From an uncultured Clostridia bacterium (GTDB lineage Bacteria; Bacillota; Clostridia; Christensenellales; Borkfalkiaceae), in assembly GCA_944368775.1 (NCBI GenBank), contig CALVXB010000013.1, positions 1 to 64,000 on the forward strand: DNA of 64,000 bases. The letters are read 5' to 3'. Shown here in pieces: positions 1 to 64,000 of this stretch. The notes under the pieces are model-generated. The model searched no databases and was not told the DNA's origin. It saw only the letters and a program-made list of their open reading frames with translations. Position numbers and translations under genes: made by a program. Every line of letters starts with the position of its first letter. The first letter of the stretch is position 1.

Positions 1-230
1 TCGGTCGGCTCGTCCGGGTCGGTCGGCTCGTCCGGGTCGGTCGGCTCGTCGGGGTCGGTCGGCTCGTCCGGGTCGGTGGGCTCGTCCGGGTCGGTCGGCG
101 TGCTCGGGTCGTCCGGGTCTTCGATCTGTCCGGGCGGCGCGCTCGGGTCGCTCGGGTTGCACGCGGCGACCGAAAATACGAGCGCGACCGCGAGCAAAAG
201 CGCGACAACGATATTCCATACTCTCTTCAT
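1..230 (-). CDS. Lipoprotein N-terminus with PTDPDE repeats (partial)
   Basis: Only the first 76 codons are inside the window; the frame runs off base 1. The ATG at 228-230 has a GAGGAAA ribosome-binding site just upstream. Residues 1-24 form a basic then hydrophobic signal ending in a lipobox (FSVAAC), so Cys24 should be lipidated and the protein anchored on the outer face of the membrane. After a short Pro/Asp/Ser linker, a six-residue PTDPDE unit is repeated at least five times, encoded by an 18-base tandem repeat. Such acidic proline linkers usually space a surface domain from the membrane (inference); that domain lies outside the window, so the function is unknown. Confidence 0.8.
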   Translation of the reverse strand, partial: MKRVWNIVVALLLAVALVFSVAACNPSDPSAPPGQIEDPDDPSTPTDPDEPTDPDEPTDPDEPTDPDEPTDPDEPT

Positions 231-275
231 GAACATTTCCTCACTCTGGCGTCACAAGCCATTTTATGTAACTTG

Positions 276-304
276 ATTATACTTCAAAAAGCCATTGCTG
301 TCAA
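276..304 (-). promoter_or_regulatory. Consensus sigma-A promoter of the lipoprotein gene
   Basis: Reading leftward, a perfect TTGACA (299-304) and a perfect TATAAT (276-281) are separated by 17 bases. Transcription would begin near 269 and give a leader of about 40 bases. Confidence 0.85.
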
Positions 305-350
305 GATTTTTTACGACCACCCTACACCTCCCGCCCCACACAAATCACAG

Positions 351-370
351 CCCCGCGCACGGGCGCGGGG
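351..370 (-). other. GC-rich hairpin after the 402-1382 gene
   Basis: CCCCGCGC and GCGCGGGG form an 8-base stem with a 4-base loop, about 30 bases past the stop codon of the membrane-protein gene. No U-run follows, so it is at best a weak terminator or an mRNA 3' end stabiliser. Confidence 0.4.
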
Positions 371-401
371 CGGCGGCGTTTGATCGGCGGGCGAGAAGGT
401 C

Positions 402-1382
402 TCAACTGCGCGGCGCGAGGGCGAGCGGCGCGCCCGCGCGGAAGGCGGGCGCGTGCCGGGCGGCGGCGAACAGGCGGGCAAACGCCGCGTACAGCGCCGC
501 GCCGACGGCCGCCTGCACGGGATAGAGGGCGAGCGCCGACTCGGGCACGAGCAGGGCGAGGACGGCGACCGCCGCGGCGGGCGGCAGCAGCATCTTCTGC
601 CAATGGGCGAGGGCGAGCACGGCGAGCCCCGCGAGCAGCGCGGCAGCAGCGAGGGGCAGGCCGAGCGCTGCGCAGACGAGCCCGCGCGCCAGCGCGCCGA
701 CGCCTCCGCACAGCGCGAGCAGCGCCGCCGCGCGCGCGGGCGCGCGCATGGCGCGGCTGCCCGGGCGGGTGAACTCGGTAAACGCCACCAGCAGCGGCGG
801 GCAGGCGAGGTAGGGCGCGCCCATGCCGACGCCGACGAGCGCGAGCAGCGCGGCAAACAGCGTGCGCGCGGTCACGGCCGCCGCCTCCCCCGCCGCCGGG
901 CGGCGGGGCACGAACAGCTCGCGCGGCCGCATGCCGAGCGCTTCAAGCCCCATGCGCAGCAGCAATACGAGCAAAGTGATGCCGAGGGCGGCGGCGAGGT
1001 AGACGGGCGTGCGCGTCTGCAGCAGCACGGGCAGCACGGCCGCCGAAATGAGAGGGGCGAAGGTAGTGCCGGAGGCGAGCAGCACCCCCTGCCCGACGAT
1101 GTAGGCGCAGATGAGCTGCCAGGCGAGAGGGAGGGGCAAAAAATAGACGATGAGCTCCCCCGCGCAGGCGCAGATGCCGATGAGCAGGAAGATGGAGACC
1201 TTGTCCGTATTCCACGCGAGGCGGGGGGCTACGAGCGCGCCGAGGGCGATGGCCGCCGCCTCGGGGAATACGATCTCCCGCTCGCCCAGCCACTCGGACG
1301 CGCCCGCCATCAGCGCGAGCACGAACAAAAAGCAAAGCTGCGGCAACAGGGTGCGCGCCGCGCCCGCCGTTTTTACCTTCAT
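402..1382 (-). CDS. Polytopic membrane protein of unknown function
   Basis: 326 residues from ATG 1382, chosen because a GGGGAGG site lies 7 bases upstream. An upstream in-frame ATG at 1475 would reach back into the preceding terminator and has no such site. Many hydrophobic segments (about eight to ten) are separated by short loops. The first helices carry acidic residues (ASEWLGERE, ACAGELIVYF), and a PRRPAAGEAAA loop sits near the middle. It weakly resembles HPP-like integral membrane proteins of Clostridia, but I cannot name a substrate. The gene has its own promoter overlapping the gal operon terminator, so it is probably separate from the sugar genes. The last 25 residues are Ala/Arg-rich. 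Confidence 0.7.
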   Translation of the reverse strand: MKVKTAGAARTLLPQLCFLFVLALMAGASEWLGEREIVFPEAAAIALGALVAPRLAWNTDKVSIFLLIGICACAGELIVYFLPLPLAWQLICAYIVGQGVLLASGTTFAPLISAAVLPVLLQTRTPVYLAAALGITLLVLLLRMGLEALGMRPRELFVPRRPAAGEAAAVTARTLFAALLALVGVGMGAPYLACPPLLVAFTEFTRPGSRAMRAPARAAALLALCGGVGALARGLVCAALGLPLAAAALLAGLAVLALAHWQKMLLPPAAAVAVLALLVPESALALYPVQAAVGAALYAAFARLFAAARHAPAFRAGAPLALAPRS

Positions 1383-1410
1383 ATCCCGCACCTCCCCGCA
1401 CTTTTTTGTT

Positions 1411-1439
1411 ATTGTACCAAAAAACGGCCGCTTCCGCAA
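1411..1439 (-). promoter_or_regulatory. Promoter of the 402-1382 gene, overlapping the terminator
   Basis: Reading leftward, TTGCGG (434-439 of 1400s, i.e. 1434-1439) and TACAAT (1411-1416) are 17 bases apart. The -35 element lies within the 3' arm of the gal operon terminator stem. The -10 is good, the -35 poor. Confidence 0.55.
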
Positions 1440-1462
1440 CCAAAACGGTGCGAAGGCGGCCG
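1419..1462 (-). terminator. Rho-independent terminator of the gal operon
   Basis: About 30 bases past the galE stop codon, CGGCCGCCTTCGC pairs with GCGGAAGCGGCCG (one shifted base) and is followed on the leftward transcript by six U residues. Confidence 0.85.
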
Positions 1463-1493
1463 ATCTCGCTTCCAAACTGATACGGGCACCCGC

Positions 1494-2507
1494 TCAGCTG
1501 CGGTAGCCGTTGGGGTTTTGCGTCTGCCACTTCCACAGCGAGGCGCACATGTCGTCCAACCCCAGCTTCGCCTGCCAGTGCAGCTCGGCTTTGGCCTTGT
1601 CCGCATTGGCGTAGCAGGCGGCGATGTCGCCCGCGCGGCGGGGCTTGATGACGTAGGGCAGCTTTTTGCCGCACGCCCGCTCGAAGGCGTGGATGACGTC
1701 GAGCACGCTGTAGCCGATGCCCGTGCCGAGGTTGTAGGTGTACACGCCCGGCTTACTCAGCGCGTGGATAGCGGCGACGTGCCCCTTGGCGAGGTCGACG
1801 ACGTGGATGTAGTCGCGCACGCCCGTTCCGTCGGGGGTGGGGTAGTCGTTGCCGAACACGCCGATCTCCTTGAGCTCGCCGATGGCGACCTTGGCGATGT
1901 ACGGGGTGAGGTTGTTGGGGATGCCCTTCGGATCCTCGCCGATCAAGCCGCTCTCGTGCGCGCCGACGGGGTTGAAGTAGCGCAGCAGCGCGATCGTCCA
2001 GCCGCTGTCGGCGACGTACAAGTCGCGCAGGATCTGCTCCTGCATATATTTGGAGGTGCCGTAGGGGTTGGTGGTGCCGCCCGTGCGGCAAGTTTCGTCC
2101 AGCGGCAGCCGCTCGGGGGTGCCGTACACCGTCGCCGACGAGGAGAATACGATCTTTTTGACGCCGAACTTTTGCATCGTTTCGAGCAGCACGAGGGTGG
2201 AGCCGAGGTTGTTGTCGTAATACTCGAGCGGCTTTGCGACGCTCTCCCCCACCGCCTTGAGCCCCGCAAAGTGGATGACCCAGTCGATGGCGTTTTCGCG
2301 GAACACCTTTTCGAGAGCGGCGGCGTCGCGCACGTCCTGCTCGTAGAAGCGCACCGTTTTGCCGGTGATCTGCCCGACGCGCTTGACCGCCTTGGCGGAA
2401 GAGTTGCACAAGTTGTCGACGACGACCACGCTGTGGCCAGCCTGCAGCAGTTCGACGCAGGTATGCGAGCCGATGTAGCCCGCCCCGCCCGTCACTAAGA
2501 TAATCAT
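1494..2507 (-). CDS. galE: UDP-glucose 4-epimerase
   Basis: 337 residues, the usual GalE length. It interconverts UDP-galactose and UDP-glucose in the cytoplasm using bound NAD, the last step of the Leloir pathway. The Rossmann NAD-binding motif GGAGYIGSH is at residues 7-15, the catalytic serine region FSSSATVYG at 121-129, and the YxxxK pair is Tyr149/Lys153. The NPYGTSK and RYFNPVGAH motifs of short-chain epimerases are present. The start codon directly follows the galT stop codon, and its ribosome-binding site (AAAGGAGG) lies within the last galT codons, so translation is coupled. It is the last gene of the operon and is followed by a terminator. Confidence 0.96.
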   Translation of the reverse strand: MIILVTGGAGYIGSHTCVELLQAGHSVVVVDNLCNSSAKAVKRVGQITGKTVRFYEQDVRDAAALEKVFRENAIDWVIHFAGLKAVGESVAKPLEYYDNNLGSTLVLLETMQKFGVKKIVFSSSATVYGTPERLPLDETCRTGGTTNPYGTSKYMQEQILRDLYVADSGWTIALLRYFNPVGAHESGLIGEDPKGIPNNLTPYIAKVAIGELKEIGVFGNDYPTPDGTGVRDYIHVVDLAKGHVAAIHALSKPGVYTYNLGTGIGYSVLDVIHAFERACGKKLPYVIKPRRAGDIAACYANADKAKAELHWQAKLGLDDMCASLWKWQTQNPNGYRS

Positions 2508-4007
2508 TTAATCCTCCTTTTCGGCCGGAAACCCGGCGCTCGCTAAAAATTCTGTAAAGGCGCGCTCCCCCGCTCCGTCGCGCTTGAACACGGCGGTATT
2601 GCCGAGGATGGCGCGGCAGGTGTCCTCCACCTCCGCTTTGAGGATGGCGTCTGCCTGCGCCGCGGAGACCTTTCCGTGCGCGGCGAGCAGCCGCGCGATC
2701 ATGGGCGCGAAGATGCGCATATCCTCGGCGAGGTCCTCCTCGCGATAGGCGCGCTCACCCGTGAGGTAGGCGCGCACCTCGCCCAGCTGGCGCTTGAGGC
2801 GGGCGGGCAGCACGAACAGCCCCATCGCCTCGATCAGGCCGATGGACTCGCTCTTGATGTGGTGGTACTCGCGGTGAGCGTGGAAGATGCCGTCCGGGTA
2901 GCGCTCGCTCGTGCGATTGTTACGCAGGATCATGTCGAGGATGTAGCCGCCCTCCGCTTTGCGCGCGATGAGGCTCGCTGTATTGTGCGGCACATCGCCC
3001 GTGCACGGAAGGATGTCCAAATCTTCGTTTTTGTATGCGCGCCACGCGGTGACGAGGGAATAGGCGAGCTCCTCGATGGCGGCGCGGTTCTTCCCCTCAA
3101 ACCGGACGGCGGAGTTGTGCCAATCGACGATGCCGACGGACACCCCCGCGCGGGGGCTGCGCAGCCGCACGCGCACGCCCGCCTTCTGCATGGGCAGGCG
3201 CTCGAGGCCGCCCTGGAAGTGGTCGTGCATGAGGATGGAGCCGCCCACCCGCGGCAGCGGCGCGTTGTTGCCGATGAAGTAGTGCGGGAACTGCTCGACG
3301 AAGTCGAACAGGCGCACGGCCGTCTTTTCGTCCAGCTTCATCGGGGTGTGCGCGCAGCAGATGGCGATGCCGTGCTCGGCGAAGTAGGCGTACGGGGAAT
3401 ACTGCCAGAACCAATCCTCCCCCGCCAGCCGCAGCGAGTTGGTGCGCAGGTTGCGGCGGGAGAAGCCGGGGCGCTCGTACCCCTCGTTTTCGCGGCAGAT
3501 GGTGCACAGCGGGTAGTTGGTGCTCTTTGCGTCAAGCTGCTTCTGCAAGTCCTTGTTGTTCTTTTCGGGCTTGCTCAAATTGATGGTGATCTCCAGCCCG
3601 TTTGCCGCGTGCCAGCGGATGTTGCGGTCGATGGCGCTCTTTTTGACGTAGTTGGAATGCACGGCGTAGTCGTGCGCCCAATTTGTGGCGGCGGCGGGGC
3701 TCTCCGCGTAATAGCGGGAGAAGATCTCTTCGTACTCGCTCGGGCGCACCATCACCGCGTCCATCAGCTTGTCGCCGAGGGTGGCGCGGTCGAAGGGCTT
3801 GCCCGCCCCCTCGAGGCAGGCATAAAACGCTTCGAGGATGGGATCGGGAAGGGCGGGCAGCTCCCCCTCATACGGCGGCGCGGCGTAGTTTGCCTCACCG
3901 ACGACGTCGAGCAGGCGGTTGCGCGCGTACACCGCGTCGCGCGGAGAGAGGGCGAGATATTTTTGCGCGTAGGCGACGAGCCTTGCGATGCAGGTATCCA
4001 TGTTCAT
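2508..4007 (-). CDS. galT: Galactose-1-phosphate uridylyltransferase, type 2
   Basis: 499 residues, matching the long Firmicutes-type GalT (about 490-500) rather than the 350-residue type found in E. coli. It exchanges UMP between UDP-glucose and galactose-1-phosphate. The active-site region reads SILMHDHFQGG, with His261 and His263 as the likely nucleophile and partner by family analogy. A CTIC pair lies near residue 168. The start ATG overlaps the galK stop as ATGA, so the two are translationally coupled. A farther upstream in-frame start would lie wholly within galK and is rejected. It lies between galK and galE, the classical Leloir set. Confidence 0.95.
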   Translation of the reverse strand: MNMDTCIARLVAYAQKYLALSPRDAVYARNRLLDVVGEANYAAPPYEGELPALPDPILEAFYACLEGAGKPFDRATLGDKLMDAVMVRPSEYEEIFSRYYAESPAAATNWAHDYAVHSNYVKKSAIDRNIRWHAANGLEITINLSKPEKNNKDLQKQLDAKSTNYPLCTICRENEGYERPGFSRRNLRTNSLRLAGEDWFWQYSPYAYFAEHGIAICCAHTPMKLDEKTAVRLFDFVEQFPHYFIGNNAPLPRVGGSILMHDHFQGGLERLPMQKAGVRVRLRSPRAGVSVGIVDWHNSAVRFEGKNRAAIEELAYSLVTAWRAYKNEDLDILPCTGDVPHNTASLIARKAEGGYILDMILRNNRTSERYPDGIFHAHREYHHIKSESIGLIEAMGLFVLPARLKRQLGEVRAYLTGERAYREEDLAEDMRIFAPMIARLLAAHGKVSAAQADAILKAEVEDTCRAILGNTAVFKRDGAGERAFTEFLASAGFPAEKED

Positions 4008-5158
4008 ACGTCCGCCTCGTCGATGATGCCGTCTGCGATCTCCGCCACATAGAAGGAAGCGTCGTAGCCGATGGCGGCGCGGTAGCGCGCGCCGACAAAT
4101 TGGATAAACTGTTCGACGTCTGCCTTGCGCACGAGGCTGACCGTACAGCCGCCGAACCCCGCGCCCGTCATGCGCGAGCCGAGGCAGCCGGGGGCGGCCC
4201 ATGCCGCCTCGGCGAGGGCGTCAAGCTCGGCGCCCGTCACCTCGTAGTCGTCGCGCAGGGAGATGTGGGAAGCGGTCAGCAGCTTGCCGAAGGCGGCAAG
4301 GTCGCCCGCCTCGAGCACGCGCACGCTCTCTGCGACGCGGGCGCACTCGCCGACGACGTGCCGCGCGCGGCGGTAGACGACGGGGCGCATGTCCGCGCGG
4401 CAGGCTTCGAGCTGCGCGGGCGTGACGGCGGCGAGGTTTGCCGCGTCAAACTTGCCGCGCACGGCTGCGAGCGCCTCTTCGACCTCGGCGCGCCGCTCGT
4501 TGTACTTGCTGGCGACCAAACTGTGCGGCTTGTTGCAGTTGGAGAGCACGAGCGCGCAGTCTTGCAGGTCGAGGGGGATATATTCATATTCCAAAGTGTC
4601 GCAGTCGAGCAAAATGGCGTGGCCCGCCCTGCCGTTGGCGGAGGCGAACTGATCCATGATGCCGCAGTTGACGCCGCAGTAGTTGTTTTCTGCCTTTTGG
4701 CAGAGGACGGCGAGCTGCGGCTTGTCGATGGGGTTGTCTCCCAGCCGCGCCAGCGCGTACGCCGTGGCGACCTCGATGGCGGCGGAGGAAGATAGCCCCG
4801 AGCCGAAGGGCACGGTGCAGTCGTAGAGGATGTCGCACCCGGCGAGGCGGTAGCCCGCCTTTTGCAGTTCGTCGGCGACGCCCGCCTGGTAGCAGCCCCA
4901 CTTCAGGTGCTTGTAGGCGGAGAGGTCGGCGAGGTCGAGCGCGGCGAAGTCGGGGATGTCCGTCGCCGCGACCCGCACGAAGTTGGTGCCGTTTTTGCGC
5001 ACCGCCACCCGGCACTTTAAAGTGAGCGCCGCGGGCAGCACCTTGCCGCCGCAGTAATCGACGTGCTCGCCGATCAGGTTGACGCGCCCCGCCGCCGAAT
5101 AGACCGCCTCGGCCGGGGCGCCGAATTTTTCTTTAAAAATGGTCAGAATGTCGCTCAT
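4004..5158 (-). CDS. galK: Galactokinase
   Basis: 384 residues. It phosphorylates galactose at C1 with ATP in the cytoplasm. GHMP-kinase motifs are clear: the galactokinase signature GRVNLIGEHVDYCGG at 25-39, the ATP-binding PFGSGLSSSAA at 117-127, GIMDQF with the probable catalytic base Asp169, and the C-terminal MTGAGFGGCTVSLV. The start at 5158 is set by a GAAGGAGC ribosome-binding site; an in-frame start 54 bases upstream would add a basic tail unlike GalK. It is separated by 125 bases from the GH2 gene upstream, and that gap holds a direct repeat and a perfect palindrome. Confidence 0.96.
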   Translation of the reverse strand: MSDILTIFKEKFGAPAEAVYSAAGRVNLIGEHVDYCGGKVLPAALTLKCRVAVRKNGTNFVRVAATDIPDFAALDLADLSAYKHLKWGCYQAGVADELQKAGYRLAGCDILYDCTVPFGSGLSSSAAIEVATAYALARLGDNPIDKPQLAVLCQKAENNYCGVNCGIMDQFASANGRAGHAILLDCDTLEYEYIPLDLQDCALVLSNCNKPHSLVASKYNERRAEVEEALAAVRGKFDAANLAAVTPAQLEACRADMRPVVYRRARHVVGECARVAESVRVLEAGDLAAFGKLLTASHISLRDDYEVTGAELDALAEAAWAAPGCLGSRMTGAGFGGCTVSLVRKADVEQFIQFVGARYRAAIGYDASFYVAEIADGIIDEADV

Positions 5159-5189
5159 GACCGCTCCTTCTTTTTTTCCGTGCTGTCTG

Positions 5190-5211
5190 TGCGGCGGGCG
5201 CGCCCGCCGCA
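5190..5211 (-). repeat. 22-base perfect palindrome between the GH2 gene and galK
   Basis: TGCGGCGGGC and its complement join head to head with almost no loop. It has no U-run, so it is not a classical terminator; it could stop 3' decay or tune the GH2 to galK ratio. Confidence 0.5.
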
Positions 5212-5280
5212 TCTCTGTTTTGCAGGCCGCCCGCCTCCTTCCGACGGGCGCGCCGCACCTTTATTTTGCAGGCCGCCCGC
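5206..5280. repeat. Direct repeat between the GH2 gene and galK
   Basis: A 29-base unit ending in TTTTGCAGGCCGCCCGC occurs at 5206-5234 and 5252-5280, with 26 of 29 bases identical and a period of 46. It fills most of the gap between the two genes. Confidence 0.7.
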
Positions 5281-5283
5281 AGC

Positions 5284-7635
5284 TCACTCGGCCGCGACGC
5301 GCGCCTCGCCCTTCAATTTGCCGTCCGTCGCCTTGAGGGTGAATCCCTGTTCTCCCGCGCGCACGACGGCCATCGCCTCGCCGTAATAGGTGTCCGTTTC
5401 GGTGCCGAGGTAGCTGCGCAGGTTGAAGGGGCAGGCACAGCCGAGCGCGAGCAGCTCGCCCCCCTCGACGGAGACGGAGACGGGACGGTGTTCGAGCGGC
5501 TTGACCGCCCCCGCCTTATCGGTGAAGCGCAGCCGCACGAAACAAACCTCGCCCGGCTTTGCCCTCTCCTTTTCGGGCAGGACGGTGAGCACCGTCTCAT
5601 CCCCCGCCGTGCGCAGGGTGTGGCGGCCGATCTCTTTGCCCTCGCCGTTGTAGGCGACGGCCGTGACCTCGCCGTCGTAATATTTGGTCTTGAAGTCGAA
5701 GCGGCAGTTTTTGCGGAACTTTTTGCGCCCGACCTTTTTGCCGTTGACGTACAGCTCGACGGCCGCCGCACGCGCGTACACTTCGACCTTGGCGGGCTCG
5801 CCGTTGAGGCCGTTCCACGACCAGGTGGGCAGCGCGTTGGAGAACTTCCACGCCGAGGGGGAGTGCCGCTCGTTCGTATGGTTGACGGGCACGACCGCGA
5901 TGTACGGGCCCGCCTCGCGCTCGAGGGCGACGCGGGTGTACAGCGCCTCGCCGAGCGGCTCGCCGATGAGGTTGAGCCTTCCGCTGCCCGCCGTGACCCA
6001 GCCCAGCGCGCCCGAAGGCTCGGGGGCGTACTCCTTGTACTCCCAGCTGCCGATGGCCACCTCGCCGAGGTAGTCCATGCCCGCCCAGACGAAGTCGCCG
6101 ATGAGGGAGGGGTGCGCCTTGGCAAATTCCCAGAACATATAGGCGTCCGCACAGAAGGTCTCGCTGCCGAGGATGATGCGCTGCGGGTACTTTTTGACGT
6201 CGTGCTTGTAGCGCAGGATGCCGTAGTTGTAGCCGGCGACGTCCATCGCCGCGTAACACTCGCGCGTCTTGACGTCGCAGCCGTGCAGGCGGGCCATGTT
6301 CTTCATAAAGGACGCGCCCGTGATGCCCGCGAGGGTGTTGAAGAACTCGCTGCCCACCTTCTTCTGCGGGTTTTCCTTGGCCTTTTTGTCGCTGTACACG
6401 CCGAAGCCGAGGGAATGGAGCAGGTTGAAGAAGATGTTGACGCCGGTGGTGACGGGGCGGTCGGGGTCCAGCCGCTTGCACACCGCCTTCATCTCTTTGA
6501 AGAAGGCGATGCCCTTTTTCTGCGCCGTCTCCGCGACCTCGTTGCCCAGCGAGTACATGACGACGCAGGGGTGGTTGAAGTCCTTTTCGATCATGTCGGT
6601 GATGTCCCGCTCATACCACTCCTGCACATAGTCGGCGTAGTCGTACATGGTCTTGTGGATATACCACATATCGCAGTACTCGTCCATGACCAGCATGCCG
6701 AGGCGGTCGCAGGCGTCGAGCATCGCCTTCGAGCAGGGGTTGTGCGCCGAGCGGATGGCGTTGTAGCCGTACTCTTTGAGCAGGCGGATCTTGCGCTCCT
6801 CCGCCTCTGCATAACAGCGCGCGCCGAGGATGCCGTTGTCGTGGTGGATGCAGGCGCCGCGCAGGATGACCCGCTTGCCGTTGAGGGTGAAGCCCTCCTC
6901 CGCCGTGCAGCCGATGGTGCGGAAGCCGAAGCTATCCACCCACTCGTCCTGCGCGTAGCGCACGCGGCAGGTGTAGAGGACGGGCGTTTCGGGCGTCCAG
7001 GGCTGCGCGTTCTGCACGGTCAGGCGGAAGGTATGCTTGCCGTCGCTGTCCGCGCGCCCCTCCGCGAACGCCTTTCCTTCCTTTTCGATACAGACGGAAA
7101 CTGCGCCCGCGCCCGTCGTCTTCACCTCGATCTCGACGACGGCGGGATCGAGCGACAGGGTGCGGATGCGCACGCCGTTCATCAGGACGTGCTGCTTGTC
7201 CGCGATGAACAGGTCGACGGGGCGGTAGATGCCCGCGCCCGAGTACCAGCGGCTGTTGGGCTGCTTGGAGTTTTCCGCCACGACGCGCACCTCGTTCTCC
7301 GCGCCGTAACGCAAAAATTTGTCCAGCGGGACGTAGAAGTTGGTGTAGCCGTAGGCGCGGTAGCACGCCTTTTCGCCGTTGACGTACACCTCCGCGTTGC
7401 GGTACACACCTTCAAATTTGAGGGTGACCTCCTTGTCCTTCCATGCGGCGGGGGCGGTGAAGGTCTTGACGTACTCGTAGTCGTGCCCCTCGTACCACCC
7501 GCTGTTGGTGCCGCCTGCGTTTTCGTAGCCGCGCGGCTCGCCGATCATCGCGTCGTGCGGGAGGGTGACCTCCTGCCACGCGCCCTCGCCGAGGCGGCGC
7601 CACTTCCAGCCTTCGTTCCATACGATTTTCTGCAT
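5284..7635 (-). CDS. Glycoside hydrolase family 2, beta-galactosidase-like
   Basis: 783 residues with no signal peptide, so cytoplasmic. It should release a non-reducing beta-linked sugar; the co-operonic galK, galT and galE favour galactose, but related GH2 enzymes include beta-glucuronidases. The order is a jelly-roll N-terminal domain (about 1-145), an immunoglobulin-like domain (about 150-250), the TIM barrel (about 260-550) and C-terminal sandwich domains. The acid/base is Glu366 in SLGNEVAE, the nucleophile Glu492 in LGSETF. HHDNGILG and RSAHNP (295-300) are typical GH2 barrel motifs. The start is fixed by GGAGGGAGA upstream of ATG 7635. It is the first gene of the operon, read from the promoter at 7731-7759. 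Confidence 0.9.
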   Translation of the reverse strand: MQKIVWNEGWKWRRLGEGAWQEVTLPHDAMIGEPRGYENAGGTNSGWYEGHDYEYVKTFTAPAAWKDKEVTLKFEGVYRNAEVYVNGEKACYRAYGYTNFYVPLDKFLRYGAENEVRVVAENSKQPNSRWYSGAGIYRPVDLFIADKQHVLMNGVRIRTLSLDPAVVEIEVKTTGAGAVSVCIEKEGKAFAEGRADSDGKHTFRLTVQNAQPWTPETPVLYTCRVRYAQDEWVDSFGFRTIGCTAEEGFTLNGKRVILRGACIHHDNGILGARCYAEAEERKIRLLKEYGYNAIRSAHNPCSKAMLDACDRLGMLVMDEYCDMWYIHKTMYDYADYVQEWYERDITDMIEKDFNHPCVVMYSLGNEVAETAQKKGIAFFKEMKAVCKRLDPDRPVTTGVNIFFNLLHSLGFGVYSDKKAKENPQKKVGSEFFNTLAGITGASFMKNMARLHGCDVKTRECYAAMDVAGYNYGILRYKHDVKKYPQRIILGSETFCADAYMFWEFAKAHPSLIGDFVWAGMDYLGEVAIGSWEYKEYAPEPSGALGWVTAGSGRLNLIGEPLGEALYTRVALEREAGPYIAVVPVNHTNERHSPSAWKFSNALPTWSWNGLNGEPAKVEVYARAAAVELYVNGKKVGRKKFRKNCRFDFKTKYYDGEVTAVAYNGEGKEIGRHTLRTAGDETVLTVLPEKERAKPGEVCFVRLRFTDKAGAVKPLEHRPVSVSVEGGELLALGCACPFNLRSYLGTETDTYYGEAMAVVRAGEQGFTLKATDGKLKGEARVAAE

Positions 7636-7730
7636 CTTTCTCTCCCTCCGGGCTTTTGCCCGCAAATTTTTTACCGACGGCCGCCCCGCCGCAAATGCAG
7701 CACGGGCGCCGCCGCCCTTTTCTGCCCCTT

Positions 7731-7759
7731 ATTGTACACGATAATGCCCGCGATTACAA
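7731..7759 (-). promoter_or_regulatory. Promoter of the GH2-galKTE operon
   Basis: Reading leftward, TTGTAA (7754-7759) and TACAAT (7731-7736) are 17 bases apart. The leader before the GH2 start is about 90 bases. No obvious catabolite-response element was found by eye. Confidence 0.75.
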
Positions 7760-7838
7760 GAAAATATTTTGCAGGTTGTAGACATTTTTTTACTTTTAAC
7801 AAAAATTTTTTCTTTTGCCGCGCCTGCGGAGGAGGCGG

Positions 7839-7866
7839 GCGCGCCCGCGCCCTGCCGCGGGCGCGC
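7839..7866 (-). other. GC-rich hairpin after the esterase gene
   Basis: GCGCGCCCGCG pairs perfectly with CGCGGGCGCGC across a 6-base loop, 20 bases beyond the esterase stop codon. The nearest U-run is about 40 bases further on, so termination strength is uncertain. Confidence 0.5.
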
Positions 7867-7886
7867 GGCGAGCAGAGCGCCCCGCG

Positions 7887-9185
7887 TCAGCGAAAGATCT
7901 TCTGCAAAAAATGATACAGCGCGAGGTGCCAGCTGCCCATCGAGTGGTAGCGCATGGGGAAGACGTCGAAGCTGCAATTTTTGCCGAGGACGAGGCGGGG
8001 CTCGGCGGCGAGGATGTCGTTGAAGTCGCGCACGTGCCCGCGCAGGGCGAAGTCGAAGGTGCCGCTCGTATTGTACAGGTAGTAGATGGGATACTCGCCG
8101 AGCGCCGCGGAGGCGGCGTGCGCCTGCCAATAGGCCGCGTCGGTGCCGCAGCCGCTGAACGCGCCGAACCAGCCGACGTAGTCGAGGCTGCCGCATAGCG
8201 CCGAGCGGTAGGTGGCGGCCGCCCCGCGCGAGAGCCCCGCAAAGGCGCGGTGGGCGCGGCTCGCGGCGATGCCCTCCGCCGTCAGGTCGGCGGCGTATGT
8301 CGAGTACTTGCCCTCAACGGCGGGGAGAAGGTCGCTGCGGAACTCCTCGTTGAAGGACTCGATGAGAGGATCGCAGACCGAAGCGTCCCAGGTGTAGTCG
8401 TCGCCCTCGTACCACGTCGGGGTGACGACGATGAGCGGGGAGACGTCTCCATGGTAGATGAGGTTGTCGAGCAAGGTCTTGTTTTGCGGATTTTCGGCCA
8501 GCCAATACGTTTCGCCGTCGCCCGTGCCGTGCAGCAGGTAGAGGATGTCGTACCGCTCCGCCTCGGTGTAGCCGTAGGGCAGGTAGACGAGGGCGCGCTT
8601 TGTCAGCGCGCGGCCGTCCGTCGCGTACGCCTTGGTCTCGTACGTGAGCTCCTCTACCCGCCCCGGTTCGGGGCAGGCGACGGCGTCGTAAGCGTCGGGC
8701 ACCGCCCACAGCGCGGGCTGCGCGCGGCCTGCCGCGCCGTTTGCGGCGGCGACGCTGCCAAGCCATACAGACAGGCCGAGCGCCGCGGCAGACAGCAGAG
8801 CGACGAGGGTTGCGGGCGCGAGGCGGGGGCAGGCGCGCTCGCGGATCTGCAAGATCAGCCCACCGAAACAGCAGAGGACGGCGACGGCGCCCTGCACGGC
8901 GTAGGTGAGGTCGGCGAGGGAGCTTGCGATGTTGCTGCACATATGCAGCACGACGCACGCCGCCGCTGCCCCCGCCCACAGCGCGGGCAGGCGGGCGCGC
9001 CAAACAAACAGCGCGAACAGCGCGAATACCGCGCCCAAAAATGAGATGATGAGCAGCGAGCGCGGCTCGCCGATGGCTGCGTACATCGCGACGTGCACGA
9101 TTTGGACGACCGCCGTCGCGAGCGCCCCGCCGAGGCAGACGAGGTCGCACTTGAAGCTGCTTTTCAGATACCTTATGACATTCAT
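7887..9185 (-). CDS. Membrane-anchored esterase of the alpha/beta-hydrolase fold
   Basis: 432 residues. The first 145 hold about four transmembrane helices; the rest is an esterase D/feruloyl-esterase-like domain probably facing outward. The oxyanion motif LYLLHGTGDGETYW lies at about 215-228, the nucleophile elbow is AGLSRGA with Ser319, and a late His in YHSMGSWH is a plausible triad member. It may remove acyl groups (for example feruloyl or acetyl) from plant polysaccharide or act on cell-envelope esters; the substrate is not determined by sequence. The ATG at 9185 begins MNVIRYL; the ribosome-binding site is weak. Transcribed alone from a promoter at 9303-9331 whose start point lies at the centre of a 46-base dyad. 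Confidence 0.75.
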   Translation of the reverse strand: MNVIRYLKSSFKCDLVCLGGALATAVVQIVHVAMYAAIGEPRSLLIISFLGAVFALFALFVWRARLPALWAGAAAACVVLHMCSNIASSLADLTYAVQGAVAVLCCFGGLILQIRERACPRLAPATLVALLSAAALGLSVWLGSVAAANGAAGRAQPALWAVPDAYDAVACPEPGRVEELTYETKAYATDGRALTKRALVYLPYGYTEAERYDILYLLHGTGDGETYWLAENPQNKTLLDNLIYHGDVSPLIVVTPTWYEGDDYTWDASVCDPLIESFNEEFRSDLLPAVEGKYSTYAADLTAEGIAASRAHRAFAGLSRGAAATYRSALCGSLDYVGWFGAFSGCGTDAAYWQAHAASAALGEYPIYYLYNTSGTFDFALRGHVRDFNDILAAEPRLVLGKNCSFDVFPMRYHSMGSWHLALYHFLQKIFR

Positions 9186-9274
9186 ACGGTTGACTCCCGC
9201 GCGCGTCGCGCTTTTCCGCCACCGCGCGCCGCGCTTTTCCGCCGCAGGGCGGCCGCGCGGCGGAAAAAAACAGA

Positions 9275-9320
9275 CCGCCGCTGCTCGACACTTCTACATA
9301 CAAGTGTACCACAGCGGCGG
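9275..9320. promoter_or_regulatory. 46-base nested dyad at the esterase transcription start
   Basis: Two pairs of arms share one centre (9297.5): CCGCCGCTG with CAGCGGCGG (9275-9283, 9312-9320) and ACACTT with AAGTGT (9288-9293, 9302-9307). The -10 element lies in the inner right arm and the predicted start is near the centre, so the symmetry can only be used as DNA; an operator is the natural reading. Confidence 0.6.
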
Positions 9321-9331
9321 CAAAAATGCAA
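9303..9331 (-). promoter_or_regulatory. Promoter of the esterase gene
   Basis: Reading leftward, TTGCAT (9326-9331) and TACACT (9303-9308) are 17 bases apart. The leader is about 110 bases and contains a run of seven T residues flanked by GCGGCGG and CCGCCGC. Confidence 0.7.
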
Positions 9332-9397
9332 CGATTCCTTCTTTTTTACGCGCTCGGCGGCTCGAATTTGTGCCGCGTGCGCCCGCGCACTGCATAA

Positions 9398-9424
9398 GCG
9401 CGCCCGCAAAATCTGCGGGCGCGC
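9398..9424 (-). terminator. Hairpin terminator after the GH3 run
   Basis: GCGCGCCCGCA pairs perfectly with TGCGGGCGCGC across a 5-base loop, about 30 bases past the stop of the 9458-9868 gene. Only two U residues follow at once, so strength is uncertain. Confidence 0.5.
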
Positions 9425-9457
9425 CGGAATGCTGCGCCGGAGAGCGCCGCTTTTACC

Positions 9458-9868
9458 TTATGCGGATGCCTTTTCTTTTTTGGTCATGCGCATGACGGCG
9501 GCGGCCGCCGAGAGCAGCACTGCAAGGAGCGCGGTCACGATGAATACAAACCATGCGCCGTCCAACACGTTGTTGTCGATGCTGGTGAGCACGTTGGAGA
9601 GGAAGAGCATCTCGCTGTTGAGCAGGACGCCGACGACGATCGTGTAGAACACGAAGGGCACGAACCCGCCGATGCCGAAGTCTTTGATGAGGACGATGGC
9701 ATTGCAGACGATGCCGATGACGAACATCGTGACCGCCGTGCTGTCGACGGGCGAGAGGTTGGTGCTGTCGCCGCCGCGGACGGCGTAGACGATCACCGAC
9801 ACGATCGCCGCGATCATCGCGGCCAGAGAGATATACCAGCCGACGGCTTTGCCTTTCAGGAAGTTCAT
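9458..9868 (-). CDS. Small four-helix membrane protein paired with GH3
   Basis: 136 residues with four predicted membrane helices (about 10-30, 45-63, 67-85 and 105-127) and a basic C-terminus (MRMTKKEKASA). Its start lies one base past the GH3 stop codon, and its AAGGAGG site lies within the end of the GH3 gene, so the two are coupled. It even begins MNFLKGKA, like the GH3 start MNFLRKAA. No catalytic motif is visible. A role as membrane partner, chaperone or transport aid of the GH3 enzyme is inference from the coupling. I do not recognise a named family. Confidence 0.75.
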   Translation of the reverse strand: MNFLKGKAVGWYISLAAMIAAIVSVIVYAVRGGDSTNLSPVDSTAVTMFVIGIVCNAIVLIKDFGIGGFVPFVFYTIVVGVLLNSEMLFLSNVLTSIDNNVLDGAWFVFIVTALLAVLLSAAAAVMRMTKKEKASA

Positions 9869-9869
9869 A

Positions 9870-12800
9870 TCAGTTTTCCTCCTTTTTTGCGAAAGTGTGC
9901 ACGAGGGTCATCGCGCCCGCAGCGACGAGGACGACGGCAGAAGCGATGGTCATGGTCAGCAGCGCGATCTCGTACCAGGTCATGATGGGCACGACGCGCG
10001 TCGTAGAGGTCAGGCCGTTCATCGCGGCGCTGTTTGCGAAGTTGTACAGGATGCGGTGGGCGGACTCGCGCATATTTTCGAGCAGCTTTGCATCCGTCTC
10101 CGCCTGCACGACGACGAGGTCGTAGAAGGTGTTGCCCGAGGTGCAGAACATATTGGTGCCCGCTTCATACGCCAGCTGCGGCTCCATCAGCCCGGTCGGG
10201 TTCTGGCCGAAGTCTGTGGTCACGTTGCCCGTGAAGCCCCATTCGCCCTCCATCAGCTCATTCCAAAGTTTGGAATAGTGGCCGGTCCAGGTGACGCCCA
10301 GGCGGTTGAATGCGCCCATGACGCCCGAGCTTGCGGGATCGTCTTCGCCCGTCGTTTCAAACGCGTACTGGAAGGCGCGCAGGTAGATCTCGCGGATGGC
10401 CTGCTCGTTGGAGAAGGTGCACACGCCGATGCGGTTGGTCTCCTGATCGTTGAGGAAGAAGTGCTTGAAGTACGGGATGACGCCCTTGCTCATCGCGCCG
10501 TGCACCTCCTGCTCGGCCAGCTTGCCGGCGAGGAAGCCGTCTTCGGAATAGTACTCGAAGTTGCGGCCGGCATACGGGGTGCGGTGGGTATTCGCCGCGG
10601 GGCCGTACCAGCCGACGCCGCCGCCCCACAGGCCCTCTTCGCCGAAGGAGACGCCGATCTCGTAGAGCAGTTCTACGTTCCAGGTGCCTGCGAGCACCGT
10701 TTCGGTCGGGTAGGATACCATCACCTCGTCGGTGTATGCCGCATCTGCGCTGAAGTCGTCGTAGTCCTCTTTATAGTGTGACTTGGTCCATGCCGCGGGG
10801 CCGTCGACCGCCGTGGAGGCGTTCAGGCCGACGCTCGGGATGGCTTCGCGGCCCTGTTTGGTGAATTTGGCGAGGTCGTCGATGGAGAGCTGGCTGAGCA
10901 GCGCTTCCCACGCGGCGTCGTCGTAAGCCTGGCCGATCATCATCGCAATGCTGTACTGGCCCTGCGTTTCGAGCGTCGTTGCGGAGACATTGATGCCGGA
11001 GATGTCGGACGAGCCCTTTTCGTAGGCGGCGGGCTTGTTGGCCGCGCCCTGGTTGACGCCGTCATACAGCGCGTCCATGTCCGCGATCATGTCGCTCGTC
11101 GCGGCAAAATCGCTCATCGTTTCCGGCCATGTGCCGCTCCAGTCGCTGCGGGAGAGGTACACCACCTCGTCCGAAGTGCCGCCCAGGTAGTAGTTGATGT
11201 CCGCTTCCTGGAACTGGTTGGTCACCTTTTTGGTCGTCGCGGAGAGGGAATACTCTGCCTCGTTGAATTCATTCTTGACGGAGAGGACCGCCTTGTCGGC
11301 GTCGCCGTCATAGTCCATGCCGTCGGACGTGTCGCATCCCTTGGCGGCGAGGATGTTGTTGAGGGCGTCGTGCGCGCTGCTGCCGATGGCGAAGTAGTAG
11401 TCGCCCTCGTCCATGATATACGTCTTGTAGTTTTCGTAGTCGTAGCTTGCGATGTCGGCGAGGTCGACGACGATCTCCACCTCTTCCGACTGCCCCTCTG
11501 CGAGCTCGCCCGTCTTGGCGAAGCCGCACAGCTGCACGGAAGCCTTTTCGATGCCGCCCGCGGTGTACGGCGCCTGCGCATACACCTGCACGACCTCTTT
11601 GCCGGCCATGCCGGAGGTGTTGGTCACGGTGACATTCACCGTCGCCGTCTGGGCGCGCCAATCCACATCGACGCCGTTCAGCGTCTGCTCAAAGGTCGCA
11701 TAGGAGAGGCCGTAGCCGAAGGGGAACTGCACCTCTTCCGTATAGTTCCAGTCGCCGGACGAAGCCCACACGCCCGCATCGGAAACGGCGTTGCCGCGGC
11801 CGAGGACGGTATCCTCGTAGCGGGTCTCGTAGTAGCGGTAGCCGACGTAGATGCCCTCGTTGTACATCAGGTACTTCTGCGAGGTCGCGTTGGCGATCTC
11901 GTCGGCGTTGGCGTAGGTGAAGTCGCCGAAGTTCGCCATCGCGGGGGAGGAGAAGGAATGATAGGCATAGGTGTCTGCGAGCCTGCCCGAGGGGTTGGTC
12001 TCGCCGACGAGGATGTCGGTGACTGCGTCGAGGCCGACTTCGCCGGGGCCGCCGATGTACAGGCAGGCGTCGATGTCGTACTCATCCAAAAAGCCGAGCT
12101 CGGGGGTGTTGAAGGTGTTGACGAGCACGATGCGCTTTTCGAACGGGCCGTCCTTCATCGCCTGCAGCACGCTGCGCTCTTCTTCGCTCAGGGTGAGGTA
12201 GCGGCCCTCCTCTTCGCCCGCCGAAGAGGTGGTGATCAGGTCTGCGCCCTCGCCGCCGATGCGGGTGAGCACGAAGATGGCGGCGTCGCCGTACTCGTTC
12301 CAGCTTTCGCGCACTTCAGTAGTAAAGTCGGAGGCGGGCACTTCGGGCACGACGAAGGTGCTGCCGTCTTTGCGGGTCATCGTCGCGGGGACGAGCTCGC
12401 CCGTCCAGGGGTTGGCAGACTCGGGTGTGACCATGTAGCCCTCGTCGAACTTGCCCTCGTAGAAGGCGTACATCGTCTCGTTGTAGTTGAGCTTGCCGTC
12501 CTCCTCGCAGGCGCGGGGGATATCGAACTTGCGATCTTCCGGCGCCGTCACGCCGCCCGAACCGGTGCCGCCGAGGGCGACGTCGATGCTCGAATAGGAG
12601 AAGAAGGTGACGTTTGCGCCCTTTTCGAGGGGGAGCGCGCCGTTCTCGTTGGTCATGAGCACGGTGCCCTCCGCCTGCGCCTGTTTGGCGACGGCGCGCG
12701 CGTTGTCCATCGTCTCCTGATACGTTTCAAACTCGCTCTTGAAATGAACGGGGTCCTGCTCGCCGTCGCCCGTCTCTACGATCGCCGTGTCCTGGATGCC

Positions 12801-12944
12801 GAGCGTCTTGTTGATGTAGCCCGACCACTCCGACATGACCGCGGAGCCCGCGACGGAGAGGATGAGCAAAAAGATGGCGATGACGGACAGGATCCTCCAT
12901 AGAATGTCCGGGCCAAATTTTGCCGCTTTTCTGAGAAAATTCAT
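9870..12944 (-). CDS. GH3 beta-glucosidase, inverted domain order, both ends membrane-bound
   Basis: 1024 residues. It should cleave non-reducing beta-glucosyl (or related) residues from oligosaccharides. In classical GH3 enzymes the TIM barrel comes first. Here the alpha/beta sandwich is first (about 85-350), then a fibronectin-III-like domain around FPFGYGLSYATFE and VTNTSGMAGKEVVQVY, and the barrel last, with YAGRNFEYYSED, KHFFLNDQE and the nucleophile Asp911 in TTDFG. Such reversal is known in a few rumen beta-glucosidases. A hydrophobic helix at about 20-42 and another at about 985-1010 place both ends in the membrane, with the enzyme probably outside. Start by GGAGGAAAGT before ATG 12944. 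It is followed by the coupled small membrane gene and preceded by the SGNH hydrolase. Confidence 0.9.
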   Translation of the reverse strand: MNFLRKAAKFGPDILWRILSVIAIFLLILSVAGSAVMSEWSGYINKTLGIQDTAIVETGDGEQDPVHFKSEFETYQETMDNARAVAKQAQAEGTVLMTNENGALPLEKGANVTFFSYSSIDVALGGTGSGGVTAPEDRKFDIPRACEEDGKLNYNETMYAFYEGKFDEGYMVTPESANPWTGELVPATMTRKDGSTFVVPEVPASDFTTEVRESWNEYGDAAIFVLTRIGGEGADLITTSSAGEEEGRYLTLSEEERSVLQAMKDGPFEKRIVLVNTFNTPELGFLDEYDIDACLYIGGPGEVGLDAVTDILVGETNPSGRLADTYAYHSFSSPAMANFGDFTYANADEIANATSQKYLMYNEGIYVGYRYYETRYEDTVLGRGNAVSDAGVWASSGDWNYTEEVQFPFGYGLSYATFEQTLNGVDVDWRAQTATVNVTVTNTSGMAGKEVVQVYAQAPYTAGGIEKASVQLCGFAKTGELAEGQSEEVEIVVDLADIASYDYENYKTYIMDEGDYYFAIGSSAHDALNNILAAKGCDTSDGMDYDGDADKAVLSVKNEFNEAEYSLSATTKKVTNQFQEADINYYLGGTSDEVVYLSRSDWSGTWPETMSDFAATSDMIADMDALYDGVNQGAANKPAAYEKGSSDISGINVSATTLETQGQYSIAMMIGQAYDDAAWEALLSQLSIDDLAKFTKQGREAIPSVGLNASTAVDGPAAWTKSHYKEDYDDFSADAAYTDEVMVSYPTETVLAGTWNVELLYEIGVSFGEEGLWGGGVGWYGPAANTHRTPYAGRNFEYYSEDGFLAGKLAEQEVHGAMSKGVIPYFKHFFLNDQETNRIGVCTFSNEQAIREIYLRAFQYAFETTGEDDPASSGVMGAFNRLGVTWTGHYSKLWNELMEGEWGFTGNVTTDFGQNPTGLMEPQLAYEAGTNMFCTSGNTFYDLVVVQAETDAKLLENMRESAHRILYNFANSAAMNGLTSTTRVVPIMTWYEIALLTMTIASAVVLVAAGAMTLVHTFAKKEEN

Positions 12945-12979
12945 ACTTTCCTCCTGCAAATGATTGATTTATTATCGTT

Positions 12980-13004
12980 GCGCCCCTTTCCCGGGCCGGG
13001 GCGC
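12980..13004 (-). other. Hairpin between the SGNH and GH3 genes
   Basis: GCGCCCC pairs with GGGGCGC around an 11-base loop in the 73-base gap. No U-run follows; it probably adjusts expression between the two genes rather than ending transcription. Confidence 0.45.
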
Positions 13005-13017
13005 GCGATTTCTGCTT

Positions 13018-13869
13018 TCAGCCGATCTTTTCGCTCAGATATGCGTCGAAGTAGGGCGTCCACCACTCCTTATACCCCGCCTTAAAGGGGTGCACGGGGT
13101 CGTGCATGTACACCTCGTACGCTTCGTCTGTGACGGCGTTGAAGGCCTCGTCGTTGAACAGGTCGATGATGCCGACCTCGACGCCCTCCACCTTGTTCCA
13201 CTTTTCGGCAAGGTCGTAGGTATAGCCGACCAGCTTTGCGTAGTTCTCGCCCGAGGGATCTTTGCTCGCGCGCACCCCTTCCTCCGCGATGTACGAGCCC
13301 GAATAGAAGAAGACGGGGCAGTCCCACGTCTGCTCGACGTAGGCGACGACAAATTCCATCGCCCCGAGCGTCGTCTTGACGTCGAAGGCGCCGATATCCG
13401 TCACGTCGTCCGCCGTCAGCGAACCCCACTTGGATACGTTTGCCGACTTGGCGTCGTTGGTGGAGATCTGGCAGATGAAGGCGTCGATGTCCGCCGTGCG
13501 GTCGAACGCCTCGCTCTCTTTCAGGCGGGTGACGTACGAGTCTCCCGAAGAGAACAGGCCGCGCATCGGCTCGTCGATGAGCGTGGTGCCGCTGACCGCC
13601 TCCTTGACGCTGATACAGCCGGTCGTCGCCTGCAAAAAGTCGGCGACCGCCTGGTTTTGGCTCTCCATGCCCAGCGTGACCGAGGAACCCAGCCAATAGA
13701 TGGTCTTGCCGCGCAGCGGGCTGTCTTCTTGCATGGTGCAGGAAGACACGTCGTACTTTTTTCCGTTGGAGGGGGTAAACACGCCGCAGGCGAACAGGAT
13801 GACCAGCACGACGGCGGCAGCGACAGCCGCGGCGATGATGCCGAGAGCGATCTTTGTGCGCTTTTTCAT
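13018..13869 (-). CDS. SGNH/GDSL-type hydrolase with N-terminal membrane anchor
   Basis: 283 residues. A single N-terminal helix (about 8-30) after MKKRTK would anchor the protein outside. The block I serine motif is GSSVTLG (about residues 59-65), an STND near residue 140 may supply the block III Asn, and the C-terminal DPVHPFKAGY provides the Asp and His of the triad. The family hydrolyses acetyl or other esters of carbohydrates or lipids; the exact substrate is not visible. The start at 13869 has AAAGGAGG upstream; an earlier ATG at 13932 lies over the promoter. It leads the GH3 run, which suggests deacylation of the glycans that GH3 then trims (inference). Confidence 0.8.
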   Translation of the reverse strand: MKKRTKIALGIIAAAVAAAVVLVILFACGVFTPSNGKKYDVSSCTMQEDSPLRGKTIYWLGSSVTLGMESQNQAVADFLQATTGCISVKEAVSGTTLIDEPMRGLFSSGDSYVTRLKESEAFDRTADIDAFICQISTNDAKSANVSKWGSLTADDVTDIGAFDVKTTLGAMEFVVAYVEQTWDCPVFFYSGSYIAEEGVRASKDPSGENYAKLVGYTYDLAEKWNKVEGVEVGIIDLFNDEAFNAVTDEAYEVYMHDPVHPFKAGYKEWWTPYFDAYLSEKIG

Positions 13870-13901
13870 GGCCTTTACCTCCTTTTCGGTTTCGCGCATA
13901 C

Positions 13902-13926
13902 AGTATAACACAAAAAGAAAAAAGCG
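13902..13926 (-). promoter_or_regulatory. Promoter of the SGNH-GH3 run
   Basis: A good TATACT lies at 13902-13907 (reading leftward). The best -35 candidate, TTGCGC, is 19 bases upstream and weak. The leader is about 25-30 bases. Confidence 0.55.
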
Positions 13927-14056
13927 GCGCAAAAACGGGGCGTTTGGCCGTTTTTAGCGTCGCTTTCGCAATTTTGCGGGATATTCGGTCGGTTTTCGGG
14001 TCTATCTCGCACCGCCCGCGCCCCGCCTGCGGGCATACGGGCGGCATGAGCGGCAG

Positions 14057-14092
14057 AAAAAAGCGCAGCGCGCAAATATCCGCGCGCTGCGC
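14057..14092 (-). terminator. Rho-independent terminator of the first LytTR pair
   Basis: GCGCAGCGCGC pairs perfectly with GCGCGCTGCGC across 8 bases and is followed by six U residues on the leftward transcript, directly after the kinase stop codon. Confidence 0.9.
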
Positions 14093-14104
14093 CCTCCTGT
14101 GCGC

Positions 14105-15406
14105 TCATTCCCGCACGGGGATGAGCGCGCCCACACAAAACAACTTTCCCTTGACGCGGACGGTGAAAGTGCCGCTGTACTTTTCGACGATGTAGCGCAT
14201 GCTCTTGAGGCCGAAGCCGTGGCTGCGCTTATCCTGCTTGGTCGTATCGGGCAGCCCGCCATGCAGGTCGGGCGGGTCCTCGCAGTAGTTTTCGACGTGG
14301 ATGTTCAGCCACCCTCCCTTGACGAACACGCGCAGGGAGATGACGCGCTTTTCTTCATCCTCGTACTTGCCGACGCACTCGATGGCATTGTCGAGCGCGT
14401 TGCCGAAAAAGGAACAGATGTCGAGGTAGCTCATGTCTTTGAGCCCCTCGCCGTCTGCCATGACGGAAAAGGTGATGCGCTTTGCCTGGCAGAGCAGACT
14501 CTTTTCGGTGAGGACGCAGTCGAGCGCGCCGCTGCCCGTCTTGGCGAAAGCCTCGTAGATCATCACGTCGCGCTCCATCTCCTCGATGCTCTCGTTGCGC
14601 GCGGCGCTGTCGGGCATGGTCTTGAGGGCGGCGATCTGGTGCTTTAAGTCGTGGCACTTGATGTTGATCATCTCCATGTTCGCCTGCGCGAGCTCGTAGT
14701 GATGCGCCTCCTGCTCGAGCCGCAGCTCGAGCTCGTGCGACTCTTCGACGAGGCGGCGATTGCGGAAGGAGCCCATCAGCAGGGCGGTGAGGAAGACGCC
14801 GAGCATGACCGAGTAGATCTCGTACCCGACGGCGATGATGCCGTTGCCGAGCAGCGCGCTCTGCATGTGCTTGACGTAGATGCCGAGCACGATGAGCACG
14901 AGGATGAAGCCGGACGCCAGCGCGAGCACGGGCACGCGGGAGAGGCGGACGTACCGCTCGAAGTCGCGCCCGCGCGCGAGTACGAGAAAAAAGAGGACGT
15001 ACACGACGGCGTAGGCGACGGCGTACGACAAAAATTCGCCGAGGAGGGTGTCGAGGAGCATGACGCCGGAGGCGACGTAGACGATGTTGACGACCAGCTG
15101 GCACAAGTGGTGCGCGACGTTCTGCACCACGAAGCTGAACACGCAGAAAAAGAGCACGTTGAAGGGGGGCATGCGGAAGAGCAAAAAGGCCAGCCCCACG
15201 ATGAGCAGATACGGGATGAAGTAGAAGAGGTAGTGGCAGAGCGGCGAGGGCAGCAGCATGATCGCCCCTTCCGCAAAATACAGGCCGACGAGGATGGCCG
15301 CGACGAGGGGGATGCCGACCGGCCAGAAATATTTTTGCTTTTCAAAGCGGAAAAAGAAGAGCAAAAAGGGGATGAAGAGCTGGATGAAAAAGACGGCCAT
15401 GTCCAT
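14105..15406 (-). CDS. AgrC-like sensor histidine kinase (GHKL family)
   Basis: 433 residues. Six to seven membrane helices fill residues 1-215, then a helical dimerisation region with the phospho-acceptor His252 in KCHDLKHQ, and a GHKL ATPase domain with FGNALDNAIE (N box) and HGFGLKSM (G box). This is the architecture of peptide- or ligand-sensing kinases that act on LytTR regulators. The start lies one base past the stop of the regulator upstream, so they form one operon. A start two codons later (MAVFF) is equally possible. No AgrB/AgrD-like peptide genes are next to it, so the signal is unknown. Confidence 0.9.
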   Translation of the reverse strand: MDMAVFFIQLFIPFLLFFFRFEKQKYFWPVGIPLVAAILVGLYFAEGAIMLLPSPLCHYLFYFIPYLLIVGLAFLLFRMPPFNVLFFCVFSFVVQNVAHHLCQLVVNIVYVASGVMLLDTLLGEFLSYAVAYAVVYVLFFLVLARGRDFERYVRLSRVPVLALASGFILVLIVLGIYVKHMQSALLGNGIIAVGYEIYSVMLGVFLTALLMGSFRNRRLVEESHELELRLEQEAHHYELAQANMEMINIKCHDLKHQIAALKTMPDSAARNESIEEMERDVMIYEAFAKTGSGALDCVLTEKSLLCQAKRITFSVMADGEGLKDMSYLDICSFFGNALDNAIECVGKYEDEEKRVISLRVFVKGGWLNIHVENYCEDPPDLHGGLPDTTKQDKRSHGFGLKSMRYIVEKYSGTFTVRVKGKLFCVGALIPVRE

Positions 15407-15407
15407 G

Positions 15408-16121
15408 TCAAAGCACCCCGTCGTTGCCGTAAAAGACGGTCAGCGCCTCTAAAAACTCCTTTTTGCGGGCGCGGCTGACGGGCAGCGCGTCCGCGCCGAC
15501 GATCACCTCGTCGCCGCGCGTCTTTTCCACCGCCGCCAGATTGACGAGATAGGCGTTGTGGCAGCGCGCGAAGCCGTAGCGGGCAAAGCGCTCTTCCGCG
15601 TCTTTGAGGGCGGCGCGCTCGCCGAAGCTGCCCTTGCGGGTATGGTAGCAGATGTTGTGCTTGCCGCTTTCGATGTACAGGATGTCGGATACGTTGAGCT
15701 TGACCATCCCTTCGTCGCTGCTCAGCATGAACGTGCCGCCGATATACTTTTCTTGAATGGCGACGGCGCGCTCCATCTTCAGCGCAAAGTTGAAGTAGGT
15801 GACCGGCTTGACCATAAAGTCGAGCGCGCCCACCTCGTACCCCTTGATGGCGTACTTGGCCATGTTGGTGACGAAGATGAGCGAGGCGTAGCCGTCGACG
15901 GCGCGCAGCCGCTGCGACGCCTTGAGCCCGTCCATATGCGGCATTTCGATATCCATCAGGATGATATTGCCGCCGCCCGCATACTCGCTGATAAATTCAA
16001 GCCCGTCCGTATATGTTTTGACCGTATACGCGCCGCCCGTCTCGGCAAAGTAGCGCTTGACGAACTGCTCCAGCCGATGCGCGCTCGACGCCTCGTCTTC
16101 TACAATGATCACGTGCATCAT
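15408..16121 (-). CDS. LytTR-family response regulator
   Basis: 237 residues. The receiver domain (1-125) has the acidic pair VEDE, phospho-acceptor Asp57 in ILMDIEMP, a Thr in FVTNMA and Lys in VKPVTY. The C-terminal LytTR DNA-binding domain (about 133-235) has the typical YIESGKHNICYHT and ARCHNAYLVN segments. LytTR domains bind paired short direct repeats upstream of promoters. The first of two adjacent ATG codons (16121) has AAGGA upstream at good distance. It precedes its kinase in one operon; which genes it controls is not shown, though the adjacent SGNH-GH3 run is a candidate. Confidence 0.92.
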   Translation of the reverse strand: MMHVIIVEDEASSAHRLEQFVKRYFAETGGAYTVKTYTDGLEFISEYAGGGNIILMDIEMPHMDGLKASQRLRAVDGYASLIFVTNMAKYAIKGYEVGALDFMVKPVTYFNFALKMERAVAIQEKYIGGTFMLSSDEGMVKLNVSDILYIESGKHNICYHTRKGSFGERAALKDAEERFARYGFARCHNAYLVNLAAVEKTRGDEVIVGADALPVSRARKKEFLEALTVFYGNDGVL

Positions 16122-16150
16122 AAGCCGATCCTTCCTTGTTTGATGCTCCG

Positions 16151-16179
16151 ATTATATCACGCGCGCGCCGCTTTGTCAA
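16151..16179 (-). promoter_or_regulatory. Strong promoter of the first LytTR pair
   Basis: Reading leftward, perfect TTGACA (16174-16179) and TATAAT (16151-16156) are 17 bases apart, with an extended TG one base upstream of the -10. This is one of the strongest promoters in the window. Confidence 0.9.
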
Positions 16180-16282
16180 TCCCTTCCGTAAAATGCCGCC
16201 CCCCCCCTGCCCCGCCGATGCCGCGGGCGCGACGCCCCTCGATAAACTTTGCCGCGCGGCAATGAACAGCGATACACGGCGA

Positions 16283-16314
16283 GAGGGCACCCCCGCAAAC
16301 GCGAGGGCGCCCTC
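16283..16314 (-). terminator. Hairpin after secA
   Basis: GAGGGC and GCCCTC close an imperfect stem around GCGTTTGC about 25 bases beyond the secA stop codon. No U-run follows; termination is likely but weak. Confidence 0.5.
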
Positions 16315-16339
16315 CTTGCTTTCTGATCCGCCTGCGGCG

Positions 16340-19207
<2,868 letters not shown>

Positions 19208-19298
19208 TCTCTGTTCCTCCTTCGGGCGGCATCCCGCCGCACGACCGGGTTATTGCCGCCCCGCCTCGGCGGAACGGCACATTGCGCATAGTACTTTA

Positions 19299-19327
19299 AT
19301 TATAGCGCATTTTGCGCAAAAAGTAAA
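19299..19327 (-). promoter_or_regulatory. Promoter of secA
   Basis: Reading leftward, TTTACT (19322-19327) and TATAAT (19299-19304) are 17 bases apart. The spacer contains the inverted repeat GCGC-AAAAT-GCGC. The leader is about 85 bases. Confidence 0.7.
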
Positions 19328-19354
19328 AAGGTTTTTCCATGATTTTCCCCATTT

Positions 19355-20446
19355 TCACGCGCCGTGGGCGGGTTTTTTGGGCGGGGCGGGCGGGGCGCTC
19401 CCCTTTTCGTCTGCGGAGAGCGCCTGCTCGGGCGTGCGCGGCCGCTCGCGGTAGGGCACGCTCGCCGCGGTGAGCACGTACACGCGCGCTGCACCCGCGC
19501 CGCGCAGCGCCCTGGCGACGGCGTCTGCCGTCGCGCCGGTGGTGAGAACGTCGTCGACGATGACGACGTGCCTGCCGCGGCAGAGAGCGCGCTCGTGCAC
19601 GCGGAAGCTGCCCGCGAGGTTTTGGGCACGCTCGGCGGCGGTGAGATGCTTCTGCGCGGCGGTGTCGCGCGTTTTGACGAGGGCTGCGGGCGCGTAGGGG
19701 ATGCCGCTGCGCAGGGAGAGGGCGTCTGCGAGCAGTTCCGCCTGGTTGTACCCCCTCTTTTTCAGCGCCTTGTCCGTCATGGGGACGCTGACGATGAGGT
19801 CGGCGTCGGGGAAGCTGTCGGCGAGCAGCGGCGCCATGCGGGCGGCGAGCGCGGCGGCGAGGTACCGCCCGCCCGTCTTGAACCGCTTGATCAGCCCGAC
19901 GACGCGCTCCTCGTAGCGGAAGGCGCTGCGCGCGGCGTCGTAGAGGGGCATGTGCGCCTTGCACTCGAGGCAGACGGGGTAGTCCGCCTCGATCGCCCGC
20001 CCGCACTTGGAGCAGACGTACTCGTCGTTGAGCGGCAGCTCGGCGAGGCAGTGCGCACAGAAAAAGCCGTCGTCGAACACGTCCTCGCCGCAGGCGGCGC
20101 ATACGCAGTTTTTGCCGAACACCGCCTCGTGCGCGAGCTCGAGCAGCCGCCGCAGCTTTTTGGCGCGCTCTGCGCGCGCCGCCGCCCGCTGCGCCGCATC
20201 CTTCTTTTCTTTGCCCTTCTTTTTGCCGCCCTTCTTTTTGGCTTTGTTTTCCGCCGCGTCCGCCGCGCCGACTGCAACTTCATTCTCCGCCGCGCCGTCC
20301 ATTACGCCGACGGCAACTTCGTTTTTCGCCGCGCCGTCTGCCTGCCTAACGGCAACTTCGTTCTCCACTATGCCGTCTGCCTGCCAAGCGGCGGCTTCGC
20401 TTTCGGCCGTGCGGCCCGCCTGCGCGGCACCTTCTTCCCCTTTCAT
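19355..20446 (-). CDS. ComF-family phosphoribosyltransferase-like protein with N-terminal repeats
   Basis: 363 residues against about 220-240 for typical ComF proteins. The core starts near residue 100: zinc-binding cysteines (C116/C119, C130/C133, C145/C148, C159/C162), the family motif LKKRGYNQAELLA at 228-240, and the PRPP-binding loop VVIVDDVLTTGAT at 294-306. ComFC takes part in DNA uptake in competent bacteria; other members may act in nucleotide or DNA metabolism. The extra first 100 residues carry three to four copies of a unit around NEVAV(R/G)xxDGAA and a Lys/Glu stretch (KAKKKGGKKKGKEKK). The ATG at 20446 has GGGGAGG upstream, so the extension is probably translated. It follows metK across 66 bases that hold a strong hairpin. 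Confidence 0.82.
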   Translation of the reverse strand: MKGEEGAAQAGRTAESEAAAWQADGIVENEVAVRQADGAAKNEVAVGVMDGAAENEVAVGAADAAENKAKKKGGKKKGKEKKDAAQRAAARAERAKKLRRLLELAHEAVFGKNCVCAACGEDVFDDGFFCAHCLAELPLNDEYVCSKCGRAIEADYPVCLECKAHMPLYDAARSAFRYEERVVGLIKRFKTGGRYLAAALAARMAPLLADSFPDADLIVSVPMTDKALKKRGYNQAELLADALSLRSGIPYAPAALVKTRDTAAQKHLTAAERAQNLAGSFRVHERALCRGRHVVIVDDVLTTGATADAVARALRGAGAARVYVLTAASVPYRERPRTPEQALSADEKGSAPPAPPKKPAHGA

Positions 20447-20469
20447 GGCGTCCTCCCCTTTTGCGCGAG

Positions 20470-20496
20470 GCGGCGGGGCGCACCGCGCCCCGCCGC
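20470..20496 (-). other. Perfect 12-base-pair hairpin between metK and the ComF gene
   Basis: GCGGCGGGGCGC pairs with GCGCCCCGCCGC across a 3-base loop. It lacks a U-run on the leftward transcript, so partial attenuation or mRNA end protection is more likely than full termination. Confidence 0.55.
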
Positions 20497-20512
20497 TTTC
20501 CTTGACGATACA

Positions 20513-21676
<1,164 letters not shown>

Positions 21677-21738
21677 ACTCGCTCCTTTGCGCCGCGCGAC
21701 GCGCGCCGCCATTTTTTTCTGCCGTTTGAGGTCTTTCA

Positions 21739-21767
21739 ATTATATATTTTTTGCGGGGAAAAGTCAA
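21739..21767 (-). promoter_or_regulatory. Promoter of metK
   Basis: Reading leftward, TTGACT (21762-21767) and TATAAT (21739-21744) are 17 bases apart. Confidence 0.85.
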
Positions 21768-21784
21768 TGCTTTCGGCAATCGCT

Positions 21785-21813
21785 TTGCTTTCGACCGCAA
21801 AATATGGTACAAT
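21785..21813 (+). promoter_or_regulatory. Promoter of the radical-SAM gene, start at the ATG
   Basis: TTGCTT (21785-21790) and TACAAT (21808-21813) are 17 bases apart. The predicted transcription start is 21820, the A of the ATG, so the mRNA would be leaderless. The two divergent -35 boxes are about 18 bases apart. Confidence 0.65.
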
Positions 21814-21819
21814 TTTTTT

Positions 21820-22695
21820 ATGGAAAAAAACTGTACCCTTTGCCCCGTCGCCTGCGGGGCGGACCGCGCGCAAAAGCCGGGCGCGTGCGGGGGCGGCGCG
21901 CGTGCGCGCGTCGCCAAATACGGGCTGCACCCCTACGAGGAGCCCTGCCTCTCCTACGGCAAGGGCTCGGGCACCGTCTTTTTTTCCGGCTGCGCGCTGC
22001 GCTGCGCCTTCTGCCAGAATTACGAGATCTCGCACGCGCAGGCGGGGGAAGAGCTGACGGCGCGGCAGCTTGCGGCGCTCTTCCAAACGATGGAGGAGAT
22101 GGGCGCGGCGAACATCAACCTCGTGACCGCCGCACACTACATCCCGCAGCTTGTCGAGGCCTTCCGCCTGTACCGGCCGAAGATCCCCGTCGTGTACAAC
22201 ACCCACTCGTACGAGACGCTGCCCGCCCTGCGGGCGATCGACAAATACATCGACGTGTACCTGCCCGACCTCAAATTTTTTGACCCGCGCATCGCCGCGC
22301 GCTACACGGGACGGGCGGACTACTTTGCCCATGCCTACCCCGCCGTCGCCTTTATGGCAGGGCGGCGGGTGGAGATGGATGGCGAGAAGATGGTGCGCGG
22401 GTGCATCGTGCGCCACCTCGTGCTGCCGCTGTGCGCAAACGACAGCGTAAAAATCGTGCAGAAGTTCGCAGAATTGGACACGGACGCCCGCTTTTCTCTG
22501 ATGGGGCAGTACACGCCGCACGGCGACATCGCCGCCCTGCCCGAGCTGCAGCGGCGCATCACGCGGCGCGAATATGAAAAGGTCCTCACCGCCCTGCTCG
22601 CGGCGGTGCCCGCCGAGCGGGTATTCGCGCAGGAGCTTTCGGCGGCGGCCGAGCAATTCATCCCCGACTTTACGCCGGGCGGCAGCCTGTTTTAA
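21820..22695 (+). CDS. PflA-like radical-SAM protein
   Basis: 291 residues. The radical-SAM cluster ligands are Cys58, Cys62 and Cys65 in SGCALRCAFCQNYE. A cysteine-rich N-terminus (Cys5, 8, 12 and 23, in CTLCPVACGADR) is typical of the pyruvate formate-lyase activase-like family (COG1313), whose targets are mostly unknown. It may generate a glycyl radical on a partner enzyme or act in another SAM-dependent modification; no partner enzyme is in the window. The chosen start (MEKNCTLC) is the family start. There is no ribosome-binding site, and the ATG sits at the predicted transcription start. Confidence 0.85.
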   Translation: MEKNCTLCPVACGADRAQKPGACGGGARARVAKYGLHPYEEPCLSYGKGSGTVFFSGCALRCAFCQNYEISHAQAGEELTARQLAALFQTMEEMGAANINLVTAAHYIPQLVEAFRLYRPKIPVVYNTHSYETLPALRAIDKYIDVYLPDLKFFDPRIAARYTGRADYFAHAYPAVAFMAGRRVEMDGEKMVRGCIVRHLVLPLCANDSVKIVQKFAELDTDARFSLMGQYTPHGDIAALPELQRRITRREYEKVLTALLAAVPAERVFAQELSAAAEQFIPDFTPGGSLF

Positions 22696-22898
22696 GTTTT
22701 GAATTTCCCGCGCGGCGGCGAGCTATCTCTCCCCTCCCCTATTGCGGGCGGGCGAGGCGGCGGCGCAGGCGGACGAGCTTGCGCACGAGGGGGGCGACTT
22801 GCGGCGGAGAAGCGGCCGCGAGGCGAGATTCTAATCGCGCGATCTGCGCGGAGACGGCATCTTTCATGCCGACAGTATGTGACAAACGGAAAGAGACC

Positions 22899-24791
22899 AT
22901 GTTATTGACTTTGGAAAACGTGAGCTTCGGCTACGACGACAAGCGCATCCTCGAGAACATCAATTTCACCGTATCGGAGGGGGAGCGCATCGGCTTTATC
23001 GGCCCCAACGGCGAGGGCAAGACGACCCTGCTCAAGCTGATGGCGGGCGTCCTCTCGCCCGACGAGGGGAAGATCGTGAAAAAGAGCGGGCTGAAGATCG
23101 GCTACCTCGAGCAGAACGGCGGGCTGGAGAGCGCGCGCACGGTGTACGAGGAGATGCAGTCGGTATTCGACGACGTGCAGCGGGCGCTGCAAGCGCAGCG
23201 GGAGATCGGCAAACAGATGGCGGAGGCGGCGGAAGGGAGCGATGCCTTCCGCGCCCTCGCCGCGCGCTACGAGCAGTTGGACAAGTTCATCGCCGCGCGC
23301 GACGGCTACAACGCCGACGTGCGCATCCGCACCCTTTTGAACGGCATGGGCTTTGCGGCGATGTACGACCAAAAGATATCGGCGATGAGCGGCGGCGAAA
23401 AGACGCGGCTCAAACTGTGCCGCCTGCTGCTCGAACAGCCGGACGTCCTCTTCCTCGACGAGCCGACCAACCACCTCGACGTGTCCACCCTCTTCTGGCT
23501 GGAAAATTATCTGAAGAGCTACCGCGGCGCCATCTTCACCGTGTCGCACGACCGCTACTTCCTCGACGCGACCGTCGGCAAGATCCTCGAGCTGGAAAAT
23601 TGCCGCGTGCGCGCCTTCCGTGGGAACTATTCCAAATATAAAGTCCTCAAGGCGGAGCAGTACGAGCACGACCTGCGCGAGTACGAGAAGCAGCAGGAGG
23701 AGATCGCCGCCCTCGAAGACTATGTGGCGCGCAACATCGTGCGGGCGACGACGGCAAAGAGCGCGCAGTCGCGCGTCAAAAAGCTGGAGAGCATGGAGCG
23801 GCTGCAAAAGCCGACCCCGCCCCCGCAGCCGCCCGTGTTCGCCTTTACGACGACGGAAAAGAGCGAGGAGCGCACGCTGTCGGTGGAAAACCTGTCCCTG
23901 CGCGCGGGGGAAAAGCAGCTGCTTTCCTCCGCGTCCTTCGAGGTGCGCCGCGGCGAAAAGGTGGCCGTCGTCGGCGAGAACGGAGCGGGCAAGTCTACCC
24001 TCATCCGCGCGCTGGTCAAAGGGCGCGACCCCGCCATCCGCTGGGGGCGCTTCACCCGCATCGGCTACTACGACCAGGAAAACGCCGACCTCGACCCGGA
24101 GGAGACGGTGCTGGGCGCGCTGTGGCACCGCCACACGGCGATGGGCCAGACGCAGGCGCGCGCGCTGCTCGCGCGCGCGAAGCTGGGCGCGGAGGACATG
24201 GAAAAGCGGGTCGCCTCCCTCTCGGGCGGCGAGCGCGCGAAGCTGGCGCTGGTGCTGCTCGAGGCGCAGAACGCCAACGTGCTCATCCTCGACGAGCCGA
24301 CCAACCACCTCGACCTGCAGGCGCGCGAGAGCCTCGAGGCGGCGCTGCGCCGCTTTGACGGGACGCTGCTGTTCGTGTCGCACGACCGATACTTTATCTC
24401 CGCGCTGGCGGACAAGATCGTCGAGCTTGAAAAGGGGGAACTGAAGGTGTACCCCTGCGGCTATGCCGACTACACCGCCGCAAAACAGGAGGCGGCGGGG
24501 CGCGCGGAGGCGGCCGCAAAGGCGGAGAAGGCGGAGGAGCGCGCCGCCAAAAAGGAGAGCTCGTACCGCTCGAAGGCGGAGCGCGCGGAGGAGGCGAAGC
24601 GCAAGCAGCTGCTGCGGCAGACGGAGGCGGACATCGCCGCCGCGGAAGCGGACATCGCCCAAACGGAGGCGGAGATCGCCCGCCCCGACGTCGCCGCCGA
24701 CTACCGCCGCATGAACGAGGCGTGCGAAAAGCTGAGCGAACTGCACGCCCGCCTCGACGCGCTGTACGCGCAGTACGAAAAGCTCATTTAA
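22899..24791 (+). CDS. ABC-F family ATPase
   Basis: 630 residues, two ABC domains in one chain and no membrane segment. Walker A motifs are GPNGEGKTT (about 36-44) and GENGAGKST; signatures are SGGEKTRL and SGGERAKL; Walker B with LDEPTNHLD occurs twice. A charged linker joins the halves, and the C-terminal 80 residues form an Ala/Glu/Lys coiled coil as in Uup/YdiF. ABC-F proteins act on the ribosome in translation rescue or antibiotic protection; this one most resembles the housekeeping types. ATG 22899 has GGAAAGAG upstream; an earlier in-frame ATG at 22779 gives a low-complexity tail and is rejected. The terminator at 24846-24892 ends it. Confidence 0.92.
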   Translation: MLLTLENVSFGYDDKRILENINFTVSEGERIGFIGPNGEGKTTLLKLMAGVLSPDEGKIVKKSGLKIGYLEQNGGLESARTVYEEMQSVFDDVQRALQAQREIGKQMAEAAEGSDAFRALAARYEQLDKFIAARDGYNADVRIRTLLNGMGFAAMYDQKISAMSGGEKTRLKLCRLLLEQPDVLFLDEPTNHLDVSTLFWLENYLKSYRGAIFTVSHDRYFLDATVGKILELENCRVRAFRGNYSKYKVLKAEQYEHDLREYEKQQEEIAALEDYVARNIVRATTAKSAQSRVKKLESMERLQKPTPPPQPPVFAFTTTEKSEERTLSVENLSLRAGEKQLLSSASFEVRRGEKVAVVGENGAGKSTLIRALVKGRDPAIRWGRFTRIGYYDQENADLDPEETVLGALWHRHTAMGQTQARALLARAKLGAEDMEKRVASLSGGERAKLALVLLEAQNANVLILDEPTNHLDLQARESLEAALRRFDGTLLFVSHDRYFISALADKIVELEKGELKVYPCGYADYTAAKQEAAGRAEAAAKAEKAEERAAKKESSYRSKAERAEEAKRKQLLRQTEADIAAAEADIAQTEAEIARPDVAADYRRMNEACEKLSELHARLDALYAQYEKLI

Positions 24792-24845
24792 GCGAGAAAG
24801 GCCGCGGCATATCAAAGCCGGGCCGAAAACTTTTTGAAAAAAGCG

Positions 24846-24892
24846 GCGCGCCGCCCTTCCCCTGCCGAGGGAGGGCGGCGCGCTTTTTATTT
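24846..24892. terminator. Two-way terminator between the ABC-F and hydrogenase genes
   Basis: GCGCGCCGCCCT pairs perfectly with AGGGCGGCGCGC, with an inner CCCT/AGGG extension, then five T, A and four T. A run of A residues precedes it, so it can end both convergent genes. Confidence 0.9.
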
Positions 24893-24928
24893 TGGGAGGA
24901 CGTGCGGCCTTCTCTGCCGCAAAAAAAC

Positions 24929-26440
24929 TTATTCGAGGCGCACTTCGGCCAGCTCTTTGGGCGGGATGGCCTCGGTGGAGGAAGAGACCGTCTTTTTGAC
25001 GAGGTTCGACGCCTTGCCGATGGCGATGTTGGTGCCCGCGCCCGCGACGCAGCCGCCCGGGCAGCCCATCCCCTCGATGAGCGCGCCGTTGAGCTTGCCC
25101 AGCTTGGCGAGCAGCAGCACCTTGCGGCAGTCTTCCAGCCCCTCGACGTGCTGGATGTCGACCTTGGTGTCCGGATAGTACGCCGCGATGCACTTTTCGA
25201 TCGCCCCTGCGACGCCGCCCGCGACCGCGTAGCCGCGACCCGCGCCCGTCGCGTCGTGCATGCCGGCGTGGTTTTCGATGGTTTCGGGGTCGATGCCCTT
25301 GGCCTCGAACATGGCGGACATCTCCTCGAAGGTGACGACGAAGTCGACGTCGCTGCGGACGGTGCGGCGGGAGGCCTCTAACTTTTTGGCCGAGCACGGC
25401 CCGATGAACACGACGCGCGCGTCGGGGTACTTTTGCTTGATGGTGCGCGCGGTGGCGACCATCGGGGTGAGGGTGCGCGAAATTTTATCGGCAGACTCGG
25501 GGAAGTAGCGCTTGATGAGCATCGCCCAGGCGGGGCAGCAGGAGGTGAGCATGAAGGGCTGCTTGCCCGTCGCCACCTGCTCGGCGTAGTGCTCCGCCTC
25601 GATGGCGGCGCCCATGTCCGCGCCGAGGGCGACCTCGAACACGTCGGCAAAGCCCATCGCCAGCAGCGCCGCCTTCAGCTTGCCGGGCGTCGCCTTTTCG
25701 CCGAACTGCCCGACGTAGGCGGGCGCGACCTCGGCGATGATCTTGTCGCCGCGACGCAGCGCGCGGATGAGCTGCAAGATCTGCGACTTGTCTGCGATGG
25801 CGCCGAAGGGGCAGCTGACCATGCACATGCCGCAGGAGACGCACTTGTCCGCGTTGATCTTGGCGCGGCCGACGTCGTCCGTCTCGATCGCCTTGACGCC
25901 GCACGCCTCCGCGCAGGGGCGGGTGCGGTGGGCGATGGCGTCGTACGGGCAGGCCGCCTTGCACTTGCCGCACTTGATGCACTTGCTCTGGTCGATGACC
26001 GACTTGCCGTTGACGATGGACACCGCGCCCTTGGGGCAGACGGTCGTGCAGGGGTGCGCGACGCAGCCGCGGCAGTTGTCCGTCACCTTGTACATATTCG
26101 GCTCGCACGCCGCGCACGCGGAGGGGATGACCTGCATGAGCGGCGGCTCGTAGTATTTATCCGCGATGTCGCTGCCGCGCAGGCCGCTGGTCAGGTGGAC
26201 GGGCGCGTCCTCCGGCCGCAGCGACAGGCCGAGCGCGAGGCGCACGCGCTCCGAGCAGATGGCGCGCTCGCGCCAGATGCTCTCGCGGTACAGCGGCTTG
26301 TCGCCGGGGGTGATCTTGTACGGGATCGCCTCGATGGCGTCCATGATGTCGCCGGGCGCCGTTTCAAAGGCGACGCGCGCCACCTCCACGAACACCTGGC
26401 GGCGCAGCTTCTTCAAGGGGGTCAAAAGTCCTCGTTCCAT
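24929..26440 (-). CDS. [FeFe]-hydrogenase, group B
   Basis: 503 residues, monomeric and cytoplasmic. Electron-relay iron-sulfur motifs occupy about 109-215 (CAACEPN, CRGCVAHPCTTVCP, CIKCGKCKAACP, CVSCGMCMVSCP). H-cluster ligands are in TSCCPAW (299-305, Cys301/302), GPCSAKK (Cys349) and EGMGCPGGC (Cys460/Cys464). The GPC and GMGC variants of the second and third motifs fit group B rather than the classical group A (MPC, MAC). It should interconvert protons and hydrogen, probably with ferredoxin, but group B members are barely characterised. The maturases HydE, HydF and HydG are not in the window. The start has AGAGGAAT upstream. It has its own strong promoter. Confidence 0.9.
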   Translation of the reverse strand: MERGLLTPLKKLRRQVFVEVARVAFETAPGDIMDAIEAIPYKITPGDKPLYRESIWRERAICSERVRLALGLSLRPEDAPVHLTSGLRGSDIADKYYEPPLMQVIPSACAACEPNMYKVTDNCRGCVAHPCTTVCPKGAVSIVNGKSVIDQSKCIKCGKCKAACPYDAIAHRTRPCAEACGVKAIETDDVGRAKINADKCVSCGMCMVSCPFGAIADKSQILQLIRALRRGDKIIAEVAPAYVGQFGEKATPGKLKAALLAMGFADVFEVALGADMGAAIEAEHYAEQVATGKQPFMLTSCCPAWAMLIKRYFPESADKISRTLTPMVATARTIKQKYPDARVVFIGPCSAKKLEASRRTVRSDVDFVVTFEEMSAMFEAKGIDPETIENHAGMHDATGAGRGYAVAGGVAGAIEKCIAAYYPDTKVDIQHVEGLEDCRKVLLLAKLGKLNGALIEGMGCPGGCVAGAGTNIAIGKASNLVKKTVSSSTEAIPPKELAEVRLE

Positions 26441-26478
26441 ATTCCTCTGTTCCTTTTTCCGATATATTTTGCGCCTTT

Positions 26479-26508
26479 ATTATAGCGGAAAGCGCGCGCA
26501 TTTGTCAA
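26479..26508 (-). promoter_or_regulatory. Promoter of the hydrogenase gene
   Basis: Reading leftward, perfect TTGACA (26503-26508) and perfect TATAAT (26479-26484) are 18 bases apart. Confidence 0.85.
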
Positions 26509-26692
26509 TCTTCCGCGCGCGGGCAAAGAGAAATCGCGCCCTGCCGCCCAAACGTGCGCCCGCCTGCAAAAAATTCTCATCCGCGCGGCATGAACGGCGT
26601 ATAAAAACGCCCCCCTGCCGCCCCTGCCCGATCGGTACCCCTGCCGCCCGATCGGCGCGCGCCGCCCGCCCCCCTGCCGCCCGCGCCGCATA

Positions 26693-26724
26693 CAAAAGCG
26701 GCGCCCCGCAAAGCGGGGCGCCGC
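26693..26724 (-). terminator. Terminator of the GT2 gene
   Basis: GCGGCGCCCCGC pairs perfectly with GCGGGGCGCCGC across three bases and is followed by four U residues on the leftward transcript. Confidence 0.85.
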
Positions 26725-26758
26725 CGTATTTACCGTATTTGCCGTATTTGCCGTATTC
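26723..26758. repeat. 9-base tandem repeat at the GT2 stop codon
   Basis: Four near-identical units of CCGTATTTG (26724-26758) lie between the GT2 stop codon and its terminator. Too short and degenerate to be an array; replication slippage is the simple explanation. Confidence 0.7.
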
Positions 26759-26759
26759 G

Positions 26760-28196
26760 TTATTCCGCTTCCTGCGCGGCGGGCTTTTCGCGCGGAGAGC
26801 GCGCGCCCTCTTTCGCCTGCGGCTTTTGCCTCTTGGCGGCGGCCTCCGCCTGCGGGCGGGCTCCGTCTGCCGCGGCCGCCGCCTTTTTAGCCTGCGGGGC
26901 TGCCTTTTTGGCAGGCTTTGCCTCGGCCGCTTCGCCGTGCGGGATGGGCTTCCATTCCAATTTTTTGGTGAAGAAGGAGATGACGTCGAGCACGACGTTG
27001 AGCGCGACGAAGAAGGGCCACAGCAGCACGGCGGCGAGCATGACGCCGAAGCGGATCTTGGGGATGCGCTTGCGCTCGAGGATGACGAGCAGCACCGCGG
27101 AGATGACCGTCAGCAGGTAGGATATGCCGAACATGGCGCCCGCCCACACGCCGTACAGCCACCACGCGAAGGAGGCGGAGACGCCGACGAGGGGGGCGAC
27201 GGCCACGCAGACTGCCTGCGCGAGGCCGAGCACGACGCCCATCACGCCCAGCGGCATGAGGGACATGGAGATATCGAAGATGGAAAACTTGTTTTCCGGC
27301 CCGCCCTTCTTTTTGGGGCGGAAAAAGCTGCGCGCCAGCTGTTTGATGCGTGTGAAGAAGACGACGGTATGCCCGCGCGCCCAGCGCAGACGCTGGCGCA
27401 GCATCAGGCGGTTGGTTTTGGGCTGCTCGTCGTACAGCTGCGCGTCGTCGCAGTAAAACACCTTCATCCCCCGCGAGATGCGGTCGGCGGAGAACTCCCA
27501 GTCTTCGGTGAGGGAGACGTAGTTCCACCCCTCCTTGATGAGGTCGGCGCGGAAGAGGAAGCCGGTGCCCGAAACGCGGGTCGAGCAGTTGCACACCGTG
27601 CGCCCGCGCGACTCGTAGCGGCAGGCCGCGATGAAGAAGATGCCGTACAGGCAGGTCATGTAGTTGCGGCCGAAGTTTTCGGAATTGCGGTAGGAGGTGA
27701 TCACCTTTTCGCCGCCGGTGGCGACGAAGGCGTCGTTCATGCGCGAGATGTAGTCGGGCGCGAGCACGTTGTCTGCATTGATGACGATGATGCCGTCCAG
27801 CTCGCTCAAGCCGCCCTCGGCGTTGATGCGCTCGGCAAAATGGCGGTATGCGCAGCCGACCACGCGCTCGGCGGGGTTGTTGTATTCGTACACCGTGGCG
27901 CCCTTCGAGCGGGCGATCTCGGCGGTGCGGTCTGTGCAGTTATGGGCGACGACAAAGACGCGCACTTTGTCGGCGGGGTAGTCGTTGGCGCGGATGCTGT
28001 CGAGCAGGCGGCCGATGACCGCCTCTTCGTTGCGGGCGCCGATCAGGATGCCGTAGCGGCGCTTTTCTTCCGTCTTCGGAAAAGTCTTCTTCTTAAAAAT
28101 ACCGATGACCGTAAAGACGATATAATGAAAGAGAAGCAGAAAAAAGAACCCCCATATCGCCCCGAAAACGATCCATACGACCAATAAATAATCCAT
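26760..28196 (-). CDS. Membrane-bound GT2 glycosyltransferase with Ala/Lys-rich tail
   Basis: 478 residues. An N-terminal helix (about 4-33), a cytosolic GT-A domain and three to four C-terminal helices (about 300-400) resemble processive or polyprenyl-linked GT2 enzymes. Catalytic features: IGARNEE near 54, INADN (about 139-143) for the nucleotide-metal site, TEDW with Asp232 as probable base, and QRLRW (268-272). It would transfer a sugar from a nucleotide donor to a cell-envelope glycan or polysaccharide. The last 60 residues are Ala, Lys, Gln and Glu only, a disordered basic tail. ATG 28196 follows GAGGTGATC. It has its own promoter and terminator. Confidence 0.88.
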   Translation of the reverse strand: MDYLLVVWIVFGAIWGFFFLLLFHYIVFTVIGIFKKKTFPKTEEKRRYGILIGARNEEAVIGRLLDSIRANDYPADKVRVFVVAHNCTDRTAEIARSKGATVYEYNNPAERVVGCAYRHFAERINAEGGLSELDGIIVINADNVLAPDYISRMNDAFVATGGEKVITSYRNSENFGRNYMTCLYGIFFIAACRYESRGRTVCNCSTRVSGTGFLFRADLIKEGWNYVSLTEDWEFSADRISRGMKVFYCDDAQLYDEQPKTNRLMLRQRLRWARGHTVVFFTRIKQLARSFFRPKKKGGPENKFSIFDISMSLMPLGVMGVVLGLAQAVCVAVAPLVGVSASFAWWLYGVWAGAMFGISYLLTVISAVLLVILERKRIPKIRFGVMLAAVLLWPFFVALNVVLDVISFFTKKLEWKPIPHGEAAEAKPAKKAAPQAKKAAAAADGARPQAEAAAKRQKPQAKEGARSPREKPAAQEAE

Positions 28197-28228
28197 GATC
28201 ACCTCAGCCCCATGCAGTGCTACACAAT

Positions 28229-28257
28229 AGTTTATCACAGTTCCATCACATAGTCAA
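28229..28257 (-). promoter_or_regulatory. Promoter of the GT2 gene
   Basis: Reading leftward, TTGACT (28252-28257) and TAAACT (28229-28234) are 17 bases apart, with TG one base upstream of the -10. Confidence 0.7.
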
Positions 28258-28344
28258 GCAGAATAAGAATATGCGCATAAATCTTGTCAATTTTTGTAGA
28301 AAAGCGACAGTTTTTTCGCTGCGGCGGGGCGCACCCGCGCGAAC

Positions 28345-28388
28345 CTTGCCCTGCTTTATATAATATCTTGCCCTGTTTTACATACTAT
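28345..28388. repeat. Tandem 22-base direct repeat
   Basis: Two adjacent units start CTTGCCCTG and continue with an AT-rich half (TTTATATAATAT in the first, TTTACATACTAT in the second); about 19 of 22 bases agree. It lies between two leftward genes and could be a protein-binding iteron. Confidence 0.55.
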
Positions 28389-28508
28389 ACGGTATGCGCC
28401 GAAAAGAAAAGGCGGAGCCGCCCGCGGCAGCCGAGAGAAAATCTCCCCGCCGCCGCGCAGGCGCTCCGCCCTTGCGCATCGCTCGGGCCGACGGCCCTTC
28501 TTATACCG

Positions 28509-31500
28509 TCAGTCCTTCGCTTTTGTGAGCTTAAGGATCTTTCTGACAAGGAACACGCCCAGCACGATGAAGCCTGCCGCCGCGATGACGTCGATGGCGA
28601 TGACGATCAGCTTATAGTAGGCGAAGCCGGGCACGAACTCGACGCCGTGCACATAGCCGTTCATGCCGGCCGAGTGCACCACGGTGTAGAGGATGTGGTG
28701 CGCCGCGTCGCGGCCGTACGCCTGGTACTCGGGGTCGTTTTTCACGGTGAAGCCGCTCCAATCGACGGTGGTCAGCTTGGCGTCGCCGCCCGCCGCGAGG
28801 GCCTGCCGGGTGTGCATGTACGAGGTGACCTCGTAGTCGGTCAAGACGAAGCCGTTGAAGCCCCATTCATCGCGCAGCACGCCGGTGATCAGGTCGTAGT
28901 TGCCGCCCGCCCAGGTGGGCCCGATGCGGTTGAACGAGGACATGATGGCCGTCGCCGCGGGGATGGTCGTCGTCTTCTTGGTGTAGCCGGTGATGTCGCC
29001 GTTTTCGCCGCGCTGCGGCTCGTTGTAGAAGATCTCGACGTTGTTGTCTTTGAGGCAGATCTCAAACGGGCGCAGGTAGATCTCGCGGATGGCCTGCTCA
29101 CCCGCCCAGGTGATGAGTCCGAGGTGGTCGCGGTGGATCTCCTGGTCGTTGAGCGCGTAGTGCTTGAGGAAGGCGTACATGCCCTTCTGCGCAGCGCCCT
29201 GGATGGCAGCCTTGCCCATGACGCCGCTCAGGAAGCTGTCCTCCGAGTAGTACTCGAAGTTACGGCCGGCAAACGGCGTGCGGTGGATGTTGACGGCGGG
29301 GCCGTACCAGCCCGCGACGCCCGCATACAGGCCGTCTTCGCCGACGCCGCGGCCCATTTCGAGGGAGAGCTCGACGTTCCAGGTGCAGGCGATGAGGAAT
29401 TCGGTCGGCCAGGTCATGGCGAGGTAGCCGTCGCCGAGGGGTGCGGAGCCGTGGTTGACCACTTCGTTCAGGCCGGCGGGGCCGTCGAGGTCGGTGACCT
29501 TGGGCTTGTTGATAGACTTGACTTCGGGCGAGCAGTAGCCGCTCTCCGCGATGAGTTTAGAGAGCTCGCCGACGGTGATCTCGTCGAGCAGGTCCTCCCA
29601 CAGCGGGTCGTAGTAGGAGAGGCCGCGCAGGTCGATGAGGTCGACGTCGTTGTCCGCGCCGAAGGTGATCTCCTCTGCGGGAGCCTGCCCCTCGCTCGGA
29701 TTGAGGGAGGTCTGCGAGTCGAGCTTCGCCTTCAGCTCGCTGCTGAGCGGCGAGGTGAACTGCTTGCCGCCGATCTCGGTGGGCGAATCGTAGTTGGACG
29801 GGGTGCCGTAGCGCAGGCCGTCGTTTTCCATCACCGACCAATCGGAACGGGAGAGGTACGGGGTGTCTTCGAGCAGCGCGTATTCAAAGCGGTTTTCGAC
29901 CTTGCCGCTGCCGCCCTCGTGTTCGTAAGTGGAATACGTTTCGGCGTCCGTCGCTTCCTGCACATAGGTGCCGACGAAATCTTCGTCGCCCGCGGCCGTC
30001 ATCGCGTCTGCGTCGACCGAGCCGTCGCCCGCCGCGGCGCGCGCCGCGAGCACGTTGTTGACAGCCTTGTGCGCGTCGGACGCGGCCGTCACATAATAGG
30101 TGCCCTCTTCGAGGATGTAGGTGCCGTAGCCGTTGGTGTCGTACGAGGCGAAGTCGTACAGGTCGAGCTCGACGGTCAGCGTCTGCGACTCGTTCGGCGC
30201 GAGGTTGTCCGTCTTGGCGAAGCCGACCAGGGAGACTGCAGCCTTTTCGACGCCGTTCTCGATGTCGTACTGCGTGTACGGAGACTGCACATACAGCTGC
30301 ACGACCTCTTTGCCGTTGTAATCGCCCGTGTTGGTGACGGTGACGGAGGCGGTCAGCTTGCCGTTCTCATCGGGAGCGGACAGGGTGAAGCCGCTCCACT
30401 CGAAGGTGGTGTAGCTGAGGCCGTAGCCGAAGGGATAGAGCACGGTGGAGGCGTAGTCGTAGCTGCCGACGTTGGCGCGGGAGGTGACGACGTCTTCGTA
30501 GCGGGTCTCGTAGTACTTGTAGCCGACGTAGATGCCCTCGGCGTAGTTGACGTAGTAGTAGCCGAGCGAGATGTCGGCGAGTTCGCTGCCGTCATCGTAG
30601 CGGTAGTCGCCCATGTTCTGCATGGCGGGGGAGGAGAAGTTGTCATACACATAGGTGTCGGTGATGTGGCCGGAGGGAGAGATCTCGTTGCCCTCTCCGT
30701 CTTTGCCGACCAGCACGCGGCCGAGGCCGCGCACGCCCGTGCGCCCTGCGCCCGGCATGCTGATGACCGCCTTGATGTTCGGGTAATCTTTCACCCAGCC
30801 CAGCTCCATCGCGTTGTTGCAGTTGACGAGCAGGATGACGTTTTCAAAGTTTTCGTTGAGGTACTCGATGACTTCGAGCTCTTCGTTGCCCGGCTCGAGG
30901 TAGTGCTGGCCCGCCTCGCCGCCGAACGCGGCCATGTCGCGCGGCTCGTCGCCGCCCTCGCCGCCCGTGCGGGAGAGGACGAACATCGCCACCGTGCCGT
31001 CAAAGGTGGCGGTCAGCGCGGAGTCGGAAGTGATCTTTTCAATGGGGCACTCGTTGAGGTTCCAATCGTTGCCGCGGCCGTAGTTGATGACGCCGATGCC
31101 GCGCTTGTACTCGGCGCCCGGGCCGCTCATGTAGAAGTTCCACAAGTCCTCGTTGACCTTGAGGTTGGCGCTTTCGAGGCCCTGCTTGAGGTTTTCGGTC
31201 AGTTCAAAGCTGCCCGAGCCGGAGCCGGAGCCGCCGCTGACGAGGTCGACGCAGGCGTGGCCGAACAGGCTGAGCTCCGTTCCTTCATCCAAGGGGAGCA
31301 GGCCGTCGTTTTCGAGCAGGGTGATGCCCTCCTGCGCGATCTCGGCGACGAGTTCCTCTTCATACGCGTAGAGCTCGGCGGCGCTGTCGAAGTCGCTCGT
31401 GTAGTAGTCGACGTCGGCGCCGAGGGTGTCGCCGCGCAGGGTGTCGTCCGATTTGCGGAAGAACTGTTCGAGGATGTTGTCGAACTGCCCCAGCGCGAGC

Positions 31501-31577
31501 ACGTTGATGACGATGGTCGCGGCGAGGATGAGCGCCATGCCGACGGCCATGATGATGATACTCAGTTTCCCTTTCAT
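28509..31577 (-). CDS. Second inverted-domain GH3 beta-glucosidase with two membrane anchors
   Basis: 1022 residues and the same unusual plan as the enzyme at 9870-12944: N-terminal helix (about 5-30), alpha/beta sandwich, fibronectin-III-like domain (YPFGYGLSYTTFEW, VTNTGDYNGKEVVQLY), then the barrel with FAGRNFEYYSED, KHYALNDQE and nucleophile Asp914 in LTDYE, and a C-terminal helix (about 986-1010) ending in a basic tail. It should remove terminal beta-glucosyl units outside the membrane. A poly-Gly/Ser stretch (SGGSGSGSGS) sits near 115. AAGGGGAAT precedes the ATG. It lies 67 bases downstream of the GH16 gene in the same direction, separated by a perfect hairpin, so it is probably co-transcribed with a lower or later yield. 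Confidence 0.9.
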   Translation of the reverse strand: MKGKLSIIIMAVGMALILAATIVINVLALGQFDNILEQFFRKSDDTLRGDTLGADVDYYTSDFDSAAELYAYEEELVAEIAQEGITLLENDGLLPLDEGTELSLFGHACVDLVSGGSGSGSGSFELTENLKQGLESANLKVNEDLWNFYMSGPGAEYKRGIGVINYGRGNDWNLNECPIEKITSDSALTATFDGTVAMFVLSRTGGEGGDEPRDMAAFGGEAGQHYLEPGNEELEVIEYLNENFENVILLVNCNNAMELGWVKDYPNIKAVISMPGAGRTGVRGLGRVLVGKDGEGNEISPSGHITDTYVYDNFSSPAMQNMGDYRYDDGSELADISLGYYYVNYAEGIYVGYKYYETRYEDVVTSRANVGSYDYASTVLYPFGYGLSYTTFEWSGFTLSAPDENGKLTASVTVTNTGDYNGKEVVQLYVQSPYTQYDIENGVEKAAVSLVGFAKTDNLAPNESQTLTVELDLYDFASYDTNGYGTYILEEGTYYVTAASDAHKAVNNVLAARAAAGDGSVDADAMTAAGDEDFVGTYVQEATDAETYSTYEHEGGSGKVENRFEYALLEDTPYLSRSDWSVMENDGLRYGTPSNYDSPTEIGGKQFTSPLSSELKAKLDSQTSLNPSEGQAPAEEITFGADNDVDLIDLRGLSYYDPLWEDLLDEITVGELSKLIAESGYCSPEVKSINKPKVTDLDGPAGLNEVVNHGSAPLGDGYLAMTWPTEFLIACTWNVELSLEMGRGVGEDGLYAGVAGWYGPAVNIHRTPFAGRNFEYYSEDSFLSGVMGKAAIQGAAQKGMYAFLKHYALNDQEIHRDHLGLITWAGEQAIREIYLRPFEICLKDNNVEIFYNEPQRGENGDITGYTKKTTTIPAATAIMSSFNRIGPTWAGGNYDLITGVLRDEWGFNGFVLTDYEVTSYMHTRQALAAGGDAKLTTVDWSGFTVKNDPEYQAYGRDAAHHILYTVVHSAGMNGYVHGVEFVPGFAYYKLIVIAIDVIAAAGFIVLGVFLVRKILKLTKAKD

Positions 31578-31600
31578 TTTAATTCCCCTTTTTAAGTGAT

Positions 31601-31628
31601 GGCGGGGCGGCGACTGCGCCGCCCCGCC
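31601..31628 (-). other. Hairpin between the GH16 and GH3 genes
   Basis: GGCGGGGCGGCG pairs perfectly with CGCCGCCCCGCC across a 4-base loop. The leftward transcript continues with ATCACTTAAAAA, so there is no U-run; an attenuator or RNA-processing site within an operon is more likely than a full terminator. Confidence 0.6.
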
Positions 31629-31644
31629 CTGTCTGTGCTTCGGG

Positions 31645-33519
31645 TCATTCCGCCTTGGCGAACGCCATGCCCGCGACGGTCACGTCGCCGCTGTGGGTGG
31701 CGGTGTCGTTGTAGACGGAGGAATCGAACATCATCTGCAGGCTCTGCACCGTCTTGGTCGCGTCGAACACGACGGCGATGTTGACAGTTTTGCCCGCTTC
31801 GATGGTGAAGGTCGAGCCGCCCCATTCGAGGTCGGTGTTCACTTCTGCGCCGTCCATGGTCGCCGACAGGTTGCAGGCGCTCGTGTTCGCGTTCACGGGT
31901 TCGGACGCGAGCACGTCTACGCGCAGCGTGACCGCCTCGGTGCCGTTGTTGGTGACGGTCGCGGTGAAGGTGTCGCTGCCCGCCGCAGCCGCGGCGACGT
32001 TCATGCTCACATTGTGGTAGCTTGCGCCGGCGATGGTGCTGTAAGTGACGTTCATCGCGTTGTCTTCATCGACGGAAACGAGGTAGGACGCGGCGCCGAG
32101 GTTGCCTTCGACGCGGATGGTCTCGCCGTTGATGACGACGTCGGCGGGTTCCTGCTCTTCGGGGATCTCGATCTCGCCCTGCTTGGCGAACTTGATGTCG
32201 GAGATGGTGACGTCGCCCGCCTTTTCGACGGCGGCGGCCTGCATGGAGTCGAGCATGATCTCGACCGCCTGACAGTTGCCCGCAAAGCGGATCTCTACTT
32301 CGATGGTCTCACCCGCGGGGATGTCGACAAAGGTGCCCTCGCCCGCGTTGGTGCGCAGCAGTTCGCCGTTGCCGAAGCCGTACGAGTTGGTGGTGGACAG
32401 GCTGGCGGGGTCGGAGCCGGCGCGCACGTTGATGCGGCTGTTGACCGTCGCGTCGCCGTTGTTGGTCATCGTCATGTGCAGCCAATTTGTGTCGGCCGCG
32501 ATGTCGGCACAGTCGAAGTTGGCGTTGTCATAGCCGCCCGCCTGCATATAGGTGATGTTGGTGGCGGTGCCGCTCTGCTCGAAGGAGTAGGCGGGTGCGC
32601 CGAGGTTTTCGCTCGTCTCAAAGGTCACGGCCTGCGCCTCGTAGTCTGCCCAATCCCCTTCAAACTCTTCGACGACGACGGGTTCGGGGATCTCGCCCAT
32701 GTACACTTCGCCGCTCGTCTTGACCCATTCGTACTCGGGGCCTTCGTCGCCGGGGTCGCTGTACGCGCCCATCCAGCCTTCGGCAGCGGAAGTGCCGCAC
32801 CAATAGTTCATGAGGATGCGGCCCGCCGCTGCGGGCATCGGGCTGTCTTCGCTCGCCTCGACTTTGTAGACGGGCTCGCCGTCCACGAACCAGCAGATGT
32901 AATCTTTCGTCCAGCGGAAGCCGTAGTTGTGGAACTCCTCCGACGCGTCGAAGCCGAGGTCGTACATATATTCGTGCCCGCCGACGCCGTTGACGTAGTA
33001 GTTGAACTGCACCTTGGTCGTATCCTGGCCGAGGAACTCGATGTCGATCTCGTCCCACGGGTTGGGCTCGCCCTCGAGGTTGGTGTCGTAGTTGCCCGTG
33101 CAGGTGAAGAAGGTGCTGGCGGTACCCGCCTTTTTGGCGGGCTTCATGCGCACTTCAAAGTCGCCGTAGCCGAACCATTGGTGGGTGCGCGCCTCGCCGC
33201 CGAAGTACTCGTTGGTGGTCTCTTCAGAACCGTTGGGGTTTTCGTCGATGGTCAGCTTGAGCATGTCGTCGCTGAGCACATAGTTGTTTGCATTCCACTG
33301 CGTGTTGAACACGCTGCCGTTGGACCAGCCGTCCGACGCAAAGAAGGCCTCCGACTCGCCCGCCGTGAAGTCGGCGAGCATGTCGCCGTCGAGGGCGGGG
33401 TCGTTCAGTTCCGGCTGCGGATCCGGTTCATCCGGCGCGCATCCGGCCAAGGCCAGCGTGCCTGCGGTCATCGCCAGCGCCAGCGAGAGGCTGAGCGCGG
33501 CCAACAGTTTTTTCTTCAT
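31645..33519 (-). CDS. GH16 beta-glucanase lipoprotein with two C-terminal modules
   Basis: 624 residues. A signal peptide with lipobox LALAGC gives lipidated Cys27. The GH16 domain (about 45-285) has the diagnostic WDEIDIEFLG, with nucleophile Glu157, Asp159 and acid/base Glu161 by family analogy; this form occurs in bacterial lichenases and laminarinases that cut beta-1,3 or mixed-linkage glucan internally. Residues about 300-450 and 460-624 are two related beta-sandwich repeats, each ending in DVT(I/V)S/AxxxFAK, probably carbohydrate-binding. AGGAGGAATGT precedes the ATG. With the GH3 gene just downstream it forms a surface glucan-degrading pair. Confidence 0.9.
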   Translation of the reverse strand: MKKKLLAALSLSLALAMTAGTLALAGCAPDEPDPQPELNDPALDGDMLADFTAGESEAFFASDGWSNGSVFNTQWNANNYVLSDDMLKLTIDENPNGSEETTNEYFGGEARTHQWFGYGDFEVRMKPAKKAGTASTFFTCTGNYDTNLEGEPNPWDEIDIEFLGQDTTKVQFNYYVNGVGGHEYMYDLGFDASEEFHNYGFRWTKDYICWFVDGEPVYKVEASEDSPMPAAAGRILMNYWCGTSAAEGWMGAYSDPGDEGPEYEWVKTSGEVYMGEIPEPVVVEEFEGDWADYEAQAVTFETSENLGAPAYSFEQSGTATNITYMQAGGYDNANFDCADIAADTNWLHMTMTNNGDATVNSRINVRAGSDPASLSTTNSYGFGNGELLRTNAGEGTFVDIPAGETIEVEIRFAGNCQAVEIMLDSMQAAAVEKAGDVTISDIKFAKQGEIEIPEEQEPADVVINGETIRVEGNLGAASYLVSVDEDNAMNVTYSTIAGASYHNVSMNVAAAAAGSDTFTATVTNNGTEAVTLRVDVLASEPVNANTSACNLSATMDGAEVNTDLEWGGSTFTIEAGKTVNIAVVFDATKTVQSLQMMFDSSVYNDTATHSGDVTVAGMAFAKAE

Positions 33520-33623
33520 ACATTCCTCCTATATTTTGACTGCCATAGCAGCGCATTTTACACGATCGGAACAGAGCCGACGGCGCTCCCCCGCCGCGCG
33601 GCGGCGTGTTGTCTGCGCGCTTT

Positions 33624-33641
33624 TTCTGTTCATTCTGTTCA
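33624..33641. repeat. Paired TGAACAGAA repeat in the GH16 leader
   Basis: Reading leftward, TGAACAGAA occurs twice within 20 bases just downstream of the GH16 start point. Short paired repeats are the type of site that regulators bind, but LytTR sites usually lie upstream of the -35. Confidence 0.4.
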
Positions 33642-33649
33642 CGCCCCCA

Positions 33650-33677
33650 AGTATAACAAAAAAATGCCCGTTGTCAA
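33650..33677 (-). promoter_or_regulatory. Promoter of GH16-GH3, embedded in a terminator
   Basis: Reading leftward, perfect TTGACA (33672-33677) and TATACT (33650-33655) are 16 bases apart. The -35 lies across the loop and 3' arm of the upstream kinase terminator, and its U-run forms the spacer. Confidence 0.8.
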
Positions 33678-33685
33678 CGGGCATT
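33656..33685 (-). terminator. Rho-independent terminator of the second LytTR pair
   Basis: AATGCCCGTT pairs perfectly with AACGGGCATT across three bases and is followed by a run of U residues, about 20 bases past the kinase stop codon. Confidence 0.9.
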
Positions 33686-33703
33686 CCTTAAACTGCATTT
33701 TAT

Positions 33704-35089
33704 TTACTTATTCTGTTGCGTTCGCTCATCGGAGAGGCAGAACACGATGTTGAGGCGGAATACGCCGTCTTGCACCGAAGTGCTCAACTCGCCGCCGTAT
33801 TTGTGGGCGATCATGCGGATGCTGCGCGTGCCGAAGCCGTGGTAGTTTTTGTCCTCCTTGGTGGTGACGGGCAGCCCGTCGCGGAATTGCAGTTCTCCCG
33901 CAAAATAATTTTCCTCCTGCACGAGCAGCAGGCCGTTTTTTGCCTTGACGACGAGGTTGATGACCCGCCTTTCCTTTTCGAGCAGGCCGCGCACCGCCTC
34001 GAGGGCGTTGTCGATGATGTTGCCGAACAGACAGTAGAGGTCGCCGTCGCTCAAAAAGCCGAGCTTATCCCCCTGCGCCATGCACGAAAAGGTGATGCCG
34101 TTCTGCTCGCAGTACAGGCTCTTTTCGGTCAAAAGCACGTCGAGCATGGTGTTGCCCGTCTCTACCTTGGTGTCGTAGATGGAGATGCTCTCGTACAAAT
34201 CGCTCACGTCCGCCGCGTCGGGCACCCCTTTTTGCGCGAGCAGCGCGCCGATCTTGTACTTGATGTCGTGGCACTTGACGTTGATCATGTCGATGGTGTC
34301 CTTCGAGATCTCGTACTGCTGGGCGCGCTGGCGCACCTCGTATTGCAGGTACTGCACCTCGTGCGCGAGTTCGCTCCGCTCGAGCGTGCGCGAGATGAGC
34401 AGCAGCACGACGGCGCAGCACACGACGGAAAAGGCGTTGCCCGTCTGCCAGAGGACGAAGTACACGGGCTCGTCGAAGCGCCCTTCTCTCCCGACGGAGA
34501 GGTCTGCAAAGAAGATGTCCTCGAAGGAGCAGAGCACGATGGTGACGGCGAGCACGACGAGGGAGATGGCGAGCATGCGGAAGTTGACGTCTTGCCCCGG
34601 GAGCCGCCGCACGAGCGGGCGGATGAACAAAAAGTAGGACGCGGCCGCCGCCGCGATGAAAAAGGCGTAGTAGATGATGCGGTAGTACAGCTCGAAATTT
34701 TCGCCCCACGAGTCGTACCAGCGCAGCTGTTCGCCGAATCCCCATAAAAAGAGGAAGAGCTTGTACGTCAGGTTTTGCGCCGCGTACGCCGCGCTGCAGC
34801 AAAACAGCACCGTTTTGTACGGCTCGTCAAAGCAGAAGCGCGCGTGCAGGGTGACGAGGGCGAACAATACGAGGTAGACGACGGCGCGACCCCAGACGAC
34901 GCCGCCGAACTGCACGTAGAAAAAGGCCGCTCCGAGGGCGACCGCCGCGATGCAGACCAGCCCCGCCAGCACTTTGAGGGCGAAGTGCTTTGCGCGGCCG
35001 AGGCGCAGGGTGACGAGCGCGCAAAAGACGTACAGTTCAAACAAAAACTCGAGGATGATGCGCACATAGACGGAGAGGACTTCGCCCAT
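33704..35089 (-). CDS. AgrC-like sensor histidine kinase (GHKL family)
   Basis: 461 residues. About six membrane helices within 1-235, a coiled region, the phospho-acceptor His274 in KCHDIKYKI, an N box FGNIIDNALEA and the G box HGFGTRSI. The ATG overlaps the regulator's TGA stop as ATGA, giving coupled translation. It is built like the kinase at 14105-15406 and shares its position behind a LytTR regulator, so the two pairs probably arose by duplication or separate acquisition of one system type. The transcription unit ends just before the GH16-GH3 promoter, which makes those genes plausible targets (inference). Confidence 0.9.
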   Translation of the reverse strand: MGEVLSVYVRIILEFLFELYVFCALVTLRLGRAKHFALKVLAGLVCIAAVALGAAFFYVQFGGVVWGRAVVYLVLFALVTLHARFCFDEPYKTVLFCCSAAYAAQNLTYKLFLFLWGFGEQLRWYDSWGENFELYYRIIYYAFFIAAAAASYFLFIRPLVRRLPGQDVNFRMLAISLVVLAVTIVLCSFEDIFFADLSVGREGRFDEPVYFVLWQTGNAFSVVCCAVVLLLISRTLERSELAHEVQYLQYEVRQRAQQYEISKDTIDMINVKCHDIKYKIGALLAQKGVPDAADVSDLYESISIYDTKVETGNTMLDVLLTEKSLYCEQNGITFSCMAQGDKLGFLSDGDLYCLFGNIIDNALEAVRGLLEKERRVINLVVKAKNGLLLVQEENYFAGELQFRDGLPVTTKEDKNYHGFGTRSIRMIAHKYGGELSTSVQDGVFRLNIVFCLSDERTQQNK

Positions 35090-35808
35090 CAGGGATCCCT
35101 CCTTTTTGCGCCCGCGTACCAATCGGCGAGCTCGGCGAGGAAGGCGGCGCGGCGGGGGCGGCTGATCTGCAGCGTGCGGTTGCCCACCTCGACGTCCGAA
35201 CCCTTGACGTTGACGATGAATTTGGGGTTGACCAGGTAGCACTTGTTGCAGCGCAAAAAGCCGTAGGCGGCGAGGTCGCGCTCGACGTTGGAGAGCACGC
35301 CCGTCATTTCGATCACCTCGTCGACGAGGTGGTAGTACAGGCGGTGGTTGATGATCTCGACGTACATCAGCTTGTCGGTGGAGATGCGGCACAGCCCGCC
35401 CGCGCGGCTGACGGTGATGCAGTGCTCCTCGTTCATCACATATAAGTCGAGCGCCTTGCGGAATTTGAGGGAAAAGTCGTAATACTGCACCGGCTTGACG
35501 AGGAAGCCGACGGCGTCCACCTCGTACCCGCGCTGGGCGTACTGCACGAGGTTGGTGATAAAGAGGATGGAGACCGTCTTATCGAGGCGGCGCAGCTGCA
35601 TGGCGCCGTCCATGCCGTTGAGCTTGGGCATCTGGATGTCCATCAGCACGACGGCGTACACCGAGCGGTACCCCTCTAAAAAGTCCGCCGCCGACGCAAA
35701 GCGGTCGATATGGAACTCCTGCGCATCCTCTTTGGCGAAGCGCTCGATATATTCGGTCAGCCGCTTGGCGTCGCTGTCACGGTCCTCTACGACGGCAATG
35801 TTGCGCAT
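35089..35808 (-). CDS. LytTR-family response regulator
   Basis: 239 residues. Receiver domain with VEDRD, phospho-acceptor Asp57 in VLMDIQMP, FITNL and Lys in VKPVQYYD; LytTR domain (about 130-235) with YVEIINHRLYYH and RCNKCYLVN. GAGGGGTG precedes the ATG. It leads the operon with its kinase, from a promoter at 35861-35889. A short hairpin (GCGGG, AAA, CCCGC) lies in the leader near 35825. Confidence 0.92.
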   Translation of the reverse strand: MRNIAVVEDRDSDAKRLTEYIERFAKEDAQEFHIDRFASAADFLEGYRSVYAVVLMDIQMPKLNGMDGAMQLRRLDKTVSILFITNLVQYAQRGYEVDAVGFLVKPVQYYDFSLKFRKALDLYVMNEEHCITVSRAGGLCRISTDKLMYVEIINHRLYYHLVDEVIEMTGVLSNVERDLAAYGFLRCNKCYLVNPKFIVNVKGSDVEVGNRTLQISRPRRAAFLAELADWYAGAKRRDP

Positions 35809-35860
35809 ATTTTCACCCCTCGCGCGGGAAACCCGCGATAAAAATCAAAATTCTATCTAC

Positions 35861-35889
35861 ATTTTACTACAAAGCGGGCGGTTTGTCAA
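35861..35889 (-). promoter_or_regulatory. Promoter of the second LytTR pair
   Basis: Reading leftward, perfect TTGACA (35884-35889) and TAAAAT (35861-35866) are 17 bases apart. Confidence 0.85.
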
Positions 35890-35952
35890 TATTGCCTCCG
35901 ATTTTTCTTGCGAAGGCGCGCTTTTTGCCCCTTTTGCCGCCCGAAACGGCAA

Positions 35953-35980
35953 GCGCCGCGCGGCTTCAGCCGCGCGGCGC
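35953..35980 (-). terminator. Hairpin after the transporter gene
   Basis: GCGCCGCGCGGCT pairs perfectly with AGCCGCGCGGCGC across two bases, about 20 bases past the stop codon. Only two U residues follow, so termination is probable but not textbook. Confidence 0.6.
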
Positions 35981-35999
35981 AACGTGATGCGATCTGATT

Positions 36000-37331
36000 T
36001 TACTCTTTTGTGCCCTGCGCGCCGTCTGCGGGCGGGGCTGCGGAAGATGCGCCCGCGGGCGGCTCTCCGCCCGACCCCTCTGCGGGGACCTTGCAGCGGA
36101 TGGCGAAGATGAACACGACCAGCCCGACGAGGAAGAGCACCGCGAGCGCGGCGACGCCGAGGCTTTCGCGCCCGGTGAGGTCGGCGACCAGCGCCACGAG
36201 GAAGGTGCCCATGAAGGACGCGCCCTTGCCGAAGATGTCGTAGATGCCGAAGTACTCGCTCGCCTTGTCGAGCGGGATGATCTTGGCGAAGTAGGAGCGG
36301 GACATCGCCTGGATGGTGCCCTGAAAGAGGCCGACGCACACCGCGAGGATCCAGAACTCGTATTCCTGATCCAAAAATACGGCGTAGACGGTGATGAAAA
36401 AGTAGGCGACGATGCAGGCGAGGATGAGGTACTGCGGCTTGACCTTGCGCGAGAGCATCCCCAAGAGGATGGCGGCGGGGAAGGCGACCACCTGCGTGAC
36501 GAGCAGCGCCAGCACGAGGCTGACGGTGTCGAGGCCGAGGTCGGTGCCGTAGGCGACGGCGAGGTCGATGATGGTGTACACGCCGTCGATGAAGAAAAAG
36601 AAGGCGATGAGGAAGAGCAGGATGTGCTTTTTGGTGACAAGCTCGCGGAAGGTCTTGCCCAGGCTGCGGAAACCCGCGCGCACGGGGTGGCTGCCCGGGT
36701 CGACGAAGTTGACCTGGCGGTAGCTCTTCCACAGCGGCAGCGTGCAGGCGACCCACCATACCGCCGTGAGCAGGAATACGATGATCATCGACGCCTCGAG
36801 CGAGAGGATGTGCTCGGCGCCGAAGAGGTCGGGCATGGCGTACAGCACGTACACGAACACGGAGAGCACGAAGGGGATGCAGCTGCCGATGTACCCCCAC
36901 GCATAGCCGCGGGAGGAGACTTCGTCCATGCGCTCGCGCTGCGTGATGTCGCACAGCATGGAGTCGTACACGACGAGGCTGAGCTGGTAGGCGGACTTGG
37001 CGATGACCAGCAGCACGAGGAACCAAAGCCAATGCTGCATGAAGCCGAGGGCGACGCAGCCGAGCGCGCCGACGAGCACCGAGCCCATGAAGATGACCTT
37101 GCGCATGCCGCGCAGGTCGGACAGCGAGCCGAGGATGGGGCCGAGGATGGCGACGACGGCGGTGGCGATGCTGGTGGCATAGCCGAGCGCGGCGGTGGCG
37201 GATTCCGTTTCGCCCCCGTCCATGAGGCTGAAAAAGATGGGGATGAGCGTGGAGACGAGCAGGGTGAACGCCGAGTTGCCGACGTCGTACCAGACCCACT
37301 TGCGCTCGAGGGGTGTCATCTTAAATTTCAT
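36000..37331 (-). CDS. MFS transporter, UMF1/Atg22-like
   Basis: 443 residues with about 12 membrane helices. The N-terminal WYDVGNSAFTLLVST is characteristic of the UMF1 (Atg22-like) branch of the major facilitator superfamily, and the loop SLSDLRGMRKVIFMGS is the MFS signature between helices 2 and 3. Substrates of bacterial members are not established. The C-terminus ends in a Pro/Ala/Gly-rich tail of about 35 residues. The start overlaps the end of the upstream phospholipase-like gene by 11 bases, so they form an operon. Confidence 0.88.
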   Translation of the reverse strand: MKFKMTPLERKWVWYDVGNSAFTLLVSTLIPIFFSLMDGGETESATAALGYATSIATAVVAILGPILGSLSDLRGMRKVIFMGSVLVGALGCVALGFMQHWLWFLVLLVIAKSAYQLSLVVYDSMLCDITQRERMDEVSSRGYAWGYIGSCIPFVLSVFVYVLYAMPDLFGAEHILSLEASMIIVFLLTAVWWVACTLPLWKSYRQVNFVDPGSHPVRAGFRSLGKTFRELVTKKHILLFLIAFFFFIDGVYTIIDLAVAYGTDLGLDTVSLVLALLVTQVVAFPAAILLGMLSRKVKPQYLILACIVAYFFITVYAVFLDQEYEFWILAVCVGLFQGTIQAMSRSYFAKIIPLDKASEYFGIYDIFGKGASFMGTFLVALVADLTGRESLGVAALAVLFLVGLVVFIFAIRCKVPAEGSGGEPPAGASSAAPPADGAQGTKE

Positions 37332-38175
37332 ATCTCTCTTCCTCTTGCAATGAAAGTACGGGGATCTCCCGCCAATTCTGCGGCGGCCCGAAGGTGCGCG
37401 TAAATTGCTCGCCCAGGCCGTTTTCGCCGCGGATGTATCCTTCGAACTCCGCCGTCAGGGAAAGGCAGTCTTGCCGGGCCCGACGAAACAGCTTCCAAAG
37501 CCGCAAATTGCTGTCTGCGCAGGCGGGGATGGGCTTTTTTGCGATCATCATGCCGTGCATCTCGGTGTAGTTGCCGCTCAGCCGCAGCACGAGGTTGACC
37601 AGCCCCCGCTTGGGCTGGTGCGGGGCGCGCAGCAGGCCGTTGTAAAAGATCATCGAGCGCAGCGCGCGATATACCTGCCTTGCATTCACCCCCTCGAAGA
37701 AGGGCGCGATGACGGCGGCGTTCTCCTTGGTCGGATGGATGTGCCCGACGAGGCGCGCGTGCAGCGGCTCGATGCCCTGCCGCTCGAGCAGGAAGCGGTC
37801 GAACTCGCTCTCGATCTCGGTGTGGGTGACGCCGGACACGGCGATCTTGTTTTCGATATAGCCGTGACAGGCGGCGTCCAGCGCGAAGTGGCACAAAAAG
37901 CCGAGCAGGTAGGCGTGCGCGCCGTCCGCATCGGCGGCATCCTCCAGCGTCTGCTTGGCGGGGCCGAAGAAGGCGCGACCGGGCAGGCCGTGCTGGCGGT
38001 AGCCGACGGCGTTGACGGGGTCCGCCTTGAGCACCTTATAATAAAAGAGGATGTCCGGCCCGTGCAGGCCGATGTCGAACAGGTCGCGCCGCGCGCGGGC
38101 TGCGGCGGCAGTTTCCGCCGGGTATAAGTCGAGCATCGCCTCTCCGAACAGGCGATGGGCATACGTAGAAGGCAT
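37321..38175 (-). CDS. Zinc-dependent phospholipase C-like protein
   Basis: 284 residues. It starts MPSTYAHRLFGEAML and has HGPDILFYY (about 36-44) and the helix GFLCHFALDAACHGYIE with spaced His/Asp ligands, as in the zinc-dependent phospholipase C family common in Clostridia. No signal peptide is seen, so an intracellular phosphoesterase or a non-catalytic relative is possible. ATG 38175 follows GGAGAAATAAATTT; upstream in-frame starts lie over the promoter and terminator and are rejected. Co-transcribed with the MFS gene. Confidence 0.82.
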   Translation of the reverse strand: MPSTYAHRLFGEAMLDLYPAETAAAARARRDLFDIGLHGPDILFYYKVLKADPVNAVGYRQHGLPGRAFFGPAKQTLEDAADADGAHAYLLGFLCHFALDAACHGYIENKIAVSGVTHTEIESEFDRFLLERQGIEPLHARLVGHIHPTKENAAVIAPFFEGVNARQVYRALRSMIFYNGLLRAPHQPKRGLVNLVLRLSGNYTEMHGMMIAKKPIPACADSNLRLWKLFRRARQDCLSLTAEFEGYIRGENGLGEQFTRTFGPPQNWREIPVLSLQEEERYEI

Positions 38176-38196
38176 AAATTTATTTCTCCGTTCCCT

Positions 38197-38202
38197 ATTA
38201 TA
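38197..38202 (-). promoter_or_regulatory. Extended -10 promoter of the phospholipase-MFS operon
   Basis: Reading leftward, TGC followed by perfect TATAAT; no recognisable -35 at 16-18 bases. Start near 38190, leader about 15 bases. Confidence 0.65.
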
Positions 38203-38267
38203 GCACGCCGCGCCCCCTTTTCGGCACGTTTTTTGTACGAAAGATGTAAAAAATTTGTAACAAACGC

Positions 38268-38305
38268 AAAAAGAGCGGCGCGGCGCTCTGTGAGCGCCGC
38301 GCCGC
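38268..38305 (-). terminator. Rho-independent terminator after the YtxH-like gene
   Basis: GCGGCGCGGCGCT pairs perfectly with AGCGCCGCGCCGC across five bases and is followed by CTCUUUUUG on the leftward transcript. Confidence 0.8.
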
Positions 38306-38340
38306 CCCCGCTTTTGCGGCCCGCAGACCGCGCCGCTCCC

Positions 38341-38414
38341 GCCCGCGCCCCCGCCGCAGGCGGCGGGGGCGCGGGCGGGCAGACTTTCAACGCCCCGCCG
38401 CTTGCGGCGGGGCG
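38341..38414. repeat. Two further strong GC hairpins after the YtxH-like gene
   Basis: A 17-base perfect stem with a 2-base loop (38341-38376, arms GCCCGCGCCCCCGCCGC and complement) and an 11-base perfect stem (38391-38414, CGCCCCGCCGC and complement). With the terminator at 38268-38305 this makes three tandem hairpins in 150 bases. Confidence 0.75.
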
Positions 38415-38417
38415 GGC

Positions 38418-38618
38418 TCACTTGGCGGCGGACTGCTTTTTGGCTTCGGCCGCGTCCGCCCTGTCCATGGCGGCGAGCTTTTCGTCGATATACGCGTCGA
38501 CGCGCGACTTGAGCTCTTCCTGCCCGCGCTGCAAGAGGGCGCGCGTCTTGCGGCTGTTGGCGATGAGCAGCGCGCCCAGCACCGAGCCGACCGCGACGCC
38601 CGCGATGAATTTTTCCAT
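38418..38618 (-). CDS. Small YtxH-like membrane protein
   Basis: 66 residues: one glycine/alanine-rich N-terminal helix (FIAGVAVGSVLGALLIA, residues 4-20) then a charged amphipathic helix ending KKQSAAK. This is the build of YtxH-type general-stress proteins, but the match is by architecture only. ACGGAGGAAAC precedes the ATG. It lies 75 bases downstream of the Myb-like gene and is probably co-transcribed. Confidence 0.7.
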   Translation of the reverse strand: MEKFIAGVAVGSVLGALLIANSRKTRALLQRGQEELKSRVDAYIDEKLAAMDRADAAEAKKQSAAK

Positions 38619-38693
38619 ACTGTGTTTCCTCCGTTTGCGGTTTCCCGCAGTTGCAGTATGCGCCGCCGCCCCTCCGTTTATGCGCCCTTGTCC

Positions 38694-39395
38694 CTATGCG
38701 CCGCCCGGCGCGCCTTCGTCCGCGCCGTCCGCGCCGCTTGCGGCGCGGCGGAGGATGTCGTTCTCCTCGGCGAGGCGGGAGAGCTGCTCTTGCAGCGCCG
38801 CGCGCGCGGCCTTCTCCGCCTCCCCTTCGGCGCGCAGACGGCCGTTCTCCTCGCGCAGGCGGGCGTTTTCCTGCCGCAGGGCGAGGGCGATGCGCTCGCA
38901 GAGGGCGTCGATCTCCCCCTCTAACCTGCGCTCGAGCAGGCGGGGCGGGCGAGGCGGCGTCTGCGAGACGCCCAGCCGCGCGGCGGCCGCGCGCACCTCT
39001 TCGGGCTGCTTTTTGAGCATATTGCGATACTTATTTTGGTAGCGGAGCATCTTTTTTTCGTCGCCGCCGCACACGTTGGCGATGGCGCGGCGCACGGACA
39101 CCCCCTTGCCCCGCTCGGTGAGGATGAGGCGGAGCATCTCCTCCTTTTCTGCCGCGGTGAAGGGCTGCACCGTCTCCGCGCGCAGGCGGGTGCCCGCGAG
39201 AATGCCGCGCGCGGCAGGGCTGTCCGTCTTGAGCAGGCGATAGTAGTAGTTGCGCACGCTGCCGCCCGCGCGCCCGTGCGCGCGGCCGTAGCCCGCGAAC
39301 AGCGAGGTGAGCGTCTTGCCGGCGCGCCGCCCCTCCGCGATATAGCCGATCAGCTCTTCCGCCTCCGACTTTGCATATCCGTTGATCTTTTCCAT
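38694..39395 (-). CDS. Predicted DNA-binding protein: two Myb-like repeats and a coiled coil
   Basis: 233 residues, no named family that I recognise with confidence. Residues 6-51 and about 77-131 look like two copies of one helical motif: SEAEELIGYI...GKTLTSLF...SVRNYYYRLLK and TAAEKEEMLRLI...GVSVRRAIA...RYQNKYRNMLK. Both end in an aromatic/basic recognition-type helix, like Myb/SANT or RsfA-type helix-turn-helix domains. A Pro-rich hinge (about 143-150) leads to a leucine-zipper-like coiled coil (about 150-220, EGEIDALCERI, ENARLREENGRL, LQEQLSRLAEENDIL). It is probably a dimeric regulator, perhaps sporulation-linked (inference). The start at 39395 has CAGGAGG upstream. A dyad lies in the divergent control region. 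Confidence 0.7.
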   Translation of the reverse strand: MEKINGYAKSEAEELIGYIAEGRRAGKTLTSLFAGYGRAHGRAGGSVRNYYYRLLKTDSPAARGILAGTRLRAETVQPFTAAEKEEMLRLILTERGKGVSVRRAIANVCGGDEKKMLRYQNKYRNMLKKQPEEVRAAAARLGVSQTPPRPPRLLERRLEGEIDALCERIALALRQENARLREENGRLRAEGEAEKAARAALQEQLSRLAEENDILRRAASGADGADEGAPGGA

Positions 39396-39443
39396 CCCAA
39401 AACCTCCTGTGCGGGTGATCTCGGGCAAGGTTATCGACATATT

Positions 39444-39468
39444 TTCATTGTTTTATTCATACAATGAA
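39444..39468. promoter_or_regulatory. Dyad in the divergent control region
   Basis: TTCATTG and CAATGAA are perfect inverted copies 11 bases apart, between the Myb-like gene (leftward) and the 39503 gene (rightward). A candidate operator, possibly for the Myb-like protein. Confidence 0.5.
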
Positions 39469-39502
39469 CGGACAAAAGTATAAAATGCGGGAGGACGGGG
39501 CG

Positions 39503-40447
39503 ATGCGGGTACACTTTTCGGCGGCGATGCCCTGCGCGCTGCGCATCGGCGGCGCGGCGGCGGGCATGTGCGGCGAGGCGGAAAAATTTGCAGACCTGCC
39601 GTGCGGCGAGGAACTGCTCGTCGAGTTTTTGCCGGCGGACGGGGACTACTTCCCCCTCTCCTTTATTATGAGCGCGGACTTTTTCGCCCGGCCGCCGCAG
39701 GGCGTCGAGGCGTACCTGTACGACTGCGGCGCGGACGTGCGCGCCGCCCGCTTTGCGCCCCGCTCCCCCGCCCTGCGCGTTTTGGCGCAGGCGCGCGCGG
39801 CGGGCATGCTGCTGACCGCCTTCGATTGGGGCGGCCCGCGGCTGTGCGCGGAGGGACGCGGCTTTGCCTGCCTCGACCTGCCCTCCGCCGACGTCGATTT
39901 GGGGGAAGAACATATCGGCGGCGAAGTGTTTGCGCGCGCGCTGTGCCGCGGCGGGCGGGCGAACAGATTGCTGCTGCTCGCGCCGGACGCAACGGCTGCG
40001 TTCGACGGCGACGCCGACGCCTACGCCTGCGGGGCGGAGTTGCGCGTCGAGGCGCGGCTGTTCGACCTGTGCGGGCACACCCTCGAACGCACCTTTCGCG
40101 CGCGCGGCGGGCGGCTGATCGAGAGCGGCCGCGCGCTGCGCGCGCGGCCGCTGCCAAACCCCCTCGACGAGCGGCTGCTGCCCTTTGCCCTCTTTGAAAC
40201 GCTGCTGCATGGCGGCGACGCGTCTCCCCTGCTCTCTCCCGCCCTCGCCGGGCAAGCGGAGGCGCTGCGCCGCTACCTCGGCGGCTACACGGCGGTGCGT
40301 CCGCCCAAAGAGATCTTTTACCGCGCGCACGGCGAGATCGACGCGGCGGGGCTGGTGTACCCGCGCGCCGAAAACGCCTTCGACGTGCGCTTTTTCCGCG
40401 TCGAGAGCGAGGGGGGAAGGGTGACGAACGTCTTGCCCGTCGAGTGA
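39503..40447 (+). CDS. Conserved-looking protein of unknown function
   Basis: 314 residues from ATG 39503, chosen because GGGAGG lies 8 bases upstream; in-frame ATGs at 39464 and 39485 lack a good site. Soluble, no signal peptide or membrane helix. Beta-rich N-terminal third (MRVHFSAAMPCALRIGG...), a run of aspartates (ADVDLGEEHIGGEVF) in the middle, and a C-terminal segment RPPKEIFYRAHGEIDAAGLVYP. Cysteines are scattered without a metal motif. The frame has the same GC-rich codon use as neighbours and ends at a strong terminator, so it is a real gene, but I cannot suggest a reaction. Confidence 0.65.
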   Translation: MRVHFSAAMPCALRIGGAAAGMCGEAEKFADLPCGEELLVEFLPADGDYFPLSFIMSADFFARPPQGVEAYLYDCGADVRAARFAPRSPALRVLAQARAAGMLLTAFDWGGPRLCAEGRGFACLDLPSADVDLGEEHIGGEVFARALCRGGRANRLLLLAPDATAAFDGDADAYACGAELRVEARLFDLCGHTLERTFRARGGRLIESGRALRARPLPNPLDERLLPFALFETLLHGGDASPLLSPALAGQAEALRRYLGGYTAVRPPKEIFYRAHGEIDAAGLVYPRAENAFDVRFFRVESEGGRVTNVLPVE

Positions 40448-40449
40448 AC

Positions 40450-40488
40450 CGCCGCCCGCGGGAAGCGGGCGGCGCTCCCGCTTTTTTT
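40450..40488 (+). terminator. Rho-independent terminator of the 39503 gene
   Basis: CGCCGCCCGC pairs perfectly with GCGGGCGGCG across five bases; seven T residues follow after CTCCCGC. Confidence 0.8.
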
Positions 40489-40549
40489 GCGAAGGTGCGC
40501 GCGCGGCGGCTTTTCACCCCTTCTTCACAAAAAAATGTGCGTCATTTTG

Positions 40550-40579
40550 TTGATGAACGCGGGCAGAATGTGCTATACT
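40550..40579 (+). promoter_or_regulatory. Promoter of the zinc-peptidase gene
   Basis: TTGATG (40550-40555) and TATACT (40574-40579) are 18 bases apart, with TG one base upstream of the -10. Confidence 0.75.
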
Positions 40580-40614
40580 GTTCCAAAACAAGGGCTTTGC
40601 CCCGGAGGAACGGT

Positions 40615-41355
40615 ATGTTTTTTGACGACCCCTATCTGATCTATCTGGCGTCCGGCCTGCTTATTTTGCCCTGCCTGCTGCTCGCCTCGTGGGCGAGCGC
40701 GCGCGTGCACAAGGTATTCGCGCGGTACAGCGGCATGCCCACTTCGACCGATTGGACGGGCAGCGACGTGGCGCGCATGCTGCTCGAGCGCAACGGCATC
40801 TTCGACGTCGCCGTCGCCGCGGGCAAGGGGAAGCTGACGGACAACTTCAACCCCCGCACGATGACGGTGACGCTGTCGCAGAGCACCTACGCCTCCAACT
40901 CGGTGGCGGCGGTGGCGGTGAGCGCGCACGAGGTCGGGCACGTCGTGCAGCGGCAGCGCGGGTACGCCTTTTACCGCCTGCGCACCCTGTTGGTGCCGCT
41001 GACCAACATCGGCTCGGCGCTCGCCTTCCCCCTCGTCATACTCGGCGTCATCCTCGAGTGGACGCTGGCGACCCCCTTTGCGGGCAACGTGATCGTGTTT
41101 ATCGGGGTGTGCCTGTACGCGCTGTCCACCCTGTTTACGCTGGTGACGCTGCCCGTCGAGCTGAACGCCTCGTCGCGCGCCAAGCGCATGCTCGCCGAGA
41201 CGGGCGTGCTGGTCACCGAAGAGGAGCAGGCGGCCGCCGCCAAGGTACTCTCCGCCGCGGCGATGACGTACGTCGCCTCGCTGCTGACCTCGCTCGTATT
41301 CTTCCTGCGCTTTTTATTCTACGTTCTGATGCTGACGAGAAGGCGGAACAACTGA
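40615..41355 (+). CDS. YugP-like membrane zinc metallopeptidase
   Basis: 246 residues. An N-terminal helix (about 5-27), a zinc-peptidase core with SAHEVGHVVQ (His105, Glu106, His109 as HExxH-type site), three further helices and a basic tail. DNFNPRTMTVTLSQSTYAS just before the site is typical of the family (Zn_peptidase_2, YugP). Its physiological substrates are unknown; membrane-protein quality control is a reasonable guess. GGAGGAAC precedes ATG 40615; starts further upstream lie over the promoter. The two-way terminator at 41381-41414 follows. Confidence 0.9.
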   Translation: MFFDDPYLIYLASGLLILPCLLLASWASARVHKVFARYSGMPTSTDWTGSDVARMLLERNGIFDVAVAAGKGKLTDNFNPRTMTVTLSQSTYASNSVAAVAVSAHEVGHVVQRQRGYAFYRLRTLLVPLTNIGSALAFPLVILGVILEWTLATPFAGNVIVFIGVCLYALSTLFTLVTLPVELNASSRAKRMLAETGVLVTEEEQAAAAKVLSAAAMTYVASLLTSLVFFLRFLFYVLMLTRRRNN

Positions 41356-41380
41356 CAAAAGGCGAAAATTTGCGCGCAAA

Positions 41381-41414
41381 AGGGGCGCCCCTCGCGGGGC
41401 GCCCCTCGTTTTTT
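41381..41414. terminator. Two-way terminator between the zinc peptidase and cyclophilin genes
   Basis: AGGGGCGCCCC pairs perfectly with GGGGCGCCCCT across four bases, then CG and six T; A residues precede it. It serves two convergent genes. Confidence 0.85.
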
Positions 41415-41424
41415 CGTTTGAAGA

Positions 41425-42309
41425 TCAATACTTGTCGACGGTGACCTCTTCGATGATGATCTTCTCCGTAGGAACGGCGAAGGTCGCCTCGTACGAGCCG
41501 TCTACCGTGAACTCGTCGCGGATGGTGACCTCCTTGCTCTCGGTGAAGGTGCCCTCTTCCAGCGCGTCGGTGTACTCCTCGATGGCGTCGAGCAGGGCGT
41601 TGAGCGCGTCCTCCGACTCGTCGTTGGCGAGCTCTGCGAACACGCAGTAGTTGCGCTCGGTCGAGCTGGACGTCGAGGTGTAGATATAGAACATGCTCGT
41701 GAAGCTGTTTTTGTAGTACTCGCTCGAACCGTAGCCGTTGTCGCTGCTCTTGGCGTAGTAGACGATGTTCTTTTCGCCCGTGCCGACGTAGGTGTAGGCG
41801 CCCAGCGTGCCGAAGCGGTTGCGCAGGCCGTTGCCGCTTTCGATGCTGAAGCCGTTGGCGCTCGTTTCGCCGTGCAGGCGGTTAGTCGCCTGCGTGCGGT
41901 CTGCATCCGCCCAGACGGTGACGTTTTCGAGGGTGACGTTGCCCTCCGCGTCGGTGGTCGCGGCGTCATAGTCGCAGGCGGTGAGATCTTCCACCTCGTC
42001 GCCGTTTTCCATATCCGCGTAGGTATAGCCGCCGCCGATCAGGCGGTCGCTCTGGTAGTCGTGAATGACGGTGCCGTCGAAGTAGCCGAGGTCGATCAGC
42101 TCGAGGTAGTGCGCGACCGTCTGCGAATACAGGTCGCGGGACAGCTTGTAGCGCAGCTCGTAGCTCTCTCCGTTGAAGGAGATGCGCATCGTGATCTCGG
42201 GGTAGCGGCTCTCGCAGCCGGTGAACATCAGCGCGCAGCCGAGCATGCACACGGCCGCCAGCGCGACAGCGACGGCTTTGACGAACTTTCCGCCCAATGT
42301 TTTGATCAT
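41425..42309 (-). CDS. Cyclophilin-type peptidyl-prolyl isomerase lipoprotein
   Basis: 294 residues. A signal with lipobox LMFTGC gives lipidated Cys32. The segment YELRYKLSRDLYSQTVAHYLELIDLGYFDGTVIH matches the cyclophilin N-terminal half (chains of the form VAHFLELVDxGFYDGxxxH), followed by GGGYT. Canonical active-site residues are poorly kept (HDY for HRV), so it may be a chaperone-like binder rather than a good isomerase. It probably assists folding of exported proteins at the membrane. CAGGAGGC precedes the ATG. Single gene with promoter 42394-42422. Confidence 0.78.
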   Translation of the reverse strand: MIKTLGGKFVKAVAVALAAVCMLGCALMFTGCESRYPEITMRISFNGESYELRYKLSRDLYSQTVAHYLELIDLGYFDGTVIHDYQSDRLIGGGYTYADMENGDEVEDLTACDYDAATTDAEGNVTLENVTVWADADRTQATNRLHGETSANGFSIESGNGLRNRFGTLGAYTYVGTGEKNIVYYAKSSDNGYGSSEYYKNSFTSMFYIYTSTSSSTERNYCVFAELANDESEDALNALLDAIEEYTDALEEGTFTESKEVTIRDEFTVDGSYEATFAVPTEKIIIEEVTVDKY

Positions 42310-42393
42310 ATTGCCTCCTGAATTGCATCTGCACGGCTCACCCGCCCATAGGCCGACGCTGCGCCGCCGCAGAGTGATTTCTTGTACTTATTT

Positions 42394-42422
42394 ATTTTAA
42401 CGGGAAAGGGGCGGCTCGTCAA
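42394..42422 (-). promoter_or_regulatory. Promoter of the cyclophilin gene
   Basis: Reading leftward, TTGACG (42417-42422) and TAAAAT (42394-42399) are 17 bases apart. Confidence 0.75.
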
Positions 42423-42514
42423 GTACTTTTGGCGATTCTCGCGAATTTCGCACAGAATTCCCGCGTTTTATCACATTTGCCGCTCTCCCGCGCCGCCTGC
42501 GGCGGGCGCGCCAC

Positions 42515-43426
42515 TCACACTTTTTTGCCGCGCGGCACGAGCATGCGAATGCGCCCGGGCAGGACTTCGACCGTCACCTTGCCCGTCGTCCCCTTTTCCC
42601 CGTCGAAGTTCCACACGACGTGCTCGTCCGTTTGGATCTCGAAGCGGCTGCCCTCGAAGCGTTCGATCTGCTTTTCGTTTGCGGCGCGGAAGCCGCACAA
42701 AAAGAGGCGGGCAAGGGAGAAAAAGGCGCGCACCTTGCCGAAGAAGCCGGGGTTTTTGCGCTGGCGGATGACGGCAGCTTCGATTTTGCCGTCTGCCATG
42801 CCGGCGCCGCGGTTGAGCGGGATGCCCGCCACATACCGCCCGTTCATGAGCACGACGAAGACGCTGTCCGTATGCACTTCTCTCTCTCCCGCGCGGATGG
42901 TGACGCCGAACACGTCGAAATCCATGTTTTTTGCCAGCCCCTCGATGCCGTAGGCGACGAAGCCGATCTGCTTTTTCAGGCTCTGCGGGGTGGTGTACGG
43001 GGCGCTGGTGAATGCGCCCGCCGCCACGATGTACATGGCGTAGCGGTCGCCGATCTTCATGCAGTCGAGGGCGGCGGCGCGGCCGGTGCGGATGACCTTG
43101 AGCGCCCCGCCCAGCCGCTTGGGGATGCCGAGGGAATGGGCGACGTCGTTGACGGTGCCGCTCGGGATATAGCCGAGTTCGGGCGCGCAGCCCGACTCGC
43201 AGACGCCCTGCAGCGCCTCGTTGACAGAGCCGTCGCCGCCCGAAAAGACGACGGCGTCGAACAGGTGCGCCTGCTCGCGGATGATGCGCGTCATATCCCC
43301 CCGCTGCTTGCTGGCACAGACGCACACGTCGCCGTACCGCTCGCGCAGGGCGCGCACGATCTTTTTCAGCCGCTTTGCCGTTTTGCCGCGGCCGCTGACC
43401 GGGTTATACACAAAAAGACACTTCAT
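42515..43426 (-). CDS. Diacylglycerol/lipid kinase family protein
   Basis: 303 residues, the normal length. The N-terminal NPVSGRGK and the nucleotide-binding GGDGSVNEALQG (GGDGT-like) and GYIPSGTVND motifs identify the DagK/LCB5 fold. It would phosphorylate diacylglycerol or another lipid, returning it to phospholipid synthesis. Next door, divergently, lies a GT4 enzyme that may use a lipid acceptor, but a link is inference. ATG 43426 follows GGAGGG; longer frames extend over the promoter. Confidence 0.88.
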   Translation of the reverse strand: MKCLFVYNPVSGRGKTAKRLKKIVRALRERYGDVCVCASKQRGDMTRIIREQAHLFDAVVFSGGDGSVNEALQGVCESGCAPELGYIPSGTVNDVAHSLGIPKRLGGALKVIRTGRAAALDCMKIGDRYAMYIVAAGAFTSAPYTTPQSLKKQIGFVAYGIEGLAKNMDFDVFGVTIRAGEREVHTDSVFVVLMNGRYVAGIPLNRGAGMADGKIEAAVIRQRKNPGFFGKVRAFFSLARLFLCGFRAANEKQIERFEGSRFEIQTDEHVVWNFDGEKGTTGKVTVEVLPGRIRMLVPRGKKV

Positions 43427-43447
43427 CCGCGCGCCCTCCTTTTCCAT

Positions 43448-43476
43448 ATTATACCCAAAATGTGCCGATTTTGCAA
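43448..43476 (-). promoter_or_regulatory. Promoter of the lipid kinase gene
   Basis: Reading leftward, TTGCAA (43471-43476) and TATAAT (43448-43453) are 17 bases apart. Confidence 0.8.
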
Positions 43477-43582
43477 CCGTTCGGCGGCTTTTTTGCCGCC
43501 CGTGCAGCCTCGGGCGGGGGCGGCCGCGCGCTGCCACGGGAGAAATAACTCGACATTTGTTGCGTATTTGCATATATTCCCG

Positions 43583-43611
43583 TTGACAGCGGGGCACAAA
43601 TTTTGTATAAT
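43583..43611 (+). promoter_or_regulatory. Perfect consensus promoter of the TetR-GT4 operon
   Basis: TTGACA (43583-43588) and TATAAT (43606-43611) are 17 bases apart. The small palindrome ACAAA-T-TTTGT (43597-43607) touches the -10 and could be the TetR-family protein's operator. Confidence 0.85.
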
Positions 43612-43648
43612 GGCATTGAAAGCCCCCGCGCGGGGCACGGAGAACGCC

Positions 43649-44248
43649 ATGAACAAAAAGGACAAGCGCAGCCGCAAGACGGCGCGCGCCGTACAAAACG
43701 CGCTGCTGCGCCTGCTGTGCGAGCACCGCATCGACGAGATCAAGATCGTCGACCTGTGCACGGCGGCAGACATCAACCGCACGACATTTTACCTGCACTA
43801 CACGCGCATCGGCGACGTGCTCGACGAGCTGCGCGACGAGATCACCGAGCGCATCTGCCGGGAAAGCGATGCAAAATTCGACTTTTCCGTGCCGACGGAT
43901 CCGCTGCCCTTCCTCAAAGTTTGCACGAAGGTGCTCGAATCGTACGAGTATCTGGGCGACTTCGTCGAGCGGTCGGCGGATGCGGACATGTTTTTGACGG
44001 GGCTGAAAAACGAATTTTCAAAACACCTGTTTGAACGATATAAATTGAGCAGCGGGCGCAGCTCGGAGACGGCGCAATATGTTTTGCGCTTCCTCGTGGG
44101 CGGCGTGCTCGACTCGTACACCGAGTGGCTGAAGACGCGGCGGCTGACCCCCTTTACCTCCGTCATGTACCACTGCACGCCCATGGTGCGCGCAGGTCTG
44201 GATATTTTATCGCGCATCATCCGCGACCCGCTCCCCACGGCGCGCTGA
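43649..44248 (+). CDS. TetR-family transcriptional regulator
   Basis: 199 residues. The N-terminal helix-turn-helix is IKIVDLCTAADINRTTFYLHYTRIGDVL (about 33-60), preceded by a basic start (NKKDKRSRKTARAV). The C-terminal domain has the FLVGGVLDSYTEWL type seen in the TetR_C_7 group. ACGGAGAAC precedes ATG 43649. It is the first gene of an operon with the GT4 gene 28 bases downstream and probably controls itself and that gene; the effector is unknown. Confidence 0.88.
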   Translation: MNKKDKRSRKTARAVQNALLRLLCEHRIDEIKIVDLCTAADINRTTFYLHYTRIGDVLDELRDEITERICRESDAKFDFSVPTDPLPFLKVCTKVLESYEYLGDFVERSADADMFLTGLKNEFSKHLFERYKLSSGRSSETAQYVLRFLVGGVLDSYTEWLKTRRLTPFTSVMYHCTPMVRAGLDILSRIIRDPLPTAR

Positions 44249-44276
44249 CGCCGGGGCGCTTTATGGAGAAAGCTGT

Positions 44277-45419
44277 ATGAAAATCGCCATCATCGCCGAC
44301 GTACTCGGCGAAGAAAATAACGGCACGACCATCACCGTGACGAGGCTGATCGCCAACCTCAAAAAGCGGGGGCACGAAGTGCGCGTCGTTTCGCCCGGAA
44401 AGGGGGACGAAGAGGGCTACTACGCCGTCGGCAAGCGCGACTTCAAGATCTTCAACGAATATTTTGAAAAGAACGGCATCTCCCTCGCCAAACCCAACGA
44501 AAAGATCTTGCGCGAGTGCATCGGCAAGAGCGACGTCGTGCACATCCTGATGCCCTTCTCCCTCGGCAAGGCGGCCATCAAGCTGTGCGCCGAGCTGCAC
44601 AAGCCGGTCACCACCGCCTTCCACGTGCAGCCGGAAAACGTGAGCAGCCACTTCGGCCTGCTGCGCAGCCGCCGCGTCAACAGCTACCTGTACACCTACT
44701 TTTTGAACGGGTTTTACCGCTACTGCGAGTATATCCACTGCCCGACGGCGTTTATCGCGGGGCAGCTGCGCGCGCACGGCTACACGCACGACCTGCGCAT
44801 CATCTCCAACGGCGTCGACCCCGCCTTTACGCCCGCGCGCGGCAAAAAGCCGCCCGCCTATGCGGACAAGTTCTGCATCCTCACCACCGGCCGGCTGGTC
44901 AAGGAAAAGTGCCAGGAAGATCTCATCCGCGCCGTCGGCAAATCGAAATACGCCGACCGCATCCAGCTTTTCATCGCGGGAGAAGGCCCGCTCGAGGGCA
45001 AGCTGCGCCGCCTTGGCGACAAGCTGCCCAACCCGCCCGTCATTGGCTTCCATCCCAAGGAGGAGCTGGTGCGCATCATCAACTTCTGCGACCTCTATGT
45101 GCACCCCTCGTACGCGGAGATCGAGTCCATCGCCTGCGTCGAGGCGATCACCTGCGGGCTGGTGCCCGTCATTTCGGACAGCAAGATGTCCGCCGCCCGC
45201 TACTTTGCGCTGAGCGAGCGCAACCTCTGCCCCGCCGGCGACATCAAGGAGATGGCGCGCGCCATCGACTTTATGGTCGAAAACCCCGCCTTCCGCGCCC
45301 GCCAGCGGGAGGAATACATCCGCTACGCCGAGCGCTTCCAGATCGACAAGTGCATCGACAAGATGGAAGAGATGTTCGCCGACGCCGCCGCCGGCGTCCA
45401 CCGCGAACAGGAAGTATAA
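44277..45419 (+). CDS. GT4-family glycosyltransferase
   Basis: 380 residues, GT-B fold. The N-terminal MKIAIIADVLGEENNGTT is an acceptor-domain start; the C-terminal donor half has ILTTGRLVKEKCQED, FIAGEGPLEGKL and the E-x7-E element in HPSYAEIESIACVEAITCG. Related enzymes transfer glucose or other sugars to diacylglycerol or cell-envelope acceptors. The acceptor here is undetermined; the neighbouring lipid kinase makes glycolipid synthesis attractive (inference). GGAGAAAG lies upstream of the ATG. It ends at the terminator 45435-45466. Confidence 0.88.
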   Translation: MKIAIIADVLGEENNGTTITVTRLIANLKKRGHEVRVVSPGKGDEEGYYAVGKRDFKIFNEYFEKNGISLAKPNEKILRECIGKSDVVHILMPFSLGKAAIKLCAELHKPVTTAFHVQPENVSSHFGLLRSRRVNSYLYTYFLNGFYRYCEYIHCPTAFIAGQLRAHGYTHDLRIISNGVDPAFTPARGKKPPAYADKFCILTTGRLVKEKCQEDLIRAVGKSKYADRIQLFIAGEGPLEGKLRRLGDKLPNPPVIGFHPKEELVRIINFCDLYVHPSYAEIESIACVEAITCGLVPVISDSKMSAARYFALSERNLCPAGDIKEMARAIDFMVENPAFRARQREEYIRYAERFQIDKCIDKMEEMFADAAAGVHREQEV

Positions 45420-45434
45420 ACCAAACAAACAAAA

Positions 45435-45466
45435 CGGAGGACCGAAGTCCTCCGCTTTTTGTTTTT
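45435..45466. terminator. Two-way terminator between the GT4 and HAD genes
   Basis: CGGAGGAC pairs perfectly with GTCCTCCG across CGAA, followed by CTTTTTGTTTTTT; A-rich sequence precedes it. It serves two convergent genes. Confidence 0.92.
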
Positions 45467-45482
45467 TATTCAAAATGAACGC

Positions 45483-46136
45483 TCACATGGAGAGCAGGAT
45501 GGCTTGCAGCTCGGCAAAGGTATGGGCGAAGCGCTCGGCGCCCGCCGCGCGCAGCTGCGCCTGCGTTCTGTACCCCCACAGCACGCTGACGCCGCGCATG
45601 CCGGCGTTTTTTGCCGTCTGTACGTCCGTCTCGCCGTCGCCGACGAAGGCCGCCTCCGCCGGGTCGACGCCCAGCTCTTCCAAAACCATGCGCGCGCCCG
45701 TCGGGTCGGGCTTGACGGGGATGCCGTCGCGATTGCCGAAGATGACCGAAAAGCCGTACGGCCGCAGCAGCGTCTGCCCCAGCTCGTCGGCGGCGCGCTG
45801 GCTTTTGTTGGTGACGACGGCGAGCCTGATGCCCGCCGCGCGCAGCGCCGCCATGCACTCCGCCTCGCCGGGGAAGGGCTTGGTGCGCTCGTTTTTGCAG
45901 CGGAAGTGGACGGGGCAGTACACGTCCTTATAAAAATGCTCCGCCTCGGCGCGCCTTTCTGCGGGCAGGGCGCGCGAAGCATAGAGCAAGCCGCCGTTGC
46001 CGACGTAGCGGCGGGTCTCATCGAGGGTGATGGTCGGGCAGCCGTACTGCGCGAGCGCCTCGTTCATGCAGGCGTTCAAATCGGGCAGCGTGTCCAGCAC
46101 GGTGCCGTCTAAATCGAATAAAACAGCTTTGAGCAT
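45483..46136 (-). CDS. HAD-family phosphatase, phosphoglycolate phosphatase-like
   Basis: 217 residues. Nucleophile and acid Asp8/Asp10 are in VLFDLDGTVLDT; motif II TNKS, motif III Lys in KPDPT, motif IV FVGDGETD. The small alpha-helical cap (about 15-90) fits phosphoglycolate phosphatase or PpaX-like enzymes that clear small phosphate esters or pyrophosphate. The start MLKAVLF is the family start, but no ribosome-binding site precedes it. It lies downstream of the multi-hairpin element at 46202-46400 and has no clear promoter of its own, so it may depend on argS read-through or on that element. Confidence 0.85.
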   Translation of the reverse strand: MLKAVLFDLDGTVLDTLPDLNACMNEALAQYGCPTITLDETRRYVGNGGLLYASRALPAERRAEAEHFYKDVYCPVHFRCKNERTKPFPGEAECMAALRAAGIRLAVVTNKSQRAADELGQTLLRPYGFSVIFGNRDGIPVKPDPTGARMVLEELGVDPAEAAFVGDGETDVQTAKNAGMRGVSVLWGYRTQAQLRAAGAERFAHTFAELQAILLSM

Positions 46137-46201
46137 AGTAAAAACGAATAAAATATCCCGTAAAAGCGCGGAAAACCCTGCGTTTTTTTCTTTGATCGAA
46201 T

Positions 46202-46400
46202 GAAAAAGCAAAAACCGCGCTTTTTGCTTTTTCCCCCAATTTGCCGTGAGGCTTTTGGGAAGAGGGTGAAGCTGCACGATTTATAAAAGGCGTGCCCTTA
46301 AAATATCGTGCAGCGAGGGAGAAACCGCCGCCACGCGTAGCGTGCGGTGGGGTCTCCCTCAAATCACGACTTTTTCTTTTGACAGCTCAAAAGAAAAAGT
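46202..46400 (-). repeat. Five-hairpin structured element, copy 1
   Basis: Read leftward it holds five hairpins in a row: 14-base perfect stem (46369-46400); GAGGGAGA/TCTCCCTC with an inner GC stem (46315-46360); GCTGCACGAT/ATCGTGCAGC (46271-46314) whose loop contains AAGGGCACGCCTTT (46286-46299); CCCAA..GCC/GGC..TTGGG (46235-46259); and a 13-base perfect stem (46202-46233). TTCACC (46265-46270) follows the core by 15 bases. The same order and spacing recur at 49354-49625 with different stem sequences. It lies between argS and the HAD gene. Confidence 0.75.
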
Positions 46401-46410
46401 GTGAGAGGTC

Positions 46411-48096
46411 TTACATCTTCTCCGGCACCCCGATGCCGAGCAGGCCGAGCGCGTTTTTCAGCGTGATGCGCACCGCGTCCGTCAGGGCGAGGCGGAAATT
46501 GCGCACCCCCTCCTCCTCCGCGTTCAAAATAGAACAGTCGAAGTAGAACTTGTTGAACCCCTGCGCAAGATCGACGGCGTAGCGGGCGATGAAGCAGGGC
46601 TCGTACTTTTCGAGCGCGTCGTGCAGGACGGCGGGGAAGTCTGCGAGCCGCTTGACGACCTCAAATTCCTGCGGGCAGACGGCGGAGATATCCGGCGCGG
46701 CGTACGCGCCCGCCTTTTCGAGCACGCTGTTTGCGCGGGCGCAGGTGTACTGCACGTAGCAGGAGGTCTCCCCTTCAAAATTCAGAACTTTATCGTACGA
46801 GAAGGTGATATCTTTGATCTTGTTGTTGTACAGCGCGCCGAAGATGACCGCGCCGACGCCGACGATGCGCGCGACCTCGCCGCGGTTTTCAAGCTCCGGA
46901 TTTTTTTCCGCGATGACGTCCGCCGCCTTTTCGATGCACTTGTGGATGACGTCTTCGAGGTAGACGACCCGCCCCTTGCGGGTGGACATGGAGCCGTCCT
47001 CGAGCGAGACCATGCCGTAGGCGACGTGGACGAGGTCCTTTGCCCACTCTTTGCCCATCAGCTCGAGTACCTTGAAGAATTGGCGGAAGTGCAGATTCTG
47101 CTGGTAGGCGACGACGTACAGGCACTTGTAAAAGTCGTACGTATTTTTGCGGTAGATGGCGGCGGCGATGTCGCGGGTGGCGTACAGGGAAGCGCCGTCC
47201 GAGCGCAGGATGATACACGGGGGCATATCGAAAGCGGAGAGGTCGACGATCTGCGCGCCCTCGCTTTCGACGAGCAGGCCCTTTTCTTTGAGTTCGGCGA
47301 CGACGGGCTCCATCTTGTCGTTGTAAAAGCTCTCGCCCGCCCAGCTGTCGAAGTGCACGTCGAGCATATCGTAGATCTTGCCGACGTCTTTTAAGGTGAG
47401 CTCTTTGAACCACTCGAAGAGGGCGACGCTTTCGGGGTCCTTGTCCTCGATCTTTTTGAAGAAGGCGCGCGCCTCGTCGTTGAGGGAGGGGTCCTTTTCC
47501 GCCTCCTCGTGGAAGCGAACGTACAGCGCGTTGAGGGCGCGCAGACCACCCTGCTCGATGACGGCGCGGCTGCCCCAGCGCTTGAAGGCGGAGATGAGCT
47601 TGCCGAACTGCGTGCCGTAGTCGCCGAGGTGGTTGATGCCGACGGGCGTATAGCCGAGGAATTTGTGCAGTTTGTACAGCGCGCTGCCCAGCACCGTCGT
47701 CGAGAGATGCCCGATGTGGAAGGGCTTTGCGATGTTGACGGAGGAGTAGTCGATGCACACCGTCTTGCCGTGGCCTTCGTCTGACGAGCCGTATTTTTCG
47801 CGCTCGGTCAACACGCGCGTGAGCGTCTGCTTCGCCCAAAAGACGCGGTCGATGCGGAAGTTGACGTACCCGCCCACCGCCGCGGCCTCGGTGACGATGC
47901 CGTCCGTCGGGTAGTCTGCCGCGATCTGTTCGGCGATGCGCGCGGGGGCCATGCGCATGGTTTTAGCCAGGCGGAAGCAGGGGAAGGCGTAGTCGCCCAT
48001 CTCCGTGTTCGGCGGGAGGGCGATCAGCGAGTAGATCTCCTCTTCGGAGAGCTCGCCCGCGCGCAGGCGGGCGGCGATGTGCCGTTTGAAATCCAT
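46411..48096 (-). CDS. argS: Arginyl-tRNA synthetase
   Basis: 561 residues. Charges tRNA-Arg. An N-terminal Add1-like region, the class I signature KPFHIGHLS (exact HIGH) near residue 125, a KMSKS-equivalent SMSTRKG near 360, and a C-terminal anticodon-binding helical domain (EVVKRLADFP, ARYAVDLAQGFNKFY). GAAGAGGT precedes ATG 48096; a longer frame upstream crosses the promoter. Divergent from ychF. Confidence 0.97.
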   Translation of the reverse strand: MDFKRHIAARLRAGELSEEEIYSLIALPPNTEMGDYAFPCFRLAKTMRMAPARIAEQIAADYPTDGIVTEAAAVGGYVNFRIDRVFWAKQTLTRVLTEREKYGSSDEGHGKTVCIDYSSVNIAKPFHIGHLSTTVLGSALYKLHKFLGYTPVGINHLGDYGTQFGKLISAFKRWGSRAVIEQGGLRALNALYVRFHEEAEKDPSLNDEARAFFKKIEDKDPESVALFEWFKELTLKDVGKIYDMLDVHFDSWAGESFYNDKMEPVVAELKEKGLLVESEGAQIVDLSAFDMPPCIILRSDGASLYATRDIAAAIYRKNTYDFYKCLYVVAYQQNLHFRQFFKVLELMGKEWAKDLVHVAYGMVSLEDGSMSTRKGRVVYLEDVIHKCIEKAADVIAEKNPELENRGEVARIVGVGAVIFGALYNNKIKDITFSYDKVLNFEGETSCYVQYTCARANSVLEKAGAYAAPDISAVCPQEFEVVKRLADFPAVLHDALEKYEPCFIARYAVDLAQGFNKFYFDCSILNAEEEGVRNFRLALTDAVRITLKNALGLLGIGVPEKM

Positions 48097-48125
48097 AGGT
48101 ACCTCTTCAAATTCTTTTCCGAAAC

Positions 48126-48154
48126 AGTGTAGCATATTTTTGCGGTTTTGACAA
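48126..48154 (-). promoter_or_regulatory. Promoter of argS
   Basis: Reading leftward, TTGTCA (48149-48154) and TACACT (48126-48131) are 17 bases apart with TG one base upstream of the -10. No T-box leader fits in the roughly 25-base leader. Confidence 0.75.
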
Positions 48155-48183
48155 CTTTTTCGCTTTTCGCCCGCCCTTTTATT

Positions 48184-48211
48184 TTGATTATTCGGGATTT
48201 TGTACTATAAT
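48184..48211 (+). promoter_or_regulatory. Promoter of ychF
   Basis: TTGATT (48184-48189) and perfect TATAAT (48206-48211) are 16 bases apart. Confidence 0.75.
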
Positions 48212-48249
48212 GGACAGCGAAAGAAATCGAGCAAAGGAAGCATACCGTT

Positions 48250-49347
48250 ATGAAATTGGGAGTCGTAGGCCTGCCGAACGTCGGCAAATCCACCCTGTTC
48301 AACGCCATCACCCACGCGGGCGCCGAGGCGGCGAACTACCCCTTCTGCACCATCGAACCGAACGTCGGCGTCGTCGCCGTGCCGGACGAGCGGCTTGACA
48401 AGCTCGCCGCCCTGTACGACAGCAAAAAGATCACCCCCGCCGTCATCGAATTCGTCGACATCGCCGGGCTCGTCAAGGGCGCGTCGCACGGCGAGGGCTT
48501 GGGCAACAAGTTCCTCTCGCACATCCGCGAGGTGGACGCCATCGTGCACGTCGTGCGCTGTTTTGAAGACGAAAACGTGACGCACGTCGAAAACTCCGTC
48601 GACCCCGTGCGCGACATCACCACCATCAATTTAGAGCTGATCCTCGCGGACATGGAGACGGTGCAAAAGCGCCTCGACCGCGCCAAAAATTCCGCCAAGG
48701 GGGGCGACAAAAAGTTCCTCGTCGAGGCAGAATTTTTGCAGCGGGTGTACGAGCACCTCTCCGGCGAGCAGTGCGCGCGCACGATGGCGCTCACGGAGGA
48801 GGAGAAGGAGCAGATGCAGGGGCTGTTTTTGCTGACGGCAAAACCGGTCATCTACGCGGCGAACATCTCCGAAAAGGACATGGGCAAGGCAGACGGCGAG
48901 CTGCCCCTCGTGCGGCAGGTGGAAGAATTTGCCGCCAAAGAGGGGAGCGAGGTGCTCGTCATCTGCGCAAAGACGGAAGAAGAGCTCTCGCAGCTGCCGC
49001 CCGACGAAGCGCAGATGTTTTTGGAAGAGTTGGGGCTGAAAGAGAGCGGCCTCGACCGCCTCATCAAAAAGTCCTATTCGCTGCTGGGGCTGATCAGCTA
49101 TCTGACCGCGGGCGAAAAGGAGACGCGCGCCTGGACGATCGCCAAGGGCACCAAGGCGCCGCAGGCGGCGGGCAAGATCCACACCGATTTTGAAAAGGGC
49201 TTCATCCGCGCCGAGGTCGTCGATTGGCAGACGCTGCTCGAGTGCGGCAACTACAACGCCGCCAAAGAGAAAGGGAAGGTGCGCTCGGAGGGCAAAGACT
49301 ACGTCATCAAAGACGGCGACGTCGTGCTGTTCCGATTCAATGTGTAA
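48250..49347 (+). CDS. ychF: Ribosome-associated ATPase YchF/OLA1
   Basis: 365 residues, standard length. P-loop GLPNVGKST at 7-15, DIAGLVKGAS as the G3 region, and ANISEKD, the NxxE form that makes this Obg-like protein prefer ATP to GTP. A coiled-coil insertion (about 135-200) and a C-terminal TGS domain (WTIAKGTKAPQAAGKIHTDFEKGFIRAEV) are present. Conserved translation and stress factor; E. coli YchF binds ribosomes. AAAGGAAG precedes the ATG. Convergent with the LRR gene, with a long structured gap between. Confidence 0.96.
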   Translation: MKLGVVGLPNVGKSTLFNAITHAGAEAANYPFCTIEPNVGVVAVPDERLDKLAALYDSKKITPAVIEFVDIAGLVKGASHGEGLGNKFLSHIREVDAIVHVVRCFEDENVTHVENSVDPVRDITTINLELILADMETVQKRLDRAKNSAKGGDKKFLVEAEFLQRVYEHLSGEQCARTMALTEEEKEQMQGLFLLTAKPVIYAANISEKDMGKADGELPLVRQVEEFAAKEGSEVLVICAKTEEELSQLPPDEAQMFLEELGLKESGLDRLIKKSYSLLGLISYLTAGEKETRAWTIAKGTKAPQAAGKIHTDFEKGFIRAEVVDWQTLLECGNYNAAKEKGKVRSEGKDYVIKDGDVVLFRFNV

Positions 49348-49353
49348 TGGGCT

Positions 49354-49625
49354 CGGAGATTTCTCGGCGAGCTGACGCCTGCGAAATCTTCCGATTTTAG
49401 AGAAAACCCGCTGCTCGCAGCTATTGCTGCTCGGCAGCGGGTTTTCTCTCTTTGCGCGACAATGAAGGGCACGCCTTTGATGAATGCCGCGCCTTCACCT
49501 TTCCCCGTTGCGCCGCGTGGGCGGCGCAACGGGCAAAATCCAAAAGTGTGATTTCGGCTTTTGCAAAATTTTATAAATGAGGTTCACGAAAATCTCGTCG
49601 AGCTAACGCCTGCGATTTTCCGTGA
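49354..49625 (+). repeat. Five-hairpin structured element, copy 2
   Basis: Hairpins in order: CGGAGATTTC stem (49354-49393); 16-base perfect stem AGAGAAAACCCGCTGC (49399-49449); GCGCGACA/TGCCGCGC stem (about 49454-49492) whose loop holds AAGGGCACGCCTTT (49465-49478); CCCGTTGCGCCG perfect stem (49504-49533); and CACGAAAATC stem (49585-49625). The core is 15 bases from the preceding stem and 15 bases from TTCACC (49494-49499), exactly as in copy 1. The first and last hairpins share a 19-base loop (17 of 19 identical) on unrelated stems. Confidence 0.75.
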
Positions 49626-49636
49626 GTTGGAAAAGT

Positions 49637-49672
49637 CTGCCGCCCGCTCCGAAACGGAGCGGGCGGCGGGCC
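49637..49672. terminator. GC dyad near the LRR gene 3' end
   Basis: GCCGCCCGCTCCG and CGGAGCGGGCGGC are inverted copies with a 4-base loop. It lies about 55 bases past the LRR stop codon and lacks a clear U-run on that strand. Confidence 0.45.
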
Positions 49673-49725
49673 GACCAAGGCAACCAACGAACGGCACGGC
49701 CGAAGCAACCGACGGGCCGCGGTTT

Positions 49726-51720
49726 TTAATTTTGTCGCTCCCACCGGCATTCGCCATAGGTGTCGTACAGCAATGCGGCGGCCGCGGCGGGGTCGCGCAG
49801 CGTGTCGGCGGGGACAAAGACGCGCTCGTCCGCGGCGATCGCCGTCCAGCCCTGCGGCTGCGCGAAGACCGCTTCCGAAAGCCAGCTCTGCCAGAACGCC
49901 CTTTCTCCGATATATGTGACGGATGCGGGGATCACGACGGAAAACCGATCGGCATCGCCGCAGTTTGCAAACGCCGCGCCGCCGATCCGCTCGAGGGTGT
50001 CCGGCAAAATCAGCTCCCGCAGCGCGCCGCACCCCGCAAACGCATCGCTGCCAACGGACGTGATGCCCGCCTCGAGCGCGACCCTTTCGAGCGCGCTGCA
50101 ACTCGCAAAGGTATACTCCGCGATCTGCCCGATGCCGCCGGGGACGGCGACCGAGCGGAGAGAGGCGCAATCGCGGAAGGCGCCCGCGCCCAACCCCGTC
50201 AGGGATTCGGGGAGTTTGATCTCCGCGAGGGAGATACAGCCCTCAAAGGCACTGTCGCCGACGGTGCGCAGCCCCTGCGGCAGACGGATCTGCTGCAGCC
50301 GGCTGCAATACAGGAAGGCCCTGTTCCCAACGGACGTGACGGACGAGGGGAGTTCGGCCGCGGTGAGCGGAGTGTTGGCAAAGGCAAGTTCGCCAATGGA
50401 GGTGACTCCCTGCGGAATGGTTATCTCGCGCAAGGAGGTCGCACTGAAGGCATAATCGCCGACAGATGTAACGGACGCGGGCAGCTCGATCTGTTCGAGG
50501 CTGGAGCAGGCTTCAAAAAGAAAGGCATCGATCCCCCTCAATCCTGCCGGCAGGCGCACCGAACGCAGCGAAGTACAGTAGGAAAAAGCGGAGTAACCGA
50601 TCGTCTGCACACTGTCGGGGATGACGATCTCCTCCAGCCGGTCACAGCCTTCAAAGGCACCGGGGCCGATCTCCCGCAGGGAAGCGGGCAGTTCGACCGC
50701 CTGCAGCGCAGAACAGCGGCTGAATGCCCAATCGGAGATGCTCTCCAGCGAGGCCGGCAGGCGTATGCTCTCCAGCGACATGCAATCGGCAAAGGCGCTG
50801 CTCTCGATGGTGCGCAAGCCATTCGGCAAAGAAACTTCGCGCAGCGAATAGCAGCCGTTCAACAGACTTTCGGGAACGGTTTCTGCCGCATAATCGAAAA
50901 CGGCGGATTCTATGACGCTGCGATCGAAACCGCTGTGAAGGAAAGCCTGCGCTCCCGCATCCGACAGGATGTGCAGCTCGAACTCGGGCGTGATGTACCA
51001 GTCCTCCCCCTCGGCATAGTTGCCCGACTCTGTGACGACTTTCACCTGCGCGGTGCAGGCGTTGCCGAAGCGGTCGTCCCAGCCGACCGTCTGCGTCGAA
51101 CCGTACGCGTCGCAGCGGTAGCCCGCCACGGCGGGGCCCATGTAGTAGCTGCCGTCCGCATACTCGGCGGCATACCACAGATCCGTTTCGACAAAGGGCG
51201 GCACTTCCGTCTGCAGGAGGGAAACGGATGTGAGCCGCTTGTGCTTTTGCACGCCCGCCTTGGGGCGGTCGGCGTCCAGCGTCACCGAGACCACTCTATC
51301 AAAGGAGTCCAGCTCGACGGCGATGTGCGGCACATACCAGCGGCGGGCGATGAAGTCGACAAGGTCGGCGAGCTCGAGCGAGCGGCCGTACAGATCGATG
51401 TAGCTGCCCGTGGCCGGCACCCGCCAAAAGTGCACGCCGCCGTACTCCAGCCCGCCGGCGTAGGACGCGTCCGGCTCGCCCAGCGCCTCGACGACCTGTT
51501 CGCGCGTGTCGCCGGGGCGGATGCCGCGCAGGGCGGCGGGGTGAAAGATGCCGAACATCGAAACAAAGACGGGCAGCAAAAAGGCGAGCAGCGCCGCGCC
51601 CGCGAGGCAGGCGAGCAAAATGAGCCCCCCGCGCGTGCGCTTTTTGGTGGGCGGCGCGGGCACCTTGCCCTCTGCCCATGCCGCCAGCAGCGTATCCATG
51701 TTGCCTCGTTCTCTTTGCAT
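49726..51720 (-). CDS. Membrane-anchored leucine-rich-repeat (BspA-like) protein
   Basis: 664 residues. A short cytosolic start, one membrane helix (about 32-58), then a BamE/SmpA-like stretch (LRGIRPGDTREQVVEALGEPDASY, about 64-86). From about residue 275 to 640 there are some 14 LRR_5 repeats of the form AFxxCxSLxxIxLPxSLxxIG. BspA-type repeats usually bind host or matrix proteins or glycans on the cell surface. Topology (N-in, repeats outside) is predicted from one helix. The start may be 51720 (GGGGAGG close by) or seven codons later (GAGGCAAC). Promoter at 51771-51799; single gene. Confidence 0.85.
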   Translation of the reverse strand: MQRERGNMDTLLAAWAEGKVPAPPTKKRTRGGLILLACLAGAALLAFLLPVFVSMFGIFHPAALRGIRPGDTREQVVEALGEPDASYAGGLEYGGVHFWRVPATGSYIDLYGRSLELADLVDFIARRWYVPHIAVELDSFDRVVSVTLDADRPKAGVQKHKRLTSVSLLQTEVPPFVETDLWYAAEYADGSYYMGPAVAGYRCDAYGSTQTVGWDDRFGNACTAQVKVVTESGNYAEGEDWYITPEFELHILSDAGAQAFLHSGFDRSVIESAVFDYAAETVPESLLNGCYSLREVSLPNGLRTIESSAFADCMSLESIRLPASLESISDWAFSRCSALQAVELPASLREIGPGAFEGCDRLEEIVIPDSVQTIGYSAFSYCTSLRSVRLPAGLRGIDAFLFEACSSLEQIELPASVTSVGDYAFSATSLREITIPQGVTSIGELAFANTPLTAAELPSSVTSVGNRAFLYCSRLQQIRLPQGLRTVGDSAFEGCISLAEIKLPESLTGLGAGAFRDCASLRSVAVPGGIGQIAEYTFASCSALERVALEAGITSVGSDAFAGCGALRELILPDTLERIGGAAFANCGDADRFSVVIPASVTYIGERAFWQSWLSEAVFAQPQGWTAIAADERVFVPADTLRDPAAAAALLYDTYGECRWERQN

Positions 51721-51770
51721 GCCTGCCTCCCCTGCCGCAGCGCAAAGGCCGCGAGCGTTTTTTTATATAC

Positions 51771-51799
51771 AGTATAGCACGCGCTGCCCCCGAATGCAA
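51771..51799 (-). promoter_or_regulatory. Promoter of the LRR gene
   Basis: Reading leftward, TTGCAT (51794-51799) and TATACT (51771-51776) are 17 bases apart, with TG one base upstream of the -10. Confidence 0.75.
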
Positions 51800-51891
51800 G
51801 GGGGCGGCGATGTTTGTTTGCAAATGCGGCGTTTCGGCGCGGCCTGCGCTCATTTTATTTTGAAGAGCCGCCCTTGCGCCGCGCGCGCAGA

Positions 51892-52512
51892 TCAGGCGGG
51901 GTCGCCCTGCTCCCCCGCCTCCTCTGTTTGGCTCGCGCGGGCGCAGATGCCGCCCAGCAGGGCGAGCACTTCCTCTCTGCCCCGCCGCGTCTGCGCGGAC
52001 ACGGCGATGACGTTCCCCTCCCCCGTCTTGAGGGCGGCGGCGACGCGGCGCACGCCGTCGATGACGCGCGTTTTGGCGAGCTTGTCCGCTTTGGTGGCGA
52101 TGACGGTGAAGGGCAGGCGGGTCGCGTAGAGGAACTCGACCATCGTCTTGTCGTCGGCGGTCGGTTCGTGGCGGATGTCTGCGAGCGAAAAGACGTGCGC
52201 GATGGCGCTGCGGGCGAAAAAGTCGTCGAGCAGGCGCGCCCACTTCTCCTTTTCTGCGCGCGAGACGCGCGCATACCCGTAGCCGGGCAGGTCGGCCAAA
52301 ATAAAGGGGCCGAAGTCGAAGTAGTTGATCAGCCGCGTGCGCCCCGGCTCTGCCGAGGTGCGCGCGAGGCCGCTTCTGCCCGCGAGCATATTGATGAACG
52401 AGCTCTTGCCCACGTTCGACTTGCCGCACACGGCGATGAGCGGCTTGTCCGTTTCGATAAAGCCTCGGCGGTCGGCCGCGGAGGTGATAAATGTTGCTTC
52501 GCGGATGATCAT
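51892..52512 (-). CDS. engB: Ribosome biogenesis GTPase EngB (YsxC)
   Basis: 206 residues, the usual size. P-loop GKSNVGKSS at 30-38, switch I around [15 protein letters not shown]3 DLPGYGYA, G4 TKAD and G5 SAQT. Needed for large ribosomal subunit assembly in B. subtilis. The start lies 4 bases past the lon stop codon; the lon-ysxC order is the same as in Bacillus. An in-frame start 30 bases upstream overlaps lon and is less likely. Confidence 0.95.
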
Positions 52513-52516
52513 GGCG

Positions 52517-54838
52517 TTACAGCCCCACGATGGCGTTTTCAAACACGGTGCCGACGTCTGCCGCGGGGATAAAGTGCAGGTCGCCGCGCACGTTCGCGGG
52601 GATCTCCTCCTCGTCCTTTTCGTTGTCTTTGGGGATGATGATATTTTTGATGCCGATGCGGTGTGCGGCGAGCGCCTTCTCCTTCAAGCCCCCGATGGGC
52701 AGCACCTTGCCGCGCAGGGTGATCTCGCCCGTCATGGCGACGTCTTTGCGGACGGGCTTGCGCGTGAATGCGGAGAGGATGGCCGTCGCCATCGTGATGC
52801 CCGCGCTGGGGCCGTCTTTCGGGGTCGCGCCCTCGGGCACGTGGATGTGGATGTCCGTCTCGGCGAAGGCGTCGGGCGGGATGCCGTAGCGGTCGGCGTG
52901 GGCGCGGATGTAGCTGATCGCCGCGCGGGCGGACTCCTTCATCACGTCGCCCAGCTTGCCGGTGAGCAGAATTTCGCCCTTGCCGGGCATGGCGGAGACC
53001 TCGATGGTCAGCGTGGTGCCGCCGAAGGCCGTCCACGCGAGCCCGGTCGCCGCGCCCACCTCGTTGCCTTCGAGCTGCGCCTTGTCCTCCGCGTACTTGC
53101 GCACGCCGAGCAGCGCCTCCACCTCCTTTTCGTCGATGACCTGCTTGGGCAGGCTGCGGTCCTCGGCGTAGCGCACGGCGATCTTGCGGCAAACCGAGCC
53201 GATCTGCCGCTCGAGGCTGCGCACGCCCGCCTCCATCGTGTACCCCTCGATGAGGTAGGTCAGCGCGCCGTCCGTCACCTCGAGCAGTTCGGGCGGGAGG
53301 CCGTTTTCTTCGATCTTTTTAGGAAGGAGATAGCGGCGGGCGATCTCGCGCTTTTCGTCCAGCGTGTAGCCGTTCAGCTCGATCAGCTCCATGCGGTCGA
53401 GCAGCGGCGCGGGGATGGTCTCCACCGTGTTCGCCGTGGTGACGAACAGCACCTTGGACAAGTCGTACGGCACTTCGAGGAAGCGGTCGCGGAAGGCGGC
53501 GTTCTGCTCGGGGTCGAGCACCTCTAAAAGGGCGCTGGCGGGGTCGCCGCGCATATCGGAGGAGACTTTGTCGATCTCGTCCAGCAAAAAGACGGGGTTG
53601 ACGGTGCCCGCCTGCCGCATGGCGTAGATGATGCGGCCGGGGATCGCGCCGACGTAGGTGCGGCGGTGGCCGCGGATCTCCGCCTCGTCTTTGACGCCGC
53701 CCAAACTCATGCGCACGAACTTGCGGCCGAGCGCGCGGGCGATGGACTTGGCGATGGACGTCTTGCCCACGCCGGGCGGCCCGACGAAGCAGAGGATGGG
53801 CGCGTTCATGCTCTTGGTCAGCTGCAGCACGGCCAGGTACTCGGTGATGCGCGTCTTGACCTTTTCCAGCCCGTAGTGGTCCTCGTCCAGCACCTTCTGC
53901 GCGTCGGACAGCTTTTCGGTATCCTTGGTCTCCTCCGTCCACGGCAGCTCGATCAGCCAGTCGAGGTAGTTGCGGATGACGGTGTACTCGGGCGAGGAGG
54001 GGGGCATCTTGTCGGTGCGGGCGATCTCTTTGAGCGCCTTTTCCTCGATCTCGGCGGGCATATGCTTGGCCTTGATCTTTTCGGTGAGGGTGTCGCGCTC
54101 GGCGACGTCGTCTCCCAGCTCGCTGTGGATGGCCTTGAGCTGCTCGCGCAGGAAGTACTCCTTCTGGTTTTTATCGATGTTCTGGCGGACGGCGGCGCTG
54201 ATCTTGCGCTCGAGCTTGGCGATCTCGAGCTCGTCGTTGAGGCAGCGCTCGAACAGCTTGAGCCGCTCGACGACGCCCGTCGTTTCGAGGATCTTCTGCT
54301 TGACGTCTTCCTTGATGTGCAGATAGGTGAGCGCGGTGCCGATGTAGGCGTCGGGGTCGGTCACGTTTTCGAGCGCGGCGGCCGCCTCCTTTGAGAAGCG
54401 CGCGTCGCTCGCCTGGATGTCGCGCATCACGTCTTGCGCGGTGCGGAAGTACGCCTCCTCGAGCACGGGGTCGCCGTGCACCGCTTTGAGTTCGTACACG
54501 TTGGCGTACAGGCAGCCGTCCTCCTCGTAGATGTCCTCCGCCTTGGCGCGCACGACGCCCGCGACGCTCACGCGCAGGTTGCCCGAGGGCAGCTTTGCGA
54601 TCTGGCGGATCTTGACGACGGTGCCGACGGCGCACACGTCCTCGGGCGAGACGTCGTCTTTGGTCGGGTCCTTCTGCATGCTGACGAACAGCGTCATCTC
54701 CCGCTCGGACGCGCGCGAAATGGCGGCGAGCGAAATGAGGCGGCCGGCGTCGAAGGTGCCCGCGGTATCCGGAAAAACGACCTTGCCGCGCAGGGCGACA
54801 TAGGGATAATTGATGATTTTTTTTGCAGATTTCGGCAT
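52517..54838 (-). CDS. lon: ATP-dependent protease Lon
   Basis: 773 residues, typical LonA. An N-terminal substrate-binding domain (about 1-200), a coiled middle, the AAA+ module with GPPGVGKTS and the Walker B region VFLLDEIDK, and the protease domain with catalytic Ser678 (KDGPSAG) and Lys721 ([12 protein letters not shown]). Degrades misfolded and regulatory proteins. The start at 54838 follows AAGGAAAAAGTT; longer frames cross the promoter. The leader carries a strong dyad at the transcription start, suggesting controlled expression. Co-transcribed with engB. Confidence 0.97.
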
Positions 54839-54870
54839 AACTTTTTCCTTGGATGGGGAAGTTCCCCTTA

Positions 54871-54895
54871 TACAAGGGGGACATGCCCCCTTGTA
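54871..54895. promoter_or_regulatory. Dyad at the lon transcription start
   Basis: TACAAGGGGG and CCCCCTTGTA are perfect inverted copies 5 bases apart, spanning about -3 to +22 of the predicted lon transcript. A second small dyad, GGGGAA-G-TTCCCC (54855-54867), follows. Either an operator or a 5' mRNA hairpin. It does not match CIRCE or CtsR sites. Confidence 0.6.
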
Positions 54896-54898
54896 CAT

Positions 54899-54927
54899 AG
54901 TATAACACAACTGCGCGCTTTTTACAA
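54899..54927 (-). promoter_or_regulatory. Promoter of lon-engB
   Basis: Reading leftward, TTGTAA (54922-54927) and TATACT (54899-54904) are 17 bases apart. Confidence 0.75.
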
Positions 54928-55117
54928 GCCCTTTTGCGCGCCCGCCCCGCGGCGCGGGGCGGGCGCGCCCAAATTTCACCCGCCCGCCACATTCTCCCCT
55001 GCCGCCCGAACAGAACGCGCCCCGCCGCCCCCGCGATATGGCCGTTCCGCGATATGGCCGCCCCGTCCGCCGCACGCGCGCCCGCTTGCAGGATAGGCGG
55101 GCGCGCAGAGCAGACGG

Positions 55118-55147
55118 ACGCCCCGCAAGGCGAGCCTTGCGGGGCGT
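55118..55147. terminator. Hairpin downstream of spoVM
   Basis: ACGCCCCGCAAGG pairs perfectly with CCTTGCGGGGCGT across four bases, about 25 bases past the spoVM stop codon. U residues follow only on the opposite strand; on the gene strand it is an end-stabilising or weak terminator structure. Confidence 0.5.
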
Positions 55148-55169
55148 ATTTTTCTCTCGTATTCGGGCC

Positions 55170-55247
55170 CTATCTGCCGCGGCGGCAGATGAGGCGCAGC
55201 GCCGCGCGCACCGCGCGCGGCGGCCGGATGCAGATGATGGCTACCAT
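55170..55247 (-). CDS. spoVM: SpoVM-like sporulation peptide (25 residues)
   Basis: A 25-codon gene that overlaps the thiN stop codon by 7 bases. A GGGAGG ribosome-binding site lies 7 bases before its ATG. The peptide begins MVAIICIRPP and continues as a basic amphipathic helix rich in Arg, Leu and Ala. In B. subtilis, spoVM encodes a 26-residue peptide and sits directly after thiN; it has Pro at position 9, as here, between a short hydrophobic start and a cationic helix. SpoVM binds the convex forespore membrane and anchors the coat protein SpoIVA. Identity rests on position, size, Pro9 and charge pattern, not on high sequence identity. If right, the organism makes endospores. Confidence 0.75.
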   Translation of the reverse strand: MVAIICIRPPRAVRAALRLICRRGR

Positions 55248-55849
55248 TTTGCTTCCTCCCGCACTTCAAACACGAAGAGCGTTCCCGCATCGCAGAAGAT
55301 GCGCGCGCTGTCCGCCTCGACGACGTTGCTGATGCCGCGGCAGCTGCCGCATGCGAGCGTCAAATCGCGCAGCGGATACTTGAGCCCTTCACTCTCCACT
55401 ATATGCGCGCTGTCGCCGACGGGTGCGAGCGAGAGGGTGCGCCCCGCCAAATTTTTCCAGCGCACCTCGCCCGCCGCGCAGTAGGCGTCGAGGTAGTTGG
55501 TGTGCATGACGGTGCGCACGCCGCGGCGAAAGCCCGCGACGAGCAGCTGCAAGTTGCCGAAGAGGTGATCCTCTCTCCCGCCGCCCGCGCCGTAGATGTC
55601 GATGCGCTCGGCGCCCCGCCCGATGAGCAGGTCGAGCGCGATCTCGCCGTCGGTGAAGTTTTTTTCGGCCGGGTAGGTGAGCGCGCCCGCCGGCACGTAG
55701 CCGAGCGAGTCGAAGTCGCCCGCCGCAATGTCGATGCGGCAGCGGCCCTGCGCCCAGCGCAGCGCGCCGTCGCAGCAGACGGTCAGCGCGCCCTCGCAGT
55801 CGATGTCGCCGCGATACGGCTCGCCGTTGAGCAGGATGACCCCCCTCAT
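55241..55849 (-). CDS. thiN: Thiamine diphosphokinase
   Basis: 202 residues. Converts thiamine to thiamine diphosphate using ATP. Family motifs are CDGALRW, AGDFDSLG, KNFTDGEIAL and GAGGGREDH in the N-terminal catalytic domain, and a C-terminal beta-sandwich (LAPVGDSAHIVESEGLKYPL). The ATG overlaps the rpe stop codon as ATGA. Gene order rpe-thiN-spoVM matches Bacillus; the rsgA and prkC genes usually upstream are absent here. Confidence 0.94.
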   Translation of the reverse strand: MRGVILLNGEPYRGDIDCEGALTVCCDGALRWAQGRCRIDIAAGDFDSLGYVPAGALTYPAEKNFTDGEIALDLLIGRGAERIDIYGAGGGREDHLFGNLQLLVAGFRRGVRTVMHTNYLDAYCAAGEVRWKNLAGRTLSLAPVGDSAHIVESEGLKYPLRDLTLACGSCRGISNVVEADSARIFCDAGTLFVFEVREEAKW

Positions 55850-56505
55850 GCCCGCGCCTCGCGCAGGATGCGGATGGTCTTTTCCTTATCGGGCGAGCGG
55901 AACACCGTGTTGCCCGCGACGAGGATATTCACCCCCGCCGCCTGCACGTCGGCGGCGTTGTCCTCGGTGATGCCGCCGTCCATCTCGATGTCCTTTTCCA
56001 GCCCCGCCGCTTGGAAGAAGCTGTACGCCTCCTCCGCCTTGGCGAGGGTGCGCTCGATCAGCTTCTGCCCGCCGCGGCCGGGGTACACGCTCATCACCAG
56101 CAGCATGTCCGCCTCTTCGAGGCAGCCCCACAGCCCCTCGAGCGGGGTGTCGGGGCTGACGGCGATGCCCGCGCGCACGCCCATCGCGCGGATGGCGCGC
56201 ATCGCGGCGGCGGGGTCTTCGCACGCCTCGGCGTGCACCGTCAAAATGTCCGCGCCCGCGCGCACGAACCCCTCCGCCTTGCCGAGCGGGTCGACGCACA
56301 TCAGGTGCACGTCCAGCGGCAGCGCCGTGCGGCGGCGCACCGCCGAAATCATGTCGGTGCCGAAGGTGATCTTGGGCACGAAGGTGCCGTCCATCACGTC
56401 GCAGTGGATGAGGTCCGCGCCGCAGCGCTCGAGCTCTGTGACCGCCTCCCCCATCGCCGCAAAATCGGCGGAGAGGATGGAGGGCGCCACGCAAATTTTC
56501 CGCAT
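55846..56505 (-). CDS. rpe: Ribulose-phosphate 3-epimerase
   Basis: 219 residues. Interconverts ribulose-5-phosphate and xylulose-5-phosphate in the pentose phosphate pathway. TIM-barrel enzyme with SILSADF (catalytic Asp near 14), HCDVMDGTFVP with metal ligands His34 and Asp36, DVHLM, and EMDGGIT with the second catalytic Asp. GGAGGT precedes ATG 56505. First gene of the rpe-thiN-spoVM operon. Confidence 0.96.
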   Translation of the reverse strand: MRKICVAPSILSADFAAMGEAVTELERCGADLIHCDVMDGTFVPKITFGTDMISAVRRRTALPLDVHLMCVDPLGKAEGFVRAGADILTVHAEACEDPAAAMRAIRAMGVRAGIAVSPDTPLEGLWGCLEEADMLLVMSVYPGRGGQKLIERTLAKAEEAYSFFQAAGLEKDIEMDGGITEDNAADVQAAGVNILVAGNTVFRSPDKEKTIRILREARA

Positions 56506-56566
56506 CGTACAATACCTCCGCGCCGCCCGCCTTTCCCGGCCGCGGCGGCAGCTCTGTTCGCCCCCT

Positions 56567-56596
56567 ATCATAGCAGAGCGGGCGGCATTTTGTCAA
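56567..56596 (-). promoter_or_regulatory. Promoter of the rpe-thiN-spoVM operon
   Basis: Reading leftward, perfect TTGACA (56591-56596) and TATGAT (56567-56572) are 18 bases apart. Confidence 0.8.
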
Positions 56597-56671
56597 GAAA
56601 GTGCCCGCCCCGCGCCCGCTTTTTGCGCTTTGGCGCGCGCAACTTTTTTTGAACAAATTTCGCGCGGCGCG

Positions 56672-56745
56672 GCTTTTTGGGTTTGCATGTGCCGCCGCTT
56701 GCCCCGCTTTACTTTTTGGGTTTGAAGCGCCGCCGCTCGCCCCGC
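56672..56745. repeat. Direct repeat of about 35 bases
   Basis: Two units share CTTTTTGGGTTTG, then GCCGCCGCT and GCCCCGC, with a period of 39 bases (56673 and 56712). Confidence 0.7.
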
Positions 56746-56755
56746 CTGCGGCAAA

Positions 56756-56782
56756 GGGCGCGGGACCTTGCGTCCCGCGCCC
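56756..56782 (-). terminator. Hairpin after the beta-helix gene
   Basis: GGGCGCGGGAC pairs perfectly with GTCCCGCGCCC across five bases and is followed by UUUG, about 35 bases past the stop codon. Probably the end of the sipW operon. Confidence 0.65.
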
Positions 56783-56815
56783 CTGCGCTGTATTTGGTTG
56801 GGTGTTGCGCCGTCC

Positions 56816-59800
56816 TCAATAAACACGAACTTGCGTGCATTCTGCCGTTGTATCGCGCAGAGGACAGTCGCGGCTAGGTAACCACTCTCTTTCAGCCGCA
56901 TCTTCCCATTCCTGCAGCCGTGCAGATGTCCACGTGCCGGTAGTACCATCCGAGTAAGTATACTCGACATTCCGCGTTGTATCGTCGTATCCTTTTTCGA
57001 TGATATCAAGCAGCTGGATATCTTCTCCGAGGCCAGCGTCATTGGTACCGATTGCGCCGTAGAGGTAATGACTGCCGCTCCGATGTGGCACGCCCTTAAA
57101 GGTGCCGCCGCTGATCACGACGACGCCGCCGTCACTCGCCCACTGATTGGTATTGAAGCGGAGGCCTGCAGCTTTATAATATCGATTACTCCAATCATTT
57201 AAGTCCTCTTCATTCGTGCCTTCTCCGGTAAAGGTGCCGCCGCTGATCGTGACATTGCCCGCGACATGCGCGCCCGCGTTGCCGGCATAATCGAAGCCGC
57301 TGTTGTCGCCGATAAATTGTCCGCCGGAGATGGTCACCTTCGACCACGACGTGCCGTACCAGATGCCGTTTCTGCCGCCGCCGTCGCCTGTAATGTAGAC
57401 GTTTTGTTCGGTATTGTTGTACGTTCCGCCGCTGAAGGTGCCGCCGTGGATGGTGACGTTCGCCGCTCTGTAGCCGCTCGGGATGTTCGTTTCGACGGCG
57501 ATGCCCGTAGAGGCCGCCGCGACGATCAGGTCAGCGTTATTCTGTTCCTCGGTCTTTTTTTCGTCGCCGAATACGAGCGTCGCATTGCGCCAGACGCTGA
57601 AGCCGCTCGCCCCCGCGCCGGTGAAGACGCCCGCCGTGATGGTGGCGCTGCCGTCCATGACGAACGCGCCGTTGCCTTCCGACGCGAACCTGCCGCCGCT
57701 GACGTTGGCGGTGCCGCCGAGCACCTTGAAGGCGTACGATGCGCCCGGACCCGCGACGAAGCCGCCGCCGGCCGCACTATAATTGTCGTTGCCCGAGAAG
57801 TTGCCCGCGGTGATGGTCGCCGAGCCGTTGCGCACGAGGATGCCGTCGCCCTGCGCCGACGAATAGCTGCCGCCGTTGACGTACAGCGAGCCGCCCGCGA
57901 CCTCGATGGCGGGGCCGCCGTTCTGGCTGACGCGGTAGTTCCAGTTGCTGCCACTTGTGCCGCTCAGGTCGGTGCGGTAGCCGCTGTGCAAGGCGTTGCC
58001 CTGCGTACTGACGGCGGGGCCGGCATCTGTGCCGTCGTTCAAACCCAAATTGACGGTGCCGTCGGAGACGTACACGCCGCCGCCCGTGACGGCGGTGATT
58101 TCGCCGCCCGCGATGGTCACATTGGCAGCGTTGCCCGCGCCGCCCGCCTGCACGCGCACGGCGTAGCTGGTCGTCGTCAGTTGGTCGAAGGTGCTGCTCG
58201 TCTGCGGGCCGTTTTGCAGGCCTGTGAAGGTGACGTTCAGCGCGCCGTCTGCGCGCAGCGAGCCGCCGTCGATGGCGATGCCGTCGACGCGCGTCGTTGC
58301 GGCGACGCCCTGCGTCTGCGACCACGAATAGGCGGGCTCGATGCCGTTGCCGCTGGGTGTGACCGTCGCGATGACGGTGAGGGTCGCTTCCTCGTTGACG
58401 GCGAGGCTGCCGCCGTAGACGTAGACGCCCGTGCCGTGCGTCGTCGTGACAGACGTCGTGCCGCTTTGGACGACGACCTGCTCGCCCGCGCGCGAACTGC
58501 CGCCCGCCGCGGTGATGCCGAGGCTGTCCGACGCGATCGTATTGTTGCCCGTGAAGGTGATATTGCCGCCCTGCGAGCTGACCGCCGTCGAGGTGAGGAA
58601 TTGACTATAAGTATAGTCTACCCAATCAGCGTAGGTGCTGTTTGCAACGGTGACGTTGCAGTTGTGCATCGTGACGGAGGGCGCGCTTGCAGAGGCTTCC
58701 GCAGACGCCGTGGCGAGGACGCCCGCGCCGTAAGTGCCATGCAGCGTGATGTCTGCGCGGTACAAGTTGACGGTGCCGCCCACCGAATAGACGCCGAACA
58801 CCCTGTCGAGCACGTTATTCGAAGCGCCCGCCGTCATGGTGATGCGCGAGGAGCCGGACGCGGGGCCGGTGAACGTTCCGCCCGTCATGCGGACGATGGC
58901 GCTGTTGCCGGACGCCGCCGAAGCGGACTTGGTAAACGTTCCGCCGGAGGCATACAGGATGCCGCCCTCGACCTGCACGGTATCTCCCCTTTCAGACGCA
59001 AAGGTGCCGCCCGTGACGACGAGGTTTGCTGCGCCGGCAGAAGACTCTTCGCAATGGATGCACACGCCGTCTTCAATGGCGGTGAAGGCAGACGTGCCGG
59101 ACACGACGAGGTTGCCGCCCTCGGCATAGATGCCGTACGAGTTTGCGGTGCCGAAGTGGTTTTCGTAATTGCCGCCGCGCGCGAACGCCTCGCCGCTTTC
59201 CATGCGGATGGCAGCGTACGGCCAGACGACCTGCGACGTCACCGCGCCGCCCGACGTATCCGTGGCCGAGATCTGCGCCGTTGCGCCATCCATCACGTCG
59301 TTATAGCCGTAGACGACCGCGTAGCGGGTGCCGGTTGCGCTGTAATCATAGTTGTCGTCGATGGGGTAGCTGTAATAGAAGTCGCACGAGGCGGCGTCGC
59401 ACAGCGGCTGCGGGTCGGCGACGTCGCTGACGCCGTACACGAGGAAGGTGTCGCCCTTGATATACGTGTTATAGCCCTGCGCCGTGCCTTGAAGCGACCC
59501 GTCGGCAAAATACATATTGCCGTTGACGCCGCCCGTCGTGTTCGGCGTGATGACGGGCATATTGGCGGTCGCCGTCGTATAGACGGTCTGGCGCAGGTTG
59601 TCCGACGAATAGTCGCCGTACCCGTTGCGCACATGCAGGGTGACTTCTTGCGTCGCGCTCGTTTCCGCAAACTTGCCGCCGCCCTTCGTTATGTAATTTG
59701 AACCGCTGAGCTCCACGCGCTCCCCCTCTCTCGGGCCGCAGTCGTAGGTGCCGGCGGCGATGGTCAGGGTGCCGCCCGCCACCTGCAGCGAGCTGCCGAC

Positions 59801-60226
59801 GGGGTTATAGAAGGAGCCCTCGGTTGCGGTGTTGCTCTCCGAGTCGAACACGATGACGACGGAGACGTTTTCTTGCACGTTGAGCAGCGGGTTGCGGCTG
59901 TTGCGGATGACGTCGTTGCCGTTGATGTCGATGACGAGGTTTGCCTCGACGTCGGTGACGCCGGTGGTGACCTCGAAGGGCTGCTCGGCGTCTTCGGCGA
60001 TCTCGATGTACGAATAGCCGTTTTCGATGGCGGCGGTCAGCTCTTCGGGCGTGCGGACGACATACTTTTCCGCGCCGATGAAGTCGATGATGTCGCCGTA
60101 GAGGCTGTCTTCTGAAATGGAAGGGTTGCTGCCGTACCGCCCGTAGGTGATCGCCGCCCCGAACAGGGAGAGGGCGAGCGCGCCGACGAGGGCGAACAGC
60201 CAAATTTTATAAATTTTTGCCTTCAT
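56816..60226 (-). CDS. Large exported beta-helix-like repeat protein
   Basis: 1136 residues. The leader (KIYKIWLFALVGALALSLFGAAITYGRYG) resembles SipW-type signals: a long hydrophobic helix then a GAxxTYxxY cleavage region. The body is built from dozens of short repeats of the kind VTISGGTFxGxG, GGSLYVNGGSYSS, ATITAGNFSG, the pattern of right-handed parallel beta-helix surface proteins. About 45 residues at the C-terminus are charged with no LPXTG motif, so it is not sortase-anchored. Very few lysines and many Gly, Thr, Ser and Asn. Start at 60226 by GGAGG upstream; a GTG seven codons earlier overlaps the previous stop. Probably a matrix or adhesion protein, by context with sipW. Confidence 0.8.
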   Translation of the reverse strand: MKAKIYKIWLFALVGALALSLFGAAITYGRYGSNPSISEDSLYGDIIDFIGAEKYVVRTPEELTAAIENGYSYIEIAEDAEQPFEVTTGVTDVEANLVIDINGNDVIRNSRNPLLNVQENVSVVIVFDSESNTATEGSFYNPVGSSLQVAGGTLTIAAGTYDCGPREGERVELSGSNYITKGGGKFAETSATQEVTLHVRNGYGDYSSDNLRQTVYTTATANMPVITPNTTGGVNGNMYFADGSLQGTAQGYNTYIKGDTFLVYGVSDVADPQPLCDAASCDFYYSYPIDDNYDYSATGTRYAVVYGYNDVMDGATAQISATDTSGGAVTSQVVWPYAAIRMESGEAFARGGNYENHFGTANSYGIYAEGGNLVVSGTSAFTAIEDGVCIHCEESSAGAANLVVTGGTFASERGDTVQVEGGILYASGGTFTKSASAASGNSAIVRMTGGTFTGPASGSSRITMTAGASNNVLDRVFGVYSVGGTVNLYRADITLHGTYGAGVLATASAEASASAPSVTMHNCNVTVANSTYADWVDYTYSQFLTSTAVSSQGGNITFTGNNTIASDSLGITAAGGSSRAGEQVVVQSGTTSVTTTHGTGVYVYGGSLAVNEEATLTVIATVTPSGNGIEPAYSWSQTQGVAATTRVDGIAIDGGSLRADGALNVTFTGLQNGPQTSSTFDQLTTTSYAVRVQAGGAGNAANVTIAGGEITAVTGGGVYVSDGTVNLGLNDGTDAGPAVSTQGNALHSGYRTDLSGTSGSNWNYRVSQNGGPAIEVAGGSLYVNGGSYSSAQGDGILVRNGSATITAGNFSGNDNYSAAGGGFVAGPGASYAFKVLGGTANVSGGRFASEGNGAFVMDGSATITAGVFTGAGASGFSVWRNATLVFGDEKKTEEQNNADLIVAAASTGIAVETNIPSGYRAANVTIHGGTFSGGTYNNTEQNVYITGDGGGRNGIWYGTSWSKVTISGGQFIGDNSGFDYAGNAGAHVAGNVTISGGTFTGEGTNEEDLNDWSNRYYKAAGLRFNTNQWASDGGVVVISGGTFKGVPHRSGSHYLYGAIGTNDAGLGEDIQLLDIIEKGYDDTTRNVEYTYSDGTTGTWTSARLQEWEDAAEREWLPSRDCPLRDTTAECTQVRVY

Positions 60227-60243
60227 ACTCCCTATTTCCTCCC

Positions 60244-61800
60244 TCACGGCTGCGCGGGCGACTCGGACGCCTGCACGAAGCTGACGCCGATCTGCAGCGC
60301 GTAGCTCTTTTCCGTCGCCGCGCCGATCGTGGACTTATTGACGATATTCGCAAATTCAGTTGCGGTATATTGCGTGATATCGACGGATGTGGGCGCGGTG
60401 CCGCTGCAGGTGGCGATGTTGCCTTCTACCGTCATCTCGTGCGGGTAAGAACCATCCTCCGATGAGAGGGAAGCGATGTGCATGAACGCCATCAGGCTCC
60501 CTTTTTCATCCGCTTCGACGAGCCGCCGCACGCGCATGCGGGTCACTTCGCCCGTTGTACTGCCCGCGACGGGCGCGTCGTTGACGTCGATGTGCGCCGC
60601 GTTGACCGAAGCGCCGTTATACTGCGGGCTGCCCGCAGCACCGTCTGCGTTCGTAAAATTATCGAAAATGCCCTGAATATAGTTATCCCACTCTTCCGTG
60701 GTGCCGCTCGTCGACCCGTGGTATTGCAGGTCGGACGAAGCGATGGCGTTCGTCCACGTCAAAGCGAACACGATGGTATCCGTGCCGGCTGTAAGATTTC
60801 CGTTTTCTTCCGTCGCTGCGGGCACGGAGAAGCCGGTCAGGTCGATCTCGACGGTGTAAAAGAGGGCGTTTTCGCGCTCGCAGTCGAAGTACAGCGCGGG
60901 CGCGGAGTCGCCGCTCACCTGGCGGGTGAAGCCGACGGAAAACGTTTCCGTACCCGTGTGCGCGGTGATGGTGAGGATGCCGCCCGGGAGCTTTTCCTGC
61001 TCCTCCTCGGCGGGCTGGCTCGGGTCGGTACCCTCGCCCGTGCCGCCCTCGCCCGTGCCGGGGTCGGTGCCCGTGCCGGGGTCGGTCGGTTCGGTCGTGC
61101 CCTCGCCGGGGTCGGGAGTCGTCTCTTCGGCGATGGCCGTTTCGTTCCACGTCGCAGTCACCGTGCCGCCGCTCGTTGTCAATCCGCCGCTTACGGTCAG
61201 CTCGACCTCGCCGCTGCCCGTCTGCCCGAAGGCGTCGGAGGTCGCGGTGTCATACGTTTCGTTGGTCGTCCATGTGCGGTAACCTTCGTTATAAGAATAA
61301 TTGTGCGTTTCTTGCTCGGAGCCCGTGGGGGCGTAGCCCGTTTCGCCCGCGCCTCGGGTATAGAGCAGGTCTGCAAGCACGAACTGCGTGGTCAGCGGGT
61401 CGCCCATGGCGACGGTGCTGCCCTCCACCGTGTCGAATACTTGCAGCGCGATGTTATCCCAAAACTCGGCGGGCGCGGTCAGCCGCAGCTTGGGGTTGAC
61501 GGCGACGTCGCTGTTGTTGACGGCGGTCAGGCGCACGGTGCGCGCGTTGCCGTTGCCCTGCTCTGCCCAGCGGCCGCCGTACAGCTGCCAATAGTTCATA
61601 TTGCCGAAGGAGGTGCTGTTGATGCCGTCGACGGTGTACGTCACATCGTAGCGGGCGAGGGGCCGGTCCGCCACGACGCCGCCCGTGCCGTAGTAACGCG
61701 CAAAGGTGACGCCCGCCAGCAGCAGCGCGAGCGCGAGCAGCAGCGCGACGTATCTCCCCACGGGATATTTTCTCTTTTCGGGAACATTGTTTGCGTTCAT
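60244..61800 (-). CDS. TasA/camelysin-like exported protein
   Basis: 518 residues. Short basic start, hydrophobic helix (about 17-34, YVALLLALALLLAGVTFARYY) of the SipW-dependent type, then a beta-rich body with NARTVRLTAVNNSDVAVNPKLRLTAP, the conserved kind of start of TasA/camelysin domains. A Pro/Thr/Gly/Glu-rich linker (about 230-265, PTDPGTGTDPG) splits the protein into two parts. The C-terminus (YALQIGVSFVQASE) resembles that of the partial gene at the right edge. GAGGAACGC precedes the ATG. Its stop lies just before the beta-helix start, so the genes are co-transcribed. Likely a biofilm or surface-fibre component, processed by the nearby SipW. Confidence 0.78.
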   Translation of the reverse strand: MNANNVPEKRKYPVGRYVALLLALALLLAGVTFARYYGTGGVVADRPLARYDVTYTVDGINSTSFGNMNYWQLYGGRWAEQGNGNARTVRLTAVNNSDVAVNPKLRLTAPAEFWDNIALQVFDTVEGSTVAMGDPLTTQFVLADLLYTRGAGETGYAPTGSEQETHNYSYNEGYRTWTTNETYDTATSDAFGQTGSGEVELTVSGGLTTSGGTVTATWNETAIAEETTPDPGEGTTEPTDPGTGTDPGTGEGGTGEGTDPSQPAEEEQEKLPGGILTITAHTGTETFSVGFTRQVSGDSAPALYFDCERENALFYTVEIDLTGFSVPAATEENGNLTAGTDTIVFALTWTNAIASSDLQYHGSTSGTTEEWDNYIQGIFDNFTNADGAAGSPQYNGASVNAAHIDVNDAPVAGSTTGEVTRMRVRRLVEADEKGSLMAFMHIASLSSEDGSYPHEMTVEGNIATCSGTAPTSVDITQYTATEFANIVNKSTIGAATEKSYALQIGVSFVQASESPAQP

Positions 61801-61903
61801 GTGCGTTCCTCACTGCCGCCCCTGTGCGGGGCAAACTCTGCACCCGCTTGCCGCAGGCGCGGTATTTTTTCTCTGCGGAAGAGCCGCCGCGCGGCCCGCC
61901 CGC

Positions 61904-62425
61904 CTACTGCTTCGATTTTTTCCGCTTTGCGAGGCCGCTCAAAAGGTCGATGAGCAGCCACAGCGCGATGCCCGCCGCCGCCGCGACGCAAAGCCCCGCG
62001 GGGCTCTGCAAAAAGGTGACGGCAGCGCCGAGGCCGGGCAGGGTGCAGACCACCTTGCCGACGATGGCGCTCTCCCCCACGGCGGGGTCGGGCGCGGTGT
62101 TGGCGTCGCCCTTCATCGTGTATGTGCCGCCGCTTTTGGCGATGATGCGGTGCGTCGTGCTGGTGCCGTCGGCGGCGAGGTAGGTGACGACGTCGCCGAC
62201 CTCGTAGCCGTCCTGCGCGCGGGTGACGATCAAATCGCCCGCGTCGATGGCGGGGGCCATGCTGCCCGTGGCGACGGCGGCGGTGGCAAAGCCGAACACC
62301 GTCGGCGCGCGCACGCCGCATGCCCTTGCGATGAGGATGTACCCGTCATAGGCGAGCAGCAGCGCGAGCAGGGCGACGAGCACCCCCTTGCCCGCGATGG
62401 CGGCGATGCGCGCAAAGCGCTTCAT
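61904..62425 (-). CDS. sipW: SipW-type signal peptidase I
   Basis: 173 residues. An N-terminal helix, catalytic Ser55 in ATGSMAPAI, a His92 (TTHRI) in place of the usual bacterial lysine, and KGDAN (about 105) - the Ser/His/Asp type shared with archaeal and ER signal peptidases and SipW. A second helix follows (about 143-163) with a KRKKSKQ tail. In B. subtilis SipW cuts TasA and TapA for biofilm fibres. The start overlaps the upstream stop as ATGA. Neighbours on both sides carry SipW-type leaders or TasA-like domains, so they are its likely substrates. Confidence 0.9.
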   Translation of the reverse strand: MKRFARIAAIAGKGVLVALLALLLAYDGYILIARACGVRAPTVFGFATAAVATGSMAPAIDAGDLIVTRAQDGYEVGDVVTYLAADGTSTTHRIIAKSGGTYTMKGDANTAPDPAVGESAIVGKVVCTLPGLGAAVTFLQSPAGLCVAAAAGIALWLLIDLLSGLAKRKKSKQ

Positions 62426-63729
62426 TCTTCGTCCTCGACCTCTGCCCTGAATTCGATGAGCAGGCGGTAGATCGCCTCGTTTTCCCCTGCAAAGGTGTCG
62501 ACGGGGTCGTTATCCCGCCAATACCACTCGACCTCGAACAGCGACTCAGACTGCCCCTCGATGGTGAAGTTTTCAAAGCCAAGCTCGGCAGGGCTGATGT
62601 AGTCCTCCTCGCCGCGGACGTACGCGCCGTCGCGCTTCAGGCGGAAGCACAGGTCGATGCCGTATTCGTTCTCCTCGTCGAATTCAAAGCCAAAGCGCAG
62701 CGCGTGCTCGTTTTCGTTGACGAGCAAAAAGCGGTAGCTGCCGCTCATACCGGGCACGATCTCGTCGTAGCTGCCGTCGCCGTAGAAGAGGGGTATATCC
62801 TCCATCTCCGACCAATCGGCGCGCTCGTCGGTGTCTTCGACGATAAAGAAGATGGGCGCGCGCTCGGCCGGGCGCGACAGCCCGATGCCCACTCCCAGCA
62901 GCGCCGCCGCGAGCAGCAGCGCGAGAATGAGCAGCCAGAGGATGCCCCAATTAAAGTAGCGGAGCGTAGCCACATAGCCCCCGAAGGGTGTGCGGATGTT
63001 GTCGTTGCCGTCGACAAAGCCGCTGCAGTTTTCTCCTGCATATACATAGACGCAGTTGTCGTCGCCTTTGACAAAGCTGCCCTGCTCGTATTTTTGCTCG
63101 TCGTACCACACGCCCTTGCGCACGCGGCCGATCTTTTCTCCCGTTTCGCTGACGACCGTCGCGCGGCGGGGCAGGCGCGCGCCCGCAACGGGCGGCGCGA
63201 GCGGCGGCGGGGCAAAGCCAAAGTCGGGCGCGCCCGCCGCCGGGATCTCGTTTGCCGGCGCTTCGTCCGTCGGAATTTCGTCCGCAGGAATTTCGTCCGC
63301 CGGAATTTCGCCTGCGGGCTCGTCCATAGGAGCCTCTTCGACGGGTTCCTCAACGGGAGCCTCCGCGGGCTCGTCCATAGGAGCCTCTTCGGCGGGTTCC
63401 TCGGCGGGAGTTTCCTCGACAGGTTCCTCTACGGGAGCCTCTGCGGGCTGCTCGGCGGGAGCCTCTTCGGCGGGTTCCTCAGCGGGAGTTTCCTCGACAG
63501 GTTCCTCTACGGGAGCCTCTGCGGGTTCCTCTGCGGGCTGCTCTGCGGGCTGCTCGGGTCCGCCTGCGGGAGCGGCGGCCTCGGTGTTTTCGGTATTTTG
63601 GTTGGGTTGGGTCTGTTCGGCGGGCGCGGCGTCGCTGCCCGCAACTTGTTCGTTTGCTTCGGGCTGCGCGGGCGGCTGTGCGCCGGCGTCCGGCCCGGTG
63701 TTTTCGTTATGGAAGGTGTCTTTATCCAT
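62422..63729 (-). CDS. Pro/Glu-rich single-pass protein with TasA-like outer domain
   Basis: 435 residues. Residues 1-180 are Pro/Glu/Ala-rich, including a 26-residue unit around PVEEPVEETPAEEPAEEAP given twice and partly a third time (78-base DNA repeat near 63360-63540). Then a small basic/beta domain (about 185-250), one membrane helix (261-283) and a C-terminal domain with PGMSGSYRFLLVNENEHALRFGFEF, like the core of TasA/camelysin proteins. The long acidic part would be cytosolic if the helix is the only span. GGAGGGG precedes the ATG. It overlaps sipW by 4 bases. It may act as a nucleator or membrane anchor for the fibre proteins (inference). Confidence 0.75.
   Translation of the reverse strand: MDKDTFHNENTGPDAGAQPPAQPEANEQVAGSDAAPAEQTQPNQNTENTEAAAPAGGPEQPAEQPAEEPAEAPVEEPVEETPAEEPAEEAPAEQPAEAPVEEPVEETPAEEPAEEAPMDEPAEAPVEEPVEEAPMDEPAGEIPADEIPADEIPTDEAPANEIPAAGAPDFGFAPPPLAPPVAGARLPRRATVVSETGEKIGRVRKGVWYDEQKYEQGSFVKGDDNCVYVYAGENCSGFVDGNDNIRTPFGGYVATLRYFNWGILWLLILALLLAAALLGVGIGLSRPAERAPIFFIVEDTDERADWSEMEDIPLFYGDGSYDEIVPGMSGSYRFLLVNENEHALRFGFEFDEENEYGIDLCFRLKRDGAYVRGEEDYISPAELGFENFTIEGQSESLFEVEWYWRDNDPVDTFAGENEAIYRLLIEFRAEVEDEE
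63360..63545. repeat. In-frame 78-base repeat of the Pro/Glu-rich protein
   Basis: Two nearly identical 78-base units encode the 26-residue Pro/Glu/Ala repeat; shorter copies flank them. Repeat number is likely to vary between strains. Confidence 0.8.
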
Positions 63730-63886
63730 AGTCTTTTCCCCTCCTCATTGCGGCTCCGCAAGCGGAGCCCCGCGTCTCCCCCCTGCACCCGCCACACACG
63801 GGGCAGAAGGGCCTTGCGCGGAGCGGGGCGCGCCCAAAGCGGGGGCGCCCCCTCGGTATGTTCTTTGAATTTGTAACTGTTTGCGA
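63730..63886. other. Gap upstream of the Pro/Glu-rich gene
   Basis: 157 bases with a palindrome GGGGGCGCCCCC (about 63839-63850) and a stem GGCTCCGC/GCGGAGCC (about 63753-63770) 20 bases before the ribosome-binding site. No promoter is obvious, consistent with an operon. Confidence 0.5.
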
Positions 63887-64000
63887 TCAGACGGTTTCCG
63901 GGATCTCGGAGTTCTGCACCGCGCTGTAGGTCAGGGTGCAGCCGACGCTTGCAACGTTCATGCCGACCCAGGTGTCGAGAACGTCTGCATAGGTCGCATT
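63887..64000 (-). CDS. C-terminus of an exported TasA-like protein (partial)
   Basis: The last 37 codons of a leftward gene that continues beyond base 64000; stop codon TGA at 63887-63889. The end reads WVGMNVASVGCTLTYSAVQNSE, similar in pattern to the C-terminus of the protein at 60244-61800 (LQIGVSFVQASE). It therefore looks like another TasA/camelysin-like member of the same operon. The remainder is outside the window. Confidence 0.65.
   Translation of the reverse strand, partial: NATYADVLDTWVGMNVASVGCTLTYSAVQNSEIPETV

Follow-up and report, generated by a model that had tools for sequence, protein, structure and literature searches.

The 25-codon open reading frame (ORF) at the end of thiN in the window, by which we mean the whole 64,000-nucleotide stretch of DNA analysed here, is spoVM, and the SpoIVA encoded elsewhere in the same genome is a short form that is missing the ATPase motifs of its family. 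Taking the two together, we consider it probable that the SpoIVA partner of this SpoVM works without ATP hydrolysis and that the basement coat is built by SpoVM, by lateral and C-terminal SpoIVA contacts, and by SipL. The SpoVM family is already known, and the window gene is a further member of it, probably an unannotated one. A natural SpoIVA without ATPase motifs appears to be new, as no report of one was found in the literature (open-licence papers only). The window belongs to the genus Candidatus Borkfalkia, of the family Borkfalkiaceae and the order Christensenellales (PMC11536998).

Table 1. Coordinates of spoVM and its neighbours in the window, and of the spoIVA gene of the same genome (G000).
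Feature	Position	Strand	Basis
spoVM	55170..55247	-	ORF, ATG start at 55247, 25 codons and TAG stop; conserved in the genus; profile of relatives matches B. subtilis SpoVM
Shine-Dalgarno GGGAGGA, 5' of spoVM ATG	55254..55260	-	sequence reading
thiN, thiamine diphosphokinase	55241..55849	-	TIGR01378, E=1.2e-32, 113 bits against a cut-off of 76.4
rpe, ribulose-phosphate 3-epimerase, upstream of thiN	55846..56571	-	TIGR01163, E=1.3e-70
lon, endopeptidase La, next downstream of spoVM	52517..54838	-	TIGR00763, E=1.4e-273
SpoIVA, 405 aa (loci L038, L136)	contig C11:41829-43043, outside the window	-	TIGR02836, 219 bits

The peptide encoded by the ORF is MVAIICIRPPRAVRAALRLICRRGR. The initial annotation had described a real ORF with the correct start and length, and its ideal ribosome-binding site is borne out by the Shine-Dalgarno sequence, which is separated from the ATG by a spacer of 6 nt (AGCAAA). 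The start of spoVM shares 7 bp with the end of thiN, again as had been read, and rpe and thiN overlap by 4 bp. The proposal that the ORF occupies the place of spoVM also stands, and 33 relatives have the same arrangement of the peptide next to rpe-thiN. A scan of 35 species for a sigma-E-type promoter upstream of spoVM gave no more matches than shuffled sequence.

The thiN loci of same-genus genomes were compared, counting a genome only if its contig runs past thiN; G033, whose contig ends at thiN, was left out. In 35/35 of these genomes the thiN end is accompanied by a short ORF whose core reads [IV][IVY]C.[KR]PP, so that the conservation in close relatives which the initial annotation had named as a test is present, and the ORF is not a chance one. 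Its distance from the thiN stop is -7 to +8 nt in 33 of the 35; the other two have it detached from thiN, by 704 nt in G021 and by 136 nt in G030, yet intact. The Shine-Dalgarno sequence GGGAGGA, or a near variant, precedes the ORF in nearly all short-SpoIVA relatives, and other genera of the family carry the ORF in the same place. Firm dN/dS values are out of reach for a gene of this length.

When scanned as a single peptide against NCBIfam and Pfam, the window peptide gave no match to a curated SpoVM model. A profile was built from 24 peptides of the genus, family and order and searched against 177,635 PDB sequences, with E-values accepted up to 10. Its sole match was B. subtilis SpoVM (2mvh), at a weak E=0.43 that is expected for just 16 aligned residues. 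The register placed Val7 on Ile6, Pro10 on Pro9 and Arg18 on Arg17. The NCBIfam SpoVM model NF033436 (cut-off 31 bits) was matched by 3 of the 24 family peptides (best E=0.0015), with one related peptide below the cut-off at 17.6 bits; the family peptide MIVCIRLPRIVGLIVRLFYKR forms a bridge to the B. subtilis form. Pro10 of the window peptide is an invariant column across the 24 aligned peptides. The profile match to 2mvh places it on Pro9 of B. subtilis SpoVM, which means that the proline had earlier been numbered one too low, the shift being due to one additional N-terminal residue in the clade of the window peptide. In SpoVM, Pro9 is the sole fully conserved residue and gives the kink for curvature sensing (PMC5607322, PMC12004969). 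The window peptide has a net charge of +7 and a hydrophobic moment of 0.78 that was equalled in 6.7% of shuffles, a marginal value; the corresponding fraction is 0.7-1.0% in two relatives and 9.9% for B. subtilis SpoVM itself.

Like the SpoVM of B. subtilis (2mvh) and C. difficile, these peptides are of about 26 residues, follow thiN, have Ile or Val at the SpoIVA-contact position 6 and carry the invariant proline followed by a putative basic amphipathic helix. They differ in the added N-terminal residue of the short-SpoIVA clade, in a Pro-Pro pair that replaces Leu-Pro, in an Arg-rich helix and, in the window species, in Ala at the equivalents of K2 and I15, both of which are important in B. 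subtilis SpoVM (PMC5607322). A link between loss of the K2 equivalent and loss of Walker A in SpoIVA was considered and rejected, since the Lys is lost in G000, G018 and G001 and kept in four other species without Walker A.

That the ORF might instead have arisen by chance, or encode a leader peptide for a thiN/lon operon, is suggested by the failure of the single window peptide to match a model and by how common ORFs are at high GC. We regard this as very improbable, since the amino-acid motif is kept in every species counted and also elsewhere in the family, in other genera, the Shine-Dalgarno sequence is conserved, the profile matches nothing in the PDB but SpoVM, and the intact ORFs standing apart from thiN in G021 and G030 argue against a cis-acting leader.

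The identification as spoVM had been taken as direct evidence that the organism sporulates. The core sporulation genes are indeed present, including SpoIVA, Spo0A (234 bits against a cut-off of 200) and, above their NCBIfam cut-offs, SpoIIAB, SigE and SigG. SigF is represented by a protein with its best match in the SigF/SigG subfamily that falls below the cut-off, and SigK lies above one cut-off and just below another. The SpoIIGA gene adjoins sigE-sigG, and SipL, SpoIIE and two SpoVAC/EB proteins were also found; SpoVAC/EB, SpoIIE, Spo0A and SipL are kept throughout the genus. By eye the C-terminus of SipL is LysM-like, and Pfam makes no call there. Borkfalkiaceae have been called potentially sporulating in a survey of metagenome-assembled genomes (MAGs) (PMC11536998), and it is likely from the gene content that the window organism sporulates. 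"Direct evidence" is nevertheless too strong, since no alpha/beta-type SASP (PF00269) was found in the 25 Borkfalkia searched, and since the phenotype itself lies beyond sequence. The same search found matches in the B. subtilis control and in four of the 16 genomes of the order that lie outside Borkfalkia, the remaining 12 giving none. Since SASP are absent from most other sampled families of the order and also from Borkfalkia with full-length SpoIVA, their absence does not track the change in SpoIVA. In Borkfalkia spores lacking alpha/beta SASP, DNA protection would need another protein.

According to a published account, Walker A, sensor-T and Walker B are retained across the SpoIVA family (PMC7952092). 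The SpoIVA of the window species has 405 residues, compared with about 492 in the usual form, and its TIGR02836 score lies far below the equivalog cut-off of 459.9 bits, with the alignment starting at model position 148. A contiguous deletion of about 65 residues has removed the sensor Thr (TTEP) together with Walker B (DCVGF). Walker A is decayed as well, with GPPACGRHT in place of GPVRTGKST (GKST to GRHT) and its lysine lost. The middle domain (PF20438, E=3e-36) and the C-terminal domain (PF20439, E=1.4e-17) are intact, and the protein ends in NEGRGGVLCILL. Since it lacks all three ATPase motifs, it is a SpoIVA homologue and not a SpoIVA ATPase. A genome search found no second SpoIVA ATPase domain, and judging from the motifs the short SpoIVA is most likely unable to hydrolyse ATP.

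Alignment showed the sensor Thr and Walker B to be missing in 28/28 short-form Borkfalkia species, of which 20 still have Walker A GK[ST]. An assembly artefact is ruled out as these 28 genomes agree and the named ones, which are MAGs, come from several independent studies. Eight other Borkfalkia (G002, G006, G008, G011, G016, G026, G027 and G034) and 13/13 other genera aligned have a SpoIVA of about 490 residues, and all motifs are kept in these, except in G027. The full-length SpoIVA of G027 (L067) has Glu for the Walker B Asp (ECVGF), TLSP at the sensor and a raised dN/dS in the ATPase part, which makes it another case of decay at this active site, independent of that in the short forms. In a sample of 391 genomes across the class, TIGR02836 matched in 281, and 275 of these scored above 459.9 bits. 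Among the six below, the window genome has the only complete short SpoIVA, the others being contig-edge pieces (G385, G252, G206), a fragment of 93 residues (G370) and a weak match (G319); this being a sample, other cases may exist in the class.

Trees were built from thiN and the middle and C-terminal domains of SpoIVA only, which excluded the columns of the trait itself. In a free quick tree the full-length Borkfalkia fell inside a poorly resolved backbone. The tree that holds all short forms together was better by 48.6 log-likelihood units (AU 0.996), showing that short SpoIVA has a single origin and that one ancestral deletion accounts for all of them. Walker A was lost later, in about four separate lines.

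Selection was estimated by the Nei-Gojobori method, with dS saturated for some pairs. Between short forms, dN/dS was 0.01-0.17 in the C-terminal domain, 0.03-0.26 in the middle domain and 0.08-0.57 in the ATPase remnant, where the top values (0.31-0.57) belong to the clade without Walker A; the same N-terminal stretch gave 0.05-0.10 in intact full-length pairs. The reading frame is intact in all 28 short-form species. The strong purifying selection on the SpoVM-binding C-terminus indicates that short spoIVA is not a dead gene. Furthermore, Gly399 does not vary among the 28 short forms and is the equivalent of Gly486 of B. subtilis SpoIVA, the residue that contacts SpoVM Ile6 and whose mutation suppresses SpoVM I6A (PMC5607322). 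This suggests that the contact between SpoVM and SpoIVA is retained though the ATPase motifs are gone.

A search by sequence yielded no solved structure of SpoIVA. An AlphaFold run with the 28 relatives was used (a single-sequence run gave pLDDT 39). It predicted a compact N-terminal fold that is confident to about residue 155 (mostly pLDDT over 85-90) and resembles G domains, with low confidence over the last ~140 residues.

The short SpoIVA could be interpreted in two other ways. One is that SpoVM is genuine and the short SpoIVA a decaying remnant in a lineage that is losing sporulation, with these genes on their way out. The lack of alpha/beta SASP in the genus and the relaxed constraint in the ATPase remnant would fit such a loss, as would the description of the related Christensenella as non-spore-forming (quoted in PMC11536998). 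So would the absence of a SpoIVA match from G012 and G028, two genomes of the genus (88-91% complete) that do have spoVM, an absence that may reflect either loss or incompleteness. Against decay stand the open reading frame of every short form, the strong constraint on the C-terminal domain, the presence of SpoVM in all the genomes counted and of the four sporulation proteins named above throughout the genus, and the fact that the lack of SASP does not follow the change in SpoIVA; we think decay unlikely. The other interpretation is that short SpoIVA still binds nucleotide, and perhaps slowly hydrolyses it, through a rebuilt minimal pocket. Both the Walker A that persists in most short forms and the confident, G-domain-like fold of the first 155 residues speak for such a pocket. 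No short form retains the segment with the sensor Thr and the Walker B Asp, however, and Walker A itself was lost some four times independently, including in the window species, so that this too appears improbable, to about the same degree. We lean, by a modest margin over even, to the view that these gut Clostridia, as a clade, form spores by means of a SpoIVA which makes no use of nucleotide.

We propose that assembly with the short SpoIVA would proceed as follows. By analogy with B. subtilis and C. difficile, SpoVM would be made in the mother cell and would lie on the convex forespore membrane through a basic amphipathic helix with a kink at Pro10, and the membrane-bound peptide would recruit SpoIVA. 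With the segment for sensor Thr and Walker B lost in the ancestral deletion, the basement layer may be assembled by SpoVM tethering, by lateral and C-terminal contacts between SpoIVA molecules and by SipL, and the former ATPase domain would persist solely as a folded structural module. Two observations lead us to infer that short SpoIVA is still functional: its middle and C-terminal domains are under purifying selection, and the sporulation gene set is otherwise nearly complete. In C. difficile, mutants in the ATPase motifs make heat-resistant spores at levels reduced just 2-3 fold (100-fold for K35E), and lateral contacts and SpoVM have been proposed as the back-up; SipL of this species has a preference for ATP-bound SpoIVA (PMC7549369). 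These data make ATPase-free assembly in Borkfalkia plausible. The two systems would be alike in a SpoIVA that mostly works without intact motifs, with SipL present and CmpA absent, and they differ in that the C. difficile motifs were mutated in the laboratory, whereas in Borkfalkia the loss is natural and clade-wide.

Among bacterial cytoskeletal proteins, SpoIVA is the textbook example of irreversible polymerisation at the cost of ATP. If our proposal is correct, ATP-driven polymerisation of SpoIVA is not universally required for the basement layer of the spore, and a P-loop domain can become a purely structural module. The loss in Borkfalkia fits the finding in C. difficile that the motifs are largely dispensable (PMC7549369). 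The genus also offers a ready-made experiment on the role of the ATPase, with a clade lacking the motifs, sister species bearing the ATPase, and SpoVM in both. The window spoVM is, in addition, the kind of gene that annotation misses.

Several other features of the window were noted. The interval between spoVM and lon contains a strong GC-rich inverted repeat at 54936-54968 and, at about 55036-55060, a gatatggcc motif that is repeated. Upstream of rpe, at the possible place of rsgA/prkC, lie two long overlapping ORFs of 1143 and 518 aa (56816-60247 and 60244-61800, both on the minus strand) without a convincing Pfam family. At 49726-51720, also on the minus strand, a 664-aa BspA-type leucine-rich repeat protein (PF13306, E=6e-120) is encoded, which is likely to be a surface protein.
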